Positions 1 through 64,000 of a DNA stretch of 64,000 nt are shown piece by piece; position 1 is the stretch's first letter, and the number at the start of each line of letters is the position of its first letter. The position numbers and the translations under genes are program-made. The DNA comes from Opitutales bacterium (GTDB lineage: Bacteria > Verrucomicrobiota > Verrucomicrobiia > Opitutales > Intestinicryptomonadaceae). The notes below the pieces were generated by a model. The model saw only the letters and a list, made by a program, of their open reading frames with translations, did no database searches and was not told the origin of the DNA. The stretch is from contig SUVP01000004.1 in the NCBI GenBank assembly GCA_015061945.1, positions 186,001 to 250,000 of the forward strand, read 5' to 3'.

Positions 1-292
1 AAAGAACAAGTGGGTTTTCCATAAAATTTGCAAAATCGTAAAACAACATATAACCGAGTCGTCCACCGACAATAACGCCAAAGAGCAAATATGTTATAAG
101 CGACGAGTTGTCGTCGGGAGTGAGCGGACTTTTGCCTTTTTTGTAGTAATAATTAAACAAAAGTAATGCGACTACAAAACCAGCCAGATACGATAACCCA
201 TACCACCTCACACCTTCCAAAAACCAACCTTCAGGAAAGCGAAATGCAAATGGGTCAAAATTTACAACGTAATGAGCAAATATATTTTCCAT
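1..292 (-). CDS. lgt: Prolipoprotein diacylglyceryl transferase, N-terminal part (cut by window edge)
   Basis: Transfers diacylglycerol from phosphatidylglycerol to the lipobox cysteine of prolipoproteins in the inner membrane, the first step of lipoprotein maturation. The first 97 residues are visible, starting at the ATG complementary to 290-292. An early segment FPEGWFLEGVRWYGLSY leads into a membrane helix (about residues 31-48), and GGRLGYMLFYD at about 76-86 is the conserved Lgt arginine motif. The C-terminal two thirds lies beyond position 1. It is divergent from the aminotransferase gene, with 62 AT-rich bases between. The window encodes at least five candidate lipoproteins that would use this enzyme. 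The family call is firm; only completeness is unknown. Confidence 0.93.
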   Translation of the reverse strand, partial: MENIFAHYVVNFDPFAFRFPEGWFLEGVRWYGLSYLAGFVVALLLFNYYYKKGKSPLTPDDNSSLITYLLFGVIVGGRLGYMLFYDFANFMENPLVL

Positions 293-354
293 TGAAATAA
301 TGTTTGAAGTATTTTCTTTATTCCCTAAATTAGACGAAGAAAAATTTTTTATCA

Positions 355-1749
355 ATGAAAGAATTCGACATAAAAGAACTAATTGAATCGCGTTCACGCG
401 AAAATTACCAACTTCACGACAAGTATATGAACCGTACACTCGCAACGGTTCTGCAAACTATCGGTTTTGATAAATGTTATAAAAGTGCAAAGGGTGCATA
501 TCTTTACGATTTCGACGGAAATGAATATCTCGATTTCCTCACAGGCTACGGCGTATTCGGTATGGGACGCAATCATCCGACAATCGCAAAAGCTGTCAAA
601 GATGCTATCGATATGGATCTCTCAAATATGGTTCAGCTCGATTGTGCGTTGCTCAGCGGATTGCTCGCCGAAAGACTTGTAAAACTTTTGAATAACCGTT
701 GCAATGCCGTATTCTTCTGCAACTCGGGGACAGAAGCAAACGAAGGTGCAATTAAATTTGCAAGAGCTCACACAAAACGTGAAAGAATTTTGTCGATGTC
801 GAGCGGATACCACGGCTTGACCTATGGCTCACTTTCGTTGACAAAATCGCCTCACTTTCAAGACGGCTACGGCTCAATGCTCCCAGGGGTTGGCAATGTT
901 CCACACTACGACATCGAAGCCCTCGAAGCCGAACTTAAAAAAGGCGATGTTGCCGGTTTTATTTTTGAACCAGTACAAGGTAAAGGTGTAAACTATCCGT
1001 CAGACGATTATTTCCCAAAAGCACAAGAACTCTGCCGTAAATACGGTACTTTGTTTATCGCTGACGAAGTTCAAACTGGACTTGGTCGCACAGGCAAGTG
1101 GTTCGGTTTTCAGCATTGGAATCTCGACCCCGACATTGTAACAGTCGCAAAAGCACTCAGTGGCGGATACGTTCCAACAGCGGCATTTATCACAACAAGA
1201 GAAATTCACCAAAGCTCGTTCTCAACGCTCGACAGATGCGTCGTACACTCGACAACATTCGGACGCAACAATCTCGCAATGGTTTGTGGGCTTGCGACAA
1301 TTTCTGTCCTCGAGAACGAAAATATGGTTGAAAATTGTGCGAAGATGGGTGCGTTGATGCTCGAAAAACTCAACGCTCTTAAAGAAAAACATTCGTACAT
1401 CAAAGAAGTTCGTGGGAAAGGTTTGATGATTGCTATCGAGTTCCAAGAACCGAAAGGACTCGGACAAAAGCTTGCGTGGAAATCACTAAAACTCGCAAAC
1501 GACGCACTCTTTACGCAAATGGTCGTAACATCTATGCTCGATAATCACAGAATCCTCACACAAGTTGCAAGCCACGGGCTCGACGCTATGAAGATTCTGC
1601 CAGCATTTGTTATCACAGAAAAAGATGTCGATAAATTTGTAAACGCTCTCGACGATGTTTTGTCGAACGCATCAAATCCAACTGGTCCGTTGTGGAAGTT
1701 TGGCACACGCCTTTTGAAAGCGTCGATGAATAATAAAAAAGGTCAATGA
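355..1749 (+). CDS. Class III PLP-dependent aminotransferase (acetylornithine/putrescine type)
   Basis: Fold-type I aminotransferase of 464 residues. Visible motifs: NSGTEANE at 123-130 (phosphate binding), ADEVQTGLGRTG at 236-247 with Asp237 for the pyridine nitrogen, and TVAKALSGG with Lys266 as the Schiff-base lysine. The N-terminal 40 residues and the Phe/Tyr-rich FLTGYGVFGMG stretch resemble the putrescine/diaminobutyrate and long-chain aminotransferase subgroup more than short ArgD proteins, so the amino donor is not settled by sequence. The gene overlaps the next by ATGA (1746-1749), so the two are probably co-translated; the partner is a PLP homeostasis protein, a sensible pairing. 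Confidence 0.9.
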   Translation: MKEFDIKELIESRSRENYQLHDKYMNRTLATVLQTIGFDKCYKSAKGAYLYDFDGNEYLDFLTGYGVFGMGRNHPTIAKAVKDAIDMDLSNMVQLDCALLSGLLAERLVKLLNNRCNAVFFCNSGTEANEGAIKFARAHTKRERILSMSSGYHGLTYGSLSLTKSPHFQDGYGSMLPGVGNVPHYDIEALEAELKKGDVAGFIFEPVQGKGVNYPSDDYFPKAQELCRKYGTLFIADEVQTGLGRTGKWFGFQHWNLDPDIVTVAKALSGGYVPTAAFITTREIHQSSFSTLDRCVVHSTTFGRNNLAMVCGLATISVLENENMVENCAKMGALMLEKLNALKEKHSYIKEVRGKGLMIAIEFQEPKGLGQKLAWKSLKLANDALFTQMVVTSMLDNHRILTQVASHGLDAMKILPAFVITEKDVDKFVNALDDVLSNASNPTGPLWKFGTRLLKASMNNKKGQ

Positions 1750-2456
1750 TTACCTACGAACAATTCTGCGAGAATTGCAAACAACTTGAAGAACGTGTCG
1801 CAAATGCGTGCGAAAAATGCGGACGTGCGTGCGATAGTGTCCGTATTTTGCCCGTTACAAAAACTCACCCTGTCGATGCAGTTGAATATGCAAGCAGATA
1901 TGGATTTGCGTCGGTCGGAGAAAATCGGGTTCAAGAAATCGTCGAAAAATTCGACTCTGAACGTGGATGTAATTTGAAAATCGATTGGGAGTTAATCGGA
2001 CATCTTCAAACAAACAAAGTAAAAAATGCAGTCGAACGTGTTGCGAGAATACAAAGTGTAGATTCGCAAAAATTGTTGAATAAAATTGCAAGCGAAGCCG
2101 AAAAAATCGGCAAGACAATTCGCGTACTCTTGCAAATCAACGCTGGCAACGACCCCGCAAAATTCGGCGAAGATGTCGCAAATACCCCTGCTCTACTTGA
2201 ATATGCACTCTCAAAAAAATACATCAAAGTTGAAGGGCTAATGACAATCGCTCCGCTCGACGAAAACCTCGATGTTGCTTCGAGATGTTTTGAAAATTTA
2301 CGAAACTTGCGTGATAATCTTCAAACACAATTTAAATATCCACTACCCGAACTTTCAATGGGAATGAGCGATGACCTCGAACGTGCAGTTGAATGCGGTT
2401 CTACAATGATTCGTGTTGGAACTTTCCTGTTTGGCAAGCGAGACTACACTTTATAA
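1746..2456 (+). CDS. YggS/PROSC family PLP homeostasis protein
   Basis: Single-domain TIM-barrel PLP-binding protein of 236 residues, the usual family length. It carries the cofactor lysine in ILPVTKTHP (Lys39), the segment SVGENRVQE, WELIGHLQTNK, and the C-terminal phosphate-binding SMGMSDDLERAV...STMIRVGTFLFGKR. The family has no known catalytic reaction; it buffers free PLP and affects amino and keto acid pools. The start ATG lies inside the stop of the upstream aminotransferase (ATGA overlap) and aroE follows after one base, so it sits in the middle of a tight operon. Confidence 0.94.
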   Translation: MITYEQFCENCKQLEERVANACEKCGRACDSVRILPVTKTHPVDAVEYASRYGFASVGENRVQEIVEKFDSERGCNLKIDWELIGHLQTNKVKNAVERVARIQSVDSQKLLNKIASEAEKIGKTIRVLLQINAGNDPAKFGEDVANTPALLEYALSKKYIKVEGLMTIAPLDENLDVASRCFENLRNLRDNLQTQFKYPLPELSMGMSDDLERAVECGSTMIRVGTFLFGKRDYTL

Positions 2457-2457
2457 A

Positions 2458-3384
2458 ATGTCAGAAATATTAAAGCCTTCAGATTTAATATGCGAAGAAT
2501 TTTCAACGCAAAATTCCAATTCGCAAAGAAAATTGTTTGCAGTTTTTGGCAAGCCAATCGGACACTCATTGAGTCCGTTAATGCAAAATAAAGCACTCGA
2601 AGAAATAGCAAAATCTGACGCTAAATTTATCGATGCAAAATATTATGCGTTTGAAGTTAATCCTGAAAATCTCGCCGAAGTATTAGAGATGTTTTGGGAG
2701 AAAAATTTTACAGGTATAAACCTGACAATTCCACACAAAGAAGTTGCGATGAAAGTCGTGCAAGATTTCGATTCGTCCGCACTTTCAGCAAAAGCTTGCA
2801 ACACGCTTTTGCGAACACCAACAGGCTGGAAAGGTTATAATACCGACGGTTTCGGCGTTCGTGCATCAATAGAACAAGGTCTAAAAAAGAATATCGAAAA
2901 TGCGAGTGTAGTAATACTCGGTGCGGGCGGTGCGAGCCGTGGGGCAACTGTTGAAATCATAAACGCTGGTTGCAAATCGTTGCTGGTTGCAAACAGAAAT
3001 CAAGATAGATTGAAAAAATTTATAGATGATTTTGAGAGTGATAATTTCACAATTCAAGGCTCGACACTCGAAAATATCGAAGAGAAAATCCCGAACGGAG
3101 CAATCATTATCAACGCAACTTCAGTCGGCTTAAAAGATTCCGATAAACCTATTATAGACTTCTCGAAAATCCCAAACGACTGCGTATTTCTCGATATGCC
3201 ATATCGTCGCGATAACGAAACAACATCGGTAATCTCTGCACGCAAAAATTCAATTCAGGCAGAAAACGGCTTGGCGATGCTCGCATGGCAAGGTGCAAAA
3301 TCTCTTTCTATTTGGACCGACAAACAACTCTATGGTTCGCTAATGTTAAACACGCTCAAAGAACATCTCTATGGACATAAGTGA
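2458..3384 (+). CDS. aroE: Shikimate dehydrogenase
   Basis: Reduces 3-dehydroshikimate to shikimate with NADPH in aromatic amino acid synthesis. From the ATG at 2458 the protein has 308 residues. Substrate-binding GKPIGHSLSPLM (31-42), NLTIPHKE with catalytic Lys94, GYNTDGFG with Asp130, and the nucleotide-binding LGAGGASRGA (154-163) are all present. An in-frame start at 2413 exists but would overlap the upstream gene by 44 bases; the ATG one base after the previous stop is preferred. The N-terminal 25 residues before the first strand are slightly longer than in the E. coli enzyme. Its 3' end overlaps the prepilin peptidase gene by 14 bases. Confidence 0.95.
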   Translation: MSEILKPSDLICEEFSTQNSNSQRKLFAVFGKPIGHSLSPLMQNKALEEIAKSDAKFIDAKYYAFEVNPENLAEVLEMFWEKNFTGINLTIPHKEVAMKVVQDFDSSALSAKACNTLLRTPTGWKGYNTDGFGVRASIEQGLKKNIENASVVILGAGGASRGATVEIINAGCKSLLVANRNQDRLKKFIDDFESDNFTIQGSTLENIEEKIPNGAIIINATSVGLKDSDKPIIDFSKIPNDCVFLDMPYRRDNETTSVISARKNSIQAENGLAMLAWQGAKSLSIWTDKQLYGSLMLNTLKEHLYGHK

Positions 3385-4279
3385 GACAATCGCACAATTC
3401 CCAATGATAATGGACGTATTCTTTTTTTGCATAGGTGCGTGCATCGGTAGCTTTTTAAACGTGTGCATTCTTAGACTCCCCAAAGGCGAGTCTATCGTCT
3501 CACCGCCCTCGCACTGTGCGTGTGGCAAACTCATAAAGTGGTACGACAATTTGCCAATCATTGGTTGGATTCTCTTGCGTGGCAAAGCACGTTGTTGCAA
3601 ACGCCCAATATCATTTAGATACCCATTTGTAGAAACGCTCACTGCACTAATTTTTCTCGCACTTTGGCTTCTCTTGCCGATTCACCAAGCCATAGGTGGA
3701 ATGGTCTTTGCATCGATTATGATTTTCTGCACGTTTGTAGATATCGACACAATGACACTCCCAGACTTTGCAACGGTAGGCGGGGCTATTGTCGGATTTG
3801 TTTTGAGTATTACAATGCCACAACTTCAAAATGCGTATATGCCCGATATGCCATTTGTGGCTTCGATAATCGTATCGGGGTTGAAGTCGATAATCGGGAT
3901 TGCAGTCGGTACAGGTATTCTCTATTGGTTGCGTCTTCTCGGGGAATGCGTTTTCAAGAAAGAAGCGATGGGCGAAGGTGATGTAATTCTCGTTGGTTGC
4001 ATTGGTGCATTCTGTGGTTGGCAAGGGGCAGTTTTTGCGATTTTCGGTGGCTCGTTAATCGGTGCATTTTCTATGGTTCCAATCGTTGCAACGAAAAAAT
4101 TTGTCGTAAAAAAATCAAAAACAAAACCGCACAAATTTGACGATGGTACAGAAGCCGACCCGCTCGCAATCCCCTACGGACCTTGGCTTGCGTTGGGCGG
4201 TTTGCTTTACTACATTTTCTTGCGAGATTTTGTAGACACATATTTTGCAAACATCGCAACAGTATTTTTTGGTGCATAA
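3371..4279 (+). CDS. Type IV prepilin peptidase / N-methyltransferase (A24 family)
   Basis: Inner-membrane aspartyl protease that cleaves type IV pilin-like leader peptides. The N-terminal domain has IGSFLNVCILRLPKGE and then a reduced zinc-binding region, with Cys at about 49, 51, 75 and 76 (SHCACGKLI and KARCCKRP) in place of two clean CxxC pairs. The protease part shows Asp124/Asp126 in FVDIDTMTLPD and the GEGD motif at 199-202, the pair that defines the family. Several hydrophobic helices follow. A 302-residue length is normal for PilD/GspO proteins. No pilin or secretion genes are in view, so the substrate cannot be named. The gene overlaps aroE, so it is probably transcribed with it. 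Confidence 0.93.
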   Translation: MDISETIAQFPMIMDVFFFCIGACIGSFLNVCILRLPKGESIVSPPSHCACGKLIKWYDNLPIIGWILLRGKARCCKRPISFRYPFVETLTALIFLALWLLLPIHQAIGGMVFASIMIFCTFVDIDTMTLPDFATVGGAIVGFVLSITMPQLQNAYMPDMPFVASIIVSGLKSIIGIAVGTGILYWLRLLGECVFKKEAMGEGDVILVGCIGAFCGWQGAVFAIFGGSLIGAFSMVPIVATKKFVVKKSKTKPHKFDDGTEADPLAIPYGPWLALGGLLYYIFLRDFVDTYFANIATVFFGA

Positions 4280-4285
4280 AAATCA

Positions 4286-5206
4286 ATGGACGAAATAAAA
4301 ATCCAAGAGCTCGACGATTTTATTTTTCGGATAAGCCAACAACGCCGATACTCGCAATACACTGTGAGAAATTATCGACAAGCTATCATCGATTGGATTG
4401 TATGGCTTAAGCAAACAGGCTATGCCAATAGCGATTTTATGCGTGTCGAAAAACGAACAGCCCGTGCGTACGTCGCCGAACTAAGCACCAAATATTCACA
4501 TTCGACAATTCATAATCGCATTTCAGCGATACGCTCGTTTTACAAATTTCTTATTCAAACACAACTGCTCGATGCCGATCCATTCTCGCTTGTAAAGCTC
4601 CCAAAACTAAAAAAAGATTTGCCGATTTTTTTGACCGAAAGTGCGATGCCGTCGCTCCTTTCTGCACCACGCGATGCAGGCGAAGAAGAAACAATATCGC
4701 CCGAAGACGCAATGCGTGATGCCTTGTGTATAGAGCTTCTCTATGGTGCCGGATTGCGTGTTAGCGAACTTTGCAATATGAAATGGCGTGATGTAGATTT
4801 CACAACAAACACTGCAAAAATTTTAGGTAAAGGTTCAAAAGTTAGATTCTGTCCATTCGGCGAAAAAGCTGGCGAAGTCTTTAAACAATGGCGTGATGAA
4901 TTTGCACATTCTAAAGATATAGACGTACACGCAATTACTTTAAAAAATGGCAAACCGATATATCCCAGATTCGTTCAGAGAATGATAAAAAAATATCTCA
5001 TACAATCGGGTTTAGCGACAAATATTACACCACACAAGTTGCGACATTCCTTTGCTACGCACCTCGTAAATAACGGCATAGACTTGCGTTCTCTCCAAGA
5101 AATGTTGGGGCATGCGAGCTTATCGACTACGCAAATTTACACACACTTAAGCACAAAGAAACTCATCGAAGAACATCGGAAAAATCATCCTCGTGCGAGA
5201 ATTTAA
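4286..5206 (+). CDS. xerC: Tyrosine recombinase XerC/XerD
   Basis: Site-specific recombinase of 306 residues with an N-terminal SAM-like core-binding domain (about 1-100) and a C-terminal catalytic domain. Catalytic residues: Arg158 in YGAGLRVSEL, a Lys in the GKGSKVR hairpin, His250 and Arg253 in HKLRHSFATHL, His276 in LGHASLSTTQIYTHLS and the nucleophile Tyr285. Length and motifs match the chromosome-dimer-resolution recombinases rather than phage integrases. It starts 6 bases after the prepilin peptidase, which argues for a housekeeping operon member, not a mobile-element integrase. XerC and XerD cannot be told apart here with certainty. Confidence 0.92.
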   Translation: MDEIKIQELDDFIFRISQQRRYSQYTVRNYRQAIIDWIVWLKQTGYANSDFMRVEKRTARAYVAELSTKYSHSTIHNRISAIRSFYKFLIQTQLLDADPFSLVKLPKLKKDLPIFLTESAMPSLLSAPRDAGEEETISPEDAMRDALCIELLYGAGLRVSELCNMKWRDVDFTTNTAKILGKGSKVRFCPFGEKAGEVFKQWRDEFAHSKDIDVHAITLKNGKPIYPRFVQRMIKKYLIQSGLATNITPHKLRHSFATHLVNNGIDLRSLQEMLGHASLSTTQIYTHLSTKKLIEEHRKNHPRARI

Positions 5207-5443
5207 AACGTGCGATACCTGAGCAACAACCTTTGCACTTGAATCAGGATTTAAATTATCTGAATTTTCTTCTTGACTTTCAACAGAATTTTCCGATTGC
5301 TGTGGATAGTGGGTCGACGTTTCGGACGTGTGACGGCTGGCTTCGGCAGTGCTGACGACCCCATCATTCATTCTTTTATATATCGTAAGAGCAGATAGAC
5401 GAGGTTTTTTACCACTCGCTTTTCCAGTTAAAATCTCTTCCAC
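5147..5443 (-). CDS. Possible small hydrophilic protein downstream of the antiporter gene
   Basis: A 98-codon frame opens with GTG nine bases after the stop of the antiporter-like gene on the same strand and ends 60 bases inside the converging xerC. The middle is rich in Ser, Glu, Asn and Gln, as in a disordered tail, with a basic start (GKASGKKPRLSALTIYKRM). No family is recognised and there is no strong ribosome binding site. It could be a real distal operon gene, or simply open frame in a 240-base gap; the C-terminal part in xerC antisense argues for caution. Confidence 0.3.
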   Translation of the reverse strand: MEEILTGKASGKKPRLSALTIYKRMNDGVVSTAEASRHTSETSTHYPQQSENSVESQEENSDNLNPDSSAKVVAQVSHVLNSRTRMIFPMFFDEFLCA

Positions 5444-5452
5444 CGCAATTTC

Positions 5453-6928
5453 TCACAAGAAAAAGAAAATTATTGCGACGATAACTGTCGGCAAGATTGC
5501 TCCGTAAAATAATTTCAAAGGCGATAATTGCGTGCCAAAATGTTTCTTTAAAATTGCGACTCCTGCCGGATTTGGTGCGTTTGCAATAATCGTCAATCCC
5601 CCTGCGGAAACTGCACCAGCAACAATTAAATATTTCATTTGCGGAGTAAATTCTGGTGCGAGTGTCGCCAAATATGTTATCAACGCATTGTCGTTAAACG
5701 CACTTAATATCATCGACCCGAGATATGTTTGAGCTTCTCCAAAATTCCCCAAGATTGGCTCAATCCACCACGATTGTAAGCTTCCGTGAGTTACAAGCGA
5801 CGCAAGAAATAATCCGACAAGCAACGGCATTTTTATATTAACATCGTACTGATGTTGACGTGTCGCATTCACAAATGCCAAGAATAACAAAAAGGCAAAA
5901 ATAAACAATGCTGGATGATGTAAACTATGCACGATAAAAATTAAGAAACCAACATGCACCAAAACAATCTTCCATTCTACTCGATTATCTTCGCCTGATT
6001 GCCCCAATTTTTCGTTCGCAACCAGTTGCATTTTTGCAAATTCTTTTCTAAAAAATATCCCGTAAATCGACACCGAAATTATCACTGCCAATATCGCTTT
6101 CCACCCGAAATTTGCGAGCATAAACGGCATCCCCCAATCCCACGCTGTTGCGACCATCAAAACCGGCGGAGCACTAAAATGTGTCAACGTTCCACCAACT
6201 GAAATTGCGACAAGCAACAAGCCGAGTGTCGCGTACCTAAATTTCATAGACGGATTGAATGAGTAGAATTTTTTGACTAACAATGTCGCACATATTGTGA
6301 TTGACGCTGGCTCTGTTATGAACGATCCCAAGAGTGGACCGACAATTAAAATCGATACCCACCACGCCCAAATTTTACCTTTTCCCAATCGTGCAAAAAG
6401 ATTTATTATATCGCCAGAAAGCTGAATTAACGGACGTGTCGAGGCGACGCACATAACAACAATTACAAAAACTGGTTCTACATATTTTGCATCGACAAAC
6501 GTAAGTTTATCGAGATATGCGGTTAAGTCGTTCCAGCCATAAACTAAGCCAAAACCGAGAAAGAGAGGAATCAGCCACAAGGCAAAAATTGCTTCGACTT
6601 CGCCGAGAAGATGAAATAATTCTGCAAAAAAAATCGCATGTTTTTTACTTTGTTTCTTCCCTGTTTCGAGCAACGATTTTTCTTCAAATCGCTTAGATAA
6701 ATTTAAAAATTTTCCATAACAAAAAGTGTGGATTATCGCACAGAAAAATATAATCGTAACAAAAAGATTAAATGGTGCAAATTCTACCCGAGACACAAGC
6801 GACTCCCACGCACCGACAACCTTGGGGTAATCTGCATTCGCAATAGGATATTGTATTTTTTCAGACTCTGCCGAAAACACCGAAAGGTTCAGCAAAAGAC
6901 CCATTGTAAATAATAAAAATTTTCGCAT
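5453..6928 (-). CDS. Na+/H+ antiporter-like membrane protein (Na_H_antiport_3 type)
   Basis: Polytopic inner-membrane protein of 491 residues with an apparent signal-like first helix (MRKFLLFTMGLLLNLSVFSA) and about 10-12 further hydrophobic segments. Segments such as GGTLTHFSAPPVLMVATAW, SFITEPASIT and LSAFNDNALITYLATL (charged or polar residues inside helices) are the kind of features that line ion paths in this family of putative sodium/proton antiporters. The function is predicted from family resemblance only. Physiological sense: the window also encodes a Na+-pumping decarboxylase, so a Na+ gradient user or balancer is expected. It is transcribed towards xerC. Confidence 0.8.
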   Translation of the reverse strand: MRKFLLFTMGLLLNLSVFSAESEKIQYPIANADYPKVVGAWESLVSRVEFAPFNLFVTIIFFCAIIHTFCYGKFLNLSKRFEEKSLLETGKKQSKKHAIFFAELFHLLGEVEAIFALWLIPLFLGFGLVYGWNDLTAYLDKLTFVDAKYVEPVFVIVVMCVASTRPLIQLSGDIINLFARLGKGKIWAWWVSILIVGPLLGSFITEPASITICATLLVKKFYSFNPSMKFRYATLGLLLVAISVGGTLTHFSAPPVLMVATAWDWGMPFMLANFGWKAILAVIISVSIYGIFFRKEFAKMQLVANEKLGQSGEDNRVEWKIVLVHVGFLIFIVHSLHHPALFIFAFLLFLAFVNATRQHQYDVNIKMPLLVGLFLASLVTHGSLQSWWIEPILGNFGEAQTYLGSMILSAFNDNALITYLATLAPEFTPQMKYLIVAGAVSAGGLTIIANAPNPAGVAILKKHFGTQLSPLKLFYGAILPTVIVAIIFFFL

Positions 6929-7004
6929 ATCTAATTTTCTTATATTAATTTTTCGTGCAAAAACAAGATTCTTTAAATTTTTTTAATTTTTTACAAAAAA
7001 ACGC

Positions 7005-7033
7005 TTGACAGTCGATATTCTTTTTACGATATT
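7005..7033 (+). promoter_or_regulatory. Sigma70-type promoter ahead of small RNA candidate
   Basis: A perfect TTGACA at 7005-7010 is followed after 17 bases by GATATT (7028-7033), a 4/6 match to TATAAT. Transcription would begin near 7040. The flanking DNA is very AT-rich, as expected for a promoter. The nearest protein start on this strand is 7240, beyond an intrinsic terminator. Confidence 0.5.
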
Positions 7034-7039
7034 TTTAAC

Positions 7040-7141
7040 GAAAATAAATTTCATACATTTCTCCTACGGGAGATGGGGTAAATAAATAAAGTAGAAAACA
7101 AATGGCTGGCAACGTGGGGGTACGTTGCCAGTCTTCTTTTT
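7040..7141 (+). ncRNA. Candidate small RNA of about 100 nt
   Basis: Between a consensus -35/-10 pair and an intrinsic terminator lies a short transcript-sized segment without a credible reading frame. It contains CTCC-TACG-GGAG (7061-7072), a hairpin with a cUACGg loop, the very stable UNCG class, then an unpaired A-rich stretch (7080-7103) and the terminator hairpin. Promoter, structured 5' hairpin, single-stranded linker and terminator are the usual anatomy of a regulatory small RNA. It could alternatively be a leader whose terminator controls exbB. No known family is recognised. Confidence 0.45.
7106..7141 (+). terminator. Intrinsic terminator
   Basis: Perfect 10-bp stem CTGGCAACGT (7106-7115) with ACGTTGCCAG (7122-7131), loop GGGGGT, then a T-rich run ending at 7141. 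It lies about 100 bases before the exbB start. Confidence 0.8.
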
Positions 7142-7239
7142 GCGTTTTCGCTCGTTTTTTCGAGTAAAAATAAAATTTTTAAAAAAAATTTTTTTAATAC
7201 TTGCGTGGATTGTCTACTACTATTTATATTGAATTTAGT

Positions 7240-8124
7240 ATGCAGTTTACGTCTAATATTTTTTCTCCAATTCTCGCCGATTCGCAAGTAATGGATTACT
7301 TTTTTCAATCCAATTTTGCGGGGCAAGTAATCGTTGTAATCTTGGTAATATTCAGTATATTAGCATGGGGTGTTATGTTCTGCAAATATGCAGATTTATC
7401 GACAATGGAAAAGTCGAACAACAATACCGCACAACGCCTCAGAAAATCGAGCCTTATCGAAGTTGCCGATAGCAAATCGATAGAGGGGGCTTATGCAAGA
7501 ATCCTCAAAGACGCTGTAAGTGCGTGGTTGCGATCGGGCGTCGGCAATTCACCTGAAGACAGAACAGCGAGAATTGCACATATCGAAAATACAATCGAAC
7601 GTTCGCTCTCTCGACAAATTATGTTTTATAACACTAAAATGACACTCTTGGGTACAGTCATTAGTGGAGCTCCATTCTTAGGGCTTCTCGGGACTGCTTG
7701 GGGTGTTATGGACTGCTTTGGTTCGATGAGTGCACAAACTTCGGTCACTTTGCAAATGCTCGCTCCAGGTGTTGCGGGTGCATTGTTGACGACAGTCGCA
7801 GGGCTTCTCGTTGCTATCCCTTCTGTTTTCGGATACAACTTTTTGACAGCAAAAGCGACAGAGCTAACAATTCAAACAGAGAATTTTGCAAGTTTAGTTG
7901 CCGACGAAATTGAGATGGAATGCCGTGCAATGGCAAAGCGTGATGAACAACAACCACAACAACAGGCAATACCTCGTGCAACGCCTACACAACAAACAAG
8001 CCGTCCAGTTATGGCTCAACCAGAACCACGCGTTCAACGACCAACTCCGAGCGAAAAAATTGTAAACTTTACTTTTGATGACGACTTGGATTCGCCAACA
8101 CTCCCACGAAATTTCGACGACTAA
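7240..8124 (+). CDS. exbB: ExbB/TolQ/MotA-type proton channel protein
   Basis: Inner-membrane component of the ExbB-ExbD motor that energises TonB. From the ATG at 7240 the protein has 294 residues. Helix 1 is near 25-45 (GQVIVVILVIFSILAWGVM); helices 2 and 3 carry the family signature GTVISGAPFLGLLGTAWGVM and LAPGVAGALLTTVAGLLVAIPSV. The C-terminal 60 residues are Gln/Pro-rich and hydrophilic, an extra tail ending in FDDDLDSPTLP. A TTG at 7201 would extend the frame by 13 residues but has no support. The gene is first of an exbB-exbD-tonB operon. TolQ is an alternative name; the neighbour with a Pro/Glu spacer favours TonB energisation. Confidence 0.92.
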   Translation: MQFTSNIFSPILADSQVMDYFFQSNFAGQVIVVILVIFSILAWGVMFCKYADLSTMEKSNNNTAQRLRKSSLIEVADSKSIEGAYARILKDAVSAWLRSGVGNSPEDRTARIAHIENTIERSLSRQIMFYNTKMTLLGTVISGAPFLGLLGTAWGVMDCFGSMSAQTSVTLQMLAPGVAGALLTTVAGLLVAIPSVFGYNFLTAKATELTIQTENFASLVADEIEMECRAMAKRDEQQPQQQAIPRATPTQQTSRPVMAQPEPRVQRPTPSEKIVNFTFDDDLDSPTLPRNFDD

Positions 8125-8130
8125 ACGCAA

Positions 8131-8541
8131 ATGAAATTCCGCTCAAGAAAAGCTCCACAAGCAATGACCGACTTGAACATCACTCCGTTGATGGACTTGG
8201 CGTTCTCGTTGCTAATCATTTTTATGATTAGTACGCCACTTTTGGAGCAGACAATTCCAGTACACTTGCCAAAACAAGATCAGAATTCTGCAAGTGAACG
8301 TCCGAAAATCGATTTCCAAGTTATCACGATAAACGAAAACGGACAGATTTATTGGGGTAAACAACCTGTCGATTTAGTACAGCTCGATTCGTTGTTGGCG
8401 ACTCTCGCCTCGCAACCAGAACCTCCCGCAATCAGCTTTAGAGGCGACTTCTCTTTGCCATATCAAAAAATTGTCGATGTTATCTCGGCAATTAAACGCC
8501 ACAATCTAAAAAAGTTGCATCTTGATACAGAAGTAAAATGA
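8131..8541 (+). CDS. exbD: ExbD/TolR family protein
   Basis: A 136-residue protein with a short cytoplasmic start, DLNITPLMDLAFSLLIIFMI (one transmembrane helix containing the conserved proton-carrying Asp of the PLMD motif) and a periplasmic domain of about 90 residues. It is the partner of the ExbB-like protein 6 bases upstream and overlaps the TonB-like gene by ATGA at 8538-8541. All hallmarks of the family are present and the length is typical. Confidence 0.93.
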   Translation: MKFRSRKAPQAMTDLNITPLMDLAFSLLIIFMISTPLLEQTIPVHLPKQDQNSASERPKIDFQVITINENGQIYWGKQPVDLVQLDSLLATLASQPEPPAISFRGDFSLPYQKIVDVISAIKRHNLKKLHLDTEVK

Positions 8542-9353
8542 TTCGCGACAACACAAGATTTGGCTACTATTGCTCAATTGCGTTGCACACGACAATTGTC
8601 GTCGGAGCAATTCTGTGGGTTGTTGTAAAATCAATTTTCCCCGAAGAACAACACGAGCCAATCGATCCATTTGAAATTGTCGAACCACCTGCCCCTCCGA
8701 TATCGGCACCACAACCTCAGCCCGAACCTGAGCCAAAAATCGAGCAACCACCAGAAACTAAACCTTTGGATAAAATCGAACTTCCACCTGAGCCTGAGCC
8801 GGAACCAGAGCCTACTCCACCTGAACCTGAGCCTAAACCTGAGCCTAAACCTGAGCCTGAGCCTACTCCAAGCCCAAAACCTAAAAAGGTTGAGAAGCCA
8901 AAGCCAGCACCCAAAAAAGTTTCATTCCAAGACTTTGTGAAGCGTAATCCTAAAGTGAACAAAAAAACAACTACGCGAACAAAGACGCGTTCAGCACCCA
9001 AGATTGCAAACATATCGGCAACCACTACAAATATTTCAAATATTTCAAATATTAAGTCTGACGTGGTTGGGACGAGCACTGCAATGCAAGACGTTCTCAG
9101 TGCATATTACAGTGAAATCCGACGTATAGCCAAGTCCAACTGGGCAATTCCACCGACAGCTCAAATGACAGATTGGGTTGTTGTCGCCTTTAGGGTAAGT
9201 AAAAATGGGGATGTAAGCGGAGTTAAAGTTCAATCGAGTAGCGGGAATGCAGAGTTGGAAAAATCAGCATTATCGACAATGCGTTCAGTATCTTTACCTC
9301 CACCACCAGACAACAAACCACACACGTTGTCTATCAAGTTCGATTTAAAATAG
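8538..9353 (+). CDS. tonB: TonB-like energy transducer with Pro/Glu spacer
   Basis: A 271-residue protein: cytoplasmic tip, one N-terminal membrane anchor (about 12-32), a long periplasmic spacer of repeated Pro-Glu and Pro-Lys dipeptides (about 45-130), and a C-terminal domain of about 90 residues (SNWAIPPTAQMTDWVVVAFR ... LPPPPDNKPHTLSIKFDLK) that resembles the TonB/TolA C-terminal fold. It would span the periplasm and pass energy from ExbB/ExbD to outer-membrane receptors. No TonB-dependent receptor gene is in the window. TolA is an alternative; the spacer is of the proline-rich TonB kind rather than the helical TolA kind. Confidence 0.87.
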   Translation: MIRDNTRFGYYCSIALHTTIVVGAILWVVVKSIFPEEQHEPIDPFEIVEPPAPPISAPQPQPEPEPKIEQPPETKPLDKIELPPEPEPEPEPTPPEPEPKPEPKPEPEPTPSPKPKKVEKPKPAPKKVSFQDFVKRNPKVNKKTTTRTKTRSAPKIANISATTTNISNISNIKSDVVGTSTAMQDVLSAYYSEIRRIAKSNWAIPPTAQMTDWVVVAFRVSKNGDVSGVKVQSSSGNAELEKSALSTMRSVSLPPPPDNKPHTLSIKFDLK

Positions 9354-9354
9354 A

Positions 9355-9582
9355 CTAATTAAAAAACAAATAGAACGCTGGTCCTAACAATACAGCTGTT
9401 GCTATTACCCAAACTATGCGTTTTGCACGCAATCTTTTCTTAAAGTGTTCTGGCGATACATCGATTGTATTTCTGTAATGAGAATATAAATCATCTGTAG
9501 GCGTAGCAATATAGTAGAAGGCTCTCGAAAGCGAGAAAAAGCCTACCACAAAAAGTACAATCATATATGCAATTTTATCCAT
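9355..9582 (-). CDS. Small membrane protein with two helices
   Basis: A 75-residue protein with one helix at about 5-27 (YMIVLFVVGFFSLSRAFYYI) and another near the C-terminus (VWVIATAVLLGPAFYLFF), separated by a charged loop containing FKKRLRAKRI. It fills the convergent gap between tonB and queG and begins with ATG at 9582. No family is recognised. Positive charges next to helix 2 suggest that the loop is cytoplasmic. The clean two-helix pattern makes a real gene likely despite its size. Confidence 0.65.
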   Translation of the reverse strand: MDKIAYMIVLFVVGFFSLSRAFYYIATPTDDLYSHYRNTIDVSPEHFKKRLRAKRIVWVIATAVLLGPAFYLFFN

Positions 9583-9628
9583 ACTAAAGTTATAGATTAG
9601 AAAACAAATTTATTTTCTTTTCAATTCT

Positions 9629-10483
9629 TTATTTCAATTTTCCAAATTTTCTTTCCATTGGAGTTCCATGCGAAACTTCGAGTATTTCTTGCATCGACGG
9701 ATTTTCGGGAAGGATTATCGATTTCCTAAATTCTGGAATTTTTGCAATAGATGCACTCTTGCCAAATGGGCAAGCACGCAGACATTCATCACAACCAAAT
9801 ATTTTTTCACCGACTAATTTTTTCTCATCATCTGATATTTCTTTGCGTTCGATAGTGAGATTTGAAATACACTTCCTTGCGTCGATTCCGTTCGCTGTGA
9901 TTGCACCTGTTGGACAACTTTCGATACACTGTTTGCAAGTGCCACATCGGTTTTCAATCGGAGAATCAAACGGCAATTTTGCAGTTGTCAAAATCACCCC
10001 GATAAAATTCCACGAGCCGTTCTCACTTCGAGTAAGCAAAGTATTTTTACCAATCCAACCAAGCCCCGCCCGACACGCCAAAAGTTTTTCCCAAAGCGGA
10101 GAGGCGTCCACGCTAACACGAGTTTTTTCTCCTGCCGATTCGAGAATTTCTGCCAGCTCTAAAAGTTTTGGTTTAATCACATCGTGATAATCTTTTCCTT
10201 GTGCGTAAAGAGCAACTCGCCTTTCGGGAGATTCTCGCCAAAACGACGCACACACGCACACAGCCGAAACAGCACCGTCGAGAAATTTTTGTGGAGAAAT
10301 TTTTGCAAGCTTTGCACGTTGCAAATATTGCATTTTGTCGAACATTCCGTCGTCGAGCCATTTTTGCAACTTTGCCGATTCTACTTCGCCAAAATCTTCT
10401 GCCGAACAAATTCGCAAGTCGTCGAAGCCAAGCTCCAACGCTTTATCTTTCAATTTGACTTTTAGCGACTCAAGTGCGAACAT
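9629..10483 (-). CDS. queG: Epoxyqueuosine reductase
   Basis: Last step of queuosine tRNA modification: reduces epoxyqueuosine to queuosine using cobalamin and two 4Fe-4S clusters. The 284-residue protein has the N-terminal LKDKALELGFDDLRICSAEDF region, the FGEV.SAKLQKWLDDGMFDKMQYL segment, GLGWIGKNTLL, and two ferredoxin-like cysteine sets, CGTCKQCIESCPTGAI and CDECLRACPFG. It lacks the extra C-terminal HEAT-like part of the E. coli protein, a short form common in many phyla. It is divergent from glnB. tRNA genes that would receive the modification are not in view apart from an initiator tRNA, which is not a target. Confidence 0.93.
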   Translation of the reverse strand: MFALESLKVKLKDKALELGFDDLRICSAEDFGEVESAKLQKWLDDGMFDKMQYLQRAKLAKISPQKFLDGAVSAVCVCASFWRESPERRVALYAQGKDYHDVIKPKLLELAEILESAGEKTRVSVDASPLWEKLLACRAGLGWIGKNTLLTRSENGSWNFIGVILTTAKLPFDSPIENRCGTCKQCIESCPTGAITANGIDARKCISNLTIERKEISDDEKKLVGEKIFGCDECLRACPFGKSASIAKIPEFRKSIILPENPSMQEILEVSHGTPMERKFGKLK

Positions 10484-10520
10484 ATTGTTAAAAGAAAAAA
10501 GTTATTACGATAATTTTTAA

Positions 10521-10874
<354 letters not shown>

Positions 10875-10896
10875 CAAAAATTAGAAAGATATTTCA

Positions 10897-11394
10897 ATGA
10901 GCGAAAATCCATTAGTTAGTATCGTACTCGGCAGTGTCAGCGATTGGGAAACAATGCAACACTGTGCGTCAACACTCGATAAATTTGGCATTCCATACGA
11001 ACGCCATATCGCAAGTGCACACCGCACTCCAGAAAAAGCATGCGAGATTGCAAAGACAGCAAAATCGCGTGGGATAAAAGTTATCATTGCAGCAGCTGGC
11101 GGAGCAGCTCACTTGGCTGGCGTCTTGGCTGGACACACACGCTTGCCAGTATTAGGCGTACCTATGAAAGGTTGGGCGACAGACGGATTAGACTCTCTCC
11201 TATCAACAGTACAAATGCCTCGTGGAATCCCAGTGATGACTTTTGCAATCGGCAAAGCTGGTGCAGTAAACTCGGCAATAGGAGCTCTTCAAATTCTCGC
11301 ACTTTCAGATGAATCGCTCGACAAGAAACTCGACGAGTTCCGAAAGAAACAAACAGAAGAAGTCCTTTCGGCAAAATTCCCTGACGAACAATAA
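10897..11394 (+). CDS. purE: N5-carboxyaminoimidazole ribonucleotide mutase
   Basis: Class I PurE of 165 residues; converts N5-CAIR to CAIR in purine synthesis. It shows GSVSDWETM, the catalytic histidine in [33 protein letters not shown] and the C-terminal [18 protein letters not shown]. In class I organisms a PurK partner normally makes N5-CAIR; none is seen nearby. The stop and the start of the following pseudouridine synthase share a base (TAATG at 11392-11396). Confidence 0.94.
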
Positions 11395-12179
11395 TGTCCA
11401 GCCAAATAAAAATCGGCTTTCCGCCAAACGTAATATCGCCCGACGCCGTGCGTCTGGATGTGCTTGCGTCTGAAAAAAATTATACAATTATCAATAAACC
11501 TGCTGGCATTTTGTTAGACTCGTATCTTGGTTCACCAAAGATGAAGTCGGTAATGTTGGCGATGCGTGAACGTCCCGATAAGCCCGAATTCCAAAGGCTC
11601 GGGATAGAATCGCCATACGCAGTAAATCAAGTAGATTTCGATATTTCAGGGGCATCAATTATCGCATGCAATAAAGACGTTGCTAACGATATGCGAAATG
11701 CGATGTGGTCGGAAACAATGGAATTTGAATATTTGTTGTTGGCAAAAAATGCTGGGCAAAAAGAAGAAAGTTTCACAGTCGATTTGCCGATTCTCAAACA
11801 CGAAGATAGAAATGTTTGGATTGTATCGCATCGATTTGGCAAAAAAGCAAAAACACAATTTCAGATTGTAGAAACAGCTGGACAATACCAGCTCTGGCGA
11901 GCAAAAGCTCGCTCTATCCGCCCTCACCAAATTAGAGTTCACGCACACGAAGGCAAATTGAATATCGTCGGAGAGACAATATATTCTCGTACGCCTTTAA
12001 TCTACCTTTCAAAACTTAAGGCAGATTATAAAGTCGATAGAACACTTGAAGAAGAACAACCACTTTATCAACATTTGTATATCCACCTCGAAAAAATCGA
12101 TAACGTTGTAGCACCACTTCCGAAAGGTTTTGCAACAACGTTGAAACGTCTCGGCTTCAAGTGGAAACAAGAACTATAA
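11394..12179 (+). CDS. RluA-family pseudouridine synthase with altered catalytic motif
   Basis: A 261-residue protein of the RluA/RsuA superfamily. Recognisable blocks: NYTIINKPAGILLDS, the active-site region VNQVDFDISGASIIACN, FEYLLLAK, and SIRPHQIRVHAHE, which matches the family TGRTHQIRVH block. In typical members the active site reads HRLDxxTSG; here it reads NQVDFDISG, so the Asp is kept but the flanking His-Arg-Leu and Thr are not. No S4 RNA-binding domain is present. It could be a functional subfamily with changed specificity or a protein that binds RNA without catalysis. It is translationally coupled to purE. Confidence 0.8.
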   Translation: MSSQIKIGFPPNVISPDAVRLDVLASEKNYTIINKPAGILLDSYLGSPKMKSVMLAMRERPDKPEFQRLGIESPYAVNQVDFDISGASIIACNKDVANDMRNAMWSETMEFEYLLLAKNAGQKEESFTVDLPILKHEDRNVWIVSHRFGKKAKTQFQIVETAGQYQLWRAKARSIRPHQIRVHAHEGKLNIVGETIYSRTPLIYLSKLKADYKVDRTLEEEQPLYQHLYIHLEKIDNVVAPLPKGFATTLKRLGFKWKQEL

Positions 12180-12218
12180 TGTTGACAAAACTTAAGTAAA
12201 ATTAAAACTTTTTGATAT

Positions 12219-12605
12219 ATGGAATTGAGTTCGTACACAGCAGTTTTAGTACAAATAGCAGTTGCGTTGGGAATTGGTATCGCAATTGTCGGAGCAAGCC
12301 ATATTTTCGGACAACGTGCAAAACGCAATGCGTTGAAAGACTCCGCTTACGAGTGCGGAAATGAGCCTGAAGGAACACCACACCCACGCTTCGGTGCAAG
12401 ATTTTACGTTGTGGCAATGCTCTTCGTTCTGTTCGATATCGAAGTTGTATTTATGATTCCATTCGCAATGGCATATCCTGAACTTGTCAGCGAGAAATTG
12501 CCAATTGTCTTACCAGCACTCTTCTTTATAGCAGTGCTTGCTGTCGGAATTTTCTACGAAGTAAAAAAAGACGTACTCAACTGGAACTTCCCAAAATCGA
12601 ACTAA
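12219..12605 (+). CDS. nuoA: NADH-quinone oxidoreductase subunit A
   Basis: A 128-residue protein with three membrane helices and the conserved loop AYECGNEPEGTPHPRFGARFY, the most diagnostic block of NuoA, followed by LFVLFDIEVVFMIPFA. It is a core membrane subunit of complex I. The odd point is its solitude: the next gene is a nucleotide cyclase, not nuoB, so the remaining 10-13 subunits must be elsewhere or be absent. A TTGACA lies at 12182-12187, upstream of the ATG, so it may have its own promoter. Confidence 0.93.
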   Translation: MELSSYTAVLVQIAVALGIGIAIVGASHIFGQRAKRNALKDSAYECGNEPEGTPHPRFGARFYVVAMLFVLFDIEVVFMIPFAMAYPELVSEKLPIVLPALFFIAVLAVGIFYEVKKDVLNWNFPKSN

Positions 12606-12608
12606 AAA

Positions 12609-13985
12609 ATGCTACTAAAAAAATTCCTTACAAAGTCTCGCATCATCGATATAACAAGTGTCGATTTCAAAGGAGTTTTGACGGAATTGTTGGCAACTAT
12701 TCCAGACTCTATTCTCGGTAAAGTATCTCGTCCGTCGGCGATGAAAGAACTTATCGAAAGAGAAAACGCAATCTCGACATATCTTGAAAGTGGAATTTGC
12801 GTCCCTCACTTGAGAATAGAAGGTCTTAAACAAAAATACATATTTGTCGTTGGTAGATGCGACCATAAAGTAAAAATCCGTGATAGCGAAGAACCAAAAG
12901 ATTTGAATACGGTGTTCCTTCTCTTGTCGAACGACAACGTGGAATCGTATATGGAAACGCTCTCGATTTTTGCGAAAATATTTTCGACAGAATCGGAGTC
13001 GGTCAAAAAACTTAAAGAAGCACCAACTCTTGATACGTTCCGTACAGCAGTGTTGAACTTGCTCAAGCCCTCGCAAACATCTGATGAAAAATCGGGCAAG
13101 GGCAAAAAGAAAACTGCACGTGAAGAAGAAAAAACAAATAAACTTGTAATCGCATCGGCAGTCAAAATTGCAAAAGTTTCAAAGTGTTCAACGATAATGC
13201 TACAAGGCGACACTTTTAAAAATCTCACAGAACTTGTGCCATTGTTGAAATCTGAAAAAGTGGTTGTTGTAACAGAAAACCCTGCACTGCAACTTCCGTC
13301 GTCGTGGCAAATGATAAACGTAAGAGCATTTTCTAAATCGAGATTCTCGCAAGTCAGAAGTGCGATTATGATTGCTATCACACGTGGGATTATCGGAATA
13401 AAAGATAGAATCTGTTGCTTGGGTGGGGTTTTAGGCTCGAACCTTGTCGATTCAATTATCGTCTTTGACATCGAAAAAGAATTTTCAAACATATTTATGG
13501 GGCAGAAAAATCTGCTTCCTGAAGGCGTTAAGCCCGAAGTTATCGAACGTATTATCGATATTGCGACTGAACTTTCAGTAGAAGGTCGCGAAGGCAAACC
13601 AGTTGGATGTATTTTTGTTATCGGTAATATCGATGAGATAAAACCACATATCAAACAGTTGATTTTAAATCCGTTCTTTGGATATAAGCCTGAAGATAGA
13701 AATATTCTCAATCCGTTTATGGACGAAACTGTCAAAGAATATTCACTTATCGACGGTGCGTTTATTATCGATGGCAACGGAATTTTAGACTCGGCTGGCT
13801 CGCTAATCCATACGCCCGACTTCAAGCTTCAACTCCCAGGTGGGCTCGGTGCAAGACACGCTGCGGCATATTCAATATCGCTTATGGCAGATTGCATATC
13901 GCTTGTGGTATCGTCGAGTACTGGGCAAATTACACTTTTCAGAAAGGGACAAATGTTGCCAATTTCTGAACGAAAAAGAGGTTGA
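12609..13985 (+). CDS. Fusion of PTS EIIA-like, PykC-like and diadenylate cyclase (DAC) domains
   Basis: A 458-residue predicted soluble c-di-AMP synthase. Residues 1-155 resemble a fructose-type PTS EIIA domain, with the phospho-acceptor motif SGICVPHLR and His67. Residues about 180-330 resemble the pyruvate-kinase C-terminal-like fold found in archaeal DacZ proteins (VIASAVKIAKVSKCSTIML). Residues about 375-458 carry the DAC motifs: DGA at 382-384 (SLIDGAFIIDGNG) and GLGARHAA with Arg416-His417, the region that binds ATP in DisA/CdaA enzymes; the third residue of RHR is Ala here. No membrane helices. It starts three bases after nuoA. c-di-AMP usually controls K+ and osmolyte transport; the EIIA domain suggests input from sugar or nitrogen phosphotransfer state (inference). 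Confidence 0.82.
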   Translation: MLLKKFLTKSRIIDITSVDFKGVLTELLATIPDSILGKVSRPSAMKELIERENAISTYLESGICVPHLRIEGLKQKYIFVVGRCDHKVKIRDSEEPKDLNTVFLLLSNDNVESYMETLSIFAKIFSTESESVKKLKEAPTLDTFRTAVLNLLKPSQTSDEKSGKGKKKTAREEEKTNKLVIASAVKIAKVSKCSTIMLQGDTFKNLTELVPLLKSEKVVVVTENPALQLPSSWQMINVRAFSKSRFSQVRSAIMIAITRGIIGIKDRICCLGGVLGSNLVDSIIVFDIEKEFSNIFMGQKNLLPEGVKPEVIERIIDIATELSVEGREGKPVGCIFVIGNIDEIKPHIKQLILNPFFGYKPEDRNILNPFMDETVKEYSLIDGAFIIDGNGILDSAGSLIHTPDFKLQLPGGLGARHAAAYSISLMADCISLVVSSSTGQITLFRKGQMLPISERKRG

Positions 13986-14060
13986 CGCCCGCATATAAAT
14001 TTTAATAAAACACAAAGATAATAAGCCGATTCTATTGTGAGTCGGCAAAAATTTTTTATT

Positions 14061-15086
14061 ATGATGAAATACTTTAAGTGGTCATTTTTCTTTTTAATCT
14101 GCGGAATGATTATCGCATTCTGGCGTGGAGAATCTGTCCAAGCAGGACTCGGATTTAAAGACCTAATCGCAGCGCTAATAATCTGCTCGCTCGAAGTGAG
14201 CTTGTCGTTCGACAATGCCGTTGTCAATGCGATTAAGCTTGAAAAGATGTCGGCAATTTGGCGTAAACGATTTCTCACATGGGGTATCGCAGTGGCAGTG
14301 TTCGGTATGCGATTTGTCTTCCCGATTGTGATTGTAGCAATCTTTTCGGGAATATCGTGTCGTGAAGTTCTCAACCTTGCGTTGAATAATCCCGACCAAT
14401 ACGCACATCACTTGCACGAAGCACACGTCGGTATTTCGTCGTTTGGCGGAGCTTTTCTTTTGATGTTGTTCTTCGAGTTTATGTTTGAAAAAGGCAAGAC
14501 TGTCCACTGGTTACCAGCCCTCGAAAAGCCACTTAATAAACTCGGGAAGATAAAAGGTGCGCCGACAATTTTGACAATTTTGGCACTTTGCGTCCCACAA
14601 ATTTTCTTAACGGCAGAACAAATCAAAGTATCGGTCGTAGCAGGAATCGCTGGGATAATCGTGCATTTGGCGATACACGGCGTAAGCACAAAGCTCGAAA
14701 GTATGGCTGAAGCAAAGAATGCTTTTGCCTTGAAACACGCAGGGTTGGCATCATTTATTTATCTTGAATTAATCGACGCATCGTTTTCGCTCGACGGCGT
14801 ACTTGGAGCTTTTGCACTTACAAAAGACGTAGTTATCATTGCAATCGGGTTAGCAGTTGGTGCATTCTTTGTTCGCTCTATGACAATAATGCTCGTCGAG
14901 AAAAAGACGCTCGACAAACTCCGCTATCTCACACACGGAGCATACTGGGCGATAGGCTCGCTCGCCTTACTTATGTTTGCTTCGACAATCCAAGAGATAC
15001 CGGAAATCATCACAGGCGGACTGGGCGTTGCCCTCATTGTATCGTCGCTAATTTCCTCCCTTCAATACAGCAAAAAGAACGGATAG
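14061..15086 (+). CDS. TerC-like DUF475 integral membrane protein
   Basis: About 340 residues with roughly nine membrane helices. The paired motifs SLEVSLSFDNAVVNA near the start and LELIDASFSLDGVLGAFA in the second half, each placing Asp in a helix, are the signature of the TerC/DUF475 superfamily, thought to handle divalent metals such as Mn2+. The frame is open from a GTG at 14037, but the ATG pair at 14061/14064 is a better start. A hairpin GCCGA...TCGGC (14025-14046) followed by an A/T run lies just before the ATG and may terminate the upstream cyclase transcript or shape the leader. Confidence 0.85.
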   Translation: MMKYFKWSFFFLICGMIIAFWRGESVQAGLGFKDLIAALIICSLEVSLSFDNAVVNAIKLEKMSAIWRKRFLTWGIAVAVFGMRFVFPIVIVAIFSGISCREVLNLALNNPDQYAHHLHEAHVGISSFGGAFLLMLFFEFMFEKGKTVHWLPALEKPLNKLGKIKGAPTILTILALCVPQIFLTAEQIKVSVVAGIAGIIVHLAIHGVSTKLESMAEAKNAFALKHAGLASFIYLELIDASFSLDGVLGAFALTKDVVIIAIGLAVGAFFVRSMTIMLVEKKTLDKLRYLTHGAYWAIGSLALLMFASTIQEIPEIITGGLGVALIVSSLISSLQYSKKNG

Positions 15087-15101
15087 AACTTTCAAACAGG
15101 C

Positions 15102-15137
15102 ACAAAAAAAAGGAAGCGGTTAAGCTTCCTTTTTTTG
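15102..15137. terminator. Bidirectional intrinsic terminator
   Basis: Stem AGGAAGC (15111-15117) with GCTTCCT (15124-15130), A-run on the left and T-run on the right, placed between two convergent genes, so it can serve both strands. Confidence 0.85.
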
Positions 15138-15156
15138 TTTGTACGAAACGTCTCGA

Positions 15157-16638
15157 TTAGAGAACTGCTTTACGCATATCGCCTTCGTTTACGAATGCTT
15201 CGTGGAATGCGTATGCTCTTGCGAGAGTCTGTGGAGTGTGTCCCATTGGTGCGTCCTTGAGGAACTTGCGGAGCAAGTCGCGATAGTCTGGGTGTGCACA
15301 CTTTTCGATGATTTCATTTGCTCTTTCGTATGGGCTCTTGCAACGCAAGTCTGCTACACCGTATTCTGTTACGATAACATTTACGCTGTGTTCGCTGTGG
15401 TCGCAGTGCGATACGTTAGGAACGATTGCACTAATCATTCCGCCTTTTGCGACTGATGGGCAAGTGTAAATCGAGATATATGCAGCACGAGTAAAGTCGC
15501 CACTACCGCCGATACCATTCATAATGTTCTTACCCATAATGTGCGAGCTGTTTACATTACCAGAAAGGTCAACTTCAATAGCTGTGTTCATCGAGATTAC
15601 ACCAATACGACGTGCAACTTCAGGACTGTTCGAGATTTCTTGTGGACGCAAAACGAGCTTGTCCTTAAAGAATTTGATGTCCTTGTAAACTTCGTCGATT
15701 TTTTCAGCTGTGCAAGTGAGCGATGTTGCCGATGCACACTTGATGTTTCCACTCTTGATAAGGTCGATAACAGAGTCTTGCAAGACTTCTGAATACATCG
15801 AGAATTGTGGAATATCTGGGTTATCGCCCAATGCACCAAGAACTGCGTTTGCGATATTACCAACGCCACTTTGGATTGGCAAGAATTGTTCTGGAATGAT
15901 ACCTGCTTTCATTTCAGCTGCGAGGAAGTCTGCAACATTTTGACCAATCTTTTGTGTGATAGGATCACTTGGTTTAAATGGTGCAACTGTGTCAGCCATA
16001 TTTGTGTGAACGATACCAACAATCTTCTTTGGATCAACCTTAACAACTGGGCTACCGATTCTGTCGCCTGCCGAATAAATCGGGATTTCACGGCGGAATG
16101 GTGGGTTTGCTGTTTCGTAAATATCGTGCAAACCATAGATATCTTTCGATTGGTGTGCGTTCAACTCGATGATGATTTTGTCAGCGAGTTTTAAGCCTGT
16201 TGGAGAAATACCAACTGATGTTGTCAAAAGAATTTCGCCTTTATCATTTACGTCAGCTGCTTCAACGATTGCCCAATCGAACTTGCCCATAAATCCATAA
16301 TTCATATATTGTGGAGTTAATGACAAGTGCAAGTCGGTATAGCTCATCTTGTTCGAGTTCGCTGACGAGCGAATATCAGCATTTGTTTGGTATGGTGCAC
16401 GATACTTAATTGCATTTGCACGTGCGAGTACACCTTCGCAAAGGTCGCCACACGATGCACCTGTAATTACAGAAATCTTGAAATCACGGCCTTCTGCATG
16501 TTCTTTTTCAGCTTTTGCAGCAATAGCCGATGGAACCGCTTTTGCACCACCTGCTGGGGTGAATCCGCTAAAAGCGATTTGTTGTCCGTTTTGAATGAAG
16601 CTTGCTGCTTCTTCAGGTGTGAGGATATTGTAAGCCAT
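15157..16638 (-). CDS. Succinate/propionate/acetate CoA-transferase
   Basis: Class I CoA-transferase of the acetyl-CoA hydrolase/transferase family, 493 residues. Blocks seen: QIAFSGFTPAGGAKAVP, GIIPEQFLPIQSGVGNIANAVLGAL, the catalytic Glu region FSMYSEVLQDSVIDL, GIGGSGDFTRAAY and VTEYGVADLRCKSPYERA. In propionate producers it moves CoA from propionyl-CoA to succinate, which closes the cycle with the decarboxylase encoded just upstream. It lies 72 bases downstream of mmdB with a strong terminator between, so it may have its own promoter or be read at a lower level. Substrate choice among succinate, propionate and acetate is inferred from context. Confidence 0.9.
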   Translation of the reverse strand: MAYNILTPEEAASFIQNGQQIAFSGFTPAGGAKAVPSAIAAKAEKEHAEGRDFKISVITGASCGDLCEGVLARANAIKYRAPYQTNADIRSSANSNKMSYTDLHLSLTPQYMNYGFMGKFDWAIVEAADVNDKGEILLTTSVGISPTGLKLADKIIIELNAHQSKDIYGLHDIYETANPPFRREIPIYSAGDRIGSPVVKVDPKKIVGIVHTNMADTVAPFKPSDPITQKIGQNVADFLAAEMKAGIIPEQFLPIQSGVGNIANAVLGALGDNPDIPQFSMYSEVLQDSVIDLIKSGNIKCASATSLTCTAEKIDEVYKDIKFFKDKLVLRPQEISNSPEVARRIGVISMNTAIEVDLSGNVNSSHIMGKNIMNGIGGSGDFTRAAYISIYTCPSVAKGGMISAIVPNVSHCDHSEHSVNVIVTEYGVADLRCKSPYERANEIIEKCAHPDYRDLLRKFLKDAPMGHTPQTLARAYAFHEAFVNEGDMRKAVL

Positions 16639-16663
16639 TTTATTTTATTTGTTAAAAATTATC

Positions 16664-16697
16664 AAAAAAACGATGGCACATTTTTATCTGTGCCATC
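16664..16697 (-). terminator. Intrinsic terminator after mmdB
   Basis: Perfect 9-bp stem GATGGCACA (16672-16680) with TGTGCCATC (16689-16697). Read on the minus strand it is followed by G and a run of T (complement of 16664-16670). It separates mmdB from the CoA-transferase gene. Confidence 0.85.
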
Positions 16698-16710
16698 TTT
16701 TAGAGATTTT

Positions 16711-18291
16711 TTAGTGTGCGAGAGTTGCAATAAAGAAACCTGCAACCATCGCTGTTCCGATTACGCCAGCAACGTTTGGTCCCATTGCGTGCATAAGGAG
16801 GAAGTTAGATGGATCTGCTTTCTGACCTTCAACTTGCGATACACGAGCTGCCATTGGAACAGCCGATACCCCAGCAGAGCCGATAAGCGGATTTATCTTT
16901 TCCTTTAAGAACAAATTCATAACTTTTGCGAGAATCAAGCCAGCTGCTGTCGAGAAACCGAATGCGACAACACCGAGTGCGAGAATCGAGAGTGTATCAA
17001 CACGGATGAAACGGTCGCCCGTCATTGTGATACCAACCGATGTTCCCAAGAACACTGTTACGATGTTGATTGTTTCGTTTTGAGCAGCCTTGCTCAAGCG
17101 TTCGCAAACGCCACACTCGCGGATGAAATTACCGAGCATAAGCATACCGATAAGTGCCGATACGTCTGGTACCAAGAGGATACAGAAGATTGCAACAACG
17201 AGTGCAAAAATCAACTTTTCCAAACGAGTTACCTTACGCAAGCTCTTCATTCTAATCTTACGTTCCTTTTCAGTTGTCAACGCACGCATAATTGGTGGTT
17301 GAATAATCGGCACAAGTGCCATATAGCTATATGCTGCAACTGCGATAGGTGCAAGAATGTGTGGAGCAAGTTTATTCGAGATAAAGATTGATGTCGGGCC
17401 GTCTGCACCACCGATAATACCGATTGATGCTGCTTCTTTCGATGTAAAGCCCAAGCAAAGTGCACCAACAAATGTGATGAACACACCGAATTGTGCTGCA
17501 CCGCCCAAGAGCAACATCTTTGGATTTGCGATAAGTGGTCCGAAGTCTGTCAACGCACCAACACCCAAGAAGATGAGAGGTGGGAAGATTTCCAAGAGAA
17601 CACCTTGTTGAATGTAGTGGTACAAACCACCTACGCGAGCTGTATAAACGTCAAGAATTTCTGTGCCGATTGCGACTTTTTCGCCTGCACCAACCAATTC
17701 TTCAGTTACATTGCCCGATGTGATTGCCCATACAAAAAGGTCGTCTGGACGAACTTCGAGAGCCTTGCCCTTATAGCTAACTTTGAAAGATGTATTAGCG
17801 TCGAGATAATTGAGTTTCGCCGCTGCATCTGGAACAGTTGGACGTACGATTGAAAGCAAGTCCGGAATACCTTTTGCTTTCAAGAACACGTCTTTTCTGC
17901 CTTCTTTCGATGTGATTTTTGAAAGTTCTGCAAAGTAGTTTTCAACGTCTGCTTTTGCTGTTTCTTTCGATTTAATTACATCTGATATTCTTGTTGGAAT
18001 CTGGCGTACTACGCGTGGTACGAATACAGAATCGCCTTCTTTTGCGAATACGTCTAATACGATACCATCTGCTGGTGCGATAATCGGAGAATCCGGCTTA
18101 TTGACAACACCTTCTGTTGGGAGGTTTGCCAAAAGTGCACCAAAGGCAATCGGAACGAGCAAAAGAGGCTCGAATTCTTTAAATACTGCGAGGTACAAAA
18201 GTACGAGCACTACCAGCCACATTACAATCATACGCCAATCGACATAGAAAAACCCTGTATCGAATGCGAGGTCTATTAAACTTTGTAGCAT
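16711..18291 (-). CDS. mmdB: Na+-pumping decarboxylase beta subunit with an inserted hybrid-motif domain
   Basis: Membrane subunit that decarboxylates carboxybiotin and exports Na+. The core family blocks are intact: FKEFEPLLLVPIAFGALLANLP, FPPLIFLGVGALTDFGPLIANP, IGIIGGADGPTSIF, YSYMALVPIIQPPI and GSAGVSAVPMAARV. At 526 residues it is longer than typical 375-435 residue subunits, because about 155 residues (64-218) sit in the loop after the second helix. The insert opens with SPIIAPADGIVLDVFAKEGDSV and closes with TSGNVTEELVGAGEKVAIGT, both resembling halves of a biotinyl/lipoyl barrel, with a helical stretch between. Neighbours define the methylmalonyl-CoA-type complex. Confidence 0.9.
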   Translation of the reverse strand: MLQSLIDLAFDTGFFYVDWRMIVMWLVVLVLLYLAVFKEFEPLLLVPIAFGALLANLPTEGVVNKPDSPIIAPADGIVLDVFAKEGDSVFVPRVVRQIPTRISDVIKSKETAKADVENYFAELSKITSKEGRKDVFLKAKGIPDLLSIVRPTVPDAAAKLNYLDANTSFKVSYKGKALEVRPDDLFVWAITSGNVTEELVGAGEKVAIGTEILDVYTARVGGLYHYIQQGVLLEIFPPLIFLGVGALTDFGPLIANPKMLLLGGAAQFGVFITFVGALCLGFTSKEAASIGIIGGADGPTSIFISNKLAPHILAPIAVAAYSYMALVPIIQPPIMRALTTEKERKIRMKSLRKVTRLEKLIFALVVAIFCILLVPDVSALIGMLMLGNFIRECGVCERLSKAAQNETINIVTVFLGTSVGITMTGDRFIRVDTLSILALGVVAFGFSTAAGLILAKVMNLFLKEKINPLIGSAGVSAVPMAARVSQVEGQKADPSNFLLMHAMGPNVAGVIGTAMVAGFFIATLAH

Positions 18292-18322
18292 TGTTTTTTA
18301 GTGTTGAAGTGTTAATTTTCGC

Positions 18323-18352
18323 AATGGACGTTCATTTTTTTAAACGCCCATT
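18323..18352 (-). other. Intercistronic hairpin between mmdC and mmdB
   Basis: Ten-bp stem AATGGACGTT (18323-18332) with AACGCCCATT (18343-18352), one G-T wobble when read on the minus strand, T/A-rich loop. There is no downstream T-run on the minus strand, so it is more like an RNA-processing or stability hairpin than a terminator. Confidence 0.5.
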
Positions 18353-18371
18353 ACGGCGGGAATCAGACAAC

Positions 18372-18767
18372 TTATGCGATTGCGATAAGTGGTTGACCTT
18401 CCTGTACGCTTTGTCCTGCTGAAACGTAAATCTTCGATACTGTACCAGCTCTGTCAGAGTTAATAGGTGTGCTCATTTTCATAGCTTCGAGAGTTACGAG
18501 CAAGTCGCCTTCTTTAACTGCTTGACCTTCTTTTACGTTTACTGCAACAACTGTTGCTGCCAATGGGCAAACAACGTCGCCTGCACCTGCTGCTACTGGT
18601 GCTGCTACTGGTGCTGGTGCTGGAGCAGGTGCTGGTGCTGCAACCGGAGCTGCTACTACTGGAGCAGGTGCTGGAGCTGCTGCTACTGGTGCTGCTGCTC
18701 TTGCGCCGAGAACTTCTACTTCAACTTCGTAAACTTTACCTTCAACTGTGATACGTAATTTTTTCAT
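18372..18767 (-). CDS. mmdC: Biotin carboxyl carrier subunit of the decarboxylase
   Basis: A 131-residue carrier. The first 22 residues (MKKLRITVEGKVYEVEVEVL) form the usual N-terminal strand pair, an Ala/Pro linker of about 40 residues follows (23-62), and the biotinyl domain covers 63-131 with biotin-accepting Lys97 in EAMKM. It shuttles CO2 from the carboxyltransferase (MmdA) to the membrane subunit (MmdB). The GCT/GCA-rich linker gives a local base composition unlike its neighbours but is a known design of this family. Confidence 0.94.
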   Translation of the reverse strand: MKKLRITVEGKVYEVEVEVLGARAAAPVAAAPAPAPVVAAPVAAPAPAPAPAPVAAPVAAGAGDVVCPLAATVVAVNVKEGQAVKEGDLLVTLEAMKMSTPINSDRAGTVSKIYVSAGQSVQEGQPLIAIA

Positions 18768-18804
18768 AATAAATATTTCCTTTTTGATTTTGTTTTAAGA
18801 TGTT

Positions 18805-19242
18805 TTAGCGAACGCGTGTTGGAACATAGTTCTTCGACGCATAGATTTGTTGACGACCTTGATATGCGTATGCCATATCGGGTGCAGATTTTACCGAGAT
18901 TACCTGACATTCTTCACCGAGAACAACTGACGCTGCCGCAGAAAGAACTGCGATAAGCTCGCCATTGTCGGCTTCAAGCTCTGGCAATACTGATGCTACT
19001 GCTGCCGATACCACAAATGCGTGGTCGGGATTTTTAATTTCTGAAACGTCTTTTACTTTTTGTACAGACGGCGACTTTGGTGCATTCTTTGCTTTGTCTA
19101 CTGCGATAAACCCTTGTCCTACGATTGAAGTAACAATAGAGAGTACGCTCAAAACAACCATAACCACACCAAACCCAAGAGCCGAAAACATTGCGATTTC
19201 GCTCCATGTGGGATACAATCCGATTAGTGCTGAAAGATACAT
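18805..19242 (-). CDS. mmdD: OadG/MmdD-type small membrane subunit
   Basis: A 145-residue protein with one N-terminal membrane helix (MFSALGFGVVMVVLSVLSIVTSIV, split here by sense: about 18-41), then a Lys/Pro-rich linker and a C-terminal soluble half (AFVVSAAVASVLPEL ... AAASVVLGEEC). This matches gamma/delta subunits that hold the decarboxylase complex together. The C-terminal half looks like the extra domain found in longer OadG proteins. Its place between carboxyltransferase and biotin carrier supports the call. Confidence 0.85.
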   Translation of the reverse strand: MYLSALIGLYPTWSEIAMFSALGFGVVMVVLSVLSIVTSIVGQGFIAVDKAKNAPKSPSVQKVKDVSEIKNPDHAFVVSAAVASVLPELEADNGELIAVLSAAASVVLGEECQVISVKSAPDMAYAYQGRQQIYASKNYVPTRVR

Positions 19243-19330
19243 AGTTTTTTCTTTTGTTGCCGATGTAGATCTGTGGGCTTTTCAAAAATTCATTTTAAGA
19301 ACTTAAGAACGCCCACCTACACCGAGTTAA

Positions 19331-20893
19331 TTACATCGGAATATTACCGTGTTTCTTTGGCAAGCGTGTTTCACGTTTTGAGAGAGTTGCTCTCAATGCC
19401 ATTGCGAGTGCTCCACGTGTTTCAGCTGGTTCGATTACGTCTGTAATCATACCCTTGCTTGCAGCTTGGTATGGGCTTTCAAACTTTTCGCTATATTCTG
19501 AAGCATACTTTGCAGCTGTTTCAGCACGCTGTGCTGGGTCTTCAATACCCTTAAGCTCTTTACCATAGAGAACGTTTACTGCACCTTTAGCACCCATAAC
19601 TGCGATTTCAGCAGTTGGCCATGCCAAGACCATATCAGCACCCATATCTACACAGCACATAGCCAAGTATGCACCGCCGTATGCCTTACGCATAATGAGT
19701 GTGATTTTTGGAACTGTTGCCGATGCGTATGCAAAGAGCATTTTTGCTCCGTGACGGATGATACCACCACGTTCTTGTGCCAAACCTGGCATAAATCCTG
19801 GAACGTCGACGAGGTTGACAATCGGAACATTGTATACGTTGCAAGTGCGGATAAAACGTGATGCTTTGTCAGATGCGTCGATATCCAAGCAACCAGCCTT
19901 GAAGTTTGGTTGATTTGCGATAATACCAACTACCATACCTTCGATTCTTGCAAAACCTACAACAATATTGCGTGCAAAACCTGCTTGAATTTCAAAGAAG
20001 TCGCCATTGTCAACAATGCGATTGATTACGTTCTTAACGTCATAACCTTGTGCAGATGTTTCTGGAACGAGTTCGTTCAATTCTGGGTCGTAAGTTCTTT
20101 CGAGCTTAACTGAGAAGTCGTGCGGAGGTTCTTGCATATTGTTTGAAGGCAAGAACGAAAGGAGCTTTTCAGCCAATTCGATTGCGTGCTTATCATCTTC
20201 TGCAACGAGGTGAATATTGCCCGAAACAGTTGCGTGTGCATTTGCTGTTGCGAACATATCAACAGATGCTTCTTCGCCTGTTGCTGCCTTGATAACCTGA
20301 GGTCCGCAAATAAACAGATTCGAGTTCTGTTTTGTCATAATGATGAAGTCCATCAAAGCGGGGCTGTAAGCAGCACCACCTGCACAAGGACCTGCGATAA
20401 TCGAAACCTGAGGAACAACGCCTGAAAGAGCGACGTTTTCGTAGAAAATTTGTCCGTAACCTGAAAGCGATTCAACACCTTCTTGAATACGAGCACCACC
20501 ACTGTCGTTTACGCCGACAACTGGCATACCATTTTTGCCAGCAAACTTCATCAAATCGACAATCTTCTTTGCGTGCATCGAGCCGAGTGAACCACCCGAG
20601 ACTGTGAAGTCTTGGCTGAATGCTGCAACTGGGCGACCCTTTACCAAACCGATACCTGTAATGATACCGTCTGTTGGGAGCTTTTTCTTTTCCATGCCGA
20701 AGTTGTGGCAGTTGTGCTGTACGTGCATACCGAACTCTTGGAACGAGCCTTCATCAAAAAGGGCTTCGATTCTTTGACGCGCAGTCATAAGACCTTTTGC
20801 ATTGCGTGCTTCAAGCTTTGCTTTTCCGCCCGCATTGAATGCTTCTTCGCGACGATTGATGAGTTCTTCCATCAATTTTTTTGCTATAGCCAT
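19331..20893 (-). CDS. mmdA: Methylmalonyl-CoA decarboxylase alpha subunit (carboxyltransferase)
   Basis: A 520-residue carboxyltransferase of the propionyl-CoA carboxylase beta family. Two crotonase-like halves are seen: the first with MTARQRIEALFDEGSFQEF and VGVNDSGGARIQEGVESL, the second with NIVVGFARIEGMVVGIIANQP, LVDVPGFMPGLAQERGGIIRHGAK and AYGGAYLAMCC. It moves the carboxyl group of methylmalonyl-CoA to biotin on MmdC. The operon (epimerase upstream, Na+ pump downstream) indicates decarboxylation rather than carboxylation. Length and motifs are canonical. Confidence 0.93.
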   Translation of the reverse strand: MAIAKKLMEELINRREEAFNAGGKAKLEARNAKGLMTARQRIEALFDEGSFQEFGMHVQHNCHNFGMEKKKLPTDGIITGIGLVKGRPVAAFSQDFTVSGGSLGSMHAKKIVDLMKFAGKNGMPVVGVNDSGGARIQEGVESLSGYGQIFYENVALSGVVPQVSIIAGPCAGGAAYSPALMDFIIMTKQNSNLFICGPQVIKAATGEEASVDMFATANAHATVSGNIHLVAEDDKHAIELAEKLLSFLPSNNMQEPPHDFSVKLERTYDPELNELVPETSAQGYDVKNVINRIVDNGDFFEIQAGFARNIVVGFARIEGMVVGIIANQPNFKAGCLDIDASDKASRFIRTCNVYNVPIVNLVDVPGFMPGLAQERGGIIRHGAKMLFAYASATVPKITLIMRKAYGGAYLAMCCVDMGADMVLAWPTAEIAVMGAKGAVNVLYGKELKGIEDPAQRAETAAKYASEYSEKFESPYQAASKGMITDVIEPAETRGALAMALRATLSKRETRLPKKHGNIPM

Positions 20894-20916
20894 ATTTTTT
20901 GTTTGTGTTAAAAGTT

Positions 20917-20953
20917 AAAAACGAGTCTCGACTCTCTTCTTTAGAGCCGAGAC
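20917..20953 (-). terminator. Attenuator-like hairpin between mce and mmdA
   Basis: Eleven-bp stem GTCTCGACTCT (20925-20935) with AGAGCCGAGAC (20943-20953), one wobble. On the minus strand it is followed within a few bases by five T (complement of 20917-20921). It may partly terminate the epimerase transcript before the decarboxylase genes. Confidence 0.6.
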
Positions 20954-20966
20954 AAAAAGTTATCAA

Positions 20967-21386
20967 TTAGTGGCAACCACATTCGCCGTCCTGACAGATT
21001 TCTGTGAGAACGCCTTGTGTGAATTTTGGATGCAAGAATGCGATTTTCTTTGCGTGTGCACCAATCTTTGGTTCTTTGTTAATCAAACCAACGCCAGCGT
21101 TTTCTGCTTTTGCGAGGTCATCCATGATGCTATCGCTATTGAATGCAACGTGGTGGATTCCGCCGTGTGGGTTCTTTTCCAAATACTTTGCAATTGGGCT
21201 ATCTGGCGATGTTGGCTCGAGAAGTTCGATATGAACTCCGCCTACATTAAAGAACGCTGTCTTTACTTTTTGTTCTGCGACTTCTTCGATGCCTTCGCAT
21301 TTGAAGCCGAGAGCGTTTTCGTAATATGGAATCGAGTCGTCAATCGACTTAACTGCGATACCGATGTGGTCTATTCTCTTTAACAT
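20967..21386 (-). CDS. mce: Methylmalonyl-CoA epimerase
   Basis: A 139-residue vicinal-oxygen-chelate protein that interconverts (R)- and (S)-methylmalonyl-CoA. Motifs: MLKRIDHIGIAVKSIDDSI (first metal His), HIELLEPTSPDSPIAKYL, and GGIHHVAF (second metal His). It is the first gene of the propionate operon, a usual position. Near the C-terminus GECGCH adds two Cys and a His not needed for the fold. Confidence 0.94.
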   Translation of the reverse strand: MLKRIDHIGIAVKSIDDSIPYYENALGFKCEGIEEVAEQKVKTAFFNVGGVHIELLEPTSPDSPIAKYLEKNPHGGIHHVAFNSDSIMDDLAKAENAGVGLINKEPKIGAHAKKIAFLHPKFTQGVLTEICQDGECGCH

Positions 21387-21424
21387 ATTAGTACTCTTTC
21401 TTATTAAAAAAATTATCGTTCGAG

Positions 21425-21454
21425 ATTATACCCCCTAATTTTATTGTCAAACAA
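21425..21454 (-). promoter_or_regulatory. Promoter of the propionate operon
   Basis: On the minus strand a perfect TATAAT (complement of 21425-21430) lies 18 bases after TTGTTT (complement of 21449-21454), about 40 bases before the mce start. A TTGACA also overlaps the -35 area but at 14-base spacing. Confidence 0.55.
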
Positions 21455-21511
21455 TTTTAACAAAAAACGCCCTCGAGATAATATCTGCGACGACGTTTTC
21501 GTGAAATCTTG

Positions 21512-24500
21512 TTATTTCTTTATCATTTTCGAGAAAATTATCTTGGAATCGCCTATTATCCCCGACGGAATAAGCCCTTGTTTCCAAGACCTATCCATTC
21601 CTTGATTCAGCAATGGTTTCGTATTTTTTATAGGGAAGTGATACTGCATCGTATTTGCCCAAGTTATGCGTTTTTCGGGCGGAAGTGTCGCATCGTAAAG
21701 GCAACGGTTTACCCATGTATTGCCGACTTCTACTTCAATTTTATTTTCGCCAACCTTCAAAAACTTTGTGATTTCGAGTACATACGGAGCCTTCCAAAGT
21801 GTCCCTGCAAGCTTACCATTTACTTTGATTCTCCCAAGTTCCATAATTTTGCCAAAACACAAATACGCTCTTTCGTTTTTCTTTAATTTTGGAACATTTG
21901 CTTTCAACTCATACATTCCAACGCCTGAGTAATTTTTTACACGAACATCGGAATGTTCTGTCCACGACACAAACTTGTCGAACATTGCCGATTTTGGAGC
22001 ATCGAACTTTTCTTGAAAACGTACCTTGAATGGTGTTTCAAAAGCGACTGAATCTCTTACTTTATCGCAAGATATTTCTCTCGATGTACCATCTGAAAGT
22101 TTTGCGACAAGCTTTCCCTTGCCAAAAAATTCCATAGATACATTGCCCTTTGAATCTACGTTTGGGTGTCGAGCAAACTCGCTTTTCATACCTCTGAAAT
22201 TTGGGAAAGTTTTTTTGCCGTCGACAACCGATTCTACTATCGTAAGTGGAGTTTTACTTTCTCGGAAAACTACAAACATAGAGTCGTTTTGGGCGAGTCG
22301 CATCGGGATTGTAGTGTACCCGTCTTTTTCGTACGACACTCCAATCTTCTCCGATTTCCCCGTTTCTGGATTCCATATTTCTGGCTGTTTTCCGACTACC
22401 TTAAAGGAGATGTCAAAATTCTTTTCAGCCGATGTACAATTTACAACATAATACCACAACGAACCGTCTTCGTGCTGACGTGTACGCACTGCGACGTTAT
22501 TTGTATTTATCTTGTATGTGGGCTTCAAGCCAAGCACGTTTGGCATTTCTTTGGGATGATATTCTACATAAACTTTACCCTTGCCAATTTTTCTAACTTG
22601 ACGAGTTCCGTCGCCAAAAAGTTCATCATTTAACTTCGTCCATTCTGCTTTATCTCCAGCCACACCTGAACGATGTGTTGTCAACTTCCATGAACACAAT
22701 ACTGCCCCTTGTTCAACAAGTTTTTTCAACGCCTTTAGTGTACTCGCTTTGTATTCATATGTCGGATTCGGAATCTCGATATAATCGTATTTTATTCTGC
22801 CTGGTGAAACTAATTTTCCATTTTCAACACGCAAATAATTTCTCAAACAATCGGGATTGATTCTGATTGTGTCATAGCCAGCACCGATATGATTTGGCTC
22901 GCCCACAACCGGTACTTCATCAGACTGCAACGCCAAACCATTGACAACCGATTTCCCTTGTTGAAGCATATATTGCGAGCGTCCTATGTAATTGAAAAAT
23001 TCTCGCCCAATTTCAAACCAAGGCATTTTGCGATTGATTGTACTACCCCATGGCTCCATCGCCCAACCAGGAACTCTATCGTCGGGTTGATGCGTATAAG
23101 AGTGGAAGACTATTGTATTCATTCCAGCCAAGAAAATTGTATCAATTTTACCTTTCAGCACGAGTGGAGAATCCGCCCAGTTGCCTTGATCTTGCGTGAG
23201 CGATTCGCACGTTCCCATCGCCTTGCCAAAGAAACTTACAACCGAGTGAACGTTGCCATGCCCTGTCGATTTCGGGACTTCGATTTTATTTAAATTGCGG
23301 TACAACTGCCATAGTTCGTGTTGTGGAACATCAGCCATTTTGTAGAGTCCAAGTTGGTCTCTCAACGAACCTTCGGAAAGCGGTTCGGTTTGGTACATCA
23401 AACCTCGCTCTCTGACACGTTCGCCGAGTCTGCCATAAAAGTTTTTCACAACTAAATGCGACATCAACGCACGGTAATCAGCTGCAAATTTTTCAGTTGC
23501 CTCTTTGCTATGGACAACTTCGCCCAACAATACAGGGAACCATGGCGACAAGTCGTATCCATTGAATTTTTTGAAAAGTTTTTCCATTCCTTCTGTCCAA
23601 TTTTGCGAGCCACACTCCCATGAGTCTGTTTCAACATATTTAAATGTTTTGCCAGCATCTTTACCCGCTACATCAATCATTTTTGCGAGATAAGAATCGA
23701 AGTGAAAATCGGTCGCCTTTGCACTCAACTTGTCGCTCTCAAGCCCTTTCCCTGACGGGCTTGCAGGGTGAACACCAACTCCGTTTGTCGTATATCCGAT
23801 ACGCAAAACTTCCCACTTGCCTTTTGGGAAAGTCCATTCGATTGTGCCGTCTTCTGACATATCCAAAAACTTGATTTTCTTAGGGTCGATAATCGCATTT
23901 TTGGGGACAGGTAAATTGTCGTACGGCAAACGTGAAATATTACATTTTGTGTAGCCAACTTTTTGCAACAATGCCGATATAAACGGAGCATTTTTTGGAA
24001 GACTTCCAGACGGGACAAGTTCGAGTTCAGCAATGTGCAATTTCATTTGAAAAGCATCAATGCCGAGCTTGCCTACTCTCTTTCCGATACGCCAATATTT
24101 AGCCTTTTGCGAAGGGAATGTGTGGTAGCATTCATTTGTCTTAAAATCGAGCGAACATACCTCGCGATAATTTTTGCCGTCGTCAGAAACTGCGACAAAA
24201 ACGCCGTCGGGATTACGCCACGACCACTTTGTATTTATGTACACTGCTGACGCCTCGTAAGGTTCGGTAAATTCAACATCCATACCGAACATTTTGTATT
24301 TTTCCGATTTTGGATTTATCGCAAAAATCGAATTTAAATTTCCGTCAAAAAGTGATTTTATTCTTTTCGGAAAGTTTTTTGAATTATCTTCGCTGGCTGG
24401 AGAAATCTTTTTTACATAGTCTTCCATTTCCACTTTTTGTGGACGAAACGCAGGGTATGCAATAACCACTATATCTTTATAAAATGGTTTTGAATCTTTT

Positions 24501-25045
24501 TTGAACCAATCATTCCCAGCATATGGCTGTGGCATTTTTATTCTTTTAAGCGTTCCATTACCATTTACACGCACTTTCGACTTCGTAAGTCTTTTCATCG
24601 AAAGTTCTGGAGTTATCCAAGGTCCCCCAGCTTCTGACCAGCCGTCGCAATTATGCAATCCAATCTCGATATTATGTTTTTTTGCTTCATCTAAAACATA
24701 TCTAAAATTTTCAAACCATTCTGGAGAGTTGAATTTCAAAGAACCCTCGGGGGTTTCTCCACTGCTGACATTAAAAATAATAGCTGCGCCATAATTGCAA
24801 TCAGCCATAGCTTTTAAATCTTTGGCAATGCCTTCACGCGATACATTTGCGTTTATCCAGTGCCACCACGTTTGGACACGAGCCTTACCCTTGGGATTTG
24901 CAAAATCTTCGAGTTTAATTGAGTTTTCGGGCAAGTCTGGATTGTAATTTGTATACTTGTAAAAATCAGAATCCGACGCATTCGCATTCAGAAGCGAACA
25001 CAAAAAAAACGACATTCCCGCAATATATTTACCATTTATAGCCAT
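21512..25045 (-). CDS. GH106-like alpha-L-rhamnosidase, secreted
   Basis: A 1177-residue secreted enzyme with a Sec signal (about 1-23, ending ...LLNANA). The N-terminal catalytic region has QTWWHWINANVSREGIAKDL, FNVSSGETPEGSLKF and NCDGWSEAGGPWITPELSM, which match the family GH106 pattern WWHW...G..DL...NCDGWS..GGPW. A galactose-binding-like beta domain at the C-terminus (KVNGKLAGTLWKAPYVLEIT ... VEVGNTWVNRC) is typical. It would remove rhamnose from pectic or arabinogalactan side chains in the periplasm or outside. It is followed by the propionate operon on the same strand with a weak hairpin between; co-regulation is not implied. Confidence 0.85.
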   Translation of the reverse strand: MAINGKYIAGMSFFLCSLLNANASDSDFYKYTNYNPDLPENSIKLEDFANPKGKARVQTWWHWINANVSREGIAKDLKAMADCNYGAAIIFNVSSGETPEGSLKFNSPEWFENFRYVLDEAKKHNIEIGLHNCDGWSEAGGPWITPELSMKRLTKSKVRVNGNGTLKRIKMPQPYAGNDWFKKDSKPFYKDIVVIAYPAFRPQKVEMEDYVKKISPASEDNSKNFPKRIKSLFDGNLNSIFAINPKSEKYKMFGMDVEFTEPYEASAVYINTKWSWRNPDGVFVAVSDDGKNYREVCSLDFKTNECYHTFPSQKAKYWRIGKRVGKLGIDAFQMKLHIAELELVPSGSLPKNAPFISALLQKVGYTKCNISRLPYDNLPVPKNAIIDPKKIKFLDMSEDGTIEWTFPKGKWEVLRIGYTTNGVGVHPASPSGKGLESDKLSAKATDFHFDSYLAKMIDVAGKDAGKTFKYVETDSWECGSQNWTEGMEKLFKKFNGYDLSPWFPVLLGEVVHSKEATEKFAADYRALMSHLVVKNFYGRLGERVRERGLMYQTEPLSEGSLRDQLGLYKMADVPQHELWQLYRNLNKIEVPKSTGHGNVHSVVSFFGKAMGTCESLTQDQGNWADSPLVLKGKIDTIFLAGMNTIVFHSYTHQPDDRVPGWAMEPWGSTINRKMPWFEIGREFFNYIGRSQYMLQQGKSVVNGLALQSDEVPVVGEPNHIGAGYDTIRINPDCLRNYLRVENGKLVSPGRIKYDYIEIPNPTYEYKASTLKALKKLVEQGAVLCSWKLTTHRSGVAGDKAEWTKLNDELFGDGTRQVRKIGKGKVYVEYHPKEMPNVLGLKPTYKINTNNVAVRTRQHEDGSLWYYVVNCTSAEKNFDISFKVVGKQPEIWNPETGKSEKIGVSYEKDGYTTIPMRLAQNDSMFVVFRESKTPLTIVESVVDGKKTFPNFRGMKSEFARHPNVDSKGNVSMEFFGKGKLVAKLSDGTSREISCDKVRDSVAFETPFKVRFQEKFDAPKSAMFDKFVSWTEHSDVRVKNYSGVGMYELKANVPKLKKNERAYLCFGKIMELGRIKVNGKLAGTLWKAPYVLEITKFLKVGENKIEVEVGNTWVNRCLYDATLPPEKRITWANTMQYHFPIKNTKPLLNQGMDRSWKQGLIPSGIIGDSKIIFSKMIKK

Positions 25046-25171
25046 AACTAAAATCTCCTAATGAATTTATAAAAAGCTCTGCACACCAACAGAGCAAGTA
25101 AAAAAATGTTGGATATTGTAGCTTTTTGCTTGCAAATTTTTGCGGATTTGTTGGATTAACGCAAGTTAACT

Positions 25172-25537
25172 ATGAAACATACAGAAGACATCATTATAAA
25201 ATTGTTGCAGATTCGAAGAGCAAGAAAGCTATCGGAATCTGGCACGATGTCGGATGATGACGTTCAAAAACTGCGCGACCTTATTGTCGAAAACCGCAGA
25301 CAAATTCCGTCATTTGCACTCTCACATTTTGACAGGCTTGAATCGTCAGGCGGTTCAGGTCTTGCCGAAGTGCACGACGGCAAATGCTCTGCGTGTGGGG
25401 CTAATATCGCCGCCGAAGAAATCGATTATCTTATGAAAAATAAAAATATTGGCGTATGCGACAACTGCTTTGCATTCGTCTATATGCCCGATGAAAAATA
25501 CGATATCGATGAATTCTTCAAATCTTATTTGTCTTAA
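25172..25537 (+). CDS. C4-type zinc-ribbon protein
   Basis: A 121-residue protein with an N-terminal helical half and a C-terminal zinc ribbon, CSACGANIAAEEIDYL ... GVCDNCFAF, giving two CxxC pairs about 27 residues apart. It resembles the small C4 zinc-ribbon nucleic-acid-binding proteins (zf-RING_7 type) often found next to housekeeping genes. Its stop overlaps the ATG of the SulP transporter (TAATG at 25535-25539), so the two are co-translated. No specific function is known. Confidence 0.75.
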   Translation: MKHTEDIIIKLLQIRRARKLSESGTMSDDDVQKLRDLIVENRRQIPSFALSHFDRLESSGGSGLAEVHDGKCSACGANIAAEEIDYLMKNKNIGVCDNCFAFVYMPDEKYDIDEFFKSYLS

Positions 25538-27243
25538 TGAATCAGGTCAAATTTTCGTTTCGCCCCAAGTTGTTGGATTGCTTAAAGGGGTATAATCGTT
25601 CAACTTTTACAGCAGATTTATGTGCTGGTTTTAGCGTTGGTATCCTCGCATTGCCGTTGGCGATGGCGTTTGGTATTGCAAGCGGTGTATCGCCTGCTCA
25701 AGGTATTTACACTGCGATTATCGCTGGTTTTATAATCTCGGTATTCGGTGGCTCAAAAGTGCAGATTGGCGGACCAACTGGTGCGTTTATCGTCATCGTT
25801 GCTGGAATTATCTCGCAATACGGCTATTCGGCACTCGCTATTGCGACCGTTATGGCTGGCGTATTCCTCATAATTATGGGGATTACTAAAATGGGCAATG
25901 CTATTAGATTTATCCCTCGCCCAGTTGTAGTCGGTTTTACAAATGGTATCGCAATACTGATTATCTCGACACAAGTGAAAGATTTCTTCGGACTGCAAAT
26001 CGACAAAATGCCCGAAGACTTTATCCCAAAATGTATAGCAATCTACAAAGCTATTAACACTACACATCTGCCGACCTTATTTGTCGGGATTCTCTCGATG
26101 CTTGTGATTGTCTATTGGCCGACCTCGTGGCGTAAACGTGTACCAGGGCAAATTGGTGCAATATTTATCGGTACATTTGTAGCACTTGCGATGTCGAAAC
26201 TCGGCGGTTGGGATACCGAAACAATTTATACACGCTTTGGCGATATTCCAAATACTCTCCCAAAATTTCAATGGATTGATATTGACCTTGCAAACATCAA
26301 GAATTTGATGATGCCAGCCTTCACAATCGCACTCTTGGCTGCGATAGAATCGTTGCTATCGGCAGTTGTCGCCGACGGTATGATTGATGATAAGCACGAC
26401 TCGAACCAAGAACTTATTGCACAAGGTATGGCAAATATCGCAACGCCATTCTTCTTGGGAATTCCAGCAACTGGTGCAATTGCACGCACCGCAACAAACA
26501 TCAAAAATGGCGGACGCACACCGATTGCTGGCGTCATACACTGCGTTGTACTTTTGGCGATTTTGATATTCGCCGCACCTTACGCACAATATATTCCACT
26601 TGCGACACTCTCGGCTGTCCTGTTTGTTGTTGCATTCAATATGGGCGATTGGTCGGCATTCCCAGAAATGCGAAAACTCCCTCGCTCTGACGACCTCGTA
26701 TTCCTCTCGACATTCGGCTTGACTGTCGTATTCGGTCTTACACTTGCGATTGAAGTTGGTATGATTCTCGCTGCGATGCTCTTTATTCGCCGAGTATCGA
26801 ACACAACAAAAGTTATGCTTGTTGATAAAAAACTTGAAGGCGACCTTTCAAAATACTCTCTCGAAGGCAAAGAAATTCCAGAAGGCGTTATGATTTTCCG
26901 TATCTTCGGAGCGTTGATGTTTGGTGCAGCCGATAAACTCGAAAGCATTTTGACTTCAATGGGTGAACGTCCGAAGATTGCAATTTTGCGTATGCGTACA
27001 GTTCTCGCAATGGACGCAACTGCCCTCGATGTACTCGATAAACTCTATGATAAATTGAAGTCTCGAGGAGTAGTTTTGATGATTACAGGAGCACATTCAC
27101 AACCATTACATATGATGGAAAAATCGGGCTTCTTAAAGAAAATGGGCGAAGAATTTGTGCTTGAAGATATCGACACTGCCCTTGCAAAATCTCGTGAAGT
27201 TCTCGCAAAGATGAAAGAAGATAGCCAGCCACAACAACAATAA
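25537..27243 (+). CDS. SulP-family anion transporter with STAS domain
   Basis: A 568-residue SLC26/SulP protein: about 12-14 helices in residues 20-430, including FSVGILALPLAMAFGIASGVSPAQGIYTAI-type first helix, VQIGGPTGAFIVIV, and GIPATGAIARTATNIKNGGRTPIAG, then a cytoplasmic STAS domain (about 440-560) with RIFGALMFGAADKLES and AILRMRTVLAMDATALDVL. Substrates in bacteria range from sulfate to bicarbonate, C4-dicarboxylates and nitrate; sequence alone does not decide. A fermenter that carboxylates and decarboxylates could use a bicarbonate or succinate carrier (inference). Confidence 0.92.
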   Translation: MNQVKFSFRPKLLDCLKGYNRSTFTADLCAGFSVGILALPLAMAFGIASGVSPAQGIYTAIIAGFIISVFGGSKVQIGGPTGAFIVIVAGIISQYGYSALAIATVMAGVFLIIMGITKMGNAIRFIPRPVVVGFTNGIAILIISTQVKDFFGLQIDKMPEDFIPKCIAIYKAINTTHLPTLFVGILSMLVIVYWPTSWRKRVPGQIGAIFIGTFVALAMSKLGGWDTETIYTRFGDIPNTLPKFQWIDIDLANIKNLMMPAFTIALLAAIESLLSAVVADGMIDDKHDSNQELIAQGMANIATPFFLGIPATGAIARTATNIKNGGRTPIAGVIHCVVLLAILIFAAPYAQYIPLATLSAVLFVVAFNMGDWSAFPEMRKLPRSDDLVFLSTFGLTVVFGLTLAIEVGMILAAMLFIRRVSNTTKVMLVDKKLEGDLSKYSLEGKEIPEGVMIFRIFGALMFGAADKLESILTSMGERPKIAILRMRTVLAMDATALDVLDKLYDKLKSRGVVLMITGAHSQPLHMMEKSGFLKKMGEEFVLEDIDTALAKSREVLAKMKEDSQPQQQ

Positions 27244-27249
27244 GTCTTT

Positions 27250-27279
27250 AGCCGTTTCCCTTGCGAGACGGCTTTTTTA
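27250..27279 (+). terminator. Intrinsic terminator after the SulP gene
   Basis: Stem AGCCGTTTC (27250-27258) with GAGACGGCT (27264-27272), one wobble, followed by six T. Confidence 0.8.
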
Positions 27280-27314
27280 TTGCATAGAGTTAAGCTTATT
27301 GTAAGATTGTTGTT

Positions 27315-28409
27315 ATGAAAAAAACTCTGCTGTATTTCCTCACGACAATTATTACAATCAATCTTTCAGCAAGTCCGCTCGATGAGTTGAAAGAAAAAAT
27401 CGACCAAGCTATCGCAAAAAATCATATAGCTGGTGTCGCTATTTGCGTGGGCGATTCAAGCGGAATAAAATTTTCACACGCACAAGGTATGTCTGCAAAA
27501 GGTGGCAAAACACCTATGACAACCGATACAATTATCGACGTTGCAAGTGTTACAAAAACGGTCGCAACAACGACTGCCCTTGCAATTTTGCGAGATAGGG
27601 GCGAGATAGATTTTGATTCGCCATTTTATAAATATTTACCACAATATTCGCCAAAACTCGAAAGCCCAGCAACAGTTCGCGATTTGGCTACACATATCTC
27701 TGGATTTAACAACAGCCCATATTGGAATGATTGCACTGGTAGAGCTATGGTAAAAACTGCACTTTCAACTCGTCCGCCACAAGCACCTCGCATAGCATAC
27801 AGATATTCTTGTTGGAATTTTATTTTGCTTGGGTTTGTCGTTGAAAACATCACACAACAACCACTCAAATTTTTCTGCCAAAACGAAATATTCAAGCCAT
27901 TAGGGATGAAAGATTCATCAATGGGTACACCGATTGCGAATGCGGAAAATCGATACGCACGCACAATCACGACATCAAAAGCTGGCGAAATATCCGACCC
28001 TCCTGCACGCACAATTTACGCCGATAATATGTGTGCTGGCAACGCTGGACTTTTTACAACCGCAAACGATTTGTCTAAATTTTGTCGTATGATTTTAGGT
28101 AAAGGTAAGCTTGGTAATACTCGTATACTTTCAGAAGAACGCATCGAAGAATTGTCGAAAATTACATTCAAAGACAAAAAAGGAAACGCTCGAACATTTG
28201 GTTGGAATGCGAGCAATAGCCCAAAGAATTTTTCAGATAAATTTATATATCACACAGGTTGGTCGGGGCAATCGGTATATATCGATTTAGAAAAAAATAT
28301 CTTTGCGATAGTACTTACAGTCAGATGCTCACAATACCCCAACCCTGCTGGAGAAAGAAAAATCTTTGCCGAACTCGCAATGGACGCAATGCTTGAGCAA
28401 AAAAATTAA
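27315..28409 (+). CDS. Beta-lactamase-fold serine hydrolase (class C / esterase type), secreted
   Basis: A 364-residue protein with a signal peptide (MKKTLLYFLTTIITINLSAS). The serine motif is DVASVTKTV with Ser78 and Lys81; a Tyr motif is seen as YSCWNFILLG (third residue Cys in place of the usual Asn), and the third motif is HTGWSG in place of KTG. These are typical of beta-lactamase-related esterases and D-aminopeptidases, not of a resistance enzyme. A peptidoglycan or glycan-ester role is possible. It is monocistronic, bounded by terminators on both sides. Confidence 0.85.
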   Translation: MKKTLLYFLTTIITINLSASPLDELKEKIDQAIAKNHIAGVAICVGDSSGIKFSHAQGMSAKGGKTPMTTDTIIDVASVTKTVATTTALAILRDRGEIDFDSPFYKYLPQYSPKLESPATVRDLATHISGFNNSPYWNDCTGRAMVKTALSTRPPQAPRIAYRYSCWNFILLGFVVENITQQPLKFFCQNEIFKPLGMKDSSMGTPIANAENRYARTITTSKAGEISDPPARTIYADNMCAGNAGLFTTANDLSKFCRMILGKGKLGNTRILSEERIEELSKITFKDKKGNARTFGWNASNSPKNFSDKFIYHTGWSGQSVYIDLEKNIFAIVLTVRCSQYPNPAGERKIFAELAMDAMLEQKN

Positions 28410-28431
28410 AAAGAGAATCACACTACCATAC

Positions 28432-28468
28432 AAAAAACGGCGTTTCCTTTTTGGATACGCCGTTTTAA
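28432..28468. terminator. Bidirectional terminator
   Basis: AAAACGGCGT ... ACGCCGTTTT stem (about 28436-28466) with flanking A- and T-runs, between convergent genes. Confidence 0.8.
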
Positions 28469-28485
28469 TTTATAAAGTTGAGCTA

Positions 28486-29361
28486 TTATTTTCTGCGTCT
28501 GTAAACTGCGAGAACTAATGCGATTACACCAAACATCATAGCCCATTCAGCTGGCTCTGGAACAAGTGCCGATACGGTTGTTATATTGAAACCTTTTAAA
28601 GTTGTACCATCGTAAACTTCGCTGATTTTAATCTTTTCGCCATCTTCATCAATAAACTTATAAGATGCAGAACCATAATCTAATTCAGAACAATCACCCG
28701 ATATCTTCAAAACGTTATCTGAAACAATTTCATAAGTATATGGATTATCATCACGAGTGATTGAGTTGCCAACTCCAATAAAGATACTGTTTGTACTGCT
28801 AAAATCGACAAGAGTAACACTTTTTTCTGAATGAAGAGTTTCCTTATTAACAGAAACTGCTCCGAAGCTGACATCATTGAAAACTACAGAAACATCTTGC
28901 CCAAAAGTAAATGTGTAATTATCAAAACGTACGTCCCAATAATTGAAGGTCTGCGAAACACCAAAATCAACCTTTACATTGCTCCCAGCAAGAGCTAAAC
29001 TAATAGGACTACCATTTGATTTTGAGACTACTTCATCAAGTATTACATGAGCATTACTCCATGTCACAATTTGAGTAGAGATATTAACATCTGCACCACT
29101 CTTGACATCAAATGTACCAGTAACATAAATGCCAGCTGTTGTGTTAAGTGTTGCATCAGTATCAATAGTTAAAGTTACACCTTTAGAAATGTTTATAGAC
29201 TTAGTACCTGTTGCACCAACAGAATAAGTATCACCTGAATTTACGATAGAATCTACAGTAATGTCTTGTACACCCGAAGCCGAACCACTCAATGAGGTTG
29301 CCCCTGCGCACAAGCATACAGAAGAAATAAATGCAATTATAGAAAAGATTGAAGTTTTCAT
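28486..29361 (-). CDS. PEP-CTERM sorting-signal protein (beta-rich, secreted)
   Basis: From the ATG at 29361 the protein has 291 residues: signal peptide (MKTSIFSIIAFISSVCLCAG), a Ser/Thr/Val/Asp-rich body with repeated short beta-strand-like units (for example INISKGVTLTIDTDATLN), and the C-terminal PEP-CTERM module VPEPAEWAMMFG ... VYRRRK. An exosortase would cut at the PEP motif and release or anchor the protein. The upstream in-frame ATG at 29385 adds 8 residues that spoil the signal. The substrate or partner is unknown; such proteins often belong to extracellular matrix. No exosortase gene is in the window. Confidence 0.88.
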   Translation of the reverse strand: MKTSIFSIIAFISSVCLCAGATSLSGSASGVQDITVDSIVNSGDTYSVGATGTKSINISKGVTLTIDTDATLNTTAGIYVTGTFDVKSGADVNISTQIVTWSNAHVILDEVVSKSNGSPISLALAGSNVKVDFGVSQTFNYWDVRFDNYTFTFGQDVSVVFNDVSFGAVSVNKETLHSEKSVTLVDFSSTNSIFIGVGNSITRDDNPYTYEIVSDNVLKISGDCSELDYGSASYKFIDEDGEKIKISEVYDGTTLKGFNITTVSALVPEPAEWAMMFGVIALVLAVYRRRK

Positions 29362-29386
29362 ATCGAATAAATAAGTTAAAAACAAA

Positions 29387-29417
29387 ATTATAATGTAAGG
29401 ATGTTTACATAAGTCAA
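29387..29417 (-). promoter_or_regulatory. Promoter with palindromic operator in the spacer
   Basis: Minus-strand TTGACT (complement of 29412-29417) and perfect TATAAT (complement of 29387-29392), spacing 19. The spacer holds the palindrome ATGTAA-GGATGT-TTACAT (29393-29410), placed where a dimeric repressor or an activator that twists a long spacer could act. It drives the PEP-CTERM gene. Confidence 0.5.
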
Positions 29418-29514
29418 GCGAATATGATAAACTTATCCATTACTTTTTCATTACATCGCTATTTGTTAAAATATTGTTGAAAAACAATACGATTCTGTAA
29501 ATATATGGGGAATT

Positions 29515-30777
29515 ATGATAGATGTAAAACTATTAAGAGAACGACCAGACTTTATTAAAGAAAAAATTGCACTCAAAAAATTTGATTGCGATATTGACGC
29601 TATTTTGGCTTTTGATGTAGAACGTCGCAAGGCTGTTACCGCATTTGAAGAAGCTCGCAACGCACAAAACACTGCGAGCAAAGCAATGGCAGAACTCCCT
29701 AAAGGAAGTCCTGAATTTAAGGAAAAGGTAGCAGAAATGAAAGCTGTTTCGGCAAAGGTAAAAGAGCTTGAAGCAGTCGCAAACGAAGCCGAAAAAAAGT
29801 GGAAGGCAATGCTCCTTTCTGTTCCAAATATTCCAGACGATTCTGTTCCAGTTGGCAAAACAGATAAAGACAATGTTACACTTTATACTTGGGGCGATAT
29901 CGATTCTATTAAGAACGCAAAACCACACTGGGACTTGCCGTTCTTCAATGAATTGTTAGACTTCCAACGTGGTGTAAAAGTTACAGGAGCAGGGTTCCCA
30001 TTCTACGTTGGCGATATGGCTCGCTTGGTGCGTGCACTCTTGCAACTTTTCCTCGACGAAGCAAAAGCAAATGGATACAAAGAATTGATGTGTCCGCTTA
30101 TGGTCAATGCAACAAGTGCAACAGCAACTGGTCAGCTCCCCGACAAAGAAGGTCAAATGTACCACGATGCTCAAGATGATTACTATATGATTCCAACAGC
30201 TGAAGTGCCTGTTACTAACTTCTATCGAGACGAAATTTTTGAAGAATCACAGTTGCCTGTCTATGCTTGCGGATACACTCCTTGCTTCCGTCGTGAAGCT
30301 GGTAGCTGGGGTAAAGACGTTCGTGGGCTCAACCGCTTGCACCAATTCGATAAGGTCGAACTCGTAAAATGGGTACACCCCGATAATGGGATGGAAGAGC
30401 TTGAAAAACTCCGCAAAGACGCTGAAGGCATCTTGCAAAAGCTCGGTTTGCCATACAGAGTACTTTCAATTTGCACAGGCGACATCGGTTTCCCACACGC
30501 AAAGCAATTCGACCTTGAAGTATGGGCGGCAGGTCAACAAAAATGGCTCGAAGTTTCGTCTTGCTCATGCTTTACAGACTTCCAAGCACGCCGTGCAAAT
30601 ATCCGTTTCCGCCCAGCAGACGGTGGAAAGCCACGCAACGTTTACACTCTCAATGGCTCTGGGTTGGCAATCCCACGTGTACTCGCAGCACTCTTGGAAA
30701 ACAATGTTCAAGATGACGGTAAAGTCGCAATTCCAGAAGTACTCAAGAAGTGGTACGGTGGCGATACAATCGGCTAA
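29515..30777 (+). CDS. serS: Seryl-tRNA synthetase
   Basis: Class II synthetase of 420 residues. The N-terminal 110 residues form the antiparallel coiled-coil arm (RKAVTAFEEARNAQNTASKA ... VKELEAVANEAEKKWK) that grips the tRNA-Ser variable arm. Motif 2 is FRREAGSWGKDVRGLNRLHQF and motif 3 GSGLAIPRVLAALLENN. The length is normal. ffh follows 27 bases later. Confidence 0.97.
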   Translation: MIDVKLLRERPDFIKEKIALKKFDCDIDAILAFDVERRKAVTAFEEARNAQNTASKAMAELPKGSPEFKEKVAEMKAVSAKVKELEAVANEAEKKWKAMLLSVPNIPDDSVPVGKTDKDNVTLYTWGDIDSIKNAKPHWDLPFFNELLDFQRGVKVTGAGFPFYVGDMARLVRALLQLFLDEAKANGYKELMCPLMVNATSATATGQLPDKEGQMYHDAQDDYYMIPTAEVPVTNFYRDEIFEESQLPVYACGYTPCFRREAGSWGKDVRGLNRLHQFDKVELVKWVHPDNGMEELEKLRKDAEGILQKLGLPYRVLSICTGDIGFPHAKQFDLEVWAAGQQKWLEVSSCSCFTDFQARRANIRFRPADGGKPRNVYTLNGSGLAIPRVLAALLENNVQDDGKVAIPEVLKKWYGGDTIG

Positions 30778-30804
30778 TTGATTTAATCTAATTTCACAAA
30801 AAAG

Positions 30805-32142
30805 ATGTTTGAAGGACTTACCGAAAACCTCTCCAAAGCCTTACGCAACTTGCGTGGAATCGGCAAGCTCACCGAAGAAAATATGTCGGAAGCACTCACC
30901 GAAGTACGCAAAGCGTTGCTGTCGGCAGACGTTCATTTTAAAGTAACCAGAGAATTTACAGAACGTGTAAAAAATGAATGTATCGGACGCGAAGTAATCA
31001 ATTCGATTACCCCAGGGCAACAGATAATCAAAATCATCAGCGACGAGCTTGAAAAACTCTTGGGCGAAGGCTCGACAGAACTTTCACCAATCCGTCCGTT
31101 GAAGATTATGATGGTAGGTTTACACGGTTCTGGTAAGACGACAACATCTGCAAAACTTGCCGGACTTCTCAAAAAACGTGGCTACACGCCAGCACTCATT
31201 GCGTGCGATATTTATCGCCCAGCGGCAATCGACCAACTCGAAGCACTCGGCAAACAAATCGGTGCCAAAGTCTATGCCGATAGAAATTCAAAAAATGTTC
31301 CCGACCTCGCTTCAAGACTCGAAAAGCAAGCAATTGAAGAAGGTGCAAATGCCATAATTTTCGACACTGCGGGCAGATTGCAAATCGATCAAGAGCTAAT
31401 CGATGAAATTATAAAACTTAAAGAAGTTGAAAAACCACAAGAAGTTTTGCTCGTTGCCGATTCTGCATTGGGTCAAGAAGCAGTCAATGTCGCAAAAGCA
31501 TTTAATGAAGCTGTAAATATCACTGGTGTTGTCCTCACAAAGCTCGACGGCGACGCTCGTGGTGGTGCGGCTCTTTCAATTAAGACAGTTTCGGGTGCCC
31601 CAATCAAATTTGCAGGTACCGGCGAAAAGCTCGAAAATATCGAGATTTTCCACGCCGACAGAATGGCTCAACGCATACTCGGAATGGGCGATGTCGTCAG
31701 CCTTGTCGAAAAAGCACAAGAGACAATGGACTTGAAGGAAGCCGAAAAAATGGCTGAAAAACTCCGCAAAGCAGAGTTCGACCTCGAAGACTTCCTTTCA
31801 CAGATGCGTCAAATTAAAAAGCTCGGTTCGCTTGGTGGAATCTTAAAGATGCTCCCAGGAATGAGCGGTATTAGCGTTGGCGAACGAGAAGAAAAGAAAA
31901 TGCGTCAAACCGAAGCAATCATTCTTTCGATGACTCCACAAGAACGACGCAATCCAAACATCATTAACGCACGTCGTCGCTTGAGAATTGCATCGGGGTC
32001 TGGTACTCAAGTTAGAGATGTCAATGCACTCCTCAAGCAATTTGAAGGTATGCGTAAAATGATGAAAATGATGCGTGGCGATAAGGGTCGCAGACGTATG
32101 GCTGGTATGATGGACGCTATGCGTAAACACGGTAAACTTTAA
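30805..32142 (+). CDS. ffh: Signal recognition particle protein
   Basis: SRP54 GTPase of 445 residues. N domain (1-90), G domain with [15 protein letters not shown] (G1), DTAGR (G3), [13 protein letters not shown] (G4) and GTGEK, then a Met-rich M domain ([22 protein letters not shown] ... [10 protein letters not shown]) that binds 4.5S RNA and signal sequences. It targets inner-membrane and some exported proteins. It is shorter than E. coli Ffh by few residues only. Confidence 0.97.
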
Positions 32143-32173
32143 AACATAAAACTCAATTAAAAACTCAATTATT

Positions 32174-33754
32174 ATGAAAAGAATACTCCCTATTTTAATA
32201 GGAGCATTTGCCGTACTCTCGGCAAACGCCCAAATTATACCTAACCAATATGGATACGACAAACTCTCGCAGTATGTCGATAAATTCAACGATGACGACG
32301 AAGAACTGTACATCAATGAATATCCAAACCACAAAGCAAAAGAGTTCCTTGCTAAAAACATACCTCTTTTCGATTGTCCAGATGAATCAATCAACGCAAC
32401 ATACTATTTCCGTTGGTGGACATTCCGTAAACATATCGTAAAGACAGAAAAAGGACACGTTATTACAGAATTCCTCCCAAAAGTTCGTTGGTCGGGCGAA
32501 TTCAACACAATAGCTTGCCCCGCCGGACACCATATCCGTGAGGGTCGCTGGCTGAAAGACTCGCAAATTATTGGCGATTACGTCAAGTTTTGGAGTACAG
32601 CAAAACATATCCGTCGCTACACTTTCTGGTATGCAAATTCCGCATACGAATATCACCTTGCACGTCCGAATGAACAAATGCTCAAGGATCTCTACCCTGC
32701 ATTTAAGAAAAATCTTCAAGCGTGGGAAAAAAGTAATTTCAGCAAAACCGATAAGCTCTTTAAACAAAAAGATGGTGCCGATGGTATGGAAATTTCTATA
32801 TCTGGTGCAATGATTATGAGCTGGATAGGCTACCGTGCGACAATCAATAGCTATATGTTCGCCGAATACGAAACAATGGCAAAAATCGCACAACTTCTCG
32901 GCATCAAAGAAGACGTAAAATACTACACAGAAAAAGCAGAAGACCTCAAAAAACGCATAAATACATATCTTTGGGATAAGAAAGACAACTTCTACAAAGT
33001 GATGTTCTGCGGTAATTTTGGACAACTTTCAGATGTCCGCGAATTACATGGCTATACCCCATGGTACTTCAATATTCCACCTGAAGAATACTCTGTTGCA
33101 TGGGAACAAATTAAATGCAAAGACGGCTTCAAATCAAAGTGGGGCTTGACTTCCGCAGAACGTCGCGACCCTCGCTTCCGCCTTTCATATATCGGACACG
33201 AGTGCCAATGGAATGGTCCAGTTTGGCCATACTCAACATCAATCACACTCACTGCATTGGCAAATTTTGTAAACAACTATAAGAGCGATAACGTTGATAA
33301 AGACGATTATTACGACGCTCTTAAAACATACGCCGATGCACATCGTCGCACAACAGAAGACGGCAGAATCGTATTCTGGATTGACGAAAACCAACATCCC
33401 GACACTGGCGACTGGATTTCTCGCACAGTACTTCGCAACTGGAATGGTCCAAAAGGTTGGGATTATATCGAACGTGGCAAAGATTATAATCACTCGACCT
33501 TCAACGACCTTATCATTACAGGTTTGATGGGTATCCGCTTGGGCGAAGGTGGCAAAGTTGTAATCAACCCCCTTGCCCCTGATAGTTGGGATTATTTTGC
33601 AATCGAAAACGTACCTTGCAAAAACAAAATGCTCACAATCCTTTGGGACGAAGACGGTTCTCGTTATAACAAAGGCAAAGGCTTTATGATTTTTGCGAAC
33701 GGCAAGAAAATCGTACAAAAAGATTCTGTCCAAAAAGTAGAAATAGACCTTTAA
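32174..33754 (+). CDS. Secreted (alpha/alpha)6-barrel glycoside hydrolase, MGH1/GH63-like
   Basis: A 526-residue protein with a Sec signal (MKRILPILIGAFAVLSANA). The body is rich in Trp and Tyr; segments YYFRWWTFRKHI, GMEISISGAMIMSWIGYRATI, LHGYTPWYFNIP, GHECQWNGPVWPYSTSITLTAL and YNHSTFNDLIITGLMG match the trehalase-like / mannosylglycerate hydrolase-like six-hairpin fold, where acidic residues near WNGPVWP and in the helix loops catalyse inversion. The exact substrate is not evident. It is 10 bases upstream of a FAD oxidoreductase gene, an operon of two secreted proteins. Confidence 0.78.
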   Translation: MKRILPILIGAFAVLSANAQIIPNQYGYDKLSQYVDKFNDDDEELYINEYPNHKAKEFLAKNIPLFDCPDESINATYYFRWWTFRKHIVKTEKGHVITEFLPKVRWSGEFNTIACPAGHHIREGRWLKDSQIIGDYVKFWSTAKHIRRYTFWYANSAYEYHLARPNEQMLKDLYPAFKKNLQAWEKSNFSKTDKLFKQKDGADGMEISISGAMIMSWIGYRATINSYMFAEYETMAKIAQLLGIKEDVKYYTEKAEDLKKRINTYLWDKKDNFYKVMFCGNFGQLSDVRELHGYTPWYFNIPPEEYSVAWEQIKCKDGFKSKWGLTSAERRDPRFRLSYIGHECQWNGPVWPYSTSITLTALANFVNNYKSDNVDKDDYYDALKTYADAHRRTTEDGRIVFWIDENQHPDTGDWISRTVLRNWNGPKGWDYIERGKDYNHSTFNDLIITGLMGIRLGEGGKVVINPLAPDSWDYFAIENVPCKNKMLTILWDEDGSRYNKGKGFMIFANGKKIVQKDSVQKVEIDL

Positions 33755-33764
33755 TCTAAAAAAT

Positions 33765-35405
33765 ATGACTATGAAAAAGACTATCATTATCACAACAGCC
33801 ATATTGGCAGGTTTGTGTGCAAACGCAGCACCAAAGCTCCCTGCCCCAACAACGCCAAACCCTGGTCTTAAATATTATTATCCAGTGCCAAAAGCAAAAA
33901 AACCGACAACCGCAAATTACGATGTTGTAGTTTATGGCGGAACTCCTGGTGGCGTGGGTGCAGCAATCCAAGCTCGCAGAATGGGCAAAACTTCGGCTCT
34001 TTACGTCTTCCGTAGACACGTCGGTGGCTTGACATCGGCTGGCTTGACAGAAACTGACATCGGCAAAAAGAACGCAATCGGCGGTATGGCAGTTGAATTC
34101 TTTGAAAGAGTCGGCAAATGGCGTCAATATCGCCCAAGCGAAGCAGAAAGAGTATTTCTCGAAATGCTTGTCGATGCTGGTGTTCCCGTATTCTTTGAAC
34201 ATCGTCTTGAAAAAGTCGAAAAGAAAGACGGAAAAATCACAAAGATTACTTTTGAAAACGGCAACGCAGTTAAAGGTAAAATGTTTGTCGACGCTACTTA
34301 CGAAGGCGACCTTTTCGCAATGGCTGGTTGCTCATATATGGTAGGTCGCGAAGACAACTCTCGCTTTAACGAAGACTACAACGGCACTTATTTCTCAAAA
34401 CATAGCCATATTCCACGCTTTGATGTCGACCCATACAAAGTTAAGGGAGACCCGTCAAGTGGTTTGCTCGAAGGTATCACCGACACAAAAGTTGAAAAAC
34501 TCGGCGTTGCCGACAAGAAGTTGCAATCGTATTGCTTCAGAATGTGGGCGATGAAAAATGGTAAAAAAACTCCATGGTACAAACCAGAAAATTATCGTCC
34601 AGAACGCTACGCACTTTTGAGCCGTTATGTAAATAGTGCACCTGACCCAGACTTCTGGAACTTACGCTACAGCAGAGGTCCACTTAAGCTCAATGAAGGC
34701 GATTGCAACAACGCCGGACCAATTTCGCTCGACCACGTCGGCTACAACTTTGGCTGGGCAGAAGGCTCATACGCAGAACGTGAAAAAATCTTCCAAGACC
34801 ACGTCAATTATCAACAAGGCTTTATGTACTTCTTGGCAAACGACCCATCGATTCCAGCAAAACTCCGTGCTCGCATAAACGCATTTGGACTCGATGCGTA
34901 CGAGTTCCCCGAAACACGCAACTGGCCTCATGACCTCTATATCCGTGAAGCTCGTCGCTTGCTTTCCGATTATGTTATGACTCAAGCACACTGCACAGGC
35001 AAAGAAGTCGTAAAAGATTCTGTCGGCTTGGGTAGCTACCAAATGGATTCGCACCACGTTGAACGTGTTGTAAAAGACGGCAAAATGTATGTAGAGGGTG
35101 GCTTTGAAAAGAAAGTAAAACGCTCATACCCAGTAAGCTTCAAAAGTATCGTCCCAAAAAGAGCTGAATGCACAAACCTCGCAGTACCTGTCGCACTCTC
35201 GGCTTCGCACGTCGCATTCGGTTCAATCAGAATGGAACCAGTATTTATGATTCTTGGTCAAAGCGGTGCAACGGCAGCGTGTATGGCTATCGACGGCAAC
35301 GGAATTATCCAAGATGTCGATTACAAAAAGCTCCGTGCAAAATTACTTATCGACGAACAAATTTTAGATACTCCATTTGTCCCAAAGGGCAAAAAGAGAA
35401 ACTAA
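33765..35405 (+). CDS. Secreted FAD-dependent oxidoreductase (FAD_oxidored family)
   Basis: A 546-residue protein with a Sec signal (MKKTIIITTAILAGLCANA from the second Met). The dinucleotide-binding fold is VVVYGGTPGGVGAAIQARRMG (close to GxGxxG), then VGGLTSAGLTETD and FVDATYEGDLFAMAG, a fingerprint of the large exported FAD-dependent family common in Planctomycetes and Verrucomicrobia. C-terminal SHVAFGSIRMEPVFMILGQSGATAA closes the FAD domain. Substrates of this family are largely unknown; sugars or polyols are suspected from co-location with glycosidases, as here. A second member is at 51166. Confidence 0.82.
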   Translation: MTMKKTIIITTAILAGLCANAAPKLPAPTTPNPGLKYYYPVPKAKKPTTANYDVVVYGGTPGGVGAAIQARRMGKTSALYVFRRHVGGLTSAGLTETDIGKKNAIGGMAVEFFERVGKWRQYRPSEAERVFLEMLVDAGVPVFFEHRLEKVEKKDGKITKITFENGNAVKGKMFVDATYEGDLFAMAGCSYMVGREDNSRFNEDYNGTYFSKHSHIPRFDVDPYKVKGDPSSGLLEGITDTKVEKLGVADKKLQSYCFRMWAMKNGKKTPWYKPENYRPERYALLSRYVNSAPDPDFWNLRYSRGPLKLNEGDCNNAGPISLDHVGYNFGWAEGSYAEREKIFQDHVNYQQGFMYFLANDPSIPAKLRARINAFGLDAYEFPETRNWPHDLYIREARRLLSDYVMTQAHCTGKEVVKDSVGLGSYQMDSHHVERVVKDGKMYVEGGFEKKVKRSYPVSFKSIVPKRAECTNLAVPVALSASHVAFGSIRMEPVFMILGQSGATAACMAIDGNGIIQDVDYKKLRAKLLIDEQILDTPFVPKGKKRN

Positions 35406-35426
35406 ATAGATATACCTTTATATCCC

Positions 35427-35458
35427 CAAAAGCCACAGAATTTCTGTGGCTTTTTTTA
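35427..35458 (+). terminator. Intrinsic terminator
   Basis: AGCCACAGAA (35431-35440) pairs with TTCTGTGGCT (35442-35451), followed by a T-run; it ends the glycosidase-oxidoreductase operon. Confidence 0.85.
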
Positions 35459-35481
35459 TTCATTTTCAGCGACAAAAATAT

Positions 35482-35509
35482 TTGACAATTTTCTACATCG
35501 GAATATTCA
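35482..35509 (+). promoter_or_regulatory. Promoter of PEP-CTERM gene
   Basis: TTGACA (35482-35487), 16 bases, TATTCA (35504-35509), about 35 bases before the ATG at 35543. Confidence 0.5.
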
Positions 35510-35542
35510 TAATATTAGTTTTTTAAAAATTTATAAATTATT

Positions 35543-37102
35543 ATGAAGAAATATAACACTATACTACTCTCTATTGCGTTCGCATTTTCAGCATTCGCAC
35601 AAGATTCAAATACTATTGAGTATAATGGAGGCAAAAGCGTAAGTTCACGTACAACACTTTGGGTTGATGGTGCAGATTACTCCGATAAAGATTTGCTGTT
35701 GCACTCTGACACTGGCTCTTTCTATGGTGTAAAACTCCCAACAGATGGAACAGCTAAAACAATGACATATCGTTCATTGAAAGCTGTTATCGGCAGTGGC
35801 GACACTCTCGCATTAGGTAATTATACAACAGCATACGGCACATTGAATCTTGACGCAAACACATCAGAAAAAGATTTCACCGTCTTTGAAGTTGCAGATT
35901 TTTCAATGAACTACGCAAACTTGTATATCAAAAATACAAATGCATCTCCTGAAAATCCATTGTTATTCAAAGCAAACTCGATGAATCTTGTCGGTGGAGC
36001 TAAAACTCAAACTCAAAAACTCTACTTTCAAGCAAATACAAATGCAAATGTAGCTACGTCTGTATTAGGAAGAATAGAAAACACTACTGGCACATCATTA
36101 ATCCATATTTCTGTATCAAAAACTCTTAATTGGACTGGTGATATCACATTAAACCAATGTTCAAGACTTGTAGCAGATGGCACATTTAACCTCGATGGCA
36201 ATGCAACATTTAACGATGCATCAGGTGTCCTCGGCATCGGAAATGAAGGAACATTTAAAGTGGCATCCGGAAAAACTGTTAATTTGGGTTCTGCAACTTT
36301 AGAAGCCGTTTATGGTTCTTATTTAAACATCGATGGTGGAACATTCTTAACAGATAGTGCAATATCATTGAAACGTACAACTGTTAAAAACGGAACTTTC
36401 ACACAATCAGCTGGCGGAATACTAATTGAACGCGATGTAAAAGTTATCAACTCATCTACATTCACCGCTTCCGATTCGATCACACTTCGCTCACCAGACG
36501 CAAGCGATGCCGATGGTAATTTGATAAATTCTGCAAGATATGCAAAATTGCAAATCGGATATGATACAAACGACAAGGAATCTAAATTGATTATTAAATC
36601 AGACGCAAATGGTGACTCAAAAATCATAATCGGCAAGGATTCTTTCGTTTACTTGAACTCAGAAAATTCAGTGCAAAACGAAAACGGCAACCATTCGATT
36701 ATCATCGCAACAGAAGCTGACGCGTTTAATACAAACATTGAAATCAACTCTAACCAAAAGCTTGGCGGAATTGCACTTTCAAATGCATCACTAAAGCTCA
36801 CTATGGCTGACAATGCACTCCTTGAATTGACAAATATCGAAGATGCGTTCTCGTCAGACGGCGGTATATTGAATATTTATAACTTCACTGAAAATACAAT
36901 TAAAGTTGGCGATAATGTTGGCGTAAAACAAGCAATCGAACAATATGTAAAATTGTACGACGCAGCAGGCATTGAGCTCGACCCAGCAACAGTAATCGAC
37001 GGATACATCGCATTCACAACATCTGTCCCAGAACCAGCAGAATGGGCAATGCTCCTCGGAGCAATCGCTCTCGGCTTAGCAATCTACCGCCGTCGTAAAT
37101 AG
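35543..37102 (+). CDS. Large PEP-CTERM sorting-signal protein (beta-helix-like repeats)
   Basis: A 519-residue exported protein: signal peptide (MKKYNTILLSIAFAFSAFA), then a long body of short Asn/Thr/Ala/Ser-rich strands such as GTFNLDGNATFNDASG and GTFKVASGKTVNLGS, resembling autotransporter-like or adhesin beta-solenoids, and a C-terminal VPEPAEWAMLLGAIALGLAIYRRRK-type module (PEP motif, hydrophobic helix, basic tail). It is probably a surface or matrix protein. It shares its last 80 bases almost identically with the gene ending at 39417, while the bodies are related only in style. Confidence 0.87.
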   Translation: MKKYNTILLSIAFAFSAFAQDSNTIEYNGGKSVSSRTTLWVDGADYSDKDLLLHSDTGSFYGVKLPTDGTAKTMTYRSLKAVIGSGDTLALGNYTTAYGTLNLDANTSEKDFTVFEVADFSMNYANLYIKNTNASPENPLLFKANSMNLVGGAKTQTQKLYFQANTNANVATSVLGRIENTTGTSLIHISVSKTLNWTGDITLNQCSRLVADGTFNLDGNATFNDASGVLGIGNEGTFKVASGKTVNLGSATLEAVYGSYLNIDGGTFLTDSAISLKRTTVKNGTFTQSAGGILIERDVKVINSSTFTASDSITLRSPDASDADGNLINSARYAKLQIGYDTNDKESKLIIKSDANGDSKIIIGKDSFVYLNSENSVQNENGNHSIIIATEADAFNTNIEINSNQKLGGIALSNASLKLTMADNALLELTNIEDAFSSDGGILNIYNFTENTIKVGDNVGVKQAIEQYVKLYDAAGIELDPATVIDGYIAFTTSVPEPAEWAMLLGAIALGLAIYRRRK

Positions 37103-37109
37103 TTTACTA

Positions 37110-37255
37110 CACGGGCACCGGCAGGCGATTGCCGTAGGCAATTTTTTATATGACGGGCACCGGCGAGCGATTGCCGTAGGCAATATCGCTCGCTGATTTC
37201 GGATTGCACAATTATACAGAAAAACTGGCAAAGCGTTGCCAGTTTTTCGTTTTAG
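37110..37255 (+). repeat. Dispersed structured repeat, copy 1 (with truncated extra unit)
   Basis: A unit starting TATATGACGGGCACCG at 37146 and ending TTTTTCGTTTTAG at 37255 is repeated at 62023-62131. It holds two hairpins: GAGCGA-TTGCC-GTA-GGCAA-TA-TCGCTC and ACTGGCAA-AGCG-TTGCCAGT with a T-run, the latter an intrinsic terminator. A truncated extra unit (ACGGGCACCGGCAGGCGATTG..., 37110-37138) precedes it. Both copies lie directly after a gene on the + strand. Confidence 0.75.
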
Positions 37256-37259
37256 TTTT

Positions 37260-37349
37260 TTAAATGGTGTGTTTTAAAAGCGTGGGAACTTGCGACTCAT
37301 CGCATTCTACTCCGTCAACATCGACTGGAAGCGTAGGTGCAATTCCCCC
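37260..37349 (-). pseudogene. Possible 3' remnant of a gene
   Basis: On the minus strand about 30 codons read without stop up to a TAA at about 37261, with coding-like composition (IGGIAPTLPVDVDGVE, then CDESQVPTLLKHTI). There is no start: the frame meets a stop within the structured element at 37350-37424, whose edge coincides with the end of the open frame. It may be the tail of a gene disrupted by that element. No family is recognised. Confidence 0.25.
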
Positions 37350-37424
37350 GATATTCTATTGTAAAAATGTGAAACATTTTTAGTTATTGCCATACTACAC
37401 TGGCAATAACGGCAATAGAATATC
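37350..37424. other. Perfect three-way-junction palindrome
   Basis: An outer 12-bp perfect inverted repeat, GATATTCTATTG (37350-37361) with CAATAGAATATC (37413-37424), encloses two further perfect hairpins: AAAAATGT-GAA-ACATTTTT (37363-37381) and GTTATTGCC-(10 nt)-GGCAATAAC (37383-37410). Almost every base of the 75-nt unit is paired in a Y-shaped fold. It could be a structured RNA, a transposon-like miniature element or a recombination site. No named family is recognised. Confidence 0.7.
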
Positions 37425-37466
37425 AAAGAGGTAGAATAAAAGCACCGATTCATCCTCTCTTTATTA

Positions 37467-37595
37467 TTCTAAAAAACTAAATCATAAAGACTGCAACACA
37501 CATCAAATAAAAATCCGAACAGGGATAGGAGCATTGCAAAGCAATCTCCGTAAGGGGCAACGCCCCTTCAACGATGTGCAGGTGGCTCACCTGCT
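37467..37595. repeat. Hairpin-rich intergenic repeat, copy 1
   Basis: A 129-base unit repeated 194 bases downstream at about 90% identity by eye. It contains three short hairpins: GATTGC/GCAATC-like (ATTGCAAAGCAAT), AAGGGGC-AAC-GCCCCTT and AGGTGGCTCACCT. Differences between copies fall mostly in loops and linkers. The function is unknown. Confidence 0.7.
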
Positions 37596-37606
37596 TGCAG
37601 TGGGGT

Positions 37607-37635
37607 TTGGGGAGGGTGCAACCAACCCTCCCCAA
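37607..37635. other. Strong GC-rich hairpin
   Basis: Perfect 11-bp stem TTGGGGAGGGT (37607-37617) with ACCCTCCCCAA (37625-37635), loop of 7. It lies between the two repeat copies and is much more GC-rich than the surroundings. No T-run follows directly. Confidence 0.6.
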
Positions 37636-37660
37636 CATCTATTAACTCCTAATCTATCTA

Positions 37661-37790
37661 TTCTAAAAAAATAAATCATTAAAATAGCAACACACACAAA
37701 ATAAAAATCCGAACAGGGATAGGAGTATTGCGAAAGCAATCTCCGTAAGGGGCAAAGCCCCTTCAATGATGTGCAGGTGGCTCACCTGCT
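37661..37790. repeat. Hairpin-rich intergenic repeat, copy 2
   Basis: Second copy of the unit at 37467-37595, with the same order of hairpins. The GGGGC-AAA-GCCCC loop differs from GGGGC-AAC-GCCCC in copy 1 while the stem is kept, and one base is inserted in the ATTGCGAAAGCAAT arm. Confidence 0.7.
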
Positions 37791-37861
37791 GTTTTTCGCC
37801 ACAAGAGGACATTTTCACAATATACTATAAAAAAAAGAGTTAACTTTGCATCTTTTTTGTA

Positions 37862-37889
37862 TTGACCTATTTAATCTTCACTCTATTTT
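37862..37889 (+). promoter_or_regulatory. Promoter of second large PEP-CTERM gene
   Basis: TTGACC (37862-37867), 16 bases, TATTTT (37884-37889), 25 bases before the ATG at 37915, in AT-rich DNA. Confidence 0.45.
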
Positions 37890-37914
37890 ATTTTTAGTTT
37901 TAAACTAAATCGTT

Positions 37915-39417
37915 ATGAAAAAGTTTCTATATTCTACTATTATCCTATCTCTCGTATTGTCTGCAAATGCCGATACAATGACTTTCTATGGCGGTGGGAG
38001 CCGAACACAAGTCACTGGTACATCCAATACAACTGATATTATTTTGGATTCTTCAAATGGTGTAGGCTACGCTGCAAATGGTGCCGTTGTGAAATCAATA
38101 AAAGTAATAAATGGCGACGCTACTTTTGCAAATGCAATAGATTGGAACGCAAATAAAGGTATTACCGTCGACATCAACTCTGCAACTGGAGATGTAGATG
38201 CTATTACAGCAGGTAATTGGACGCATAATTTGTTTACATTAACTATCAAAAATAGTGTAGCAAATTCAACAGCAACTGCAAATTTGTCTTTTAACACATT
38301 AACACTATCTTCAAAAAACAGTCAAGATGCACGCCTCATCTTCAACGGTGTTAATGCAAATGTCACAACTGTAAACGCCACCAATTTAGGAGATGGAACT
38401 ACTGCAAAAAACTATAAATCGACACTATCAGTTGATGCAAATTCTACTGTTGAATGGAACGGAGATATTTTAAATACCGTTTTAGGTGTTATGAACATCG
38501 CTGGAAATTATACTCATAATTCCAAGTTGACTTTGCAAAGTGGTTCGCAATACAACGCTTCTGGCACAATCACCCAAAACGGAGTATTCAACGCAAACTC
38601 AGGTGCAAATATTAACATTACAGGTAAGCACACGCAAAAAAATGCAGTATCATGGGCAAACGGTGCAAACGTCTCAATCACTGGCGAGTTTGCTATCGAC
38701 TACGAAAATGAAATGAAAATTGACTCGAGTTTTGACCTCGCCGGAAAAATCACACAAACATCAATAAGTGGCGATAATGGCATCAAATTTACTAAAGCAG
38801 TAACCCTTTTGTCAGGCTCAAGTCTGCAAGCACACAGCAAAATATTTTTAGACAAAGATGCATCATTGACAGTAAATAAAGATGCTTACATCAATATCAC
38901 TAAAGACGCTTCAAAGAACCCACGCATCATTTTAGACAAATCAACTCTCACATTGAATGAAGAAAATTGCCTCGTCAACGAATCAATCGATATAGGGGTT
39001 GTTACCATGGCAGGCGGAGAAAATAATATTTTGACTTCAAAAATATATCTCAACGCCAGCCAAAAATTAAGAAATATGTATGTTGCAAATTTTACAATTT
39101 TAGAAATGCACATGGCTGATGATGCCACGCTTACACTTACAGTTGATGATCAAAACGCATTGGGAAGCGGTGAGGGAATTTATAAAATCTATAATTTCCG
39201 CGAAGATTCAATTTATGTAGGTCTTAACGCAGCAACAAATACAACCGCCAATAATTATGTGTTCCTCTACGACGCTGAAAATAATTTACTCGGAAACGCA
39301 TTTGTTACAAACAATGGGTACCTCTCTCTGCTCCAAACTGTCCCAGAACCAGCAGAATGGGCAATGCTCCTCGGAACAATCGCTCTCGGCTTGGCAATCT
39401 ATCGCAGAAGAAAATAA
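37915..39417 (+). CDS. Large PEP-CTERM sorting-signal protein
   Basis: A 500-residue exported protein with signal peptide (MKKFLYSTIILSLVLSANA), a body of repetitive Asn/Thr/Ala-rich strands (for example NITGKHTQKNAVSWANGANV) and the C-terminal module VPEPAEWAMLLG ... IYRRRK. The end of the body (LNASQKLRNMYVANFTILEM, MADDATLTLT) aligns with the corresponding part of the 35543 gene (INSNQKLGGIALSNASLKLT, MADNALLELT), so the two are paralogues. It is likely a cell-surface or matrix protein processed by an exosortase encoded elsewhere. Confidence 0.87.
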   Translation: MKKFLYSTIILSLVLSANADTMTFYGGGSRTQVTGTSNTTDIILDSSNGVGYAANGAVVKSIKVINGDATFANAIDWNANKGITVDINSATGDVDAITAGNWTHNLFTLTIKNSVANSTATANLSFNTLTLSSKNSQDARLIFNGVNANVTTVNATNLGDGTTAKNYKSTLSVDANSTVEWNGDILNTVLGVMNIAGNYTHNSKLTLQSGSQYNASGTITQNGVFNANSGANINITGKHTQKNAVSWANGANVSITGEFAIDYENEMKIDSSFDLAGKITQTSISGDNGIKFTKAVTLLSGSSLQAHSKIFLDKDASLTVNKDAYINITKDASKNPRIILDKSTLTLNEENCLVNESIDIGVVTMAGGENNILTSKIYLNASQKLRNMYVANFTILEMHMADDATLTLTVDDQNALGSGEGIYKIYNFREDSIYVGLNAATNTTANNYVFLYDAENNLLGNAFVTNNGYLSLLQTVPEPAEWAMLLGTIALGLAIYRRRK

Positions 39418-39441
39418 TTTGCTTTTACAACTAATTTGGAC

Positions 39442-39475
39442 AAAAACGCATCTTGAAAAAGATGCGTTTTTATTT
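39442..39475. terminator. Intrinsic terminator
   Basis: AAAAACGCATCTT ... AAGATGCGTTTTT, a stem of about 12 bp with A- and T-flanks, after the PEP-CTERM gene. Confidence 0.8.
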
Positions 39476-39510
39476 GACTATAAAACCACACTGCATACAT
39501 CATAAAAGAG

Positions 39511-40113
39511 ATGAAAACACTCCTTACAATCATTATTGCAATCTCAGTAATTACTCAATTTGCAAACGCACAGAATATGCTTTGCATAAATATATGCGAA
39601 ACTACACAAGCCGATTTAACAAAGGTCTCCAATAATCTTGCGACAAAAAAAGATGATACCATTGTTAGAACTCGCGTTTATCGCAATGTGTTCGATACAT
39701 CAAAATCTATAATCTATGCAGAAATTCAAGGTTGCCAATGTTGCATATCAACTTCGCAATTTACACTCTCAAAAGCGTCGCCTAAAAAGTACAAAATTTA
39801 TCCACAAGCAGATTCGGAAACTATGCTTGTTATTGCAGTAGACTTTAATATTAAGCCTGAACAAATTGATGAATTCTTGAAAATATCGAAGCCACTCGTG
39901 GAGGGCACAAATACTGAAAAAGACACGCTTTCGTATCAACTTTATCGCGATGTAAAAGACCCGACAAAATTCTTCTTGTTCGAGTTGTACAAGAGTCGCT
40001 CGGCACACAAATTCCATTCAAGCCAAGAACATTTTTTGAAATGGAATGCGCTTTGCAAAGAAAAGAAAATCGTGCGCACTGCAAAATTTTTCGACGTAAA
40101 AGAAATCAAGTAA
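39511..40113 (+). CDS. Secreted tandem ABM-like (quinol monooxygenase-type) protein
   Basis: A 200-residue protein with a Sec signal (MKTLLTIIIAISVITQFANA). Residues 105-198 form a clear antibiotic-biosynthesis-monooxygenase-like ferredoxin fold (VDFNIKPEQIDEFLKISKPL ... YQLYRDVKDPTKFFLFELYKS ... HFLKWNALCKE). Residues 22-95 repeat the same pattern in degenerate form (ICETTQADLTKVSNNL, TRVYRNVFDTSKSIIYAEI), so it is probably a tandem fusion. The first half holds a CQCC cysteine cluster. Export is unusual for this family. Function is unknown; heme or quinone chemistry is possible. Confidence 0.7.
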   Translation: MKTLLTIIIAISVITQFANAQNMLCINICETTQADLTKVSNNLATKKDDTIVRTRVYRNVFDTSKSIIYAEIQGCQCCISTSQFTLSKASPKKYKIYPQADSETMLVIAVDFNIKPEQIDEFLKISKPLVEGTNTEKDTLSYQLYRDVKDPTKFFLFELYKSRSAHKFHSSQEHFLKWNALCKEKKIVRTAKFFDVKEIK

Positions 40114-40122
40114 ACAAGCCTG

Positions 40123-41817
40123 CTATTGCGCAATATCTGAATCAACTTCGAGATTATTGCGTTGGACAAGTTTAGTTTTTACGTTTTCAAAGAGATTGTT
40201 AGATATTCTCAAGTTGCGAACAGAAAGTGCTTCTATTGCGACATTGCATGATTTAAATTTGTTATTGCGTACGCAAATATTTTTAATCATAGGTGTAAGT
40301 TGAGTTGGCGTTTGTTTGCAATATTGCAAGGCGATTGAGACTGCACCGATGGCGTTATGCCGACGTTGCCACGAACAATTAGAAAATGTATTGCCCTCGA
40401 TTATCGCATTTTTGCACGACACCCCCTCGCATTCATGGATTGCTCCGCCGACACAAATTGCGGGATACATAATATGGTCAAATTTGCAGTTTCTAATTTT
40501 CACATTGTCGTTTCTGATGAGACTTGCGGTGCCAGCAATATTACGGAATGTTGAATTTTTCAACTCATATGAATCGATGTTTATGCCATAGAAATTTGCG
40601 AGAGTTGCCGATTCCACAAAGTTTGGTAAATCCTCCTCAAACTCGATTTCTATACATTTATTTTTTGAGATTTTTTTGCGTGGAGTTTGCTTTGCCGACT
40701 TCACTGTCAAGAGAGTTTCGTTATCTTTATCGAGCCACAGACCGACTTTAGAACCGACAGGTGCAATCGTAGGCAACACGCCCCAGTGCCAATCTTTGTG
40801 TGTTCCAAATATAGCTTTATTTTTTGAAGTTTTTTTCAGAGCCCACGCAAATACGCCATGTACATTTTGTCCGTCCCAACGTACGCCCTCAAAATAACAA
40901 TTCTCAATTTTCACATTGCCTTTGCAACAATAGAGCTTCCACGCATCACGAGAACCGACGTGCATTTGCTCACCCTTGCGGATAAATCGGACGCCATTTG
41001 CATAGATATTTTCGCAGTGCGACGCCTGCATACAAAATCCAATCGCACTATATGTTTCGACATTTTCAACGTGTAAATTCGAGCATCTATCGAATACCAC
41101 CTGACATCCACGCCAGCCAAAATTCCAAGACATAATGTCGCCTTTTTGCAAATGAGTGGCTATTTCACTCGACGACAATTTTAGTAATCGATTTTGTTTA
41201 TCGACAATTTGCAAAGTGTTTTCGGTCAAATTTTTTTCGACATTTGCCCCACCGAAAGTGAGACTTGGCACGCCAACTTTCAAGTTGCGAGTTTTTGCAT
41301 TCCATGCGTTTGCACAATAAATTGGCGTATTGTCGAAGAACGGCAAGGTTTTAAAAACTTTTATCAGCACGCCATTTTCGTCGCTTGAAACGACTTCACC
41401 CGCACTCATATATTGCGGAAAATTATCAAATGCCACGCCTTTCAATTTAAAGTTTTTGCAATGTCGCACAGAGAGAATTGCTGTACCGGAAAGATTCGGT
41501 TTGAAATCGTATTTGCGTAAGAGAATTGTTTGCGGAACATTGTCTTTTGAGACGCCTTCAATCGAAAAATTTGGAATATTTTCGACCATTATCGCAATCT
41601 GCTTTTGGGGATTGTCGATGTGAAATTCGTAAACGCCAGAATCTAAAATCAATCGCTTTGCACCTATTTTTTTACAGTGCGACAACGCCGATTTAAATGC
41701 GACAATATCGCACTTATTATCGTCCGCAAGCCCGCCAAAATCGGCGATTCTCACGTCTTGAGCAGAAGAAAAGTTCGCAAAAATTACGACACAAATTATG
41801 TAAAAATATCTCATCAT
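40123..41817 (-). CDS. Secreted parallel beta-helix enzyme, GH110-like (alpha-1,3-galactosidase)
   Basis: A 564-residue protein with a signal peptide (ending ...NFSSA at about 19). It opens like a pectate-lyase-superfamily beta-helix (IADFGGLADDNKCDIVAFKSAL). The centre, RDAWKLYCCKGNVKIENCYF and EGVRWDGQNVHGVFAW, resembles the GH110 block that ends in DDxxNVHG; here the first Asp of the pair is Trp. Later coils (IRNDNVKIRNCKFDHIMYPAI) are regular. It would act on alpha-galactosyl ends of host or plant glycans if active. It overlaps the next upstream gene by 4 bases, so both are one operon. A polysaccharide lyase is the main alternative. Confidence 0.6.
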   Translation of the reverse strand: MMRYFYIICVVIFANFSSAQDVRIADFGGLADDNKCDIVAFKSALSHCKKIGAKRLILDSGVYEFHIDNPQKQIAIMVENIPNFSIEGVSKDNVPQTILLRKYDFKPNLSGTAILSVRHCKNFKLKGVAFDNFPQYMSAGEVVSSDENGVLIKVFKTLPFFDNTPIYCANAWNAKTRNLKVGVPSLTFGGANVEKNLTENTLQIVDKQNRLLKLSSSEIATHLQKGDIMSWNFGWRGCQVVFDRCSNLHVENVETYSAIGFCMQASHCENIYANGVRFIRKGEQMHVGSRDAWKLYCCKGNVKIENCYFEGVRWDGQNVHGVFAWALKKTSKNKAIFGTHKDWHWGVLPTIAPVGSKVGLWLDKDNETLLTVKSAKQTPRKKISKNKCIEIEFEEDLPNFVESATLANFYGINIDSYELKNSTFRNIAGTASLIRNDNVKIRNCKFDHIMYPAICVGGAIHECEGVSCKNAIIEGNTFSNCSWQRRHNAIGAVSIALQYCKQTPTQLTPMIKNICVRNNKFKSCNVAIEALSVRNLRISNNLFENVKTKLVQRNNLEVDSDIAQ

Positions 41818-42914
41818 TTTTTCTGTTTTTGAGCTTTGATACGTTCGCCAACTTTCTTCACCAATGCGACACTCTCGTCTGCCATTTTTCCATTTTCGTA
41901 AATACCAATATTGATTGTTGTCGCCCCACCGATATCCGACATATGTTTCATAAACGCATATAATTCAGCCTCGCTATAAAGTGGTGGACGTGCCTTGCGA
42001 TTTTTCTGTGAATCAAATGGTGGAATATATGGCGGAAGGCTCGACCACACTTTTGTCGGTGGATTCCAATTATTGTAAACTGCCCAATATGAATCGAGTG
42101 GAAAGAGAATATGCCAAAGTGCTTTTGTCGGATGCAAGTATGGTTGATTGGGGAGAAATAGTCGCATATTGTCGTAATCACGATTCATCAAAATTTTTCC
42201 ATTTGCCAAAAAGTTGACCTCGCCTGCGGTGATATCATGTTCGGGGTGGAGAAGAAAAACGCAATTCTCACGGATTATTCCGCCGTTGAAAGTGATAACC
42301 GCATGTTGATTACCAGCACGCAATGCAGAGTGCCATTCATCCCATTTCAAGTGTGGGACAACATCAGCATACGCACCGTCGACCCACCAACCAGCGACAT
42401 CTTTACCAAACCGCAACGACCATTCACGTAAGACCTCAAGCCAACGCTTTTGAAATTCGAGATTTGGATCGTGCATATTGCGAACCCAACAGAAGCCGTC
42501 GCGAACAGTATAATTGCCTCGTACTTCACAAGGGATATAAAAGATAAATCGCTTGCCGAGTTTCTTTACACGTCTTGCTATCTCAAGTGCTAAATCACGC
42601 TTTGAACAATGCCCTTTCCCGCAATATTTGTCGATTACAGAATTTGGGCTTGCGTAAGTTCCAGAGTTCTGCCCAACCGTAAAAATCAGCCAATCGGCAC
42701 CAGTAGCCTGAAAGTCTCGCATAAATAAATCGACATCAAAATTGTCAGTGAGCTTATCGACATCCTTATTTTTATAAGTCGGAAAAAGCCAATGCACCAT
42801 AACACCATAGTTGCCTTTTAACCAATGCACACGTGGATTCTCAACTTGCGGTTGTGCATACAATGCGATAGAAAAAACAAAAAAAATCAATATCGATAAA
42901 TTAAAAGTTCTCAT
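41814..42914 (-). CDS. Secreted GH29-like alpha-L-fucosidase
   Basis: From the ATG at 42914 the protein has 366 residues with a signal (MRTFNLSILIFFVFSIALYA). Family features: GNYGVMVHWLFPT near the N-terminus (compare KFGIFIHWG), FQATGADWLIFTVG, and DVAGWWVDGAYADV, where the Asp of WVDG matches the GH29 nucleophile of WFDG. It lacks the C-terminal beta-sandwich of larger fucosidases. It could remove fucose or another 6-deoxy sugar. It overlaps the GH110-like gene by ATGA and diverges from the first CE15 gene, with 55 bases between them for both promoters. Confidence 0.72.
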   Translation of the reverse strand: MRTFNLSILIFFVFSIALYAQPQVENPRVHWLKGNYGVMVHWLFPTYKNKDVDKLTDNFDVDLFMRDFQATGADWLIFTVGQNSGTYASPNSVIDKYCGKGHCSKRDLALEIARRVKKLGKRFIFYIPCEVRGNYTVRDGFCWVRNMHDPNLEFQKRWLEVLREWSLRFGKDVAGWWVDGAYADVVPHLKWDEWHSALRAGNQHAVITFNGGIIRENCVFLLHPEHDITAGEVNFLANGKILMNRDYDNMRLFLPNQPYLHPTKALWHILFPLDSYWAVYNNWNPPTKVWSSLPPYIPPFDSQKNRKARPPLYSEAELYAFMKHMSDIGGATTINIGIYENGKMADESVALVKKVGERIKAQKQKK

Positions 42915-42969
42915 CAGTTCAAAATTAAAATCTTGCAAACACTTATCTCAAGAAAATAATCTCTTATTT

Positions 42970-44280
42970 ATGAGAGCTATTTTTAGAGCATTTTTTATTT
43001 ATCTATTTGTAGTGGTGTCGGCAACGCTTTGTGCTGAAAAATATATTACCACCTTTCAACCTGAAACCCCTGAAAAATTCAAGCGTTTCGGCGAGTACTT
43101 CTACGATATGAAAAATGTCAACCCTTACCCAATTCCAAATGTACTCGATCGTCCCGACGGGAAAGGGAAAGTCAAAACAGCACAAGAATGGACTCAACAA
43201 GTACGTCCTTTAGTTTTAAAATATTTTGAAGATGAAGTCTACGGAGCAATTCCGCCACGCCCCGACACAATTAAATTCGAACTTTTTGAATCTTCGAAAA
43301 ATGCACTTGGTGGAATTGCCGAACGTCGACAATATCGCATAACAGTTGGTGCGAAATACGGCGAAAGAACCTTCCACGTTTTACTCTATTTACCTTTAAA
43401 TGCAAAAGGCACACCTGCTTTTATCTGCCCAAACTTCAACGGTAATTACACAATTTCAAGCGAGCCTGAAGTAAAAAAAATAATCGCATATCGCTCGAGA
43501 ATGAAAACGCACCAACGTGGCTCTTATGCGAGCAGAATACCAGTTGCCGAAATTGTCGCACGTGGATATGCCATTGCGACTTTCAGCTATGAAGAAATTT
43601 ATAACGACGGTAAATCGCAAGAAATAGCCCAGAAAAGTGTCTATGGAATTTTTGAAGAAAACCCTACGCCGAAAAATTCAATCGCAATGTGGGCGTGGGG
43701 CAATATGCGTGTAATGGATTTACTGCAAACTTTGCCTGAAATAGACTCTCAGAAAATTGCAGTTGCGGGACACTCGCGTATGGGCAAAACTGCACTTCTA
43801 ACAGGTGCGTTTGATACGCGATTTGCCTATGTAATTGTCAACAATTCGGGCTGTATGGGCGACGCTCTCTCGAAACGTAAATATGGCGAAACAATTAAGT
43901 CGATGTTTGGCACACACCAAGTTGGCTATTGGTTCTCGCCTGCCCTCAAAAAATATATCGACAACGAAGGTACAATGCCTCTCGACCAACATCACTTGCT
44001 TGCGACAATCGCACCTCGTATGCTATACACGACATCGGCAACTGAAGATTATTGGGCAGATCCAGAAGGTCAACTTTTGGGACTAATCCACGCTTGCCCA
44101 ATTTACAAACTTTTTGGTGCAACAAATTTCCCAACACTCGATGCTCTTGAAATCGAAAAGCCAGTTCACGCAAATGTCGCTTACCATATTCGCAAAGGTA
44201 AACACGATATGACTTCGTACGACTGGAATAACTTTATCGATTACGCTGAAAAATGTGGTTGGAAGCCCAAGACCAAGTAA
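42970..44280 (+). CDS. CE15-type glucuronoyl esterase, paralogue 1 of 6
   Basis: Secreted alpha/beta hydrolase of 436 residues from the ATG at 42970 (signal ends ...VVVSATLCA). CE15 marks: AQEWTQQVRPLVLKYFEDEV and YGAIPPRP at the N-terminus, nucleophile elbow GHSRMGKTA, NNSGCMGDALSKRKYGE, DQHHLLATIAPRMLY, WADPEGQ and a C-terminal GKHDMTSYDW that supplies the catalytic His. Such enzymes cut ester bonds between 4-O-methylglucuronate of xylan and lignin alcohols. The frame is open upstream to 42811, but that part overlaps the divergent gene and lacks a signal. It heads a six-gene tandem array. Confidence 0.87.
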   Translation: MRAIFRAFFIYLFVVVSATLCAEKYITTFQPETPEKFKRFGEYFYDMKNVNPYPIPNVLDRPDGKGKVKTAQEWTQQVRPLVLKYFEDEVYGAIPPRPDTIKFELFESSKNALGGIAERRQYRITVGAKYGERTFHVLLYLPLNAKGTPAFICPNFNGNYTISSEPEVKKIIAYRSRMKTHQRGSYASRIPVAEIVARGYAIATFSYEEIYNDGKSQEIAQKSVYGIFEENPTPKNSIAMWAWGNMRVMDLLQTLPEIDSQKIAVAGHSRMGKTALLTGAFDTRFAYVIVNNSGCMGDALSKRKYGETIKSMFGTHQVGYWFSPALKKYIDNEGTMPLDQHHLLATIAPRMLYTTSATEDYWADPEGQLLGLIHACPIYKLFGATNFPTLDALEIEKPVHANVAYHIRKGKHDMTSYDWNNFIDYAEKCGWKPKTK

Positions 44281-44335
44281 TAATCACACCCTATTTACTT
44301 GACCATATTATCGCCTCTACATACGATATTTTCTT

Positions 44336-45667
44336 ATGAAAAAGAATTTATCTATATTGTTGGGGGCTTTTTGTTGCACGCTTGCACCATTTGTGTTTGC
44401 AGAAAAATATCAGACGATAGACTTACCGAAAGAAAACGCAAAAACACTTAAACGATACGGAGCCGAACTCTACATTGCGTCGAAAGCAAACGCATACCCA
44501 ATCCCGCATGTACTCAATCGTCTCGACGGAAATGGGAAAATTGAAACTGCACAAGAATGGAACAATATTGCACGCAATAAAATTCTCAAATTTTATCAGA
44601 CACAAGTTTATGGTGCAATACCGCCTCGCCCAAAATCTTTAAAATTCGAGCTTGTTGAATCATCGGATAACGCACTTGATGGCAAGGCAATTCGCCGACA
44701 ATACAAAATTATATCGACCGACAAATTTGGTACTTTCGAGTTTCTCGTTCTTCTCTACATCCCGAAAAATATCGACGGCAAAGCACCAGCGTTCGTCTAT
44801 CCGAACTTTTGGGGCAATTATAGTTTGACCGATGAAAAAGAAATCCCCCTGCCAGACTTCAGATATAGCGGTGGAAAGAAAGTAAAAATAAAAGAAAAAG
44901 AAAGAGGCTCTCGTGATAGATTGCCTGTCCGAGATATAATCGCACGTGGATTCGCTACTGCAACTTTCGCCTATTGTGATGTCTACCCTGACCTTGTGAA
45001 AGAAGACGGAGCAAAACAATCTATCTACAAGATTTTTCACAAAGACCCAAAGTATCCTGAATGTATGCCGTTTCCAGCGTGGGCGTGGGGCAATATGCGT
45101 GTGATGGATTTGCTCCAAACTCAACCTGAAATCGATTGCGATAAAGTCGCCGTTGTGGGACACTCTCGACTCGGCAAGACTGCAATCATAACAGGTGCAT
45201 ACGACACACGTTTCGCCTATGTGATTGCAAATAACTCGGGCTGTATGGGCGATGCTCTCTCAAAACGTAAATACGGTGAAAATATCCACGCAATAGCAAA
45301 CGTAACTTTCCTCTATTGGCTTTTGCCTCAAATGAAGAAGTATGCAAATAATGAAGGTGAATTGCCTCTCGACCAACACCACTTGCTTGCGACAATAGCA
45401 CCTCGTATGCTCTATTGTGCGTCGGCAACTGAAGACGTATGGGCAGATCCTGAAGGCGAGCTGTTAGGGCTTATGCACGCATGCCCAGCTTTTGCACTTT
45501 TCGGAGCAAAGAATTTCCCGACCCTCGATGTTCTCGAAATCGAAAAACCATTCCATGGAGATGTAGCTTACCATATCCGCAAAGGCAAACACAATATAAC
45601 TCCATACGATTGGAAAAACTTTATGGATTATGCTCAAAAGCATGGATGGAATCCAAAAAAGAAATAA
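44336..45667 (+). CDS. CE15-type glucuronoyl esterase, paralogue 2 of 6
   Basis: A 443-residue secreted esterase, signal MKKNLSILLGAFCCTLAPFV plus FA. Motifs: YGAIPPRPKSLKFEL, VVGHSRLGKTAIITGAYD, NNSGCMGDALSKRKYGE, DQHHLLATIAPRMLY, WADPEGE and GKHNITPYDW. It is closest to paralogues 1 and 3 by eye. A Lys-rich insertion (GGKKVKIKEKERGSRDR) precedes the elbow; in other CE15 proteins this region lies near the active site and varies in length, so substrate preference may differ. Confidence 0.87.
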   Translation: MKKNLSILLGAFCCTLAPFVFAEKYQTIDLPKENAKTLKRYGAELYIASKANAYPIPHVLNRLDGNGKIETAQEWNNIARNKILKFYQTQVYGAIPPRPKSLKFELVESSDNALDGKAIRRQYKIISTDKFGTFEFLVLLYIPKNIDGKAPAFVYPNFWGNYSLTDEKEIPLPDFRYSGGKKVKIKEKERGSRDRLPVRDIIARGFATATFAYCDVYPDLVKEDGAKQSIYKIFHKDPKYPECMPFPAWAWGNMRVMDLLQTQPEIDCDKVAVVGHSRLGKTAIITGAYDTRFAYVIANNSGCMGDALSKRKYGENIHAIANVTFLYWLLPQMKKYANNEGELPLDQHHLLATIAPRMLYCASATEDVWADPEGELLGLMHACPAFALFGAKNFPTLDVLEIEKPFHGDVAYHIRKGKHNITPYDWKNFMDYAQKHGWNPKKK

Positions 45668-45734
45668 CGTCTAATTTGCCGTTTGGTAAAGTTCAGTATT
45701 GACTATTTACCACAACAATAATACCTAATTTCCT

Positions 45735-47060
45735 ATGAGAAAGTATATGCCATATATCTTGTGCAGTACACTGCTTGTACTCGCATCAACTTTTACATTT
45801 GCCGAAAAATATAAGACCGTAAACAAACCTGTAAACGACAAGTTTATAAAAAAATATGGCCGATCTTTTTTTGATGTAAAAAATATCAACCCATTCCCAA
45901 TCCCACATGTTCTCGATAGAATCGACAACAAAGGGAAAATCACAACTGCACAAGAATGGAACAATATTGCACGTCCACAAATTTTGAACTTTTACGATGA
46001 GCAAGTCTACGGAGCAATTCCCCCTCGCCCAGATTCTATAAATTTTGAGTTGTTGGAATCGTCGAAAGACGCTCTCGGCGGAATTGCAGAACGCCGACAG
46101 TATAGAATCACAGTATCGGCAAAATATGGCTCTCGTGATATCAATGTACTTTTCTATTTGCCCAAGGGTGCAACAAAAGATGTGCCGACATTCGTTTACA
46201 CAAACTTTGCAGGCAACTACGCAATGTCGCCCGAAGAAGAAGTTTTCAGAATCGAACCACCAAAAACAAAAGGCAAAAATTTAAAACGTGGACGCCAAGC
46301 GACACGCTTGCCTATTGCCGATATTGTCGCACGTGGATTCGCCGTTGCAACACACTGCTACGAAGACCTCTACCCCGACGATAAATCACAAAAAGCATTT
46401 AAGCAAAGCATCTATCAGATTTTCGCCAACCGCAATTCATTCCCCCAAGGTGGTGCTATCTCGGCATGGGCTTGGGGAAATATGCGTGTGATGGATTTAC
46501 TCCAAACAATCCCCGAACTCGACAAACAGAAGATTGCTATCGTTGGGCACTCACGTCTTGGCAAAACTGCAATCCTCACAGGTGTACACGACAAACGCTT
46601 TGCATACATTATAGCAAACAATTCAGGCTGTATGGGCGACGCTCTCTCGAAACGCTACTACGGGGAATCACTTGGCTCAATGGTAAAAATCAATTTTCCA
46701 TATTGGTTTATGCCAGCTCTCGCAAAGTATGCCGACAACGAGGGCGAGTTGCCACTTGACCAACATCACTTGCTTGCGACAATAGCACCACGTATGCTCT
46801 ATACAACGTCGACAACAAAGGATGAATGGGCAGATCCCGAAGGTCAACTTTTAGGGCTTATAAATGCGTGTCCAGCGTTTGCACTTTTCGGAGCAAAGAA
46901 CTTCCCAACTCTTGATGCACTCGAGATTGAAAAGCCATTCCATGGAGATGTCGCCTACCATATCAGAAGAGGCAAACACAGTATAACCCCGTACGACTGG
47001 AACAATTTTATGGACTACGCACAAAAGCGTGGTTGGAAACCTGTTTTACCAAAGAAATAA
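45735..47060 (+). CDS. CE15-type glucuronoyl esterase, paralogue 3 of 6
   Basis: A 441-residue secreted esterase with signal MRKYMPYILCSTLLVLASTF plus TFA. Motifs: YGAIPPRPDSINFEL, VGHSRLGKTAILTGVHD, NNSGCMGDALSKRYYGE, DQHHLLATIAPRMLY, WADPEGQ, GKHSITPYDW. The insert before the elbow (RIEPPKTKGKNLKRGRQATR) is short and basic. It ends two bases before the next start, so paralogues 3 and 4 are tightly coupled. Confidence 0.87.
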   Translation: MRKYMPYILCSTLLVLASTFTFAEKYKTVNKPVNDKFIKKYGRSFFDVKNINPFPIPHVLDRIDNKGKITTAQEWNNIARPQILNFYDEQVYGAIPPRPDSINFELLESSKDALGGIAERRQYRITVSAKYGSRDINVLFYLPKGATKDVPTFVYTNFAGNYAMSPEEEVFRIEPPKTKGKNLKRGRQATRLPIADIVARGFAVATHCYEDLYPDDKSQKAFKQSIYQIFANRNSFPQGGAISAWAWGNMRVMDLLQTIPELDKQKIAIVGHSRLGKTAILTGVHDKRFAYIIANNSGCMGDALSKRYYGESLGSMVKINFPYWFMPALAKYADNEGELPLDQHHLLATIAPRMLYTTSTTKDEWADPEGQLLGLINACPAFALFGAKNFPTLDALEIEKPFHGDVAYHIRRGKHSITPYDWNNFMDYAQKRGWKPVLPKK

Positions 47061-47061
47061 A

Positions 47062-48315
47062 ATGAAGAAAAATATTATAAAATCGATAGCACTCGCAACA
47101 GCTCTATTTTGTGGAGCATGTGCGTCAACCGATGATTCAGACAAGCAATTCCCATTGCCCGATATTTTGGTATCGCCTATAACAAAAACAAAAATTACAA
47201 CAGCTCAAGACTGGAACAATATTGCACGTCCTGAAATTTTGGAATTTTTCCAAAAGAATGTTTACGGCAAAATGGTGCCTCGCCCACAAAAGTTGGAATT
47301 CAAACTTTTTGAAGAATCGGACAACGCCCTTGATGGCACGGCAATCCGCAAACAATACAAAGTTGTCTCAACAGATGTAAACGGGTCGCACTCGTTCAAT
47401 GTGCTTGTGTATATTCCCAAAAATGCGAAGGGAAAAGTTCCAGCGTTTGTATGCCCGAACTTTTGGGGAACATATAGCATTACCGATGACAAAGCTGTTC
47501 CGTTGCGAGAATTCAAAGGGAAATCGAAAACAAAAGTCAAAGAATCGGACAGAGGTTGTCGACCAGAAAGAATCCCTGTTCGCGATATAATCGCACGTGG
47601 TTTTGCAATAGCTACATTCTGCTATTGCGATGTCTATCATGACGGAATCAAAAACGACGGTGCGAAAAAATCAATCTACAAGATTTTTGCCGATGATGCA
47701 AATTGGGAAAAACTCGCAATTCCAGCATGGGCGTGGGGAAATATGCGTACAATAGATATTCTCGAAACATTGCCTGAAATCGACAAACGTAAAATCTGCT
47801 TGGCTGGACACTCTCGCCTTGCCAAAACTGCTGTTTACACTTCCGCATTCGACCAACGTATTTCACTTGCATGCATAAATGGCGGTGGATGCAAACGCCT
47901 TTGCTTCTTGCCAAACCTACGCTTCCCATATTGGTTCTCGAAAAATTTGAGAACATACGTTGAAAATGAACAGACCGGAATTCCATTTGAAGAATTGAAA
48001 AAACTCTGTGCCGGTAAACCACCATTGCCAGTTGAACAATACTCACTCATAGCGTGTATTGCTCCACGTGCCTTGTATTTGGCAACAGCCGATGGCGATA
48101 TATTCGCCCCACCTTACGTTCACTTTCCAGCCGTCAAGGGTGTAGAACCTGTTTACAAACTTTTTGGTGCAAAAGATTTCCCACCTATGAGTATGGAAAG
48201 TAGCCCAACAGCATACTTTGGTGACATTGCATACCATTGTAAAAAGGGTGTACACTCTATCACTAAAGAAGACTGGAAAAACTTTATGGATTACGCACAA
48301 AAACTCGGTTTCTAA
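47062..48315 (+). CDS. CE15-like esterase, divergent paralogue 4 of 6 (putative lipoprotein)
   Basis: A 417-residue protein from the ATG at 47062. The N-terminus (MKKNIIKSIALATALFCGAC) may carry a lipobox ending at Cys20, unlike the other five, so it could be membrane-anchored. The elbow is kept as GHSRLAKTA (Gly to Ala before Lys) and the His motif as KKGVHSITKEDW, but NNSGCMGDAL becomes INGGGCKRLC, DQHHLLATIAPR becomes VEQYSLIACIAPR, and WADPEG becomes IFAPPYV. An insertion (QTGIPFEELKKLCAGKP) follows. The Ser and His remain, so it may hydrolyse another ester, possibly with a different acid residue. Confidence 0.78.
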   Translation: MKKNIIKSIALATALFCGACASTDDSDKQFPLPDILVSPITKTKITTAQDWNNIARPEILEFFQKNVYGKMVPRPQKLEFKLFEESDNALDGTAIRKQYKVVSTDVNGSHSFNVLVYIPKNAKGKVPAFVCPNFWGTYSITDDKAVPLREFKGKSKTKVKESDRGCRPERIPVRDIIARGFAIATFCYCDVYHDGIKNDGAKKSIYKIFADDANWEKLAIPAWAWGNMRTIDILETLPEIDKRKICLAGHSRLAKTAVYTSAFDQRISLACINGGGCKRLCFLPNLRFPYWFSKNLRTYVENEQTGIPFEELKKLCAGKPPLPVEQYSLIACIAPRALYLATADGDIFAPPYVHFPAVKGVEPVYKLFGAKDFPPMSMESSPTAYFGDIAYHCKKGVHSITKEDWKNFMDYAQKLGF

Positions 48316-48340
48316 AATACAAAAAATTTAAAGGAAAAAT

Positions 48341-49705
48341 ATGAAAAAGTATCTAACAATATTATTGGCATTGGGGACATCGTTTGCATTTGCAGGCGAG
48401 TTGTATAAAGCAGAACCACCCGCAAAAGGTTGGAATTATAAAGTTCGCAGAACAGGCGAAAAGATTCATATAAATTACGATGAATCTAAAGCCGACATCT
48501 ACAAGAAGCTCGATATTCTCGATAAAATCGGGGAAAAGGGACGTGTAGAATCGGCGAAGCAATGGATGAATGAAGAACGTCCAAAGGTAATAAAATTCCT
48601 CGAAGAAGAATATTACGGCAAACTTCCCCCTCGCCCAAAGAAGCTTGAATTTAAGCTCGTGGAAGAATCGGACAATGCTCTCGACGGCACTGCAAAACGC
48701 CGTCAATACAAGATTATTTCGACTGATGTCAACGGCTCGCACACGTTCAATGTTTTGATGTATTACCCAAAATATGCGTCAAAAGAAAACCCTGTACCAG
48801 CGTTTATTTATTGCAACTATGGTGGCAATCACACAACTACAACAGAAAAAGAAGTTCTTTTGCCTGAATCAGACGCTTGGTTGAGAAATAATTCTGCATG
48901 CAAAATTTCAGACCACAAAGCATACGACTATCAACGTGGCACACACGTAAGTCGCCATCCATATAAAGAAACAATCGCACGCGGATACGCCGTTGCTACA
49001 TTCACCTACAATGAGCTTTATCCTGATACCGAAACTTTCTTTATGCCCGAAAAATCTATCTACAAGATTTTCTATCGACAAGCTCTCGACAAACACTTGC
49101 GTTCTATTCCAGCATGGGCGTGGGGAAATTGCCGTGTTCTCGATTTGCTCGAATCATTGCCGTTTATCGACCGACACCACATCGGTGTTGCAGGACACTC
49201 TCGCATCGGCAAAACTGCAATGCTAACTGGTGCATACGATAAACGTGTTGCGTTAGCAGTTTCAAACAGCTCGTGCATTGGTGGAGCAGCGATGAACCGC
49301 CGCGACTATGGCGAAACACTTAAGACAGCATCGCACCACTTCATTTGTTGGTATCAACCAAAGATGCAATACTATGGCAACAATGTCGAAGAAATGCCGA
49401 TTGATTCACAACACTTCCTTGCGGCAATGGCTCCACGTATGATTTATGTTCTTTCGGGAACAAAAGACTTTTGGGCAGATCCAAAGGGAGAATTCCTCTC
49501 GCTTATGGAAGCTGGTAAAATCTACGGATTGTTTGGAGCAAAGAAAATGGCTACTCTCGACGATTTGAGAGTTAACAAGCCGTTTATCGGCGATGGTTTC
49601 GGTTTTGTTCTCTATGACGGCAAACATAAAATAGACCTCTACAACTGGAATTGCATTATGGACTTCACCGATGCACATGGTTGGACAAAAAACGTTAAGA
49701 AATAA
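48341..49705 (+). CDS. CE15-type glucuronoyl esterase, paralogue 5 of 6
   Basis: A 454-residue secreted esterase with signal MKKYLTILLALGTSFAFA. Motifs: YYGKLPPRPKKLEFKLVEES, AGHSRIGKTAMLTGAYD, NSSCIGGAAMNRRDYGE, DSQHFLAAMAPRMIY, WADPKGE and DGKHKIDLYNW. It forms a subgroup with paralogue 6, whose C-terminal 180 residues are nearly identical. The preceding spacer carries an AAGGAAAAAT ribosome binding site. Confidence 0.86.
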   Translation: MKKYLTILLALGTSFAFAGELYKAEPPAKGWNYKVRRTGEKIHINYDESKADIYKKLDILDKIGEKGRVESAKQWMNEERPKVIKFLEEEYYGKLPPRPKKLEFKLVEESDNALDGTAKRRQYKIISTDVNGSHTFNVLMYYPKYASKENPVPAFIYCNYGGNHTTTTEKEVLLPESDAWLRNNSACKISDHKAYDYQRGTHVSRHPYKETIARGYAVATFTYNELYPDTETFFMPEKSIYKIFYRQALDKHLRSIPAWAWGNCRVLDLLESLPFIDRHHIGVAGHSRIGKTAMLTGAYDKRVALAVSNSSCIGGAAMNRRDYGETLKTASHHFICWYQPKMQYYGNNVEEMPIDSQHFLAAMAPRMIYVLSGTKDFWADPKGEFLSLMEAGKIYGLFGAKKMATLDDLRVNKPFIGDGFGFVLYDGKHKIDLYNWNCIMDFTDAHGWTKNVKK

Positions 49706-49720
49706 ATCACAAAAAAATAA

Positions 49721-51082
49721 ATGAAAAAATATTTCACAATATTATTACTACTTGGAGCATCGCTTGCATTTGCAGGCGAGCTCTACGTTTCTGATCGAAA
49801 CGATAGAGTCCCACGCAAGTATGGTCCGAAAAAAGTTGATATTGTAATCAACTACGATGAGTCGAAGGCAAACATCTACAAGAAGCTCGACATCCTCGAT
49901 AAAATCGGCGGTGGCGGACGTGTGGAATCGGCAAAGCAATGGATGAATGAAGAACGTCCAAAGGTTATAAAATTTCTCGAAGAAGAATATTACGGGAAGA
50001 TGCCACCACTCCCGAAAAAGCTCGAGTTTAAGCTCGTTGAAAAATCGGACAACGCACTCGACGGCACTGCAAAACGCCGTCAATACAAGATTATTTCGAC
50101 CGATGTAAATGGTACGCACACTTTCAATGTGTTGATGTATTTCCCAAAATATGCGTCGAAAAATAATCCTGTGCCAGCATTCGTTTACACAAACTATTCG
50201 GGTAATCACACAACAGTTGCGGAAAAAGAAGTTTTACTTCCAGAACGTGATGCGTGGTTCAGAAATAGCAAGACGGGAAAAATCACAAACCATACCACAA
50301 ACGATTCGCAACGTGGTGCATCTCTAACACCACATCCATTTAAGGAGATTGTCGCACGTGGATACGCTGTTGCAACATTCAGCTACAACGAACTCTATCC
50401 CGATACAGAAACTTACTTTATGCCCGAAAAATCTATCTACAAGATTTTCGACAGAAAGGCACTCGGCGAACACTTACGTTCTATCCCAGCATGGGCGTGG
50501 GGCGATTGTCGTGTTCTCGATTTGCTCGAGACTTTGCCGTTTATCGATAGACATCATATCGGCGTTGCGGGACACTCACGACTCGGCAAAACTGCAATGC
50601 TCGCTGGAGCATACGACCAACGTTTTGCGTTGGCAGTTTCAAATAGCTCGTGCATTGGCGGAGCAGCGATGAACCGTCGTGATTACGGCGAAACACTTCG
50701 CTCGGCAACTGTAAACTTCTATTGCTGGTATCTGCCAAAGATGCAGTACTATGGCGAACATGTCGAAGAAATGCCGATTGACGCACAACACTTCCTTGCG
50801 GCAATGGCTCCACGTATGATTTATGTTCTTTCGGGAACAAAAGATTATTGGGCTGACCCAAAGGGAGAATTCCTCTCGCTTATGGAAGCTGGTAAAATCT
50901 ACGGATTGTTTGGTGCAAAGAAAATGGCTACTCTCGACGATTTAAGAGTTGAAACGCCATTCATCGGCGATGGTTTCGGTTTCGTCCTCTACAACGGCAC
51001 ACATAAAATAGACCTCTACAACTGGAACTGCATTATGGACTTTACCGATGCACATGGTTGGACAAAAAATGTAAAGAAATAG
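49721..51082 (+). CDS. CE15-type glucuronoyl esterase, paralogue 6 of 6
   Basis: A 453-residue secreted esterase with signal MKKYFTILLLLGASLAFA. Motifs: AGHSRLGKTAMLAGAYD, NSSCIGGAAMNRRDYGE, DAQHFLAAMAPRMIY, WADPKGE and NGTHKIDLYNW, where Lys before the His of paralogue 5 is Thr. It starts 15 bases after paralogue 5. The array ends in a strong terminator. High nucleotide identity with paralogue 5 points to a recent duplication. Confidence 0.86.
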   Translation: MKKYFTILLLLGASLAFAGELYVSDRNDRVPRKYGPKKVDIVINYDESKANIYKKLDILDKIGGGGRVESAKQWMNEERPKVIKFLEEEYYGKMPPLPKKLEFKLVEKSDNALDGTAKRRQYKIISTDVNGTHTFNVLMYFPKYASKNNPVPAFVYTNYSGNHTTVAEKEVLLPERDAWFRNSKTGKITNHTTNDSQRGASLTPHPFKEIVARGYAVATFSYNELYPDTETYFMPEKSIYKIFDRKALGEHLRSIPAWAWGDCRVLDLLETLPFIDRHHIGVAGHSRLGKTAMLAGAYDQRFALAVSNSSCIGGAAMNRRDYGETLRSATVNFYCWYLPKMQYYGEHVEEMPIDAQHFLAAMAPRMIYVLSGTKDYWADPKGEFLSLMEAGKIYGLFGAKKMATLDDLRVETPFIGDGFGFVLYNGTHKIDLYNWNCIMDFTDAHGWTKNVKK

Positions 51083-51101
51083 AGCGACAAATTTATACCT
51101 A

Positions 51102-51131
51102 AACCACCTCAATTTGAGGTGGTTTTTTTTT
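51102..51131 (+). terminator. Intrinsic terminator ending the CE15 array
   Basis: AACCACCTC (51102-51110) pairs with GAGGTGGTT (51116-51124), loop AATTT, followed by a run of T. Confidence 0.88.
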
Positions 51132-51165
51132 GACTTTAAAATATTTTTTAATAGCGTGATTCTAT

Positions 51166-53139
51166 ATGAGAGAAGATTTCGACACACTTGGAAGAAGAAA
51201 ATTTTTAAGTACATCAACTATGTCATTGCTCGGCTATACCTTTATGGTTAGCCTCCCTGCAGACGCTAAAGCAGATCCAGCAGGAGTTACTCCACTGGGC
51301 AAAAAAATCGAGACAACACTCGAAGGTAAAAAATTCGATTTAAATCTCGAACCAAATATGGAAAAGATTGAACTCGATTGCGATGTTCTCGTCGCCGGTG
51401 GTGGTCTCTCAGGCGTATGTGCGGCAATAGCGGCGGCACGCAATGGTGCAAAAACAATTTTGGTGCAAGATCGTTCTCGACTCGGTGGCAACTCAAGCTC
51501 GGAAATTAAGATGCACCCATTGGGAATTTGGAGCCACAAAGTTGGCTGGCGTGAAGCTGGAATCCTCGAAGAAATTAAGCTTGAACACTCTGTGAAAAAC
51601 CCACAAATGTCGTGGGAAATGTGGGACTTGGTTTTGTATGATAAGTGCATTCAAGAAAAAAACCTGACACTACTTTTGGATACCGCAATTTATGGTGCAG
51701 ATGCTAAAGACGGAAAAATTAAATCGGTACTCGCACGCACTGACCACTCGCTGAAGATTTATAAAATCAACGCAAAACAATATATCGACGCAACTGGCGA
51801 TGCACGCTTGGCAATGGAAGCTGGTGCAACTTTAATGTCTGGTCGCGAAGGCTCGAAAAAACACGGCGAAGGTCAGATTGCAGACATCTATGAATTTGGC
51901 AAGCACCTCTGTGCATCGGTGATTTATTCATCAAAAGATTGCGGTCATCCAGTACCATTTACGCCTCCATCGTGGGCAAAAAAAATTACTGAAGAAGATT
52001 TAAAATTCCGTGATCCAAGAATTCATGGGCTCGGAATGGGGTACGCATTTATCGCACACGGCGGTATGGCTGATACCCTCCGTGATACCGAAGTTTTGCG
52101 ACTCGAACTTTTGGCAATCGTTCTCGGTGTTTGGGATTATATCAAAAATAGCGGAAAATTCCCCGAAGCAAATAATCTGGCACTCGACACTGTCGGCATG
52201 ATTCCAGCAAAACGTGATACATATCGTGTACTCGGCGAAAGAGTCTTCACCGCAAACGATATTTACGGGAAATGGAAAGATTTGCCCGACCAAATTGCAG
52301 CAGCAGGTTGGACACTCGAAGACCAAACATCAAAAGGTTTCTACGCCGAACGACACAAGAAACCAGCATTGTTCACCGAAAAAATCGACTACTACAACAT
52401 TCCGTTTGGCTCGCTCATCGCAAAAGAATTTTCAAATTTGATGATGGCAGGCAGAACAATGAGTTGCTCGCACCTCGCCTTTACATCGACTCGCATTATG
52501 AATACATGTGCGACATCTGGACAAATTGTAGGTACGGCTGCCGCACTCTGCACAAAAGATGTAATATCACCAAAAGATATTTTGTACTCAAAAGATAAAT
52601 TTGCCGACTTCCAACAAAAAGTTCTTAAAGACGGCGTGATTATCGCAAACGTAAAAAATACCGACAAGCTCGACTTGGCACGTTATGCGAAAATCACGGC
52701 AACTTCGTGCTCTGCAAAGACGAAGCCCGAAAACGTTGTATCGGGTTTGTTCTACGACCACAAAGGAAAATATGAAAACCGCTGGATTGCCCCAATATCC
52801 GACAAGCCTGTATTAAAACTCGAATGGAGCGAACCAAAAGAGATTTCAAAAATTATTCTCAATCTCGACACCGGCAACAGAATGTTGACTATTTCCCGAC
52901 AGCAAAACTTCTTAAAACGTTTTCACTTGGGACCTCAACCTGAATGTTTGAAATATTATCGCATTGTTGCAAACCTCGATGATGGTACAAAAAAAGAAAT
53001 TGTGACGGTAAAAAATAATTATCAAAAACGAATTGAACACGATTTCGACAAAATTAAGGCAAAGTCAATCGAGCTTCAATGCTTTGCGACAAACGGTTCT
53101 GAAGTAGCGTCGGTATTTGAAGTACGAGTATACGCTTAA
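51166..53139 (+). CDS. Tat-exported FAD-dependent oxidoreductase
   Basis: A 657-residue protein starting with a twin-arginine signal: GRRKFLSTSTMSLLGYTFMV followed by a SLPADAKA cleavage region. FAD-binding fold: CDVLVAGGGLSGVCAAIAAARNG (GxGxxG at about 71-76), LGGNSSSEIKMH, and YIDATGDARLAMEAGA, typical of the exported FAD-dependent family. The C-terminal 150 residues (PENVVSGLFYDHKGK ... LKLEWSEPKEISKIILNLDT) look like a discoidin-type carbohydrate-binding sandwich. Tat export suits a protein that must fold with its flavin inside the cell. It follows the esterase array and precedes ArnA/ArnD genes by 17 bases. Confidence 0.85.
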   Translation: MREDFDTLGRRKFLSTSTMSLLGYTFMVSLPADAKADPAGVTPLGKKIETTLEGKKFDLNLEPNMEKIELDCDVLVAGGGLSGVCAAIAAARNGAKTILVQDRSRLGGNSSSEIKMHPLGIWSHKVGWREAGILEEIKLEHSVKNPQMSWEMWDLVLYDKCIQEKNLTLLLDTAIYGADAKDGKIKSVLARTDHSLKIYKINAKQYIDATGDARLAMEAGATLMSGREGSKKHGEGQIADIYEFGKHLCASVIYSSKDCGHPVPFTPPSWAKKITEEDLKFRDPRIHGLGMGYAFIAHGGMADTLRDTEVLRLELLAIVLGVWDYIKNSGKFPEANNLALDTVGMIPAKRDTYRVLGERVFTANDIYGKWKDLPDQIAAAGWTLEDQTSKGFYAERHKKPALFTEKIDYYNIPFGSLIAKEFSNLMMAGRTMSCSHLAFTSTRIMNTCATSGQIVGTAAALCTKDVISPKDILYSKDKFADFQQKVLKDGVIIANVKNTDKLDLARYAKITATSCSAKTKPENVVSGLFYDHKGKYENRWIAPISDKPVLKLEWSEPKEISKIILNLDTGNRMLTISRQQNFLKRFHLGPQPECLKYYRIVANLDDGTKKEIVTVKNNYQKRIEHDFDKIKAKSIELQCFATNGSEVASVFEVRVYA

Positions 53140-53156
53140 ATCGAAAAATTTAAACA

Positions 53157-54209
53157 ATGTCGGCAAAGAAAATATTTATAATGGGAGTGAATGGATTTAT
53201 CGGCTCATCACTCGCATGGAAAATATTGAACAAGACAGATTGGGAAATTGTCGGGATGGACTTATCGGACAATAAAATTCCCAACTGCCTTAAGTTTGAA
53301 AAATTCAAATTCTATCAAAAAAATATTCTCACCGACAAAGAGTGGATTGAAGAACAAATTGCACAATGCGATGTTGTCGTGCCATTGATTGCAATAGCAA
53401 CGCCTCGCCTTTATGTGCAAGATCCACTGCGTATCTACGAACTCGACTACGAAGCAAATGTCGAGATTGTCAAGCTCTGTGCAAAGTATGACAAACGTAT
53501 CGTGTTCCCGTCGACATCAGAAGTGTACGGAATGTGCCCTGACGAAAATTTCGACGAGTACACCTCGCCTTTAGTTCTCGGTTCAATCGGAAAAGAACGC
53601 TGGATTTACTCTTGCATAAAACAAATGCTCGACCGTGTAATTTGGGCGTACGGCAAACACAAAGGTTTAAAATTTACACTCTTTAGACCATTCAATTTTA
53701 TCGGTCCAAAACTTGACGATATCAAAGCGAGCAAAGAAGGTTCGTCGCGTGTACTAACCCAATTTGCACACAATATCATCAACGGAAAATCGATTAAACT
53801 TGTCGACGGCGGATTGCAAAAACGAAGCTTTACGTTTATCGACGACGGAATTGAGTGCTTGCTGAAAATTCTCGAAAACAAAAATGGTTGTGCCGACGGC
53901 AAAATTTTTAATATCGGCAATCCATATATGGAATTTTCGATTAAAGAACTTGCCGATATGTTAATTGAACTATTCGGCGAGTACCCCGAATATATCGATT
54001 GTGCAAAAAATGCAAAGGTCGAAGTTGTGTCGAGCAAAGACTATTACGGCGAAGGCTATCAAGATGTATCAAGAAGAATGCCGTCTATTAAACATGCCGA
54101 AGACGTACTCGGCTGGAAACCTACAACAGATTTGCGTACAGCACTAAAACTTACGCTCGATTACCATTTGCTCGGCAAAGATTACGAACTCGAACAATTT
54201 GCCAAGTAA
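53157..54209 (+). CDS. UDP-glucuronate decarboxylase, stand-alone ArnA C-terminal type
   Basis: Extended short-chain dehydrogenase of 350 residues: IFIMGVNGFIGSSL (NAD binding), VFPSTSEVYGMC, RWIYSCIKQMLDRVIWAYG with the Tyr-x3-Lys pair, and GYQDVSRRMPSI. The Glu of STSEVYG and the Arg of the last motif correspond to the residues used by ArnA for oxidative decarboxylation of UDP-glucuronate to UDP-4-keto-arabinose. The formyltransferase half of ArnA is absent. It begins 17 bases after the FAD oxidoreductase and ends 1 base before arnD, so a lipid A aminoarabinose role is likely; a nucleotide-sugar supply for other glycans is an alternative. Confidence 0.85.
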   Translation: MSAKKIFIMGVNGFIGSSLAWKILNKTDWEIVGMDLSDNKIPNCLKFEKFKFYQKNILTDKEWIEEQIAQCDVVVPLIAIATPRLYVQDPLRIYELDYEANVEIVKLCAKYDKRIVFPSTSEVYGMCPDENFDEYTSPLVLGSIGKERWIYSCIKQMLDRVIWAYGKHKGLKFTLFRPFNFIGPKLDDIKASKEGSSRVLTQFAHNIINGKSIKLVDGGLQKRSFTFIDDGIECLLKILENKNGCADGKIFNIGNPYMEFSIKELADMLIELFGEYPEYIDCAKNAKVEVVSSKDYYGEGYQDVSRRMPSIKHAEDVLGWKPTTDLRTALKLTLDYHLLGKDYELEQFAK

Positions 54210-54210
54210 A

Positions 54211-55098
54211 ATGAAGCTCGCAATAAAAGTAGATGTTGATACTTTTCGCGGGACAAAAGAAGGTGTGCCTGCCCTTTGCAAACTCTTAAGAAAACACGAT
54301 GTTCCCGCAACATTCTTGTTTTCGCTCGGTCCAGATAACACTGGCAAAGCGTTGTCGAGAATCTTCCGCAAAGGCTTTCTGAAAAAGTGTCTACGCTCAA
54401 ATGTCGCTGGCAATTATGGCTTGAAAACGTTGATGTATGGAACGATTCTCAAAGCACCAATGATTGCAAAACACTGTGCCGAACAAATGCGGAAAACACT
54501 CCATAGTGGCTTTGAATGCGGTATTCATTGTTGGGACCACTACAAGTGGCAAGATTATCTTGCGAAAATGTCGCGAATAGAAGTACTCGAAGAATTTTCA
54601 AAAGCACGGAATGAATTTGAAAAAGTTTTCGGATTTTCGGCTCAATGTTGCGGATCGGCTGGTTGGCAAATCACACCAGATGCCCTCGCAGTTGAAGACT
54701 CTGCAAACCTGCTCTATGCCTCAGATACACGAGGTAGCGAGCCTTTTATCCCAACGATGAGCGGGCAACAATTTAAGACTTTGCAAATTCCATCAACCCT
54801 ACTTACGCTCGACGAAGTACTGGGATTGACTCCACTCGAAAGCGTCGCAAATATGCACTTTCTGGAAATGCAAAAACAATCAAACTCGGTAATGACAATC
54901 CACGCCGAACTTGAAGGAATGGCGTATTTAGAATGGTTCGATTTTTTCTTGGCAAAAGCAAAATCTGAAAATGTAGAATTTTTTGCGTTGTCGGATTATG
55001 CAAAGTCATTGCTCGCATCGCCCGAAAAAATCAGACGCAACGAAATTGTGATGTCGGAATTTACAGGGCGATCTGGGAAACTTGCAGTACAACGTTAA
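54211..55098 (+). CDS. arnD: ArnD-like deformylase (polysaccharide deacetylase fold)
   Basis: A 295-residue protein closely resembling ArnD, which removes the formyl group from undecaprenyl-phosphate 4-deoxy-4-formamido-L-arabinose on the cytoplasmic face. Motifs: IKVDVDTFRGTKEGVPAL (metal Asp), FLFSLGPDNTG, GIHCWDHYKWQ (metal His), GSAGWQITPDAL and MTIHAELEGMAY. The start at 54211 follows the previous stop directly. ArnB, ArnC and ArnT are not in the window. With lpxK at 60.7 kb it indicates lipid A with possible aminoarabinose, a modification that lowers affinity for cationic peptides. Confidence 0.87.
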   Translation: MKLAIKVDVDTFRGTKEGVPALCKLLRKHDVPATFLFSLGPDNTGKALSRIFRKGFLKKCLRSNVAGNYGLKTLMYGTILKAPMIAKHCAEQMRKTLHSGFECGIHCWDHYKWQDYLAKMSRIEVLEEFSKARNEFEKVFGFSAQCCGSAGWQITPDALAVEDSANLLYASDTRGSEPFIPTMSGQQFKTLQIPSTLLTLDEVLGLTPLESVANMHFLEMQKQSNSVMTIHAELEGMAYLEWFDFFLAKAKSENVEFFALSDYAKSLLASPEKIRRNEIVMSEFTGRSGKLAVQR

Positions 55099-55099
55099 T

Positions 55100-56008
55100 A
55101 TGAACTTTACTGCTTTAGATTTTGAAACTGCCAATGCGAATCGAGCTTCGATTTGCTCGGTTGGGCTTGTCCGAGTTGAAAATGGCAAGGTGGTAAGAGA
55201 AATTCATCAACTGATAAATCCGCAAACATATTTCAATTTTTATAATACAGTTGTCCACGGAATCACCGAATTTGATGTCCGCAATGCTCCGACTTTCGAC
55301 GACTTCTACGCTAAAATGTTGCCATATCTCGACGATATCGTCGTCGCCCACAACGCAATGTTTGATATCTCTTGTTTGCGTGCAACACTTCTGCGTTATG
55401 ACATAGCTCCGCCCGATTTCAACTACTTATGCACGCTATGTATGAGTAAAAAAATTAGTGGATTAAAAAGTCGCAAGCTCGATGCACTCGCACGATACTA
55501 TGGCTTGGGAGAATTCAACCACCACAACGCTCTTGCCGACGCAAAAATGTGTGCGAGAGTTTTTGAAATTCTCTCGGAACGAATCGACATCGAACCGATG
55601 AAAAAATCTTTTCGAGACAATCCAAAACCGCAAAAGAAGAAACTGCGTACGCCAATCCAACAATCATTATTTTTGATTGAGCGTGAAGAAAAGCACGAGA
55701 GAGAAAGAAGAAAACATACACCTCAAAGTGAGTTGATTTTCGATTACTCGCCGATTGATTTTTCCAAAACTTTTGTCGCAACAGGCGACTTTGGCACGAT
55801 GTCGATAAGAGATATTGAAGGTTTGATTTTGCGAGAAGGTGGCAACGTGCAAAGACGTGTAGATGCAAACGTAGATTATGTTATTGTGGGTGATAATCCC
55901 CTGAAGGAGTGGGGTTCGGGAGAATACGGCAAAGAAATTGACGACGCGTTAGCTATTGGTAAAGCGACATTTATAAAACAATCTCACTTTTTGCGAGAAA
56001 TTAGATAA
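55100..56008 (+). CDS. DnaQ-like 3'-5' exonuclease with C-terminal BRCT domain
   Basis: A 302-residue protein from the ATG at 55100. The N-terminal DEDDh exonuclease shows FTALDFETANANRASICSVG (ExoI, Asp/Glu), VVAHNAMFDISCLR (ExoII) and NHHNALADAKMCARVFE (ExoIII, His and Asp). A charged linker (about 185-220, KKLRTPIQQ ... EREEKHERERR) leads to a BRCT domain (about 222-300, KTFVATGDFGTMSIRDIEGL ... VDYVIVGDNP). This layout is known in proofreading-like exonucleases of several phyla. A role in repair at nicks or damaged ends is plausible. It starts one base after arnD. Confidence 0.9.
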   Translation: MNFTALDFETANANRASICSVGLVRVENGKVVREIHQLINPQTYFNFYNTVVHGITEFDVRNAPTFDDFYAKMLPYLDDIVVAHNAMFDISCLRATLLRYDIAPPDFNYLCTLCMSKKISGLKSRKLDALARYYGLGEFNHHNALADAKMCARVFEILSERIDIEPMKKSFRDNPKPQKKKLRTPIQQSLFLIEREEKHERERRKHTPQSELIFDYSPIDFSKTFVATGDFGTMSIRDIEGLILREGGNVQRRVDANVDYVIVGDNPLKEWGSGEYGKEIDDALAIGKATFIKQSHFLREIR

Positions 56009-56015
56009 AAAAAGC

Positions 56016-56046
56016 TTGCCAACTAAAAAAAAATCCATTCTATAAG
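56016..56046 (+). promoter_or_regulatory. Probable tRNA promoter
   Basis: TTGCCA (56016-56021), 19 bases, TATAAG (56041-56046), 14 bases before the tRNA; the GC-rich GGGGG after the -10 resembles a stringent discriminator. Confidence 0.45.
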
Positions 56047-56060
56047 GGGGATAATACTAT

Positions 56061-56137
<77 letters not shown>

Positions 56138-56142
56138 TTTCA

Positions 56143-56171
56143 AAAGCCGTTCTAAGAACGGCTTTCTTTTT
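56143..56171 (+). terminator. Terminator after the initiator tRNA
   Basis: AAGCCGTTCT ... AGAACGGCTT stem followed by a T-run. A direct copy of its right arm and T-run (CAAGAACGGCTTTATTTTTT) recurs at 56202-56221. Confidence 0.85.
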
Positions 56172-56223
56172 TTACGATGTTTTCGGTAAATCCGATGTTT
56201 ACAAGAACGGCTTTATTTTTTAA

Positions 56224-56235
56224 TAGGGATTGGAT
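56224..56235 (-). repeat. Inverted copy of the tRNA T-arm end
   Basis: AGGGATTGGATT is the exact reverse complement of tRNA bases 56119-56130. With the duplicated terminator arm next to it, it looks like a scar of a rearrangement at the tRNA 3' end. Confidence 0.4.
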
Positions 56236-56248
56236 TCAAGAGCGAAGC

Positions 56249-57427
56249 CTATTTAAGTGTTGCAATGTCTTCAGCAATCGAATCGCACAAGTCTGGCGTG
56301 AAGTATTGCATAACTACGACGTGCGAGAGCGATCCCCAGAATTTATCTTCGTTGCAAGCGAGTGCATATTTGTGAACTGCATTATCCGACGGACGTGGGA
56401 ATATCACTGTATTTGAGAATTTATTTACCCACGTTTTTACTCCTCGTTTTTCGAGTGCATTACGGAAGTATTCTGTGTTCTTGAGAACTGCTTTTGCTTG
56501 TGCCTTGTAGCCGTCGAGACCAGTTGTCGAGATTCGCCAGTAGAGCTTGAGAGCGTCAAACCCACTTCGTGAGCATGCGATAGTCGGAATAACACCATTC
56601 AAATATGGAACTGGATTATTCTGCATATGTGAAAGCGTTTCTTTTCGACAAATGAATGCACCAGCTGGTTCGTTTAGTCCGAAAAATTTGTGTCCCGACA
56701 CTGCGACAGAATCGAAACCCATCTTCTCTGCATCGAGAATTTCTCGAGCTTCGGAATCGTCGAGAAACGGTAAGTATCCGCCGAAAAGAGCTGCATCGAG
56801 ATGTCGATAAACTGCTGGCGGATTTGCTTTTTTTAGCACAGCGTCAATTTCCTTTTGATTATCAATCGCACCTTTGAAAGTTCCACCGATTGCGATTGCT
56901 ACAAGTGCTGGACGAGTCGCATCAAGCTTGCGTTCAAAATCGGCGACATCCATTTGACCATTTTCGTGTGCCGATATTGTGCGAGTTTCGATGTTTTGAA
57001 TATCGCCAAGTTTTTTCACCGAGTAGTGTGCTTCGTCCGAAACATAAAGGATTGGTGGACGTGCCGATTTTGCCGAAAGAGCCTTTCTGCCAAAGTACAC
57101 ACCATACATATTGCCGTCTGTTCCGCCGTTCGAGATAACGCCCCAGTGATCTTCGCCAAAGCCGTATGCGGTTGCGAGAAAATCAATACACGCACGTTCA
57201 AACTCGTCGGTATGCAACATATCCCATTGAGTTTTATATGGGTCGCCCACATTGATAAGAGTGAGATCGCAAAGTTTTGTATCAACAAGCCATTGGTAGA
57301 ATCCGCTCAACGATGTTTCCTGATCGAACGGATAGCCGAGCTGATTATATCTACGGCGACGCAACTCATCTGCAAGTGCGTCGAGTTTTTTCATTGAATC
57401 TGTTGGTGGCTTAATGAATCTATCCAT
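56249..57427 (-). CDS. hdc: Histidine decarboxylase (PLP-dependent, group II)
   Basis: A 392-residue enzyme from the ATG at 57427; an upstream in-frame start adds 53 unlikely residues. Motifs: YNQLGYPFDQETSLSGFYQW, NVGDPYKTQWDMLHTDEFE, ISNGGTDGNMYGVYFGRK, HLDAALFGGYLPF (PLP Asp) and AVSGHKFFGLNEPAGAFIC (Schiff-base Lys), all matching bacterial PLP histidine decarboxylases, which make histamine. No histidine/histamine antiporter lies beside it. In a gut setting histamine output or acid resistance is a possible effect (inference). Confidence 0.88.
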   Translation of the reverse strand: MDRFIKPPTDSMKKLDALADELRRRRYNQLGYPFDQETSLSGFYQWLVDTKLCDLTLINVGDPYKTQWDMLHTDEFERACIDFLATAYGFGEDHWGVISNGGTDGNMYGVYFGRKALSAKSARPPILYVSDEAHYSVKKLGDIQNIETRTISAHENGQMDVADFERKLDATRPALVAIAIGGTFKGAIDNQKEIDAVLKKANPPAVYRHLDAALFGGYLPFLDDSEAREILDAEKMGFDSVAVSGHKFFGLNEPAGAFICRKETLSHMQNNPVPYLNGVIPTIACSRSGFDALKLYWRISTTGLDGYKAQAKAVLKNTEYFRNALEKRGVKTWVNKFSNTVIFPRPSDNAVHKYALACNEDKFWGSLSHVVVMQYFTPDLCDSIAEDIATLK

Positions 57428-57533
57428 AGTAAAAAAAATAATCCGAACATAATCCTTCGCAAACGCAAAAGAGTCAAGCGAACTTTGGCAAATATACTTG
57501 CCAAAATACAAGTGGCGTTTAATCTCAATTTTT

Positions 57534-58808
57534 ATGTTTATCAAACGCATTGTATTATTGTTTTTTTTAGGAATTTGTACTTTCATAGCGGTCGTGATTG
57601 GTTGTTTGCAAGAAACAGAAACGCCGACTCGCCAAAAAATCGATCTTGATGAATCGTTGATGTGGTCGCGATTCTTTTTGCCGAAAACAAATTTAGTTTA
57701 CGAGTGCCTCTCGTCATTCGATGAAAAAACTTGTCAAAATCACTTGCCTACTGCTGACGAAGTGAAGCGTCAATTTCCCAATCCGTGCGGATACGCAACT
57801 GGAATGGAAGACTGTGCTATCCTCGGTGGAACGGTGCTTGCGGGGCTTGTCGACAAGTACAACGCTCAACAAAAACATTTTGATAGGACTTCCGCAAACG
57901 CACGCAAAATTCTCGACGGTCTCGATACACTCGTCCAGCCCGACGGATTTGTCGCTCGTGGACTTTGCCCCGAAGACAAAAAAAGTTTCTACATAAATTC
58001 ATCTATCGACCAATACACGCACCTCGTGCATGGGATGTGGAAATTTTACAACAGCCCGATGTCGAATTCTGCCGACAAAAAGAAAATCGCAAACGCACTC
58101 ACTCGTATTTCAGAACGTCTGATACGCAATGTAAAAAAAGAAAACGATTACTGCTCGCTCCGTGCCGACGGCAAGCCATGTGCTTTGCGTATTAGTCGTT
58201 TCACATTTGAAAAGCCACACGCCGCCGCTCGCCAAGCTATGATTTATGGTGCAACTTGGCAAGCCACTGGCGACAAAAAATATTACGACCTTTATCGTAA
58301 CTTGATTTACGATGCAATCAAGGTTTCGGAAGAAATAAAAATTACTGGCTGGACTCCCATTTGGGCGATGCTTCAAATGCAATTCTCACTCGAAACTCTC
58401 CGTGATTTAGAACAAGACCAAGCACTAAAAAAACGCATAATCGACCTTATGCAAAAAGTCGCCGATTTATCAAACACACAATCGAAACGTGTCGCAAAAA
58501 AATTTGAAAATTCTGAACTCGAAACACTCTATGGCGATTGGCGTAATCCACCAGAATGGCGAGACCAAATGGGATACTCTATTCCCAAGTTGGGAAAATC
58601 TCGAGAAGTTTGGCGTGCAATCCGTGAGACTGGCGAACTGCCTTTGATTGCTTCGCATGCTCCATATAATTTCCCAAATGAAATTTTAGCGATATACAAA
58701 AATGCCCTCGAAAAAGTGGATCCCACTCGTTGTGCAAGTTGCGGAATAATTTTCCACTGGGCAACCTATTGGAGCTTGCAGGCAAATAAAAAAGGCGTCA
58801 TCGAGTAA
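57534..58808 (+). CDS. Lipoprotein with predicted helical toroid fold, function unknown
   Basis: A 424-residue protein from the ATG at 57534, with a lipoprotein signal (MFIKRIVLLFFLGICTFIAV, lipobox VIGC). The mature part is helical, with GYATGMEDCAILGGTVLAGL, INSSIDQYTHLVHGMWKFYN, KPHAAARQAMIYGATWQATG and CASCGIIFHWATYWSL, a pattern seen in alpha/alpha-barrel enzymes that act on glycans, but no family is recognised with confidence. It is divergent from hdc and convergent with eda. It may be a periplasmic glycosidase-like protein. Confidence 0.7.
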   Translation: MFIKRIVLLFFLGICTFIAVVIGCLQETETPTRQKIDLDESLMWSRFFLPKTNLVYECLSSFDEKTCQNHLPTADEVKRQFPNPCGYATGMEDCAILGGTVLAGLVDKYNAQQKHFDRTSANARKILDGLDTLVQPDGFVARGLCPEDKKSFYINSSIDQYTHLVHGMWKFYNSPMSNSADKKKIANALTRISERLIRNVKKENDYCSLRADGKPCALRISRFTFEKPHAAARQAMIYGATWQATGDKKYYDLYRNLIYDAIKVSEEIKITGWTPIWAMLQMQFSLETLRDLEQDQALKKRIIDLMQKVADLSNTQSKRVAKKFENSELETLYGDWRNPPEWRDQMGYSIPKLGKSREVWRAIRETGELPLIASHAPYNFPNEILAIYKNALEKVDPTRCASCGIIFHWATYWSLQANKKGVIE

Positions 58809-58827
58809 TCGACAACGCCTTAAAAAA
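58790..58827. terminator. Bidirectional terminator overlapping a stop codon
   Basis: AAGGCGT (58793-58799) and ACGCCTT (58815-58821) with an inner CGA/TCG pairing and A-runs on both sides; serves the lipoprotein gene and eda, which converge here. Confidence 0.65.
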
Positions 58828-58837
58828 TTTTCTTCAA

Positions 58838-59467
58838 TTAGATATTTGCAACTGCTTCTTCAGCATTCTTGCGGATAGCAACCCAATCACGTTCCTTGAT
58901 GAGATTTGCTGGTGCAATCCACGAACCGCCAATTGCTGCAACAAGTGGCGAGTTGAGATATTCGCACATATTTGCAAGCTTAAGACCACCGAGTGGAATA
59001 AAGCTTACGCCCAAGTGCTTGTAAGGTGCTGCCATACTTTCGAGATGCTTCATACCACCAGTTGTACCTGCTGGGAAGAACTTCATCAAACGGCAACCAT
59101 GCTCGAGCGATTGTTCGATTTCGCTTGGAGTCATAATGCCAGGGGCAAATGGAAGACCTGCTTCCAACGCTGCATCGATAACACGAACGTTGCATCCTGG
59201 GCTAACTGCGAAGTCTGCACCAACTTTCTTTGCTTGAACTGCTTGCTCTGGAGTAAGCACAGTGCCGATACCCAGCATAATGCCTTCAGCTTTTTGTGCG
59301 ATTGCCTCTGCACATTCAAGTGCGTTAGGTGTACGCAATGTAAGCTCGATTGCCTTAATGCCTCCGTCTGCGAGTGCTTTAGCCAAGTCGACAGCGTCGT
59401 TCTTATCGTTTACACTTAATACCGCAACGATTCTTGCGGCTTTGATTTTTTCTGCCAAATTATTCAT
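58838..59467 (-). CDS. eda: KDPG / KHG aldolase
   Basis: A 209-residue class I aldolase that splits 2-keto-3-deoxy-6-phosphogluconate into pyruvate and glyceraldehyde 3-phosphate. Motifs: IELTLRTPNALE (general-base Glu), GIGTVLTPEQAVQAKKVGADF, AVSPGCN, CRLMKFFPAGTTGG (Schiff-base Lys) and FIPLGGL. The length is standard. It is the end step of hexuronate breakdown, so it matches the glucuronoyl esterases and pectin-directed enzymes in the window. DUF1805 gene lies upstream on the same strand. Confidence 0.95.
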   Translation of the reverse strand: MNNLAEKIKAARIVAVLSVNDKNDAVDLAKALADGGIKAIELTLRTPNALECAEAIAQKAEGIMLGIGTVLTPEQAVQAKKVGADFAVSPGCNVRVIDAALEAGLPFAPGIMTPSEIEQSLEHGCRLMKFFPAGTTGGMKHLESMAAPYKHLGVSFIPLGGLKLANMCEYLNSPLVAAIGGSWIAPANLIKERDWVAIRKNAEEAVANI

Positions 59468-59522
59468 AGTATTTCGTATTTCAATATTGTTTATTTTATT
59501 TCCGATTGCAACCGAAAATATT

Positions 59523-59807
59523 TTACGAACTCATTTTAACAAGTGCGTCTTTCCCCGACATCCCTATCTCGACGCCCATTGCCTCTGCACTTTTTGAAAC
59601 CGCCACAACGCTCTTTTCAAGCATATCATCATAGCACGATACCCCTGTAACGATTGCGAGTGCATCGCCGAGTTTATCGGCTGTCTCAAGCTTTAAGTAG
59701 CCACATGCAAGCATCCCATTCTTCGCCGAGATTGCAAGCAACGACGCATTTGCTGTCGGGATACGATAAGCGTCGAATTCAATTCCGTTAATATTTAACT
59801 TGTCCAT
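59523..59807 (-). CDS. YunC-like DUF1805 protein
   Basis: A 94-residue protein of the small YunC/DUF1805 family: LNINGIEFDAYRI, LLAISAKNGMLACGYLKLET, LGDALAIVTGVSCYDDML and VGMSGKDAL-like end (IGMSGKDALVKM). The family is of unknown function and common in Firmicutes and archaea. Here it lies 56 bases upstream of eda on the same strand, so the two may be co-transcribed. Confidence 0.8.
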   Translation of the reverse strand: MDKLNINGIEFDAYRIPTANASLLAISAKNGMLACGYLKLETADKLGDALAIVTGVSCYDDMLEKSVVAVSKSAEAMGVEIGMSGKDALVKMSS

Positions 59808-59895
59808 ATTATTTTTTTCCTAATTATGTAATGAATAAAAAATCTAAACAGATTATATCGAACTGCCGAATATAAAATTTGTCAAAAATATTATT

Positions 59896-60405
59896 ATGAA
59901 AAAATTACTCTTACCAACACTTGCATCAATATTAATCGGCGCTTGCACGAGCTCAACAGAAGAAATGTTGAAAGAAAATCCAATCGCTGAAACTGCGACC
60001 CAAGCAAGCTCATGCCCTGTCGAAGAACCGTACAAGAGCGATTTAATAAACACTACTTGGAGACCAGTATTCCTTAAAGATCAAGAAAACGCACCTATGC
60101 CAAACGGTAAAGAAGACGGATTTGTTTACATCCGTTTTAACGATAAGCTTGAAGTAAATGGAATGTCGGGAGACAATCTTTTTGGCGGTTCTGTTATCAT
60201 ATCGAAAAATGGAAGCTTCAGAGCACTCAATCTTTTCTCGACTCGCCGTATGGGGAAATTTTCAGTCTATGAATACAAATTTATGCAAGCACTCCACAAG
60301 GCAAATCGCATCTACATTAGCTCGTCTGCAAAAACTATGAAGCTTATGAATGGCGACACTACCCTTCTTGAATTCGTAAAAACCGAACATATCAAAGACA
60401 AATGA
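59896..60405 (+). CDS. META-domain lipoprotein (HslJ-like)
   Basis: A 169-residue protein with a clear lipoprotein signal (MKKLLLPTLASILIGACTSS, lipobox IGAC). Residues about 48-165 resemble the META/HslJ beta-fold: INTTWRPVFLKDQ, VYIRFNDKLEVNGMSGDNLFG, SFRALNLFSTRRMG and TMKLMNGDTTLLEFVK. Such proteins are linked with heat-shock and antibiotic stress in other bacteria, without known biochemistry. It overlaps the monooxygenase gene by ATGA at 60402-60405. Confidence 0.78.
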   Translation: MKKLLLPTLASILIGACTSSTEEMLKENPIAETATQASSCPVEEPYKSDLINTTWRPVFLKDQENAPMPNGKEDGFVYIRFNDKLEVNGMSGDNLFGGSVIISKNGSFRALNLFSTRRMGKFSVYEYKFMQALHKANRIYISSSAKTMKLMNGDTTLLEFVKTEHIKDK

Positions 60406-60710
60406 GCAACTCGCAAACAACGGTCGTCTGGGCTGGATTAGTAATTAAAAACGGCTTTATCGAAAAATTTAAAGAGGCTGTCGAGCCTGTTGTGAAAGCG
60501 TCTCGTGAGGAAGTCGGTTGTCTCAAATACGATTTTCTTCAAGATGTTTACAACCCAAACACATTTTATTTTTTTGAAGAATACAAAGATGAAACAGCCT
60601 TTCAAGAACATCGCACGATGCCATATATGCTCGATTTTCGCCCAAAACGCGAAGCTTGCGTAGAAAAATATCTTGGCGTTCGTGTGATGTCTGAAACTTA
60701 TTCTCGATAA
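60402..60710 (+). CDS. ABM-family putative quinol monooxygenase
   Basis: A 102-residue single-domain protein: VVWAGLVIKNGFIEKFKEAV, EEVGCLKYDFLQDVYNPNTF, FFEEYKDETAFQEH and PYMLDFRP, the standard ABM/YgiN pattern. Members act on quinones, or sense small metabolites; a few work with autoinducer-2 breakdown (LsrG). It is translationally coupled to the META lipoprotein. A second, exported double-domain relative is encoded at 39511. Confidence 0.82.
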   Translation: MSNSQTTVVWAGLVIKNGFIEKFKEAVEPVVKASREEVGCLKYDFLQDVYNPNTFYFFEEYKDETAFQEHRTMPYMLDFRPKREACVEKYLGVRVMSETYSR

Positions 60711-60734
60711 AACATCACAACAAAAAACGGAGGG

Positions 60735-60772
60735 AGAGAAGATTAACATTTGGTTAATCATCTCTTTTTTTA
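60735..60772 (+). terminator. Intrinsic terminator
   Basis: AGAGA-A-GATTAAC (60735-60747), loop ATTTG, GTTAATC-A-TCTCT (60753-60765), then a T-run to 60771. It lies in the gap before lpxK and includes the TTG that is the longest possible lpxK start. Confidence 0.75.
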
Positions 60773-62030
60773 TTTCCGATTGTTGACACTTTTAATTTTT
60801 TGTATTTTCATTCTAACATTGAACACTTTTAAGAAAATAAAACGCAAAATCTCTAAGTTCGCTGAAAATTTTGCTCACCTGACAGCCGACGTCATTTACG
60901 ACCGCCGGACCGGTTGGGACGTATTCTTGTATGCCACTTTTTTGCGTGCACTCTCTTTCATTTTTGAAGCTATCGCACGCACAAGATATTGGCTCTACAA
61001 CAAACGTATTTTGCGAGACGCTCCACTCGGATGTCTCGTAGTTGTCGTCGGCAACTTGACTGTCGGCGGAACAGGCAAAACGCCAATCGTAGAAAAATTC
61101 GCACGCACGTTGAGCGAACGTGGTCGAAAAGTTGCAATTCTCAGTCGTGGATACAAAAGTAAATCGGAAGGTTCGTTCAAAAAATTTTTGCGTTGGATAA
61201 CTCATGGCGAAGCTCCTAAACCTCGTGTTGTTTCAGACGGAAAAAATGTTTTGCTCGACTCCGAAATCGCCGGCGACGAACCCTATATGCTCGCACGCAA
61301 CTTGCCAAATGTAGTTGTTGTTGTCGACAAAAATAGAGTCCGTGCAGGACACTACGCAATCACAGAGTTTGGTGTCGATACCCTTATTCTCGACGACGGT
61401 TTCCAATACCTTCCTCTAAAAGGACAAGTTCAACTTCTACTCGTCGATAAAACAAATCCGTTCGGCAATTTTTGTCTGCTCCCACGCGGTATTTTGCGTG
61501 AACCAGTCTCACACTTATCACGTGCGTCTTTCATCTTCTTAACAAAATCTGACGGAAAAAAAGACATCAAATTAGAGCAAGTTATACGCAAGTACAATCC
61601 GTCCGTTGAAATAATCGAATGTGCCCACCGCCCGACTTGCCTCGCAAATTTCTCGACAAACCAACGCACAGAATTGGATATTCTCAAAGGTGCTAAAGTC
61701 GCTTGCTTCTCTGCCATTGCCGTCCCAGAGGGTTTTGAGAACTTCTTGACGCAACTCGGTGGTGAAATTGTTTACAAAAAACGCTTTCTCGACCACCACC
61801 GCTTTGACGATATCGAGCTCGAAACTTTCTTCGACAACGCAGTAAAAGCTGGTGCCGATTTTGCTGTCTGCACAGAAAAGGACGCTGTTAGAATCCGTAC
61901 CGACCTCTCAACGCCGATCCCATTTTATTACACAAAACTCGAAATTGATATTATCGACGGCAACGAAGACTTTGAAGCAGCCGTAGAAAAAATCTGCTTC
62001 CCAAAACGCCACTCTGATTCTTTTATATGA
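60750..62030 (+). CDS. lpxK: Tetraacyldisaccharide 4'-kinase
   Basis: Phosphorylates the lipid A disaccharide precursor at the inner membrane. Key blocks: [19 protein letters not shown] (P-loop with GGTGKTP), [50 protein letters not shown] and FLDHHRFDD. The frame has no ATG: the longest start is TTG at 60750, inside a terminator stem; TTG at 60819 is another candidate and fits the usual family N-terminus better. An extra 16-residue stretch ([16 protein letters not shown]) follows the RGYKS block. The stop TGA lies inside the first bases of the dispersed repeat. Confidence 0.92.
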
Positions 62031-62131
62031 CGGGCACCGACAGGCGATTGGCATAGCCAATATCGCCTGTTGATTTCGGGTCGCCGAATTTTACAGAAAA
62101 ACTGCCAAAGCGTTGGCAGTTTTTCGTTTAG
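62023..62131 (+). repeat. Dispersed structured repeat, copy 2
   Basis: Matches 37146-37255 in layout and most bases. Hairpin 1 is AGGCGA-TTGGC-ATA-GCCAA-TA-TCGCCT and hairpin 2 ACTGCCAA-AGCG-TTGGCAGT plus a T-run. Compared with copy 1, both arms change together, which keeps pairing. It probably acts as the lpxK terminator. Confidence 0.75.
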
Positions 62132-62235
62132 TGATTAAAATTTGATCTTTGGATATTTCTTTTTGTTGTAGGTATTTCTCTACTATAACATGCGGTTAAA
62201 AATATAACAAATCCTAGTATAAAAAGCCTATTCAT
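62128..62235 (-). CDS. Tiny lipoprotein B (35 aa)
   Basis: From the ATG at 62235 a 35-residue product: a lipoprotein signal MNRLFILGFVIFLTAC with lipobox LTAC, and a mature tail of about 20 residues that is polar and basic (YSREIPTTKRNIQRSNFNH). It starts two bases after the stop of a 21-residue ORF (TAA-TT-ATG). Its own stop falls in the dispersed repeat. It is too short for standard gene finders, but the signal and lipobox are textbook. Resembles in size bacteriocin-release or entericidin-type lipoproteins, without sequence proof. Confidence 0.6.
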   Translation of the reverse strand: MNRLFILGFVIFLTACYSREIPTTKRNIQRSNFNH

Positions 62236-62237
62236 AA

Positions 62238-62303
62238 TTATTCTGATAAGTAAATCATAAAATCTGAAATTTCATTTATAATAGATTTTCCTGTATCTTG
62301 CAT
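62238..62303 (-). CDS. Short peptide B (21 aa) coupled to lipoprotein B
   Basis: ATG at 62303, 21 residues (MQDTGKSIINEISDFMIYLSE), stop TAA at 62238, followed by TT and the ATG of lipoprotein B. The last 18 residues line up without gaps with the peptide at 63219-63305: Thr-Gly at the start, Ile at position 8 of the shared part and Glu at the end are identical, and hydrophobic positions agree. No separate ribosome binding site is evident. It may be translated, or be a conserved leader for the lipoprotein. Confidence 0.45.
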   Translation of the reverse strand: MQDTGKSIINEISDFMIYLSE

Positions 62304-62427
62304 ATTCAAATACAACGCATGAGATTAGGTATTTCTTTTTCAATCTGACATCTTTATTTGTTTTTAATAGGCTTATAATCCCTCCAAACAAAACCAAAGG
62401 GATAATTGAAGATATTATAAATAAATC
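62272..62427 (-). other. Open frame for a one-helix membrane protein, start unclear
   Basis: Fifty-one codons without stop: a hydrophobic segment (IISSIIPLVLFGGIISLL) followed by a basic tail (KTNKDVRLKKKYL ...). A stop lies directly before it and no ATG is in frame; an ATG at 62431 in the neighbouring frame would join it after a one-base shift. TTG at about 62397 is another option. Its end overlaps peptide B. It is either a frame-shifted gene or a gene with a rare start. DNA from 62432 to 62593 shows only a 26-codon Arg/Lys-rich frame (62493-62573, minus) and an imperfect hairpin at about 62523-62547. Confidence 0.35.
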
Positions 62428-62593
62428 TCATGATGTATACTATCGTTCGCATTTGTGTACAACTGATTTAGCAGAACTCGTAAGTACCGATATCAATCCC
62501 GATACGTCTCCGTGGCTTTCTCCGTCGCAAGACGTTTTTTGCGTCGTAGATGCCTACTCTTGAGGAGGGGCATGTCTTTTGCGTTTAGCCTGT

Positions 62594-63136
62594 TTATCTT
62601 ATAATAAGACTGTATAGCCAGTAATGCTTACTGGCTATGTTGTAGCTTGATATGTATGTTACATCGGATTTTAAATCGTAACAATTTTTGCTTTCAATAC
62701 GTTCAAAACTTCCTATTTTTGTCTGAATTTTGAAGGCGTATTTTCCCTGCGCTTCACGGGAAACAATCTCAATTTTTAAGTCGGAAGCCTGAATCGTTGT
62801 TGTTGGCTGAAATTTGGCGATATCAACCAATGTCGGATTTTTATTTTCACTGGACATTAAAACCAAATAATGACCCGAATGCTTGTTTGAAAGTCTGTTA
62901 GACCACAGTCGCAGAAGTCTTTCGTTGCGCAAAATATCTTCAATATATCCACGTTGCACACAGGATTTGTCGTTTACCGCAAGCTGTATTGAAGGGTTGT
63001 AATCTATCGCATTTTGATCCTGTTTTGTAAGAAGCGTTACATTGTCATTAAAATCTTCCGCTAAATTTTTCTCATTTGCACATGCAAACGATACGACAAA
63101 AATAGCGCAAGTAAACTGTATTATCGCTCTTTTCAT
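62594..63136 (-). CDS. Secreted protein of unknown function
   Basis: A 180-residue protein with a Sec signal (MKRAIIQFTCAIFVVSFACA). The mature part is mixed alpha/beta with two Cys (SCVQRGY and NCYDLKS) that could form a disulfide, and a segment HSGHYLVLMSSENKNPTLVD. No family is recognised. Its ATG overlaps the stop of the 27-residue lipoprotein gene (ATGA at 63133-63136), so the two are co-translated. Base composition is more AT-rich than most genes of the window, and codon choice differs (ATA, TTA frequent), in keeping with an acquired island. Confidence 0.7.
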   Translation of the reverse strand: MKRAIIQFTCAIFVVSFACANEKNLAEDFNDNVTLLTKQDQNAIDYNPSIQLAVNDKSCVQRGYIEDILRNERLLRLWSNRLSNKHSGHYLVLMSSENKNPTLVDIAKFQPTTTIQASDLKIEIVSREAQGKYAFKIQTKIGSFERIESKNCYDLKSDVTYISSYNIASKHYWLYSLIIR

Positions 63137-63216
63137 TTTTCAACCCCCTGTAATGTGAATGATGTACACGCTAACAAGAATGCACTTGAAAGTGATAAAA
63201 GTATCGTAAATTTCAT
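63133..63216 (-). CDS. Tiny lipoprotein A (27 aa)
   Basis: ATG at 63216, 27 residues: signal MKFTILLSLSSAFLLAC with lipobox LLAC and a mature tail of only 11 residues (CTSFTLQGVEK). It starts two bases after the stop of the 28-residue peptide A (TAA-TT-ATG) and its stop overlaps the ATG of the 180-residue secreted protein (ATGA). The lipobox is clear and the double coupling strongly supports translation. Confidence 0.6.
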   Translation of the reverse strand: MKFTILLSLSSAFLLACTSFTLQGVEK

Positions 63217-63218
63217 AA

Positions 63219-63305
63219 TTATTCCCATATTCCGCTTACATAATTTTCCATTACATCTAATATATCTTCTCCTGTATGATTTAGGTTCTTTATCATGATT
63301 TTCAT
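63219..63305 (-). CDS. Short peptide A (28 aa) coupled to lipoprotein A
   Basis: ATG at 63305, 28 residues, starting MKIMIKNLNH and continuing TGEDILDVMENYVSGIWE; stop TAA at 63219. The last 18 residues align without gaps with the end of peptide B (62238-62303), and both genes are followed by TT and the ATG of a tiny lipoprotein. The conserved part is acidic and could form an amphipathic helix. Confidence 0.5.
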   Translation of the reverse strand: MKIMIKNLNHTGEDILDVMENYVSGIWE

Positions 63306-63367
63306 AGATGAAGAATGCGATGAATTATTCTAACAAAATATTAAAATTAAGAAATATGTATTTTATA

Positions 63368-63470
63368 TTATTGTTGCATATTTTGTATTTTATCTCGCAT
63401 TTTGAGCTGTTCTTCAGAAAAAACTTTCCATTCATCATATTGCGTTTGAAGACATTGATTTTAAATACAT
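63368..63470 (-). pseudogene. Frame-shifted small gene with a strong ribosome binding site
   Basis: A perfect AGGAGG (complement of 63479-63484) stands 8 bases before an ATG at 63470. That frame stops after 11 codons, but the +1 frame continues with a coding-like helical segment (QYDEWKVFSEEQLKMRDK, then IQNMQQ) to a TAA at 63368. One base difference would restore a protein of about 33 residues. It may be a decayed gene, a sequencing-level frameshift, or a programmed shift. Confidence 0.35.
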
Positions 63471-63500
63471 GGATGAAACCTCCTAATGATAAATTACATA

Positions 63501-64000
63501 TCATTTTATTTTATTTAATTTACGCTCTATCTCATTAAAATCTAAGGTTGAGTTTTTGTTTGGTGAGAACTCTGACTTTATTACGTTAGCTTCAAGTATA
63601 TTACAAACTTCTGTATATATTTTAATACCTAATTTAGTTTGCAATCTAGATTTTATACCGTATAGATTTTCCAAGATACTTACATTTGAGGTATCAATCT
63701 GTTTTGCACATAATACTGAAGACATTATTGCAATATCATCTACAAGCGTTGGCTTTTCCTGAATTATGTTACTAGGAATTTTAAAAAGGTCCTTATCCCA
63801 TTGAAGACATACACCATTATTACATTGTGGATTAGGAATTGCAAATAATGTCTCTTTATTTATGAATTTATACTCTTTTAATGAGCTTATTTGTTTCTGT
63901 GTAAAAATATTTTCTGAATCGATGATTTTATTATCTCTATATTGGTTTTTTAAGATTAACAACCATTTAGTTTCACGTAGTAATGGAAGATACGTATGTA
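63501..64000 (-). CDS. C-terminal part of an unknown protein (runs off window)
   Basis: The frame is open from the right edge to a TAA at 63501, giving at least 166 residues; internal TTG at 63962 is not a convincing start, so the gene most likely begins beyond 64000. The visible part is hydrophilic, rich in Lys, Ile and Asn, with FAIPNPQCNNGVCLQWD and TLVDDIAIMSSVLCAKQID. No membrane helix or known motif is seen. The composition is AT-rich like the rest of the island. The identity is unknown. Confidence 0.55.
   Translation of the reverse strand, partial: HTYLPLLRETKWLLILKNQYRDNKIIDSENIFTQKQISSLKEYKFINKETLFAIPNPQCNNGVCLQWDKDLFKIPSNIIQEKPTLVDDIAIMSSVLCAKQIDTSNVSILENLYGIKSRLQTKLGIKIYTEVCNILEANVIKSEFSPNKNSTLDFNEIERKLNKIK

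Follow-up and report, generated by a model that had tools for sequence, protein, structure and literature searches.

A Y-shaped palindrome is the probable core of a modular, species-specific interspersed repeat with its own predicted terminators in an Opitutales genome

The locus and its palindrome

The window, i.e., the entire stretch of 64,000 nucleotides analyzed here (G000:C4:186001-250000), is part of a 2.5-Mb draft genome in 15 contigs (G000). Two genes for PEP-CTERM-like proteins border a region that contains a palindrome of 75 bases (Y), folding into a Y shape with zero mismatches in all three stems (Table 1). Elsewhere, the window contains a tandem series of six paralogous genes, each about 1.38 kb long, with repeats that are 60 to 86% alike (families D1 to D10), and a coding-like low-complexity tract with a period of 12 to 15 bp (family D5).

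The original prediction, made from the sequence of the window, had described perfect stems of 12, 8, and 9 bp; their perfection and the 12-bp outer stem were confirmed, and the inner stems were found to be 9 and 10 bp long. Its view that this pairing is far beyond chance was borne out by z scores of about -7 to -10. The RNA fold of Y with short flanks (37340-37434) reaches -31.6 kcal/mol on the plus strand and -37.0 kcal/mol on the minus strand, with z scores against shuffled sequence of -7.25 and -7.79, respectively, and a z score of -10.5 was obtained for Y folded as DNA. In the consensus fold, an additional helix around Y can be formed by the conserved pair GGTGC (37336-37340) and GCACC (37442-37446). 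The original prediction also placed the outer edge of Y where a coding-like frame on the minus strand ends, which was not supported: there is no minus-strand ORF of at least 60 amino acids nearby, and the local stop-to-stop frames are short and do not resemble genes. The edge that is in fact linked to a gene is the start of a terminal module, termed E, at 37142-37151, behind the stop codon (37102) of the plus-strand PEP-CTERM gene.

Table 1. Features of the window, in window coordinates
Feature	Position	Strand	Description
Low-complexity tract	18521-18720		coding-like
PEP-CTERM-like gene, upstream	35543-37102	+
Truncated older E (half-E)	37103-37141	+	directly behind the PEP-CTERM stop codon
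Left terminal module E	37142-37261	+	TTTTTATATGACGGGCACCGGC, hairpin hp1, spacer, terminator hairpin hp2 and T-rich tail
hp2 of left E	37219-37248	+	T-rich tail behind
A module	37276-37446	+	surrounds Y; from flank alignment, consensus fold, and model R1
Y core	37350-37424	.	12-bp outer stem enclosing hairpins of 9 bp and 10 bp
Y outer stem	37350-37361/37413-37424		12 bp, no mismatch
Y hairpin 1	37362-37382		9 bp, 3-nt loop
Y hairpin 2	37383-37410		10 bp, 8-nt loop, then two unpaired G
B module, first copy	37505-37639	+	hairpins GGAG.ATTGC/GCAAT.CTCC, AGGGGC/GCCCCT, GCAGGTG/CACCTGC, GGGGAGGG/CCCTCCCC; families D14, D16
B module, second copy	37699-37790	+	truncated; right inverted E missing
PEP-CTERM-like gene, downstream	37915-39417
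Six tandem paralogous genes	43105-50739
Solo E module	62028-62127	+	upstream gene ends at its TGA

Copies and anatomy of the composite repeat

A blastn search revealed 12 copies of Y in G000, with identities of 96 to 100%, and this genome contains 24 instances of the outer-stem 12-mer, exactly two for each copy. The search for further genomic copies proposed in the original prediction was thus positive, and a single-copy curiosity is ruled out. Two of the 12 copies sit at contig ends, as is expected from assembly breaks at repeats.

Alignment of the flanks showed that the repeated unit is a non-coding composite of about 600 bp with the order E, spacer, A module containing Y, spacer, B module, and inverted E. 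Seven copies are complete, of which six (L010, L011, L012, L016, L017, and L019) span 583 to 605 bp between GGGCACCGGC ends, and the seventh, L018, has one altered base in its right end. Modules are duplicated in three copies, with an A-B-B arrangement in the window copy and L015, both of which are without the right E, and an A-B-A arrangement in L014, which runs up to a contig end. E and inverted E are 73 to 86% identical over about 105 bp and form terminal inverted repeats like those of MITEs; the composite is also, as MITEs are, non-coding, multicopy, and strongly folded, with one complete copy folding at -296 kcal/mol (z score of -24.9). A coding interior was considered and rejected: several short frames recur since the copies are near-identical, and none is gene-like. 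At the right flank of L015, a neighboring gene whose 3' end lies next to the element reads as the C terminus of a tyrosine recombinase or phage integrase. Such a neighbor would suit the idea that the composite is what remains, after decay, of a larger mobile element, such as one with an integrase, with the E arms as its ends. However, only one copy was noticed with a neighbor of this kind, and A-B holds no gene-like coding remnant, making this the least probable of the readings considered.

Searches with covariance model R1 for the A module retrieved the 12 copies and one decayed copy, all in G000, and returned no match in 53 relatives, in which blastn with Y was equally negative. The Y pattern was matched neither in viral nor in species-level genome collections, and an origin from phages or plasmids was rejected, as no match was found in either. 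The proposed covariance search against Rfam gave nothing at the gathering score, only sub-threshold chance matches. The claim that no known family is recognizable consequently stands for Rfam, phages, and plasmids but not for the kind of element, small interspersed palindromic repeats being well known. Integron attC sites are expected to be arrayed; they were considered as a candidate and dropped, as the present copies are dispersed. The B hairpin (GGATAGGAG-ATTGC...GCAAT-CTCCGTAAGGGG) is common to G001 and G008, two genomes of the same genus; in G001, a B-type hairpin is carried by tandemly arrayed units of about 72 bp (L025, G001:C2:703125-703735). Judged from these matches, A and Y appear to be confined to this species, and B appears to be a genus-level repeat.

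Conservation of the palindrome

Mean pairwise identity is 97.7% for Y, 99.1% for the part of A to its right, and 93.3% for B, and falls to 79 to 84% in the spacers and 73 to 77% in the E arms. The length of Y is constant across the 12 copies. Variation in Y is limited to five positions, of which three are loop bases and two belong to loop-closing pairs (Fisher P = 0.034), a pattern of five sites that supports, and does not prove, a constraint on the Y stems.

These data bear on the main rival explanation, according to which A(Y) is a multicopy small-RNA gene that is transcribed, folds as Y, and acts in trans or on its neighbors, the E terminators merely bounding it. A conservation of Y and its flanks far above that of the spacers, a fixed length, and variation limited to loops and loop-closing pairs would suit such a gene, as would the conserved outer GGTGC/GCACC helix, which can lengthen the fold. 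Against it, an internal sigma-70 promoter was sought, and no promoter-like site above chance was found inside the composite, which is weak evidence given that promoters of this group are little known. Moreover, terminators at both ends would block read-in, the A module was not found in any related species with the covariance model, and no Rfam family corresponds to it. We regard a small-RNA gene as unlikely.

The E module at the ends of genes

E (~105 bp) consists, in this order, of a T-run, TGACGGGCACCGGC, hairpin hp1, a spacer, and hairpin hp2 (13 bp), behind which lies a T-rich tail. Over 31 E copies, 99.3% of the hp2 cells are standard pairs and both sides have changed in 7 of the 13 pairs, with a covariation score of 0.415 vs 0.151 for shuffled data. 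A terminator scan found hp2 to be terminator-like on both arms, reading inward, and its G+C-containing stem followed by a T-rich tract is that of an intrinsic terminator, as which hp2 is predicted on the basis of covariation and scan. That the palindrome is not a terminator, having no T-run, is correct for Y itself but not for the composite, which has predicted inward intrinsic terminators at both ends.

Model R2 detected about 43 strong E matches (>40 bits) in G000, the left E of the window among its matches (G000:C4:223151-223250), and no strong match in related species, the genus giving weak ones only. Some of these copies are nearly identical and others heavily decayed. At most left, right, and solo copies, the end of a long ORF falls between -15 and +3 nt relative to the start of E; a few ORFs extend 26 to 46 nt into E, and one E (L069) lies behind an apparent tRNA gene 3' end. 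In three non-convergent cases, which are too few for an orientation rule, the left E is at the 3' end of the upstream gene. A PEP-CTERM-type C-terminal motif is found beside other E copies as well (L012, L057, L058, L059, and L064). Truncated half-E copies (window 37103-37141, L012, L055, and L064) are cut at one common place in hp1, after GCAAT, or else after GACGGG, and the T-run of a complete E follows immediately, as if this were the point at which new copies are joined; in the window, the shortened hp1 of the half-E and the T-run of the next E read as a terminator (37127-37143). Behind the solo E of L059 (G000:C2, about 169850-170030), there are about six tandem E-tail units of 33 to 34 bp (TTTTCGTTTTAGTTGTTAGA...).

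The hairpin variants behave as discrete units, each a whole hairpin, and are shuffled among copies as well as from arm to arm, suggesting that copies exchange sequence with one another. Together with the covarying terminator at gene ends and the span from near-identical to very decayed copies, this reshuffling is in line with the possibility that the elements are immobile, the E pairs being host terminators homogenized by gene conversion and A-B a passive spacer that is copied along. However, the 600-bp composite must have been copied to new sites to be found at a dozen unrelated loci, and E replaces the native end of one gene and enters two others at their last codons, as detailed below. Immobile elements are accordingly a doubtful account, ranking slightly behind the small-RNA gene.

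Probable arrival of E at the ends of miaB, queC, and glgP

The names of these three genes rest on a reading of their protein sequences. The miaB product of G000 (L132, G000:C8) ends in ALEG-FLLDGHRRAIAVGNIAR*, read through the T-run (T6) and hp1 of E, whereas its closest orthologs (L133 and L134) end in ALEGKIVR* and ALEGEIV*, without E. The junction lies within the last four codons, and E supplies a new C terminus replacing the native one. queC and glgP of G000 also end inside E, entered at the last codons, and the glgP orthologs of the genus have other sequence downstream. These junctions are good evidence for an arrival of E at the loci concerned and do not show by which mechanism. The impression of an inserted element stands insofar as a structured element is repeated in 12 copies and the miaB C terminus was displaced; the inserted unit, however, is the composite with Y as its core, and no target-site duplication was seen at copies with both ends. 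Specifically, a comparison by eye of the flanks of the seven complete copies revealed no direct duplication, and the T-run to their left and the A-run to their right belong to the inverted ends and are not direct repeats.

No autonomous copy with a transposase was seen among the about 43 strong E copies of this 15-contig draft genome, Y1 being the transposase family searched. An inverted E pair 1.8 kb apart (C14:257822/259630) was examined as a candidate autonomous transposon and rejected, as it encloses a Sel1-repeat gene. Mobilization by a RAYT (Y1 HUH) transposase, as for REP/BIME-type repeats, would agree with the inverted dimers downstream of genes, with the inclusion in the PVC group of a GTAG-REP-rich species of the Verrucomicrobia, O. 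terrae (PMC3733652), and with the outer end of E, which reads ...CCCGTC on the other strand and recalls CGTC-tagged REPs. This reading is weakened by the lack of any match to PF01797 in G000 and 18 other genomes of the family. Furthermore, CGTC REPs are units of 20 to 40 bp in which a stem of 8 to 9 bp lies beside an unpaired CGTC, with a CCA tail (PMC3733652), but the present units measure 105 to 600 bp, and the CGTC of the ~105-bp E is about ten bases from the nearest stem. A RAYT-mobilized repeat is consequently very improbable.

Interpretation and significance

The explanation that we favor, with a probability of roughly two in three, is that a non-coding interspersed repeat of about 600 bp, E-A(Y)-B-E', modular and species-specific, has Y as its invariant core and spread in a MITE-like manner. 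The element would have spread as a passenger of some enzyme that mobilizes it in trans, or did so in the past. Insertions behind genes would survive because E brings stop codons and a terminator, leaving the neighbors properly closed off. Y itself would most likely be a folded nucleic acid signal for copying or processing, as a cruciform, as single-stranded DNA, or as RNA if transcribed, and not a host gene. Gene conversion among copies or the use of E as a host terminator could explain part of the pattern without transposition. A more specific proposal is that Y is the recognition structure, as DNA or RNA, of a mobilizing enzyme that is neither a RAYT nor a recognized transposase and that copies the terminator-ended element precisely onto gene ends without target duplication; we consider this speculative, a shade less probable than the small-RNA gene. 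Should a mobilizing enzyme be found, its obvious candidate substrate would be the invariant Y core.

These data add a new repeat family, with its anatomy, from a little-studied group of gut Verrucomicrobiota. By bringing stop codons and predicted terminators with it, such a repeat can establish itself behind genes, and miaB is one clear case in which a repeat rewrote the C terminus of a housekeeping protein.

Comparison with known repeats

The element looks like a new family of small interspersed palindromic repeats of the BOX/SPRITE/MITE-like kind with its own predicted terminators. The BOX elements of Streptococcus pneumoniae are modular, measure 67 to 637 bp, and are over-represented between convergent genes (PMC3049150). 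They share with the present element an arrangement in which end modules flank internal ones that vary in copy number, as well as strong folding, a non-coding nature, and restriction to few related species (PMC3049150). In contrast, target-site duplications and a proposed helper, ISSpn2, belong to BOX and were not found here, and the ends of the present element are complete intrinsic terminators, as predicted. The comparison with BOX is one of architecture alone (PMC3049150), with no known sequence kinship. Another repeat of S. pneumoniae, SPRITE, resembles a Rho-independent terminator, and target duplication could not be shown for it either (PMC3049150). As a terminator-like interspersed repeat at the 3' ends of genes, it is closest to solo E, but it consists of one 18-bp duplex, whereas E has two hairpins, and it is without a Y-bearing interior.

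RU-1/ERIC and the Rickettsia palindromic elements are likewise small palindromic repeats that have become joined in frame to protein-coding genes (PMC2759123, PMC2229807). An amidase gene lost a stop codon to RU-1, and its product was extended at the C terminus (PMC2759123), which is similar to the extension of miaB by E. Their sequence and anatomy are different, however, and the Rickettsia elements lie inside coding sequence, whereas E is found at its very end. GTAG and CGTC REPs and BIMEs also form inverted hairpin dimers downstream of genes, and CGTC REPs have no known transposase (PMC3733652); E and the composite differ from them in being much longer, in having no adjacent tag-stem layout, and in that no RAYT was found. 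The present family combines features of BOX, SPRITE, RU-1, and CGTC REPs with a sequence of its own.
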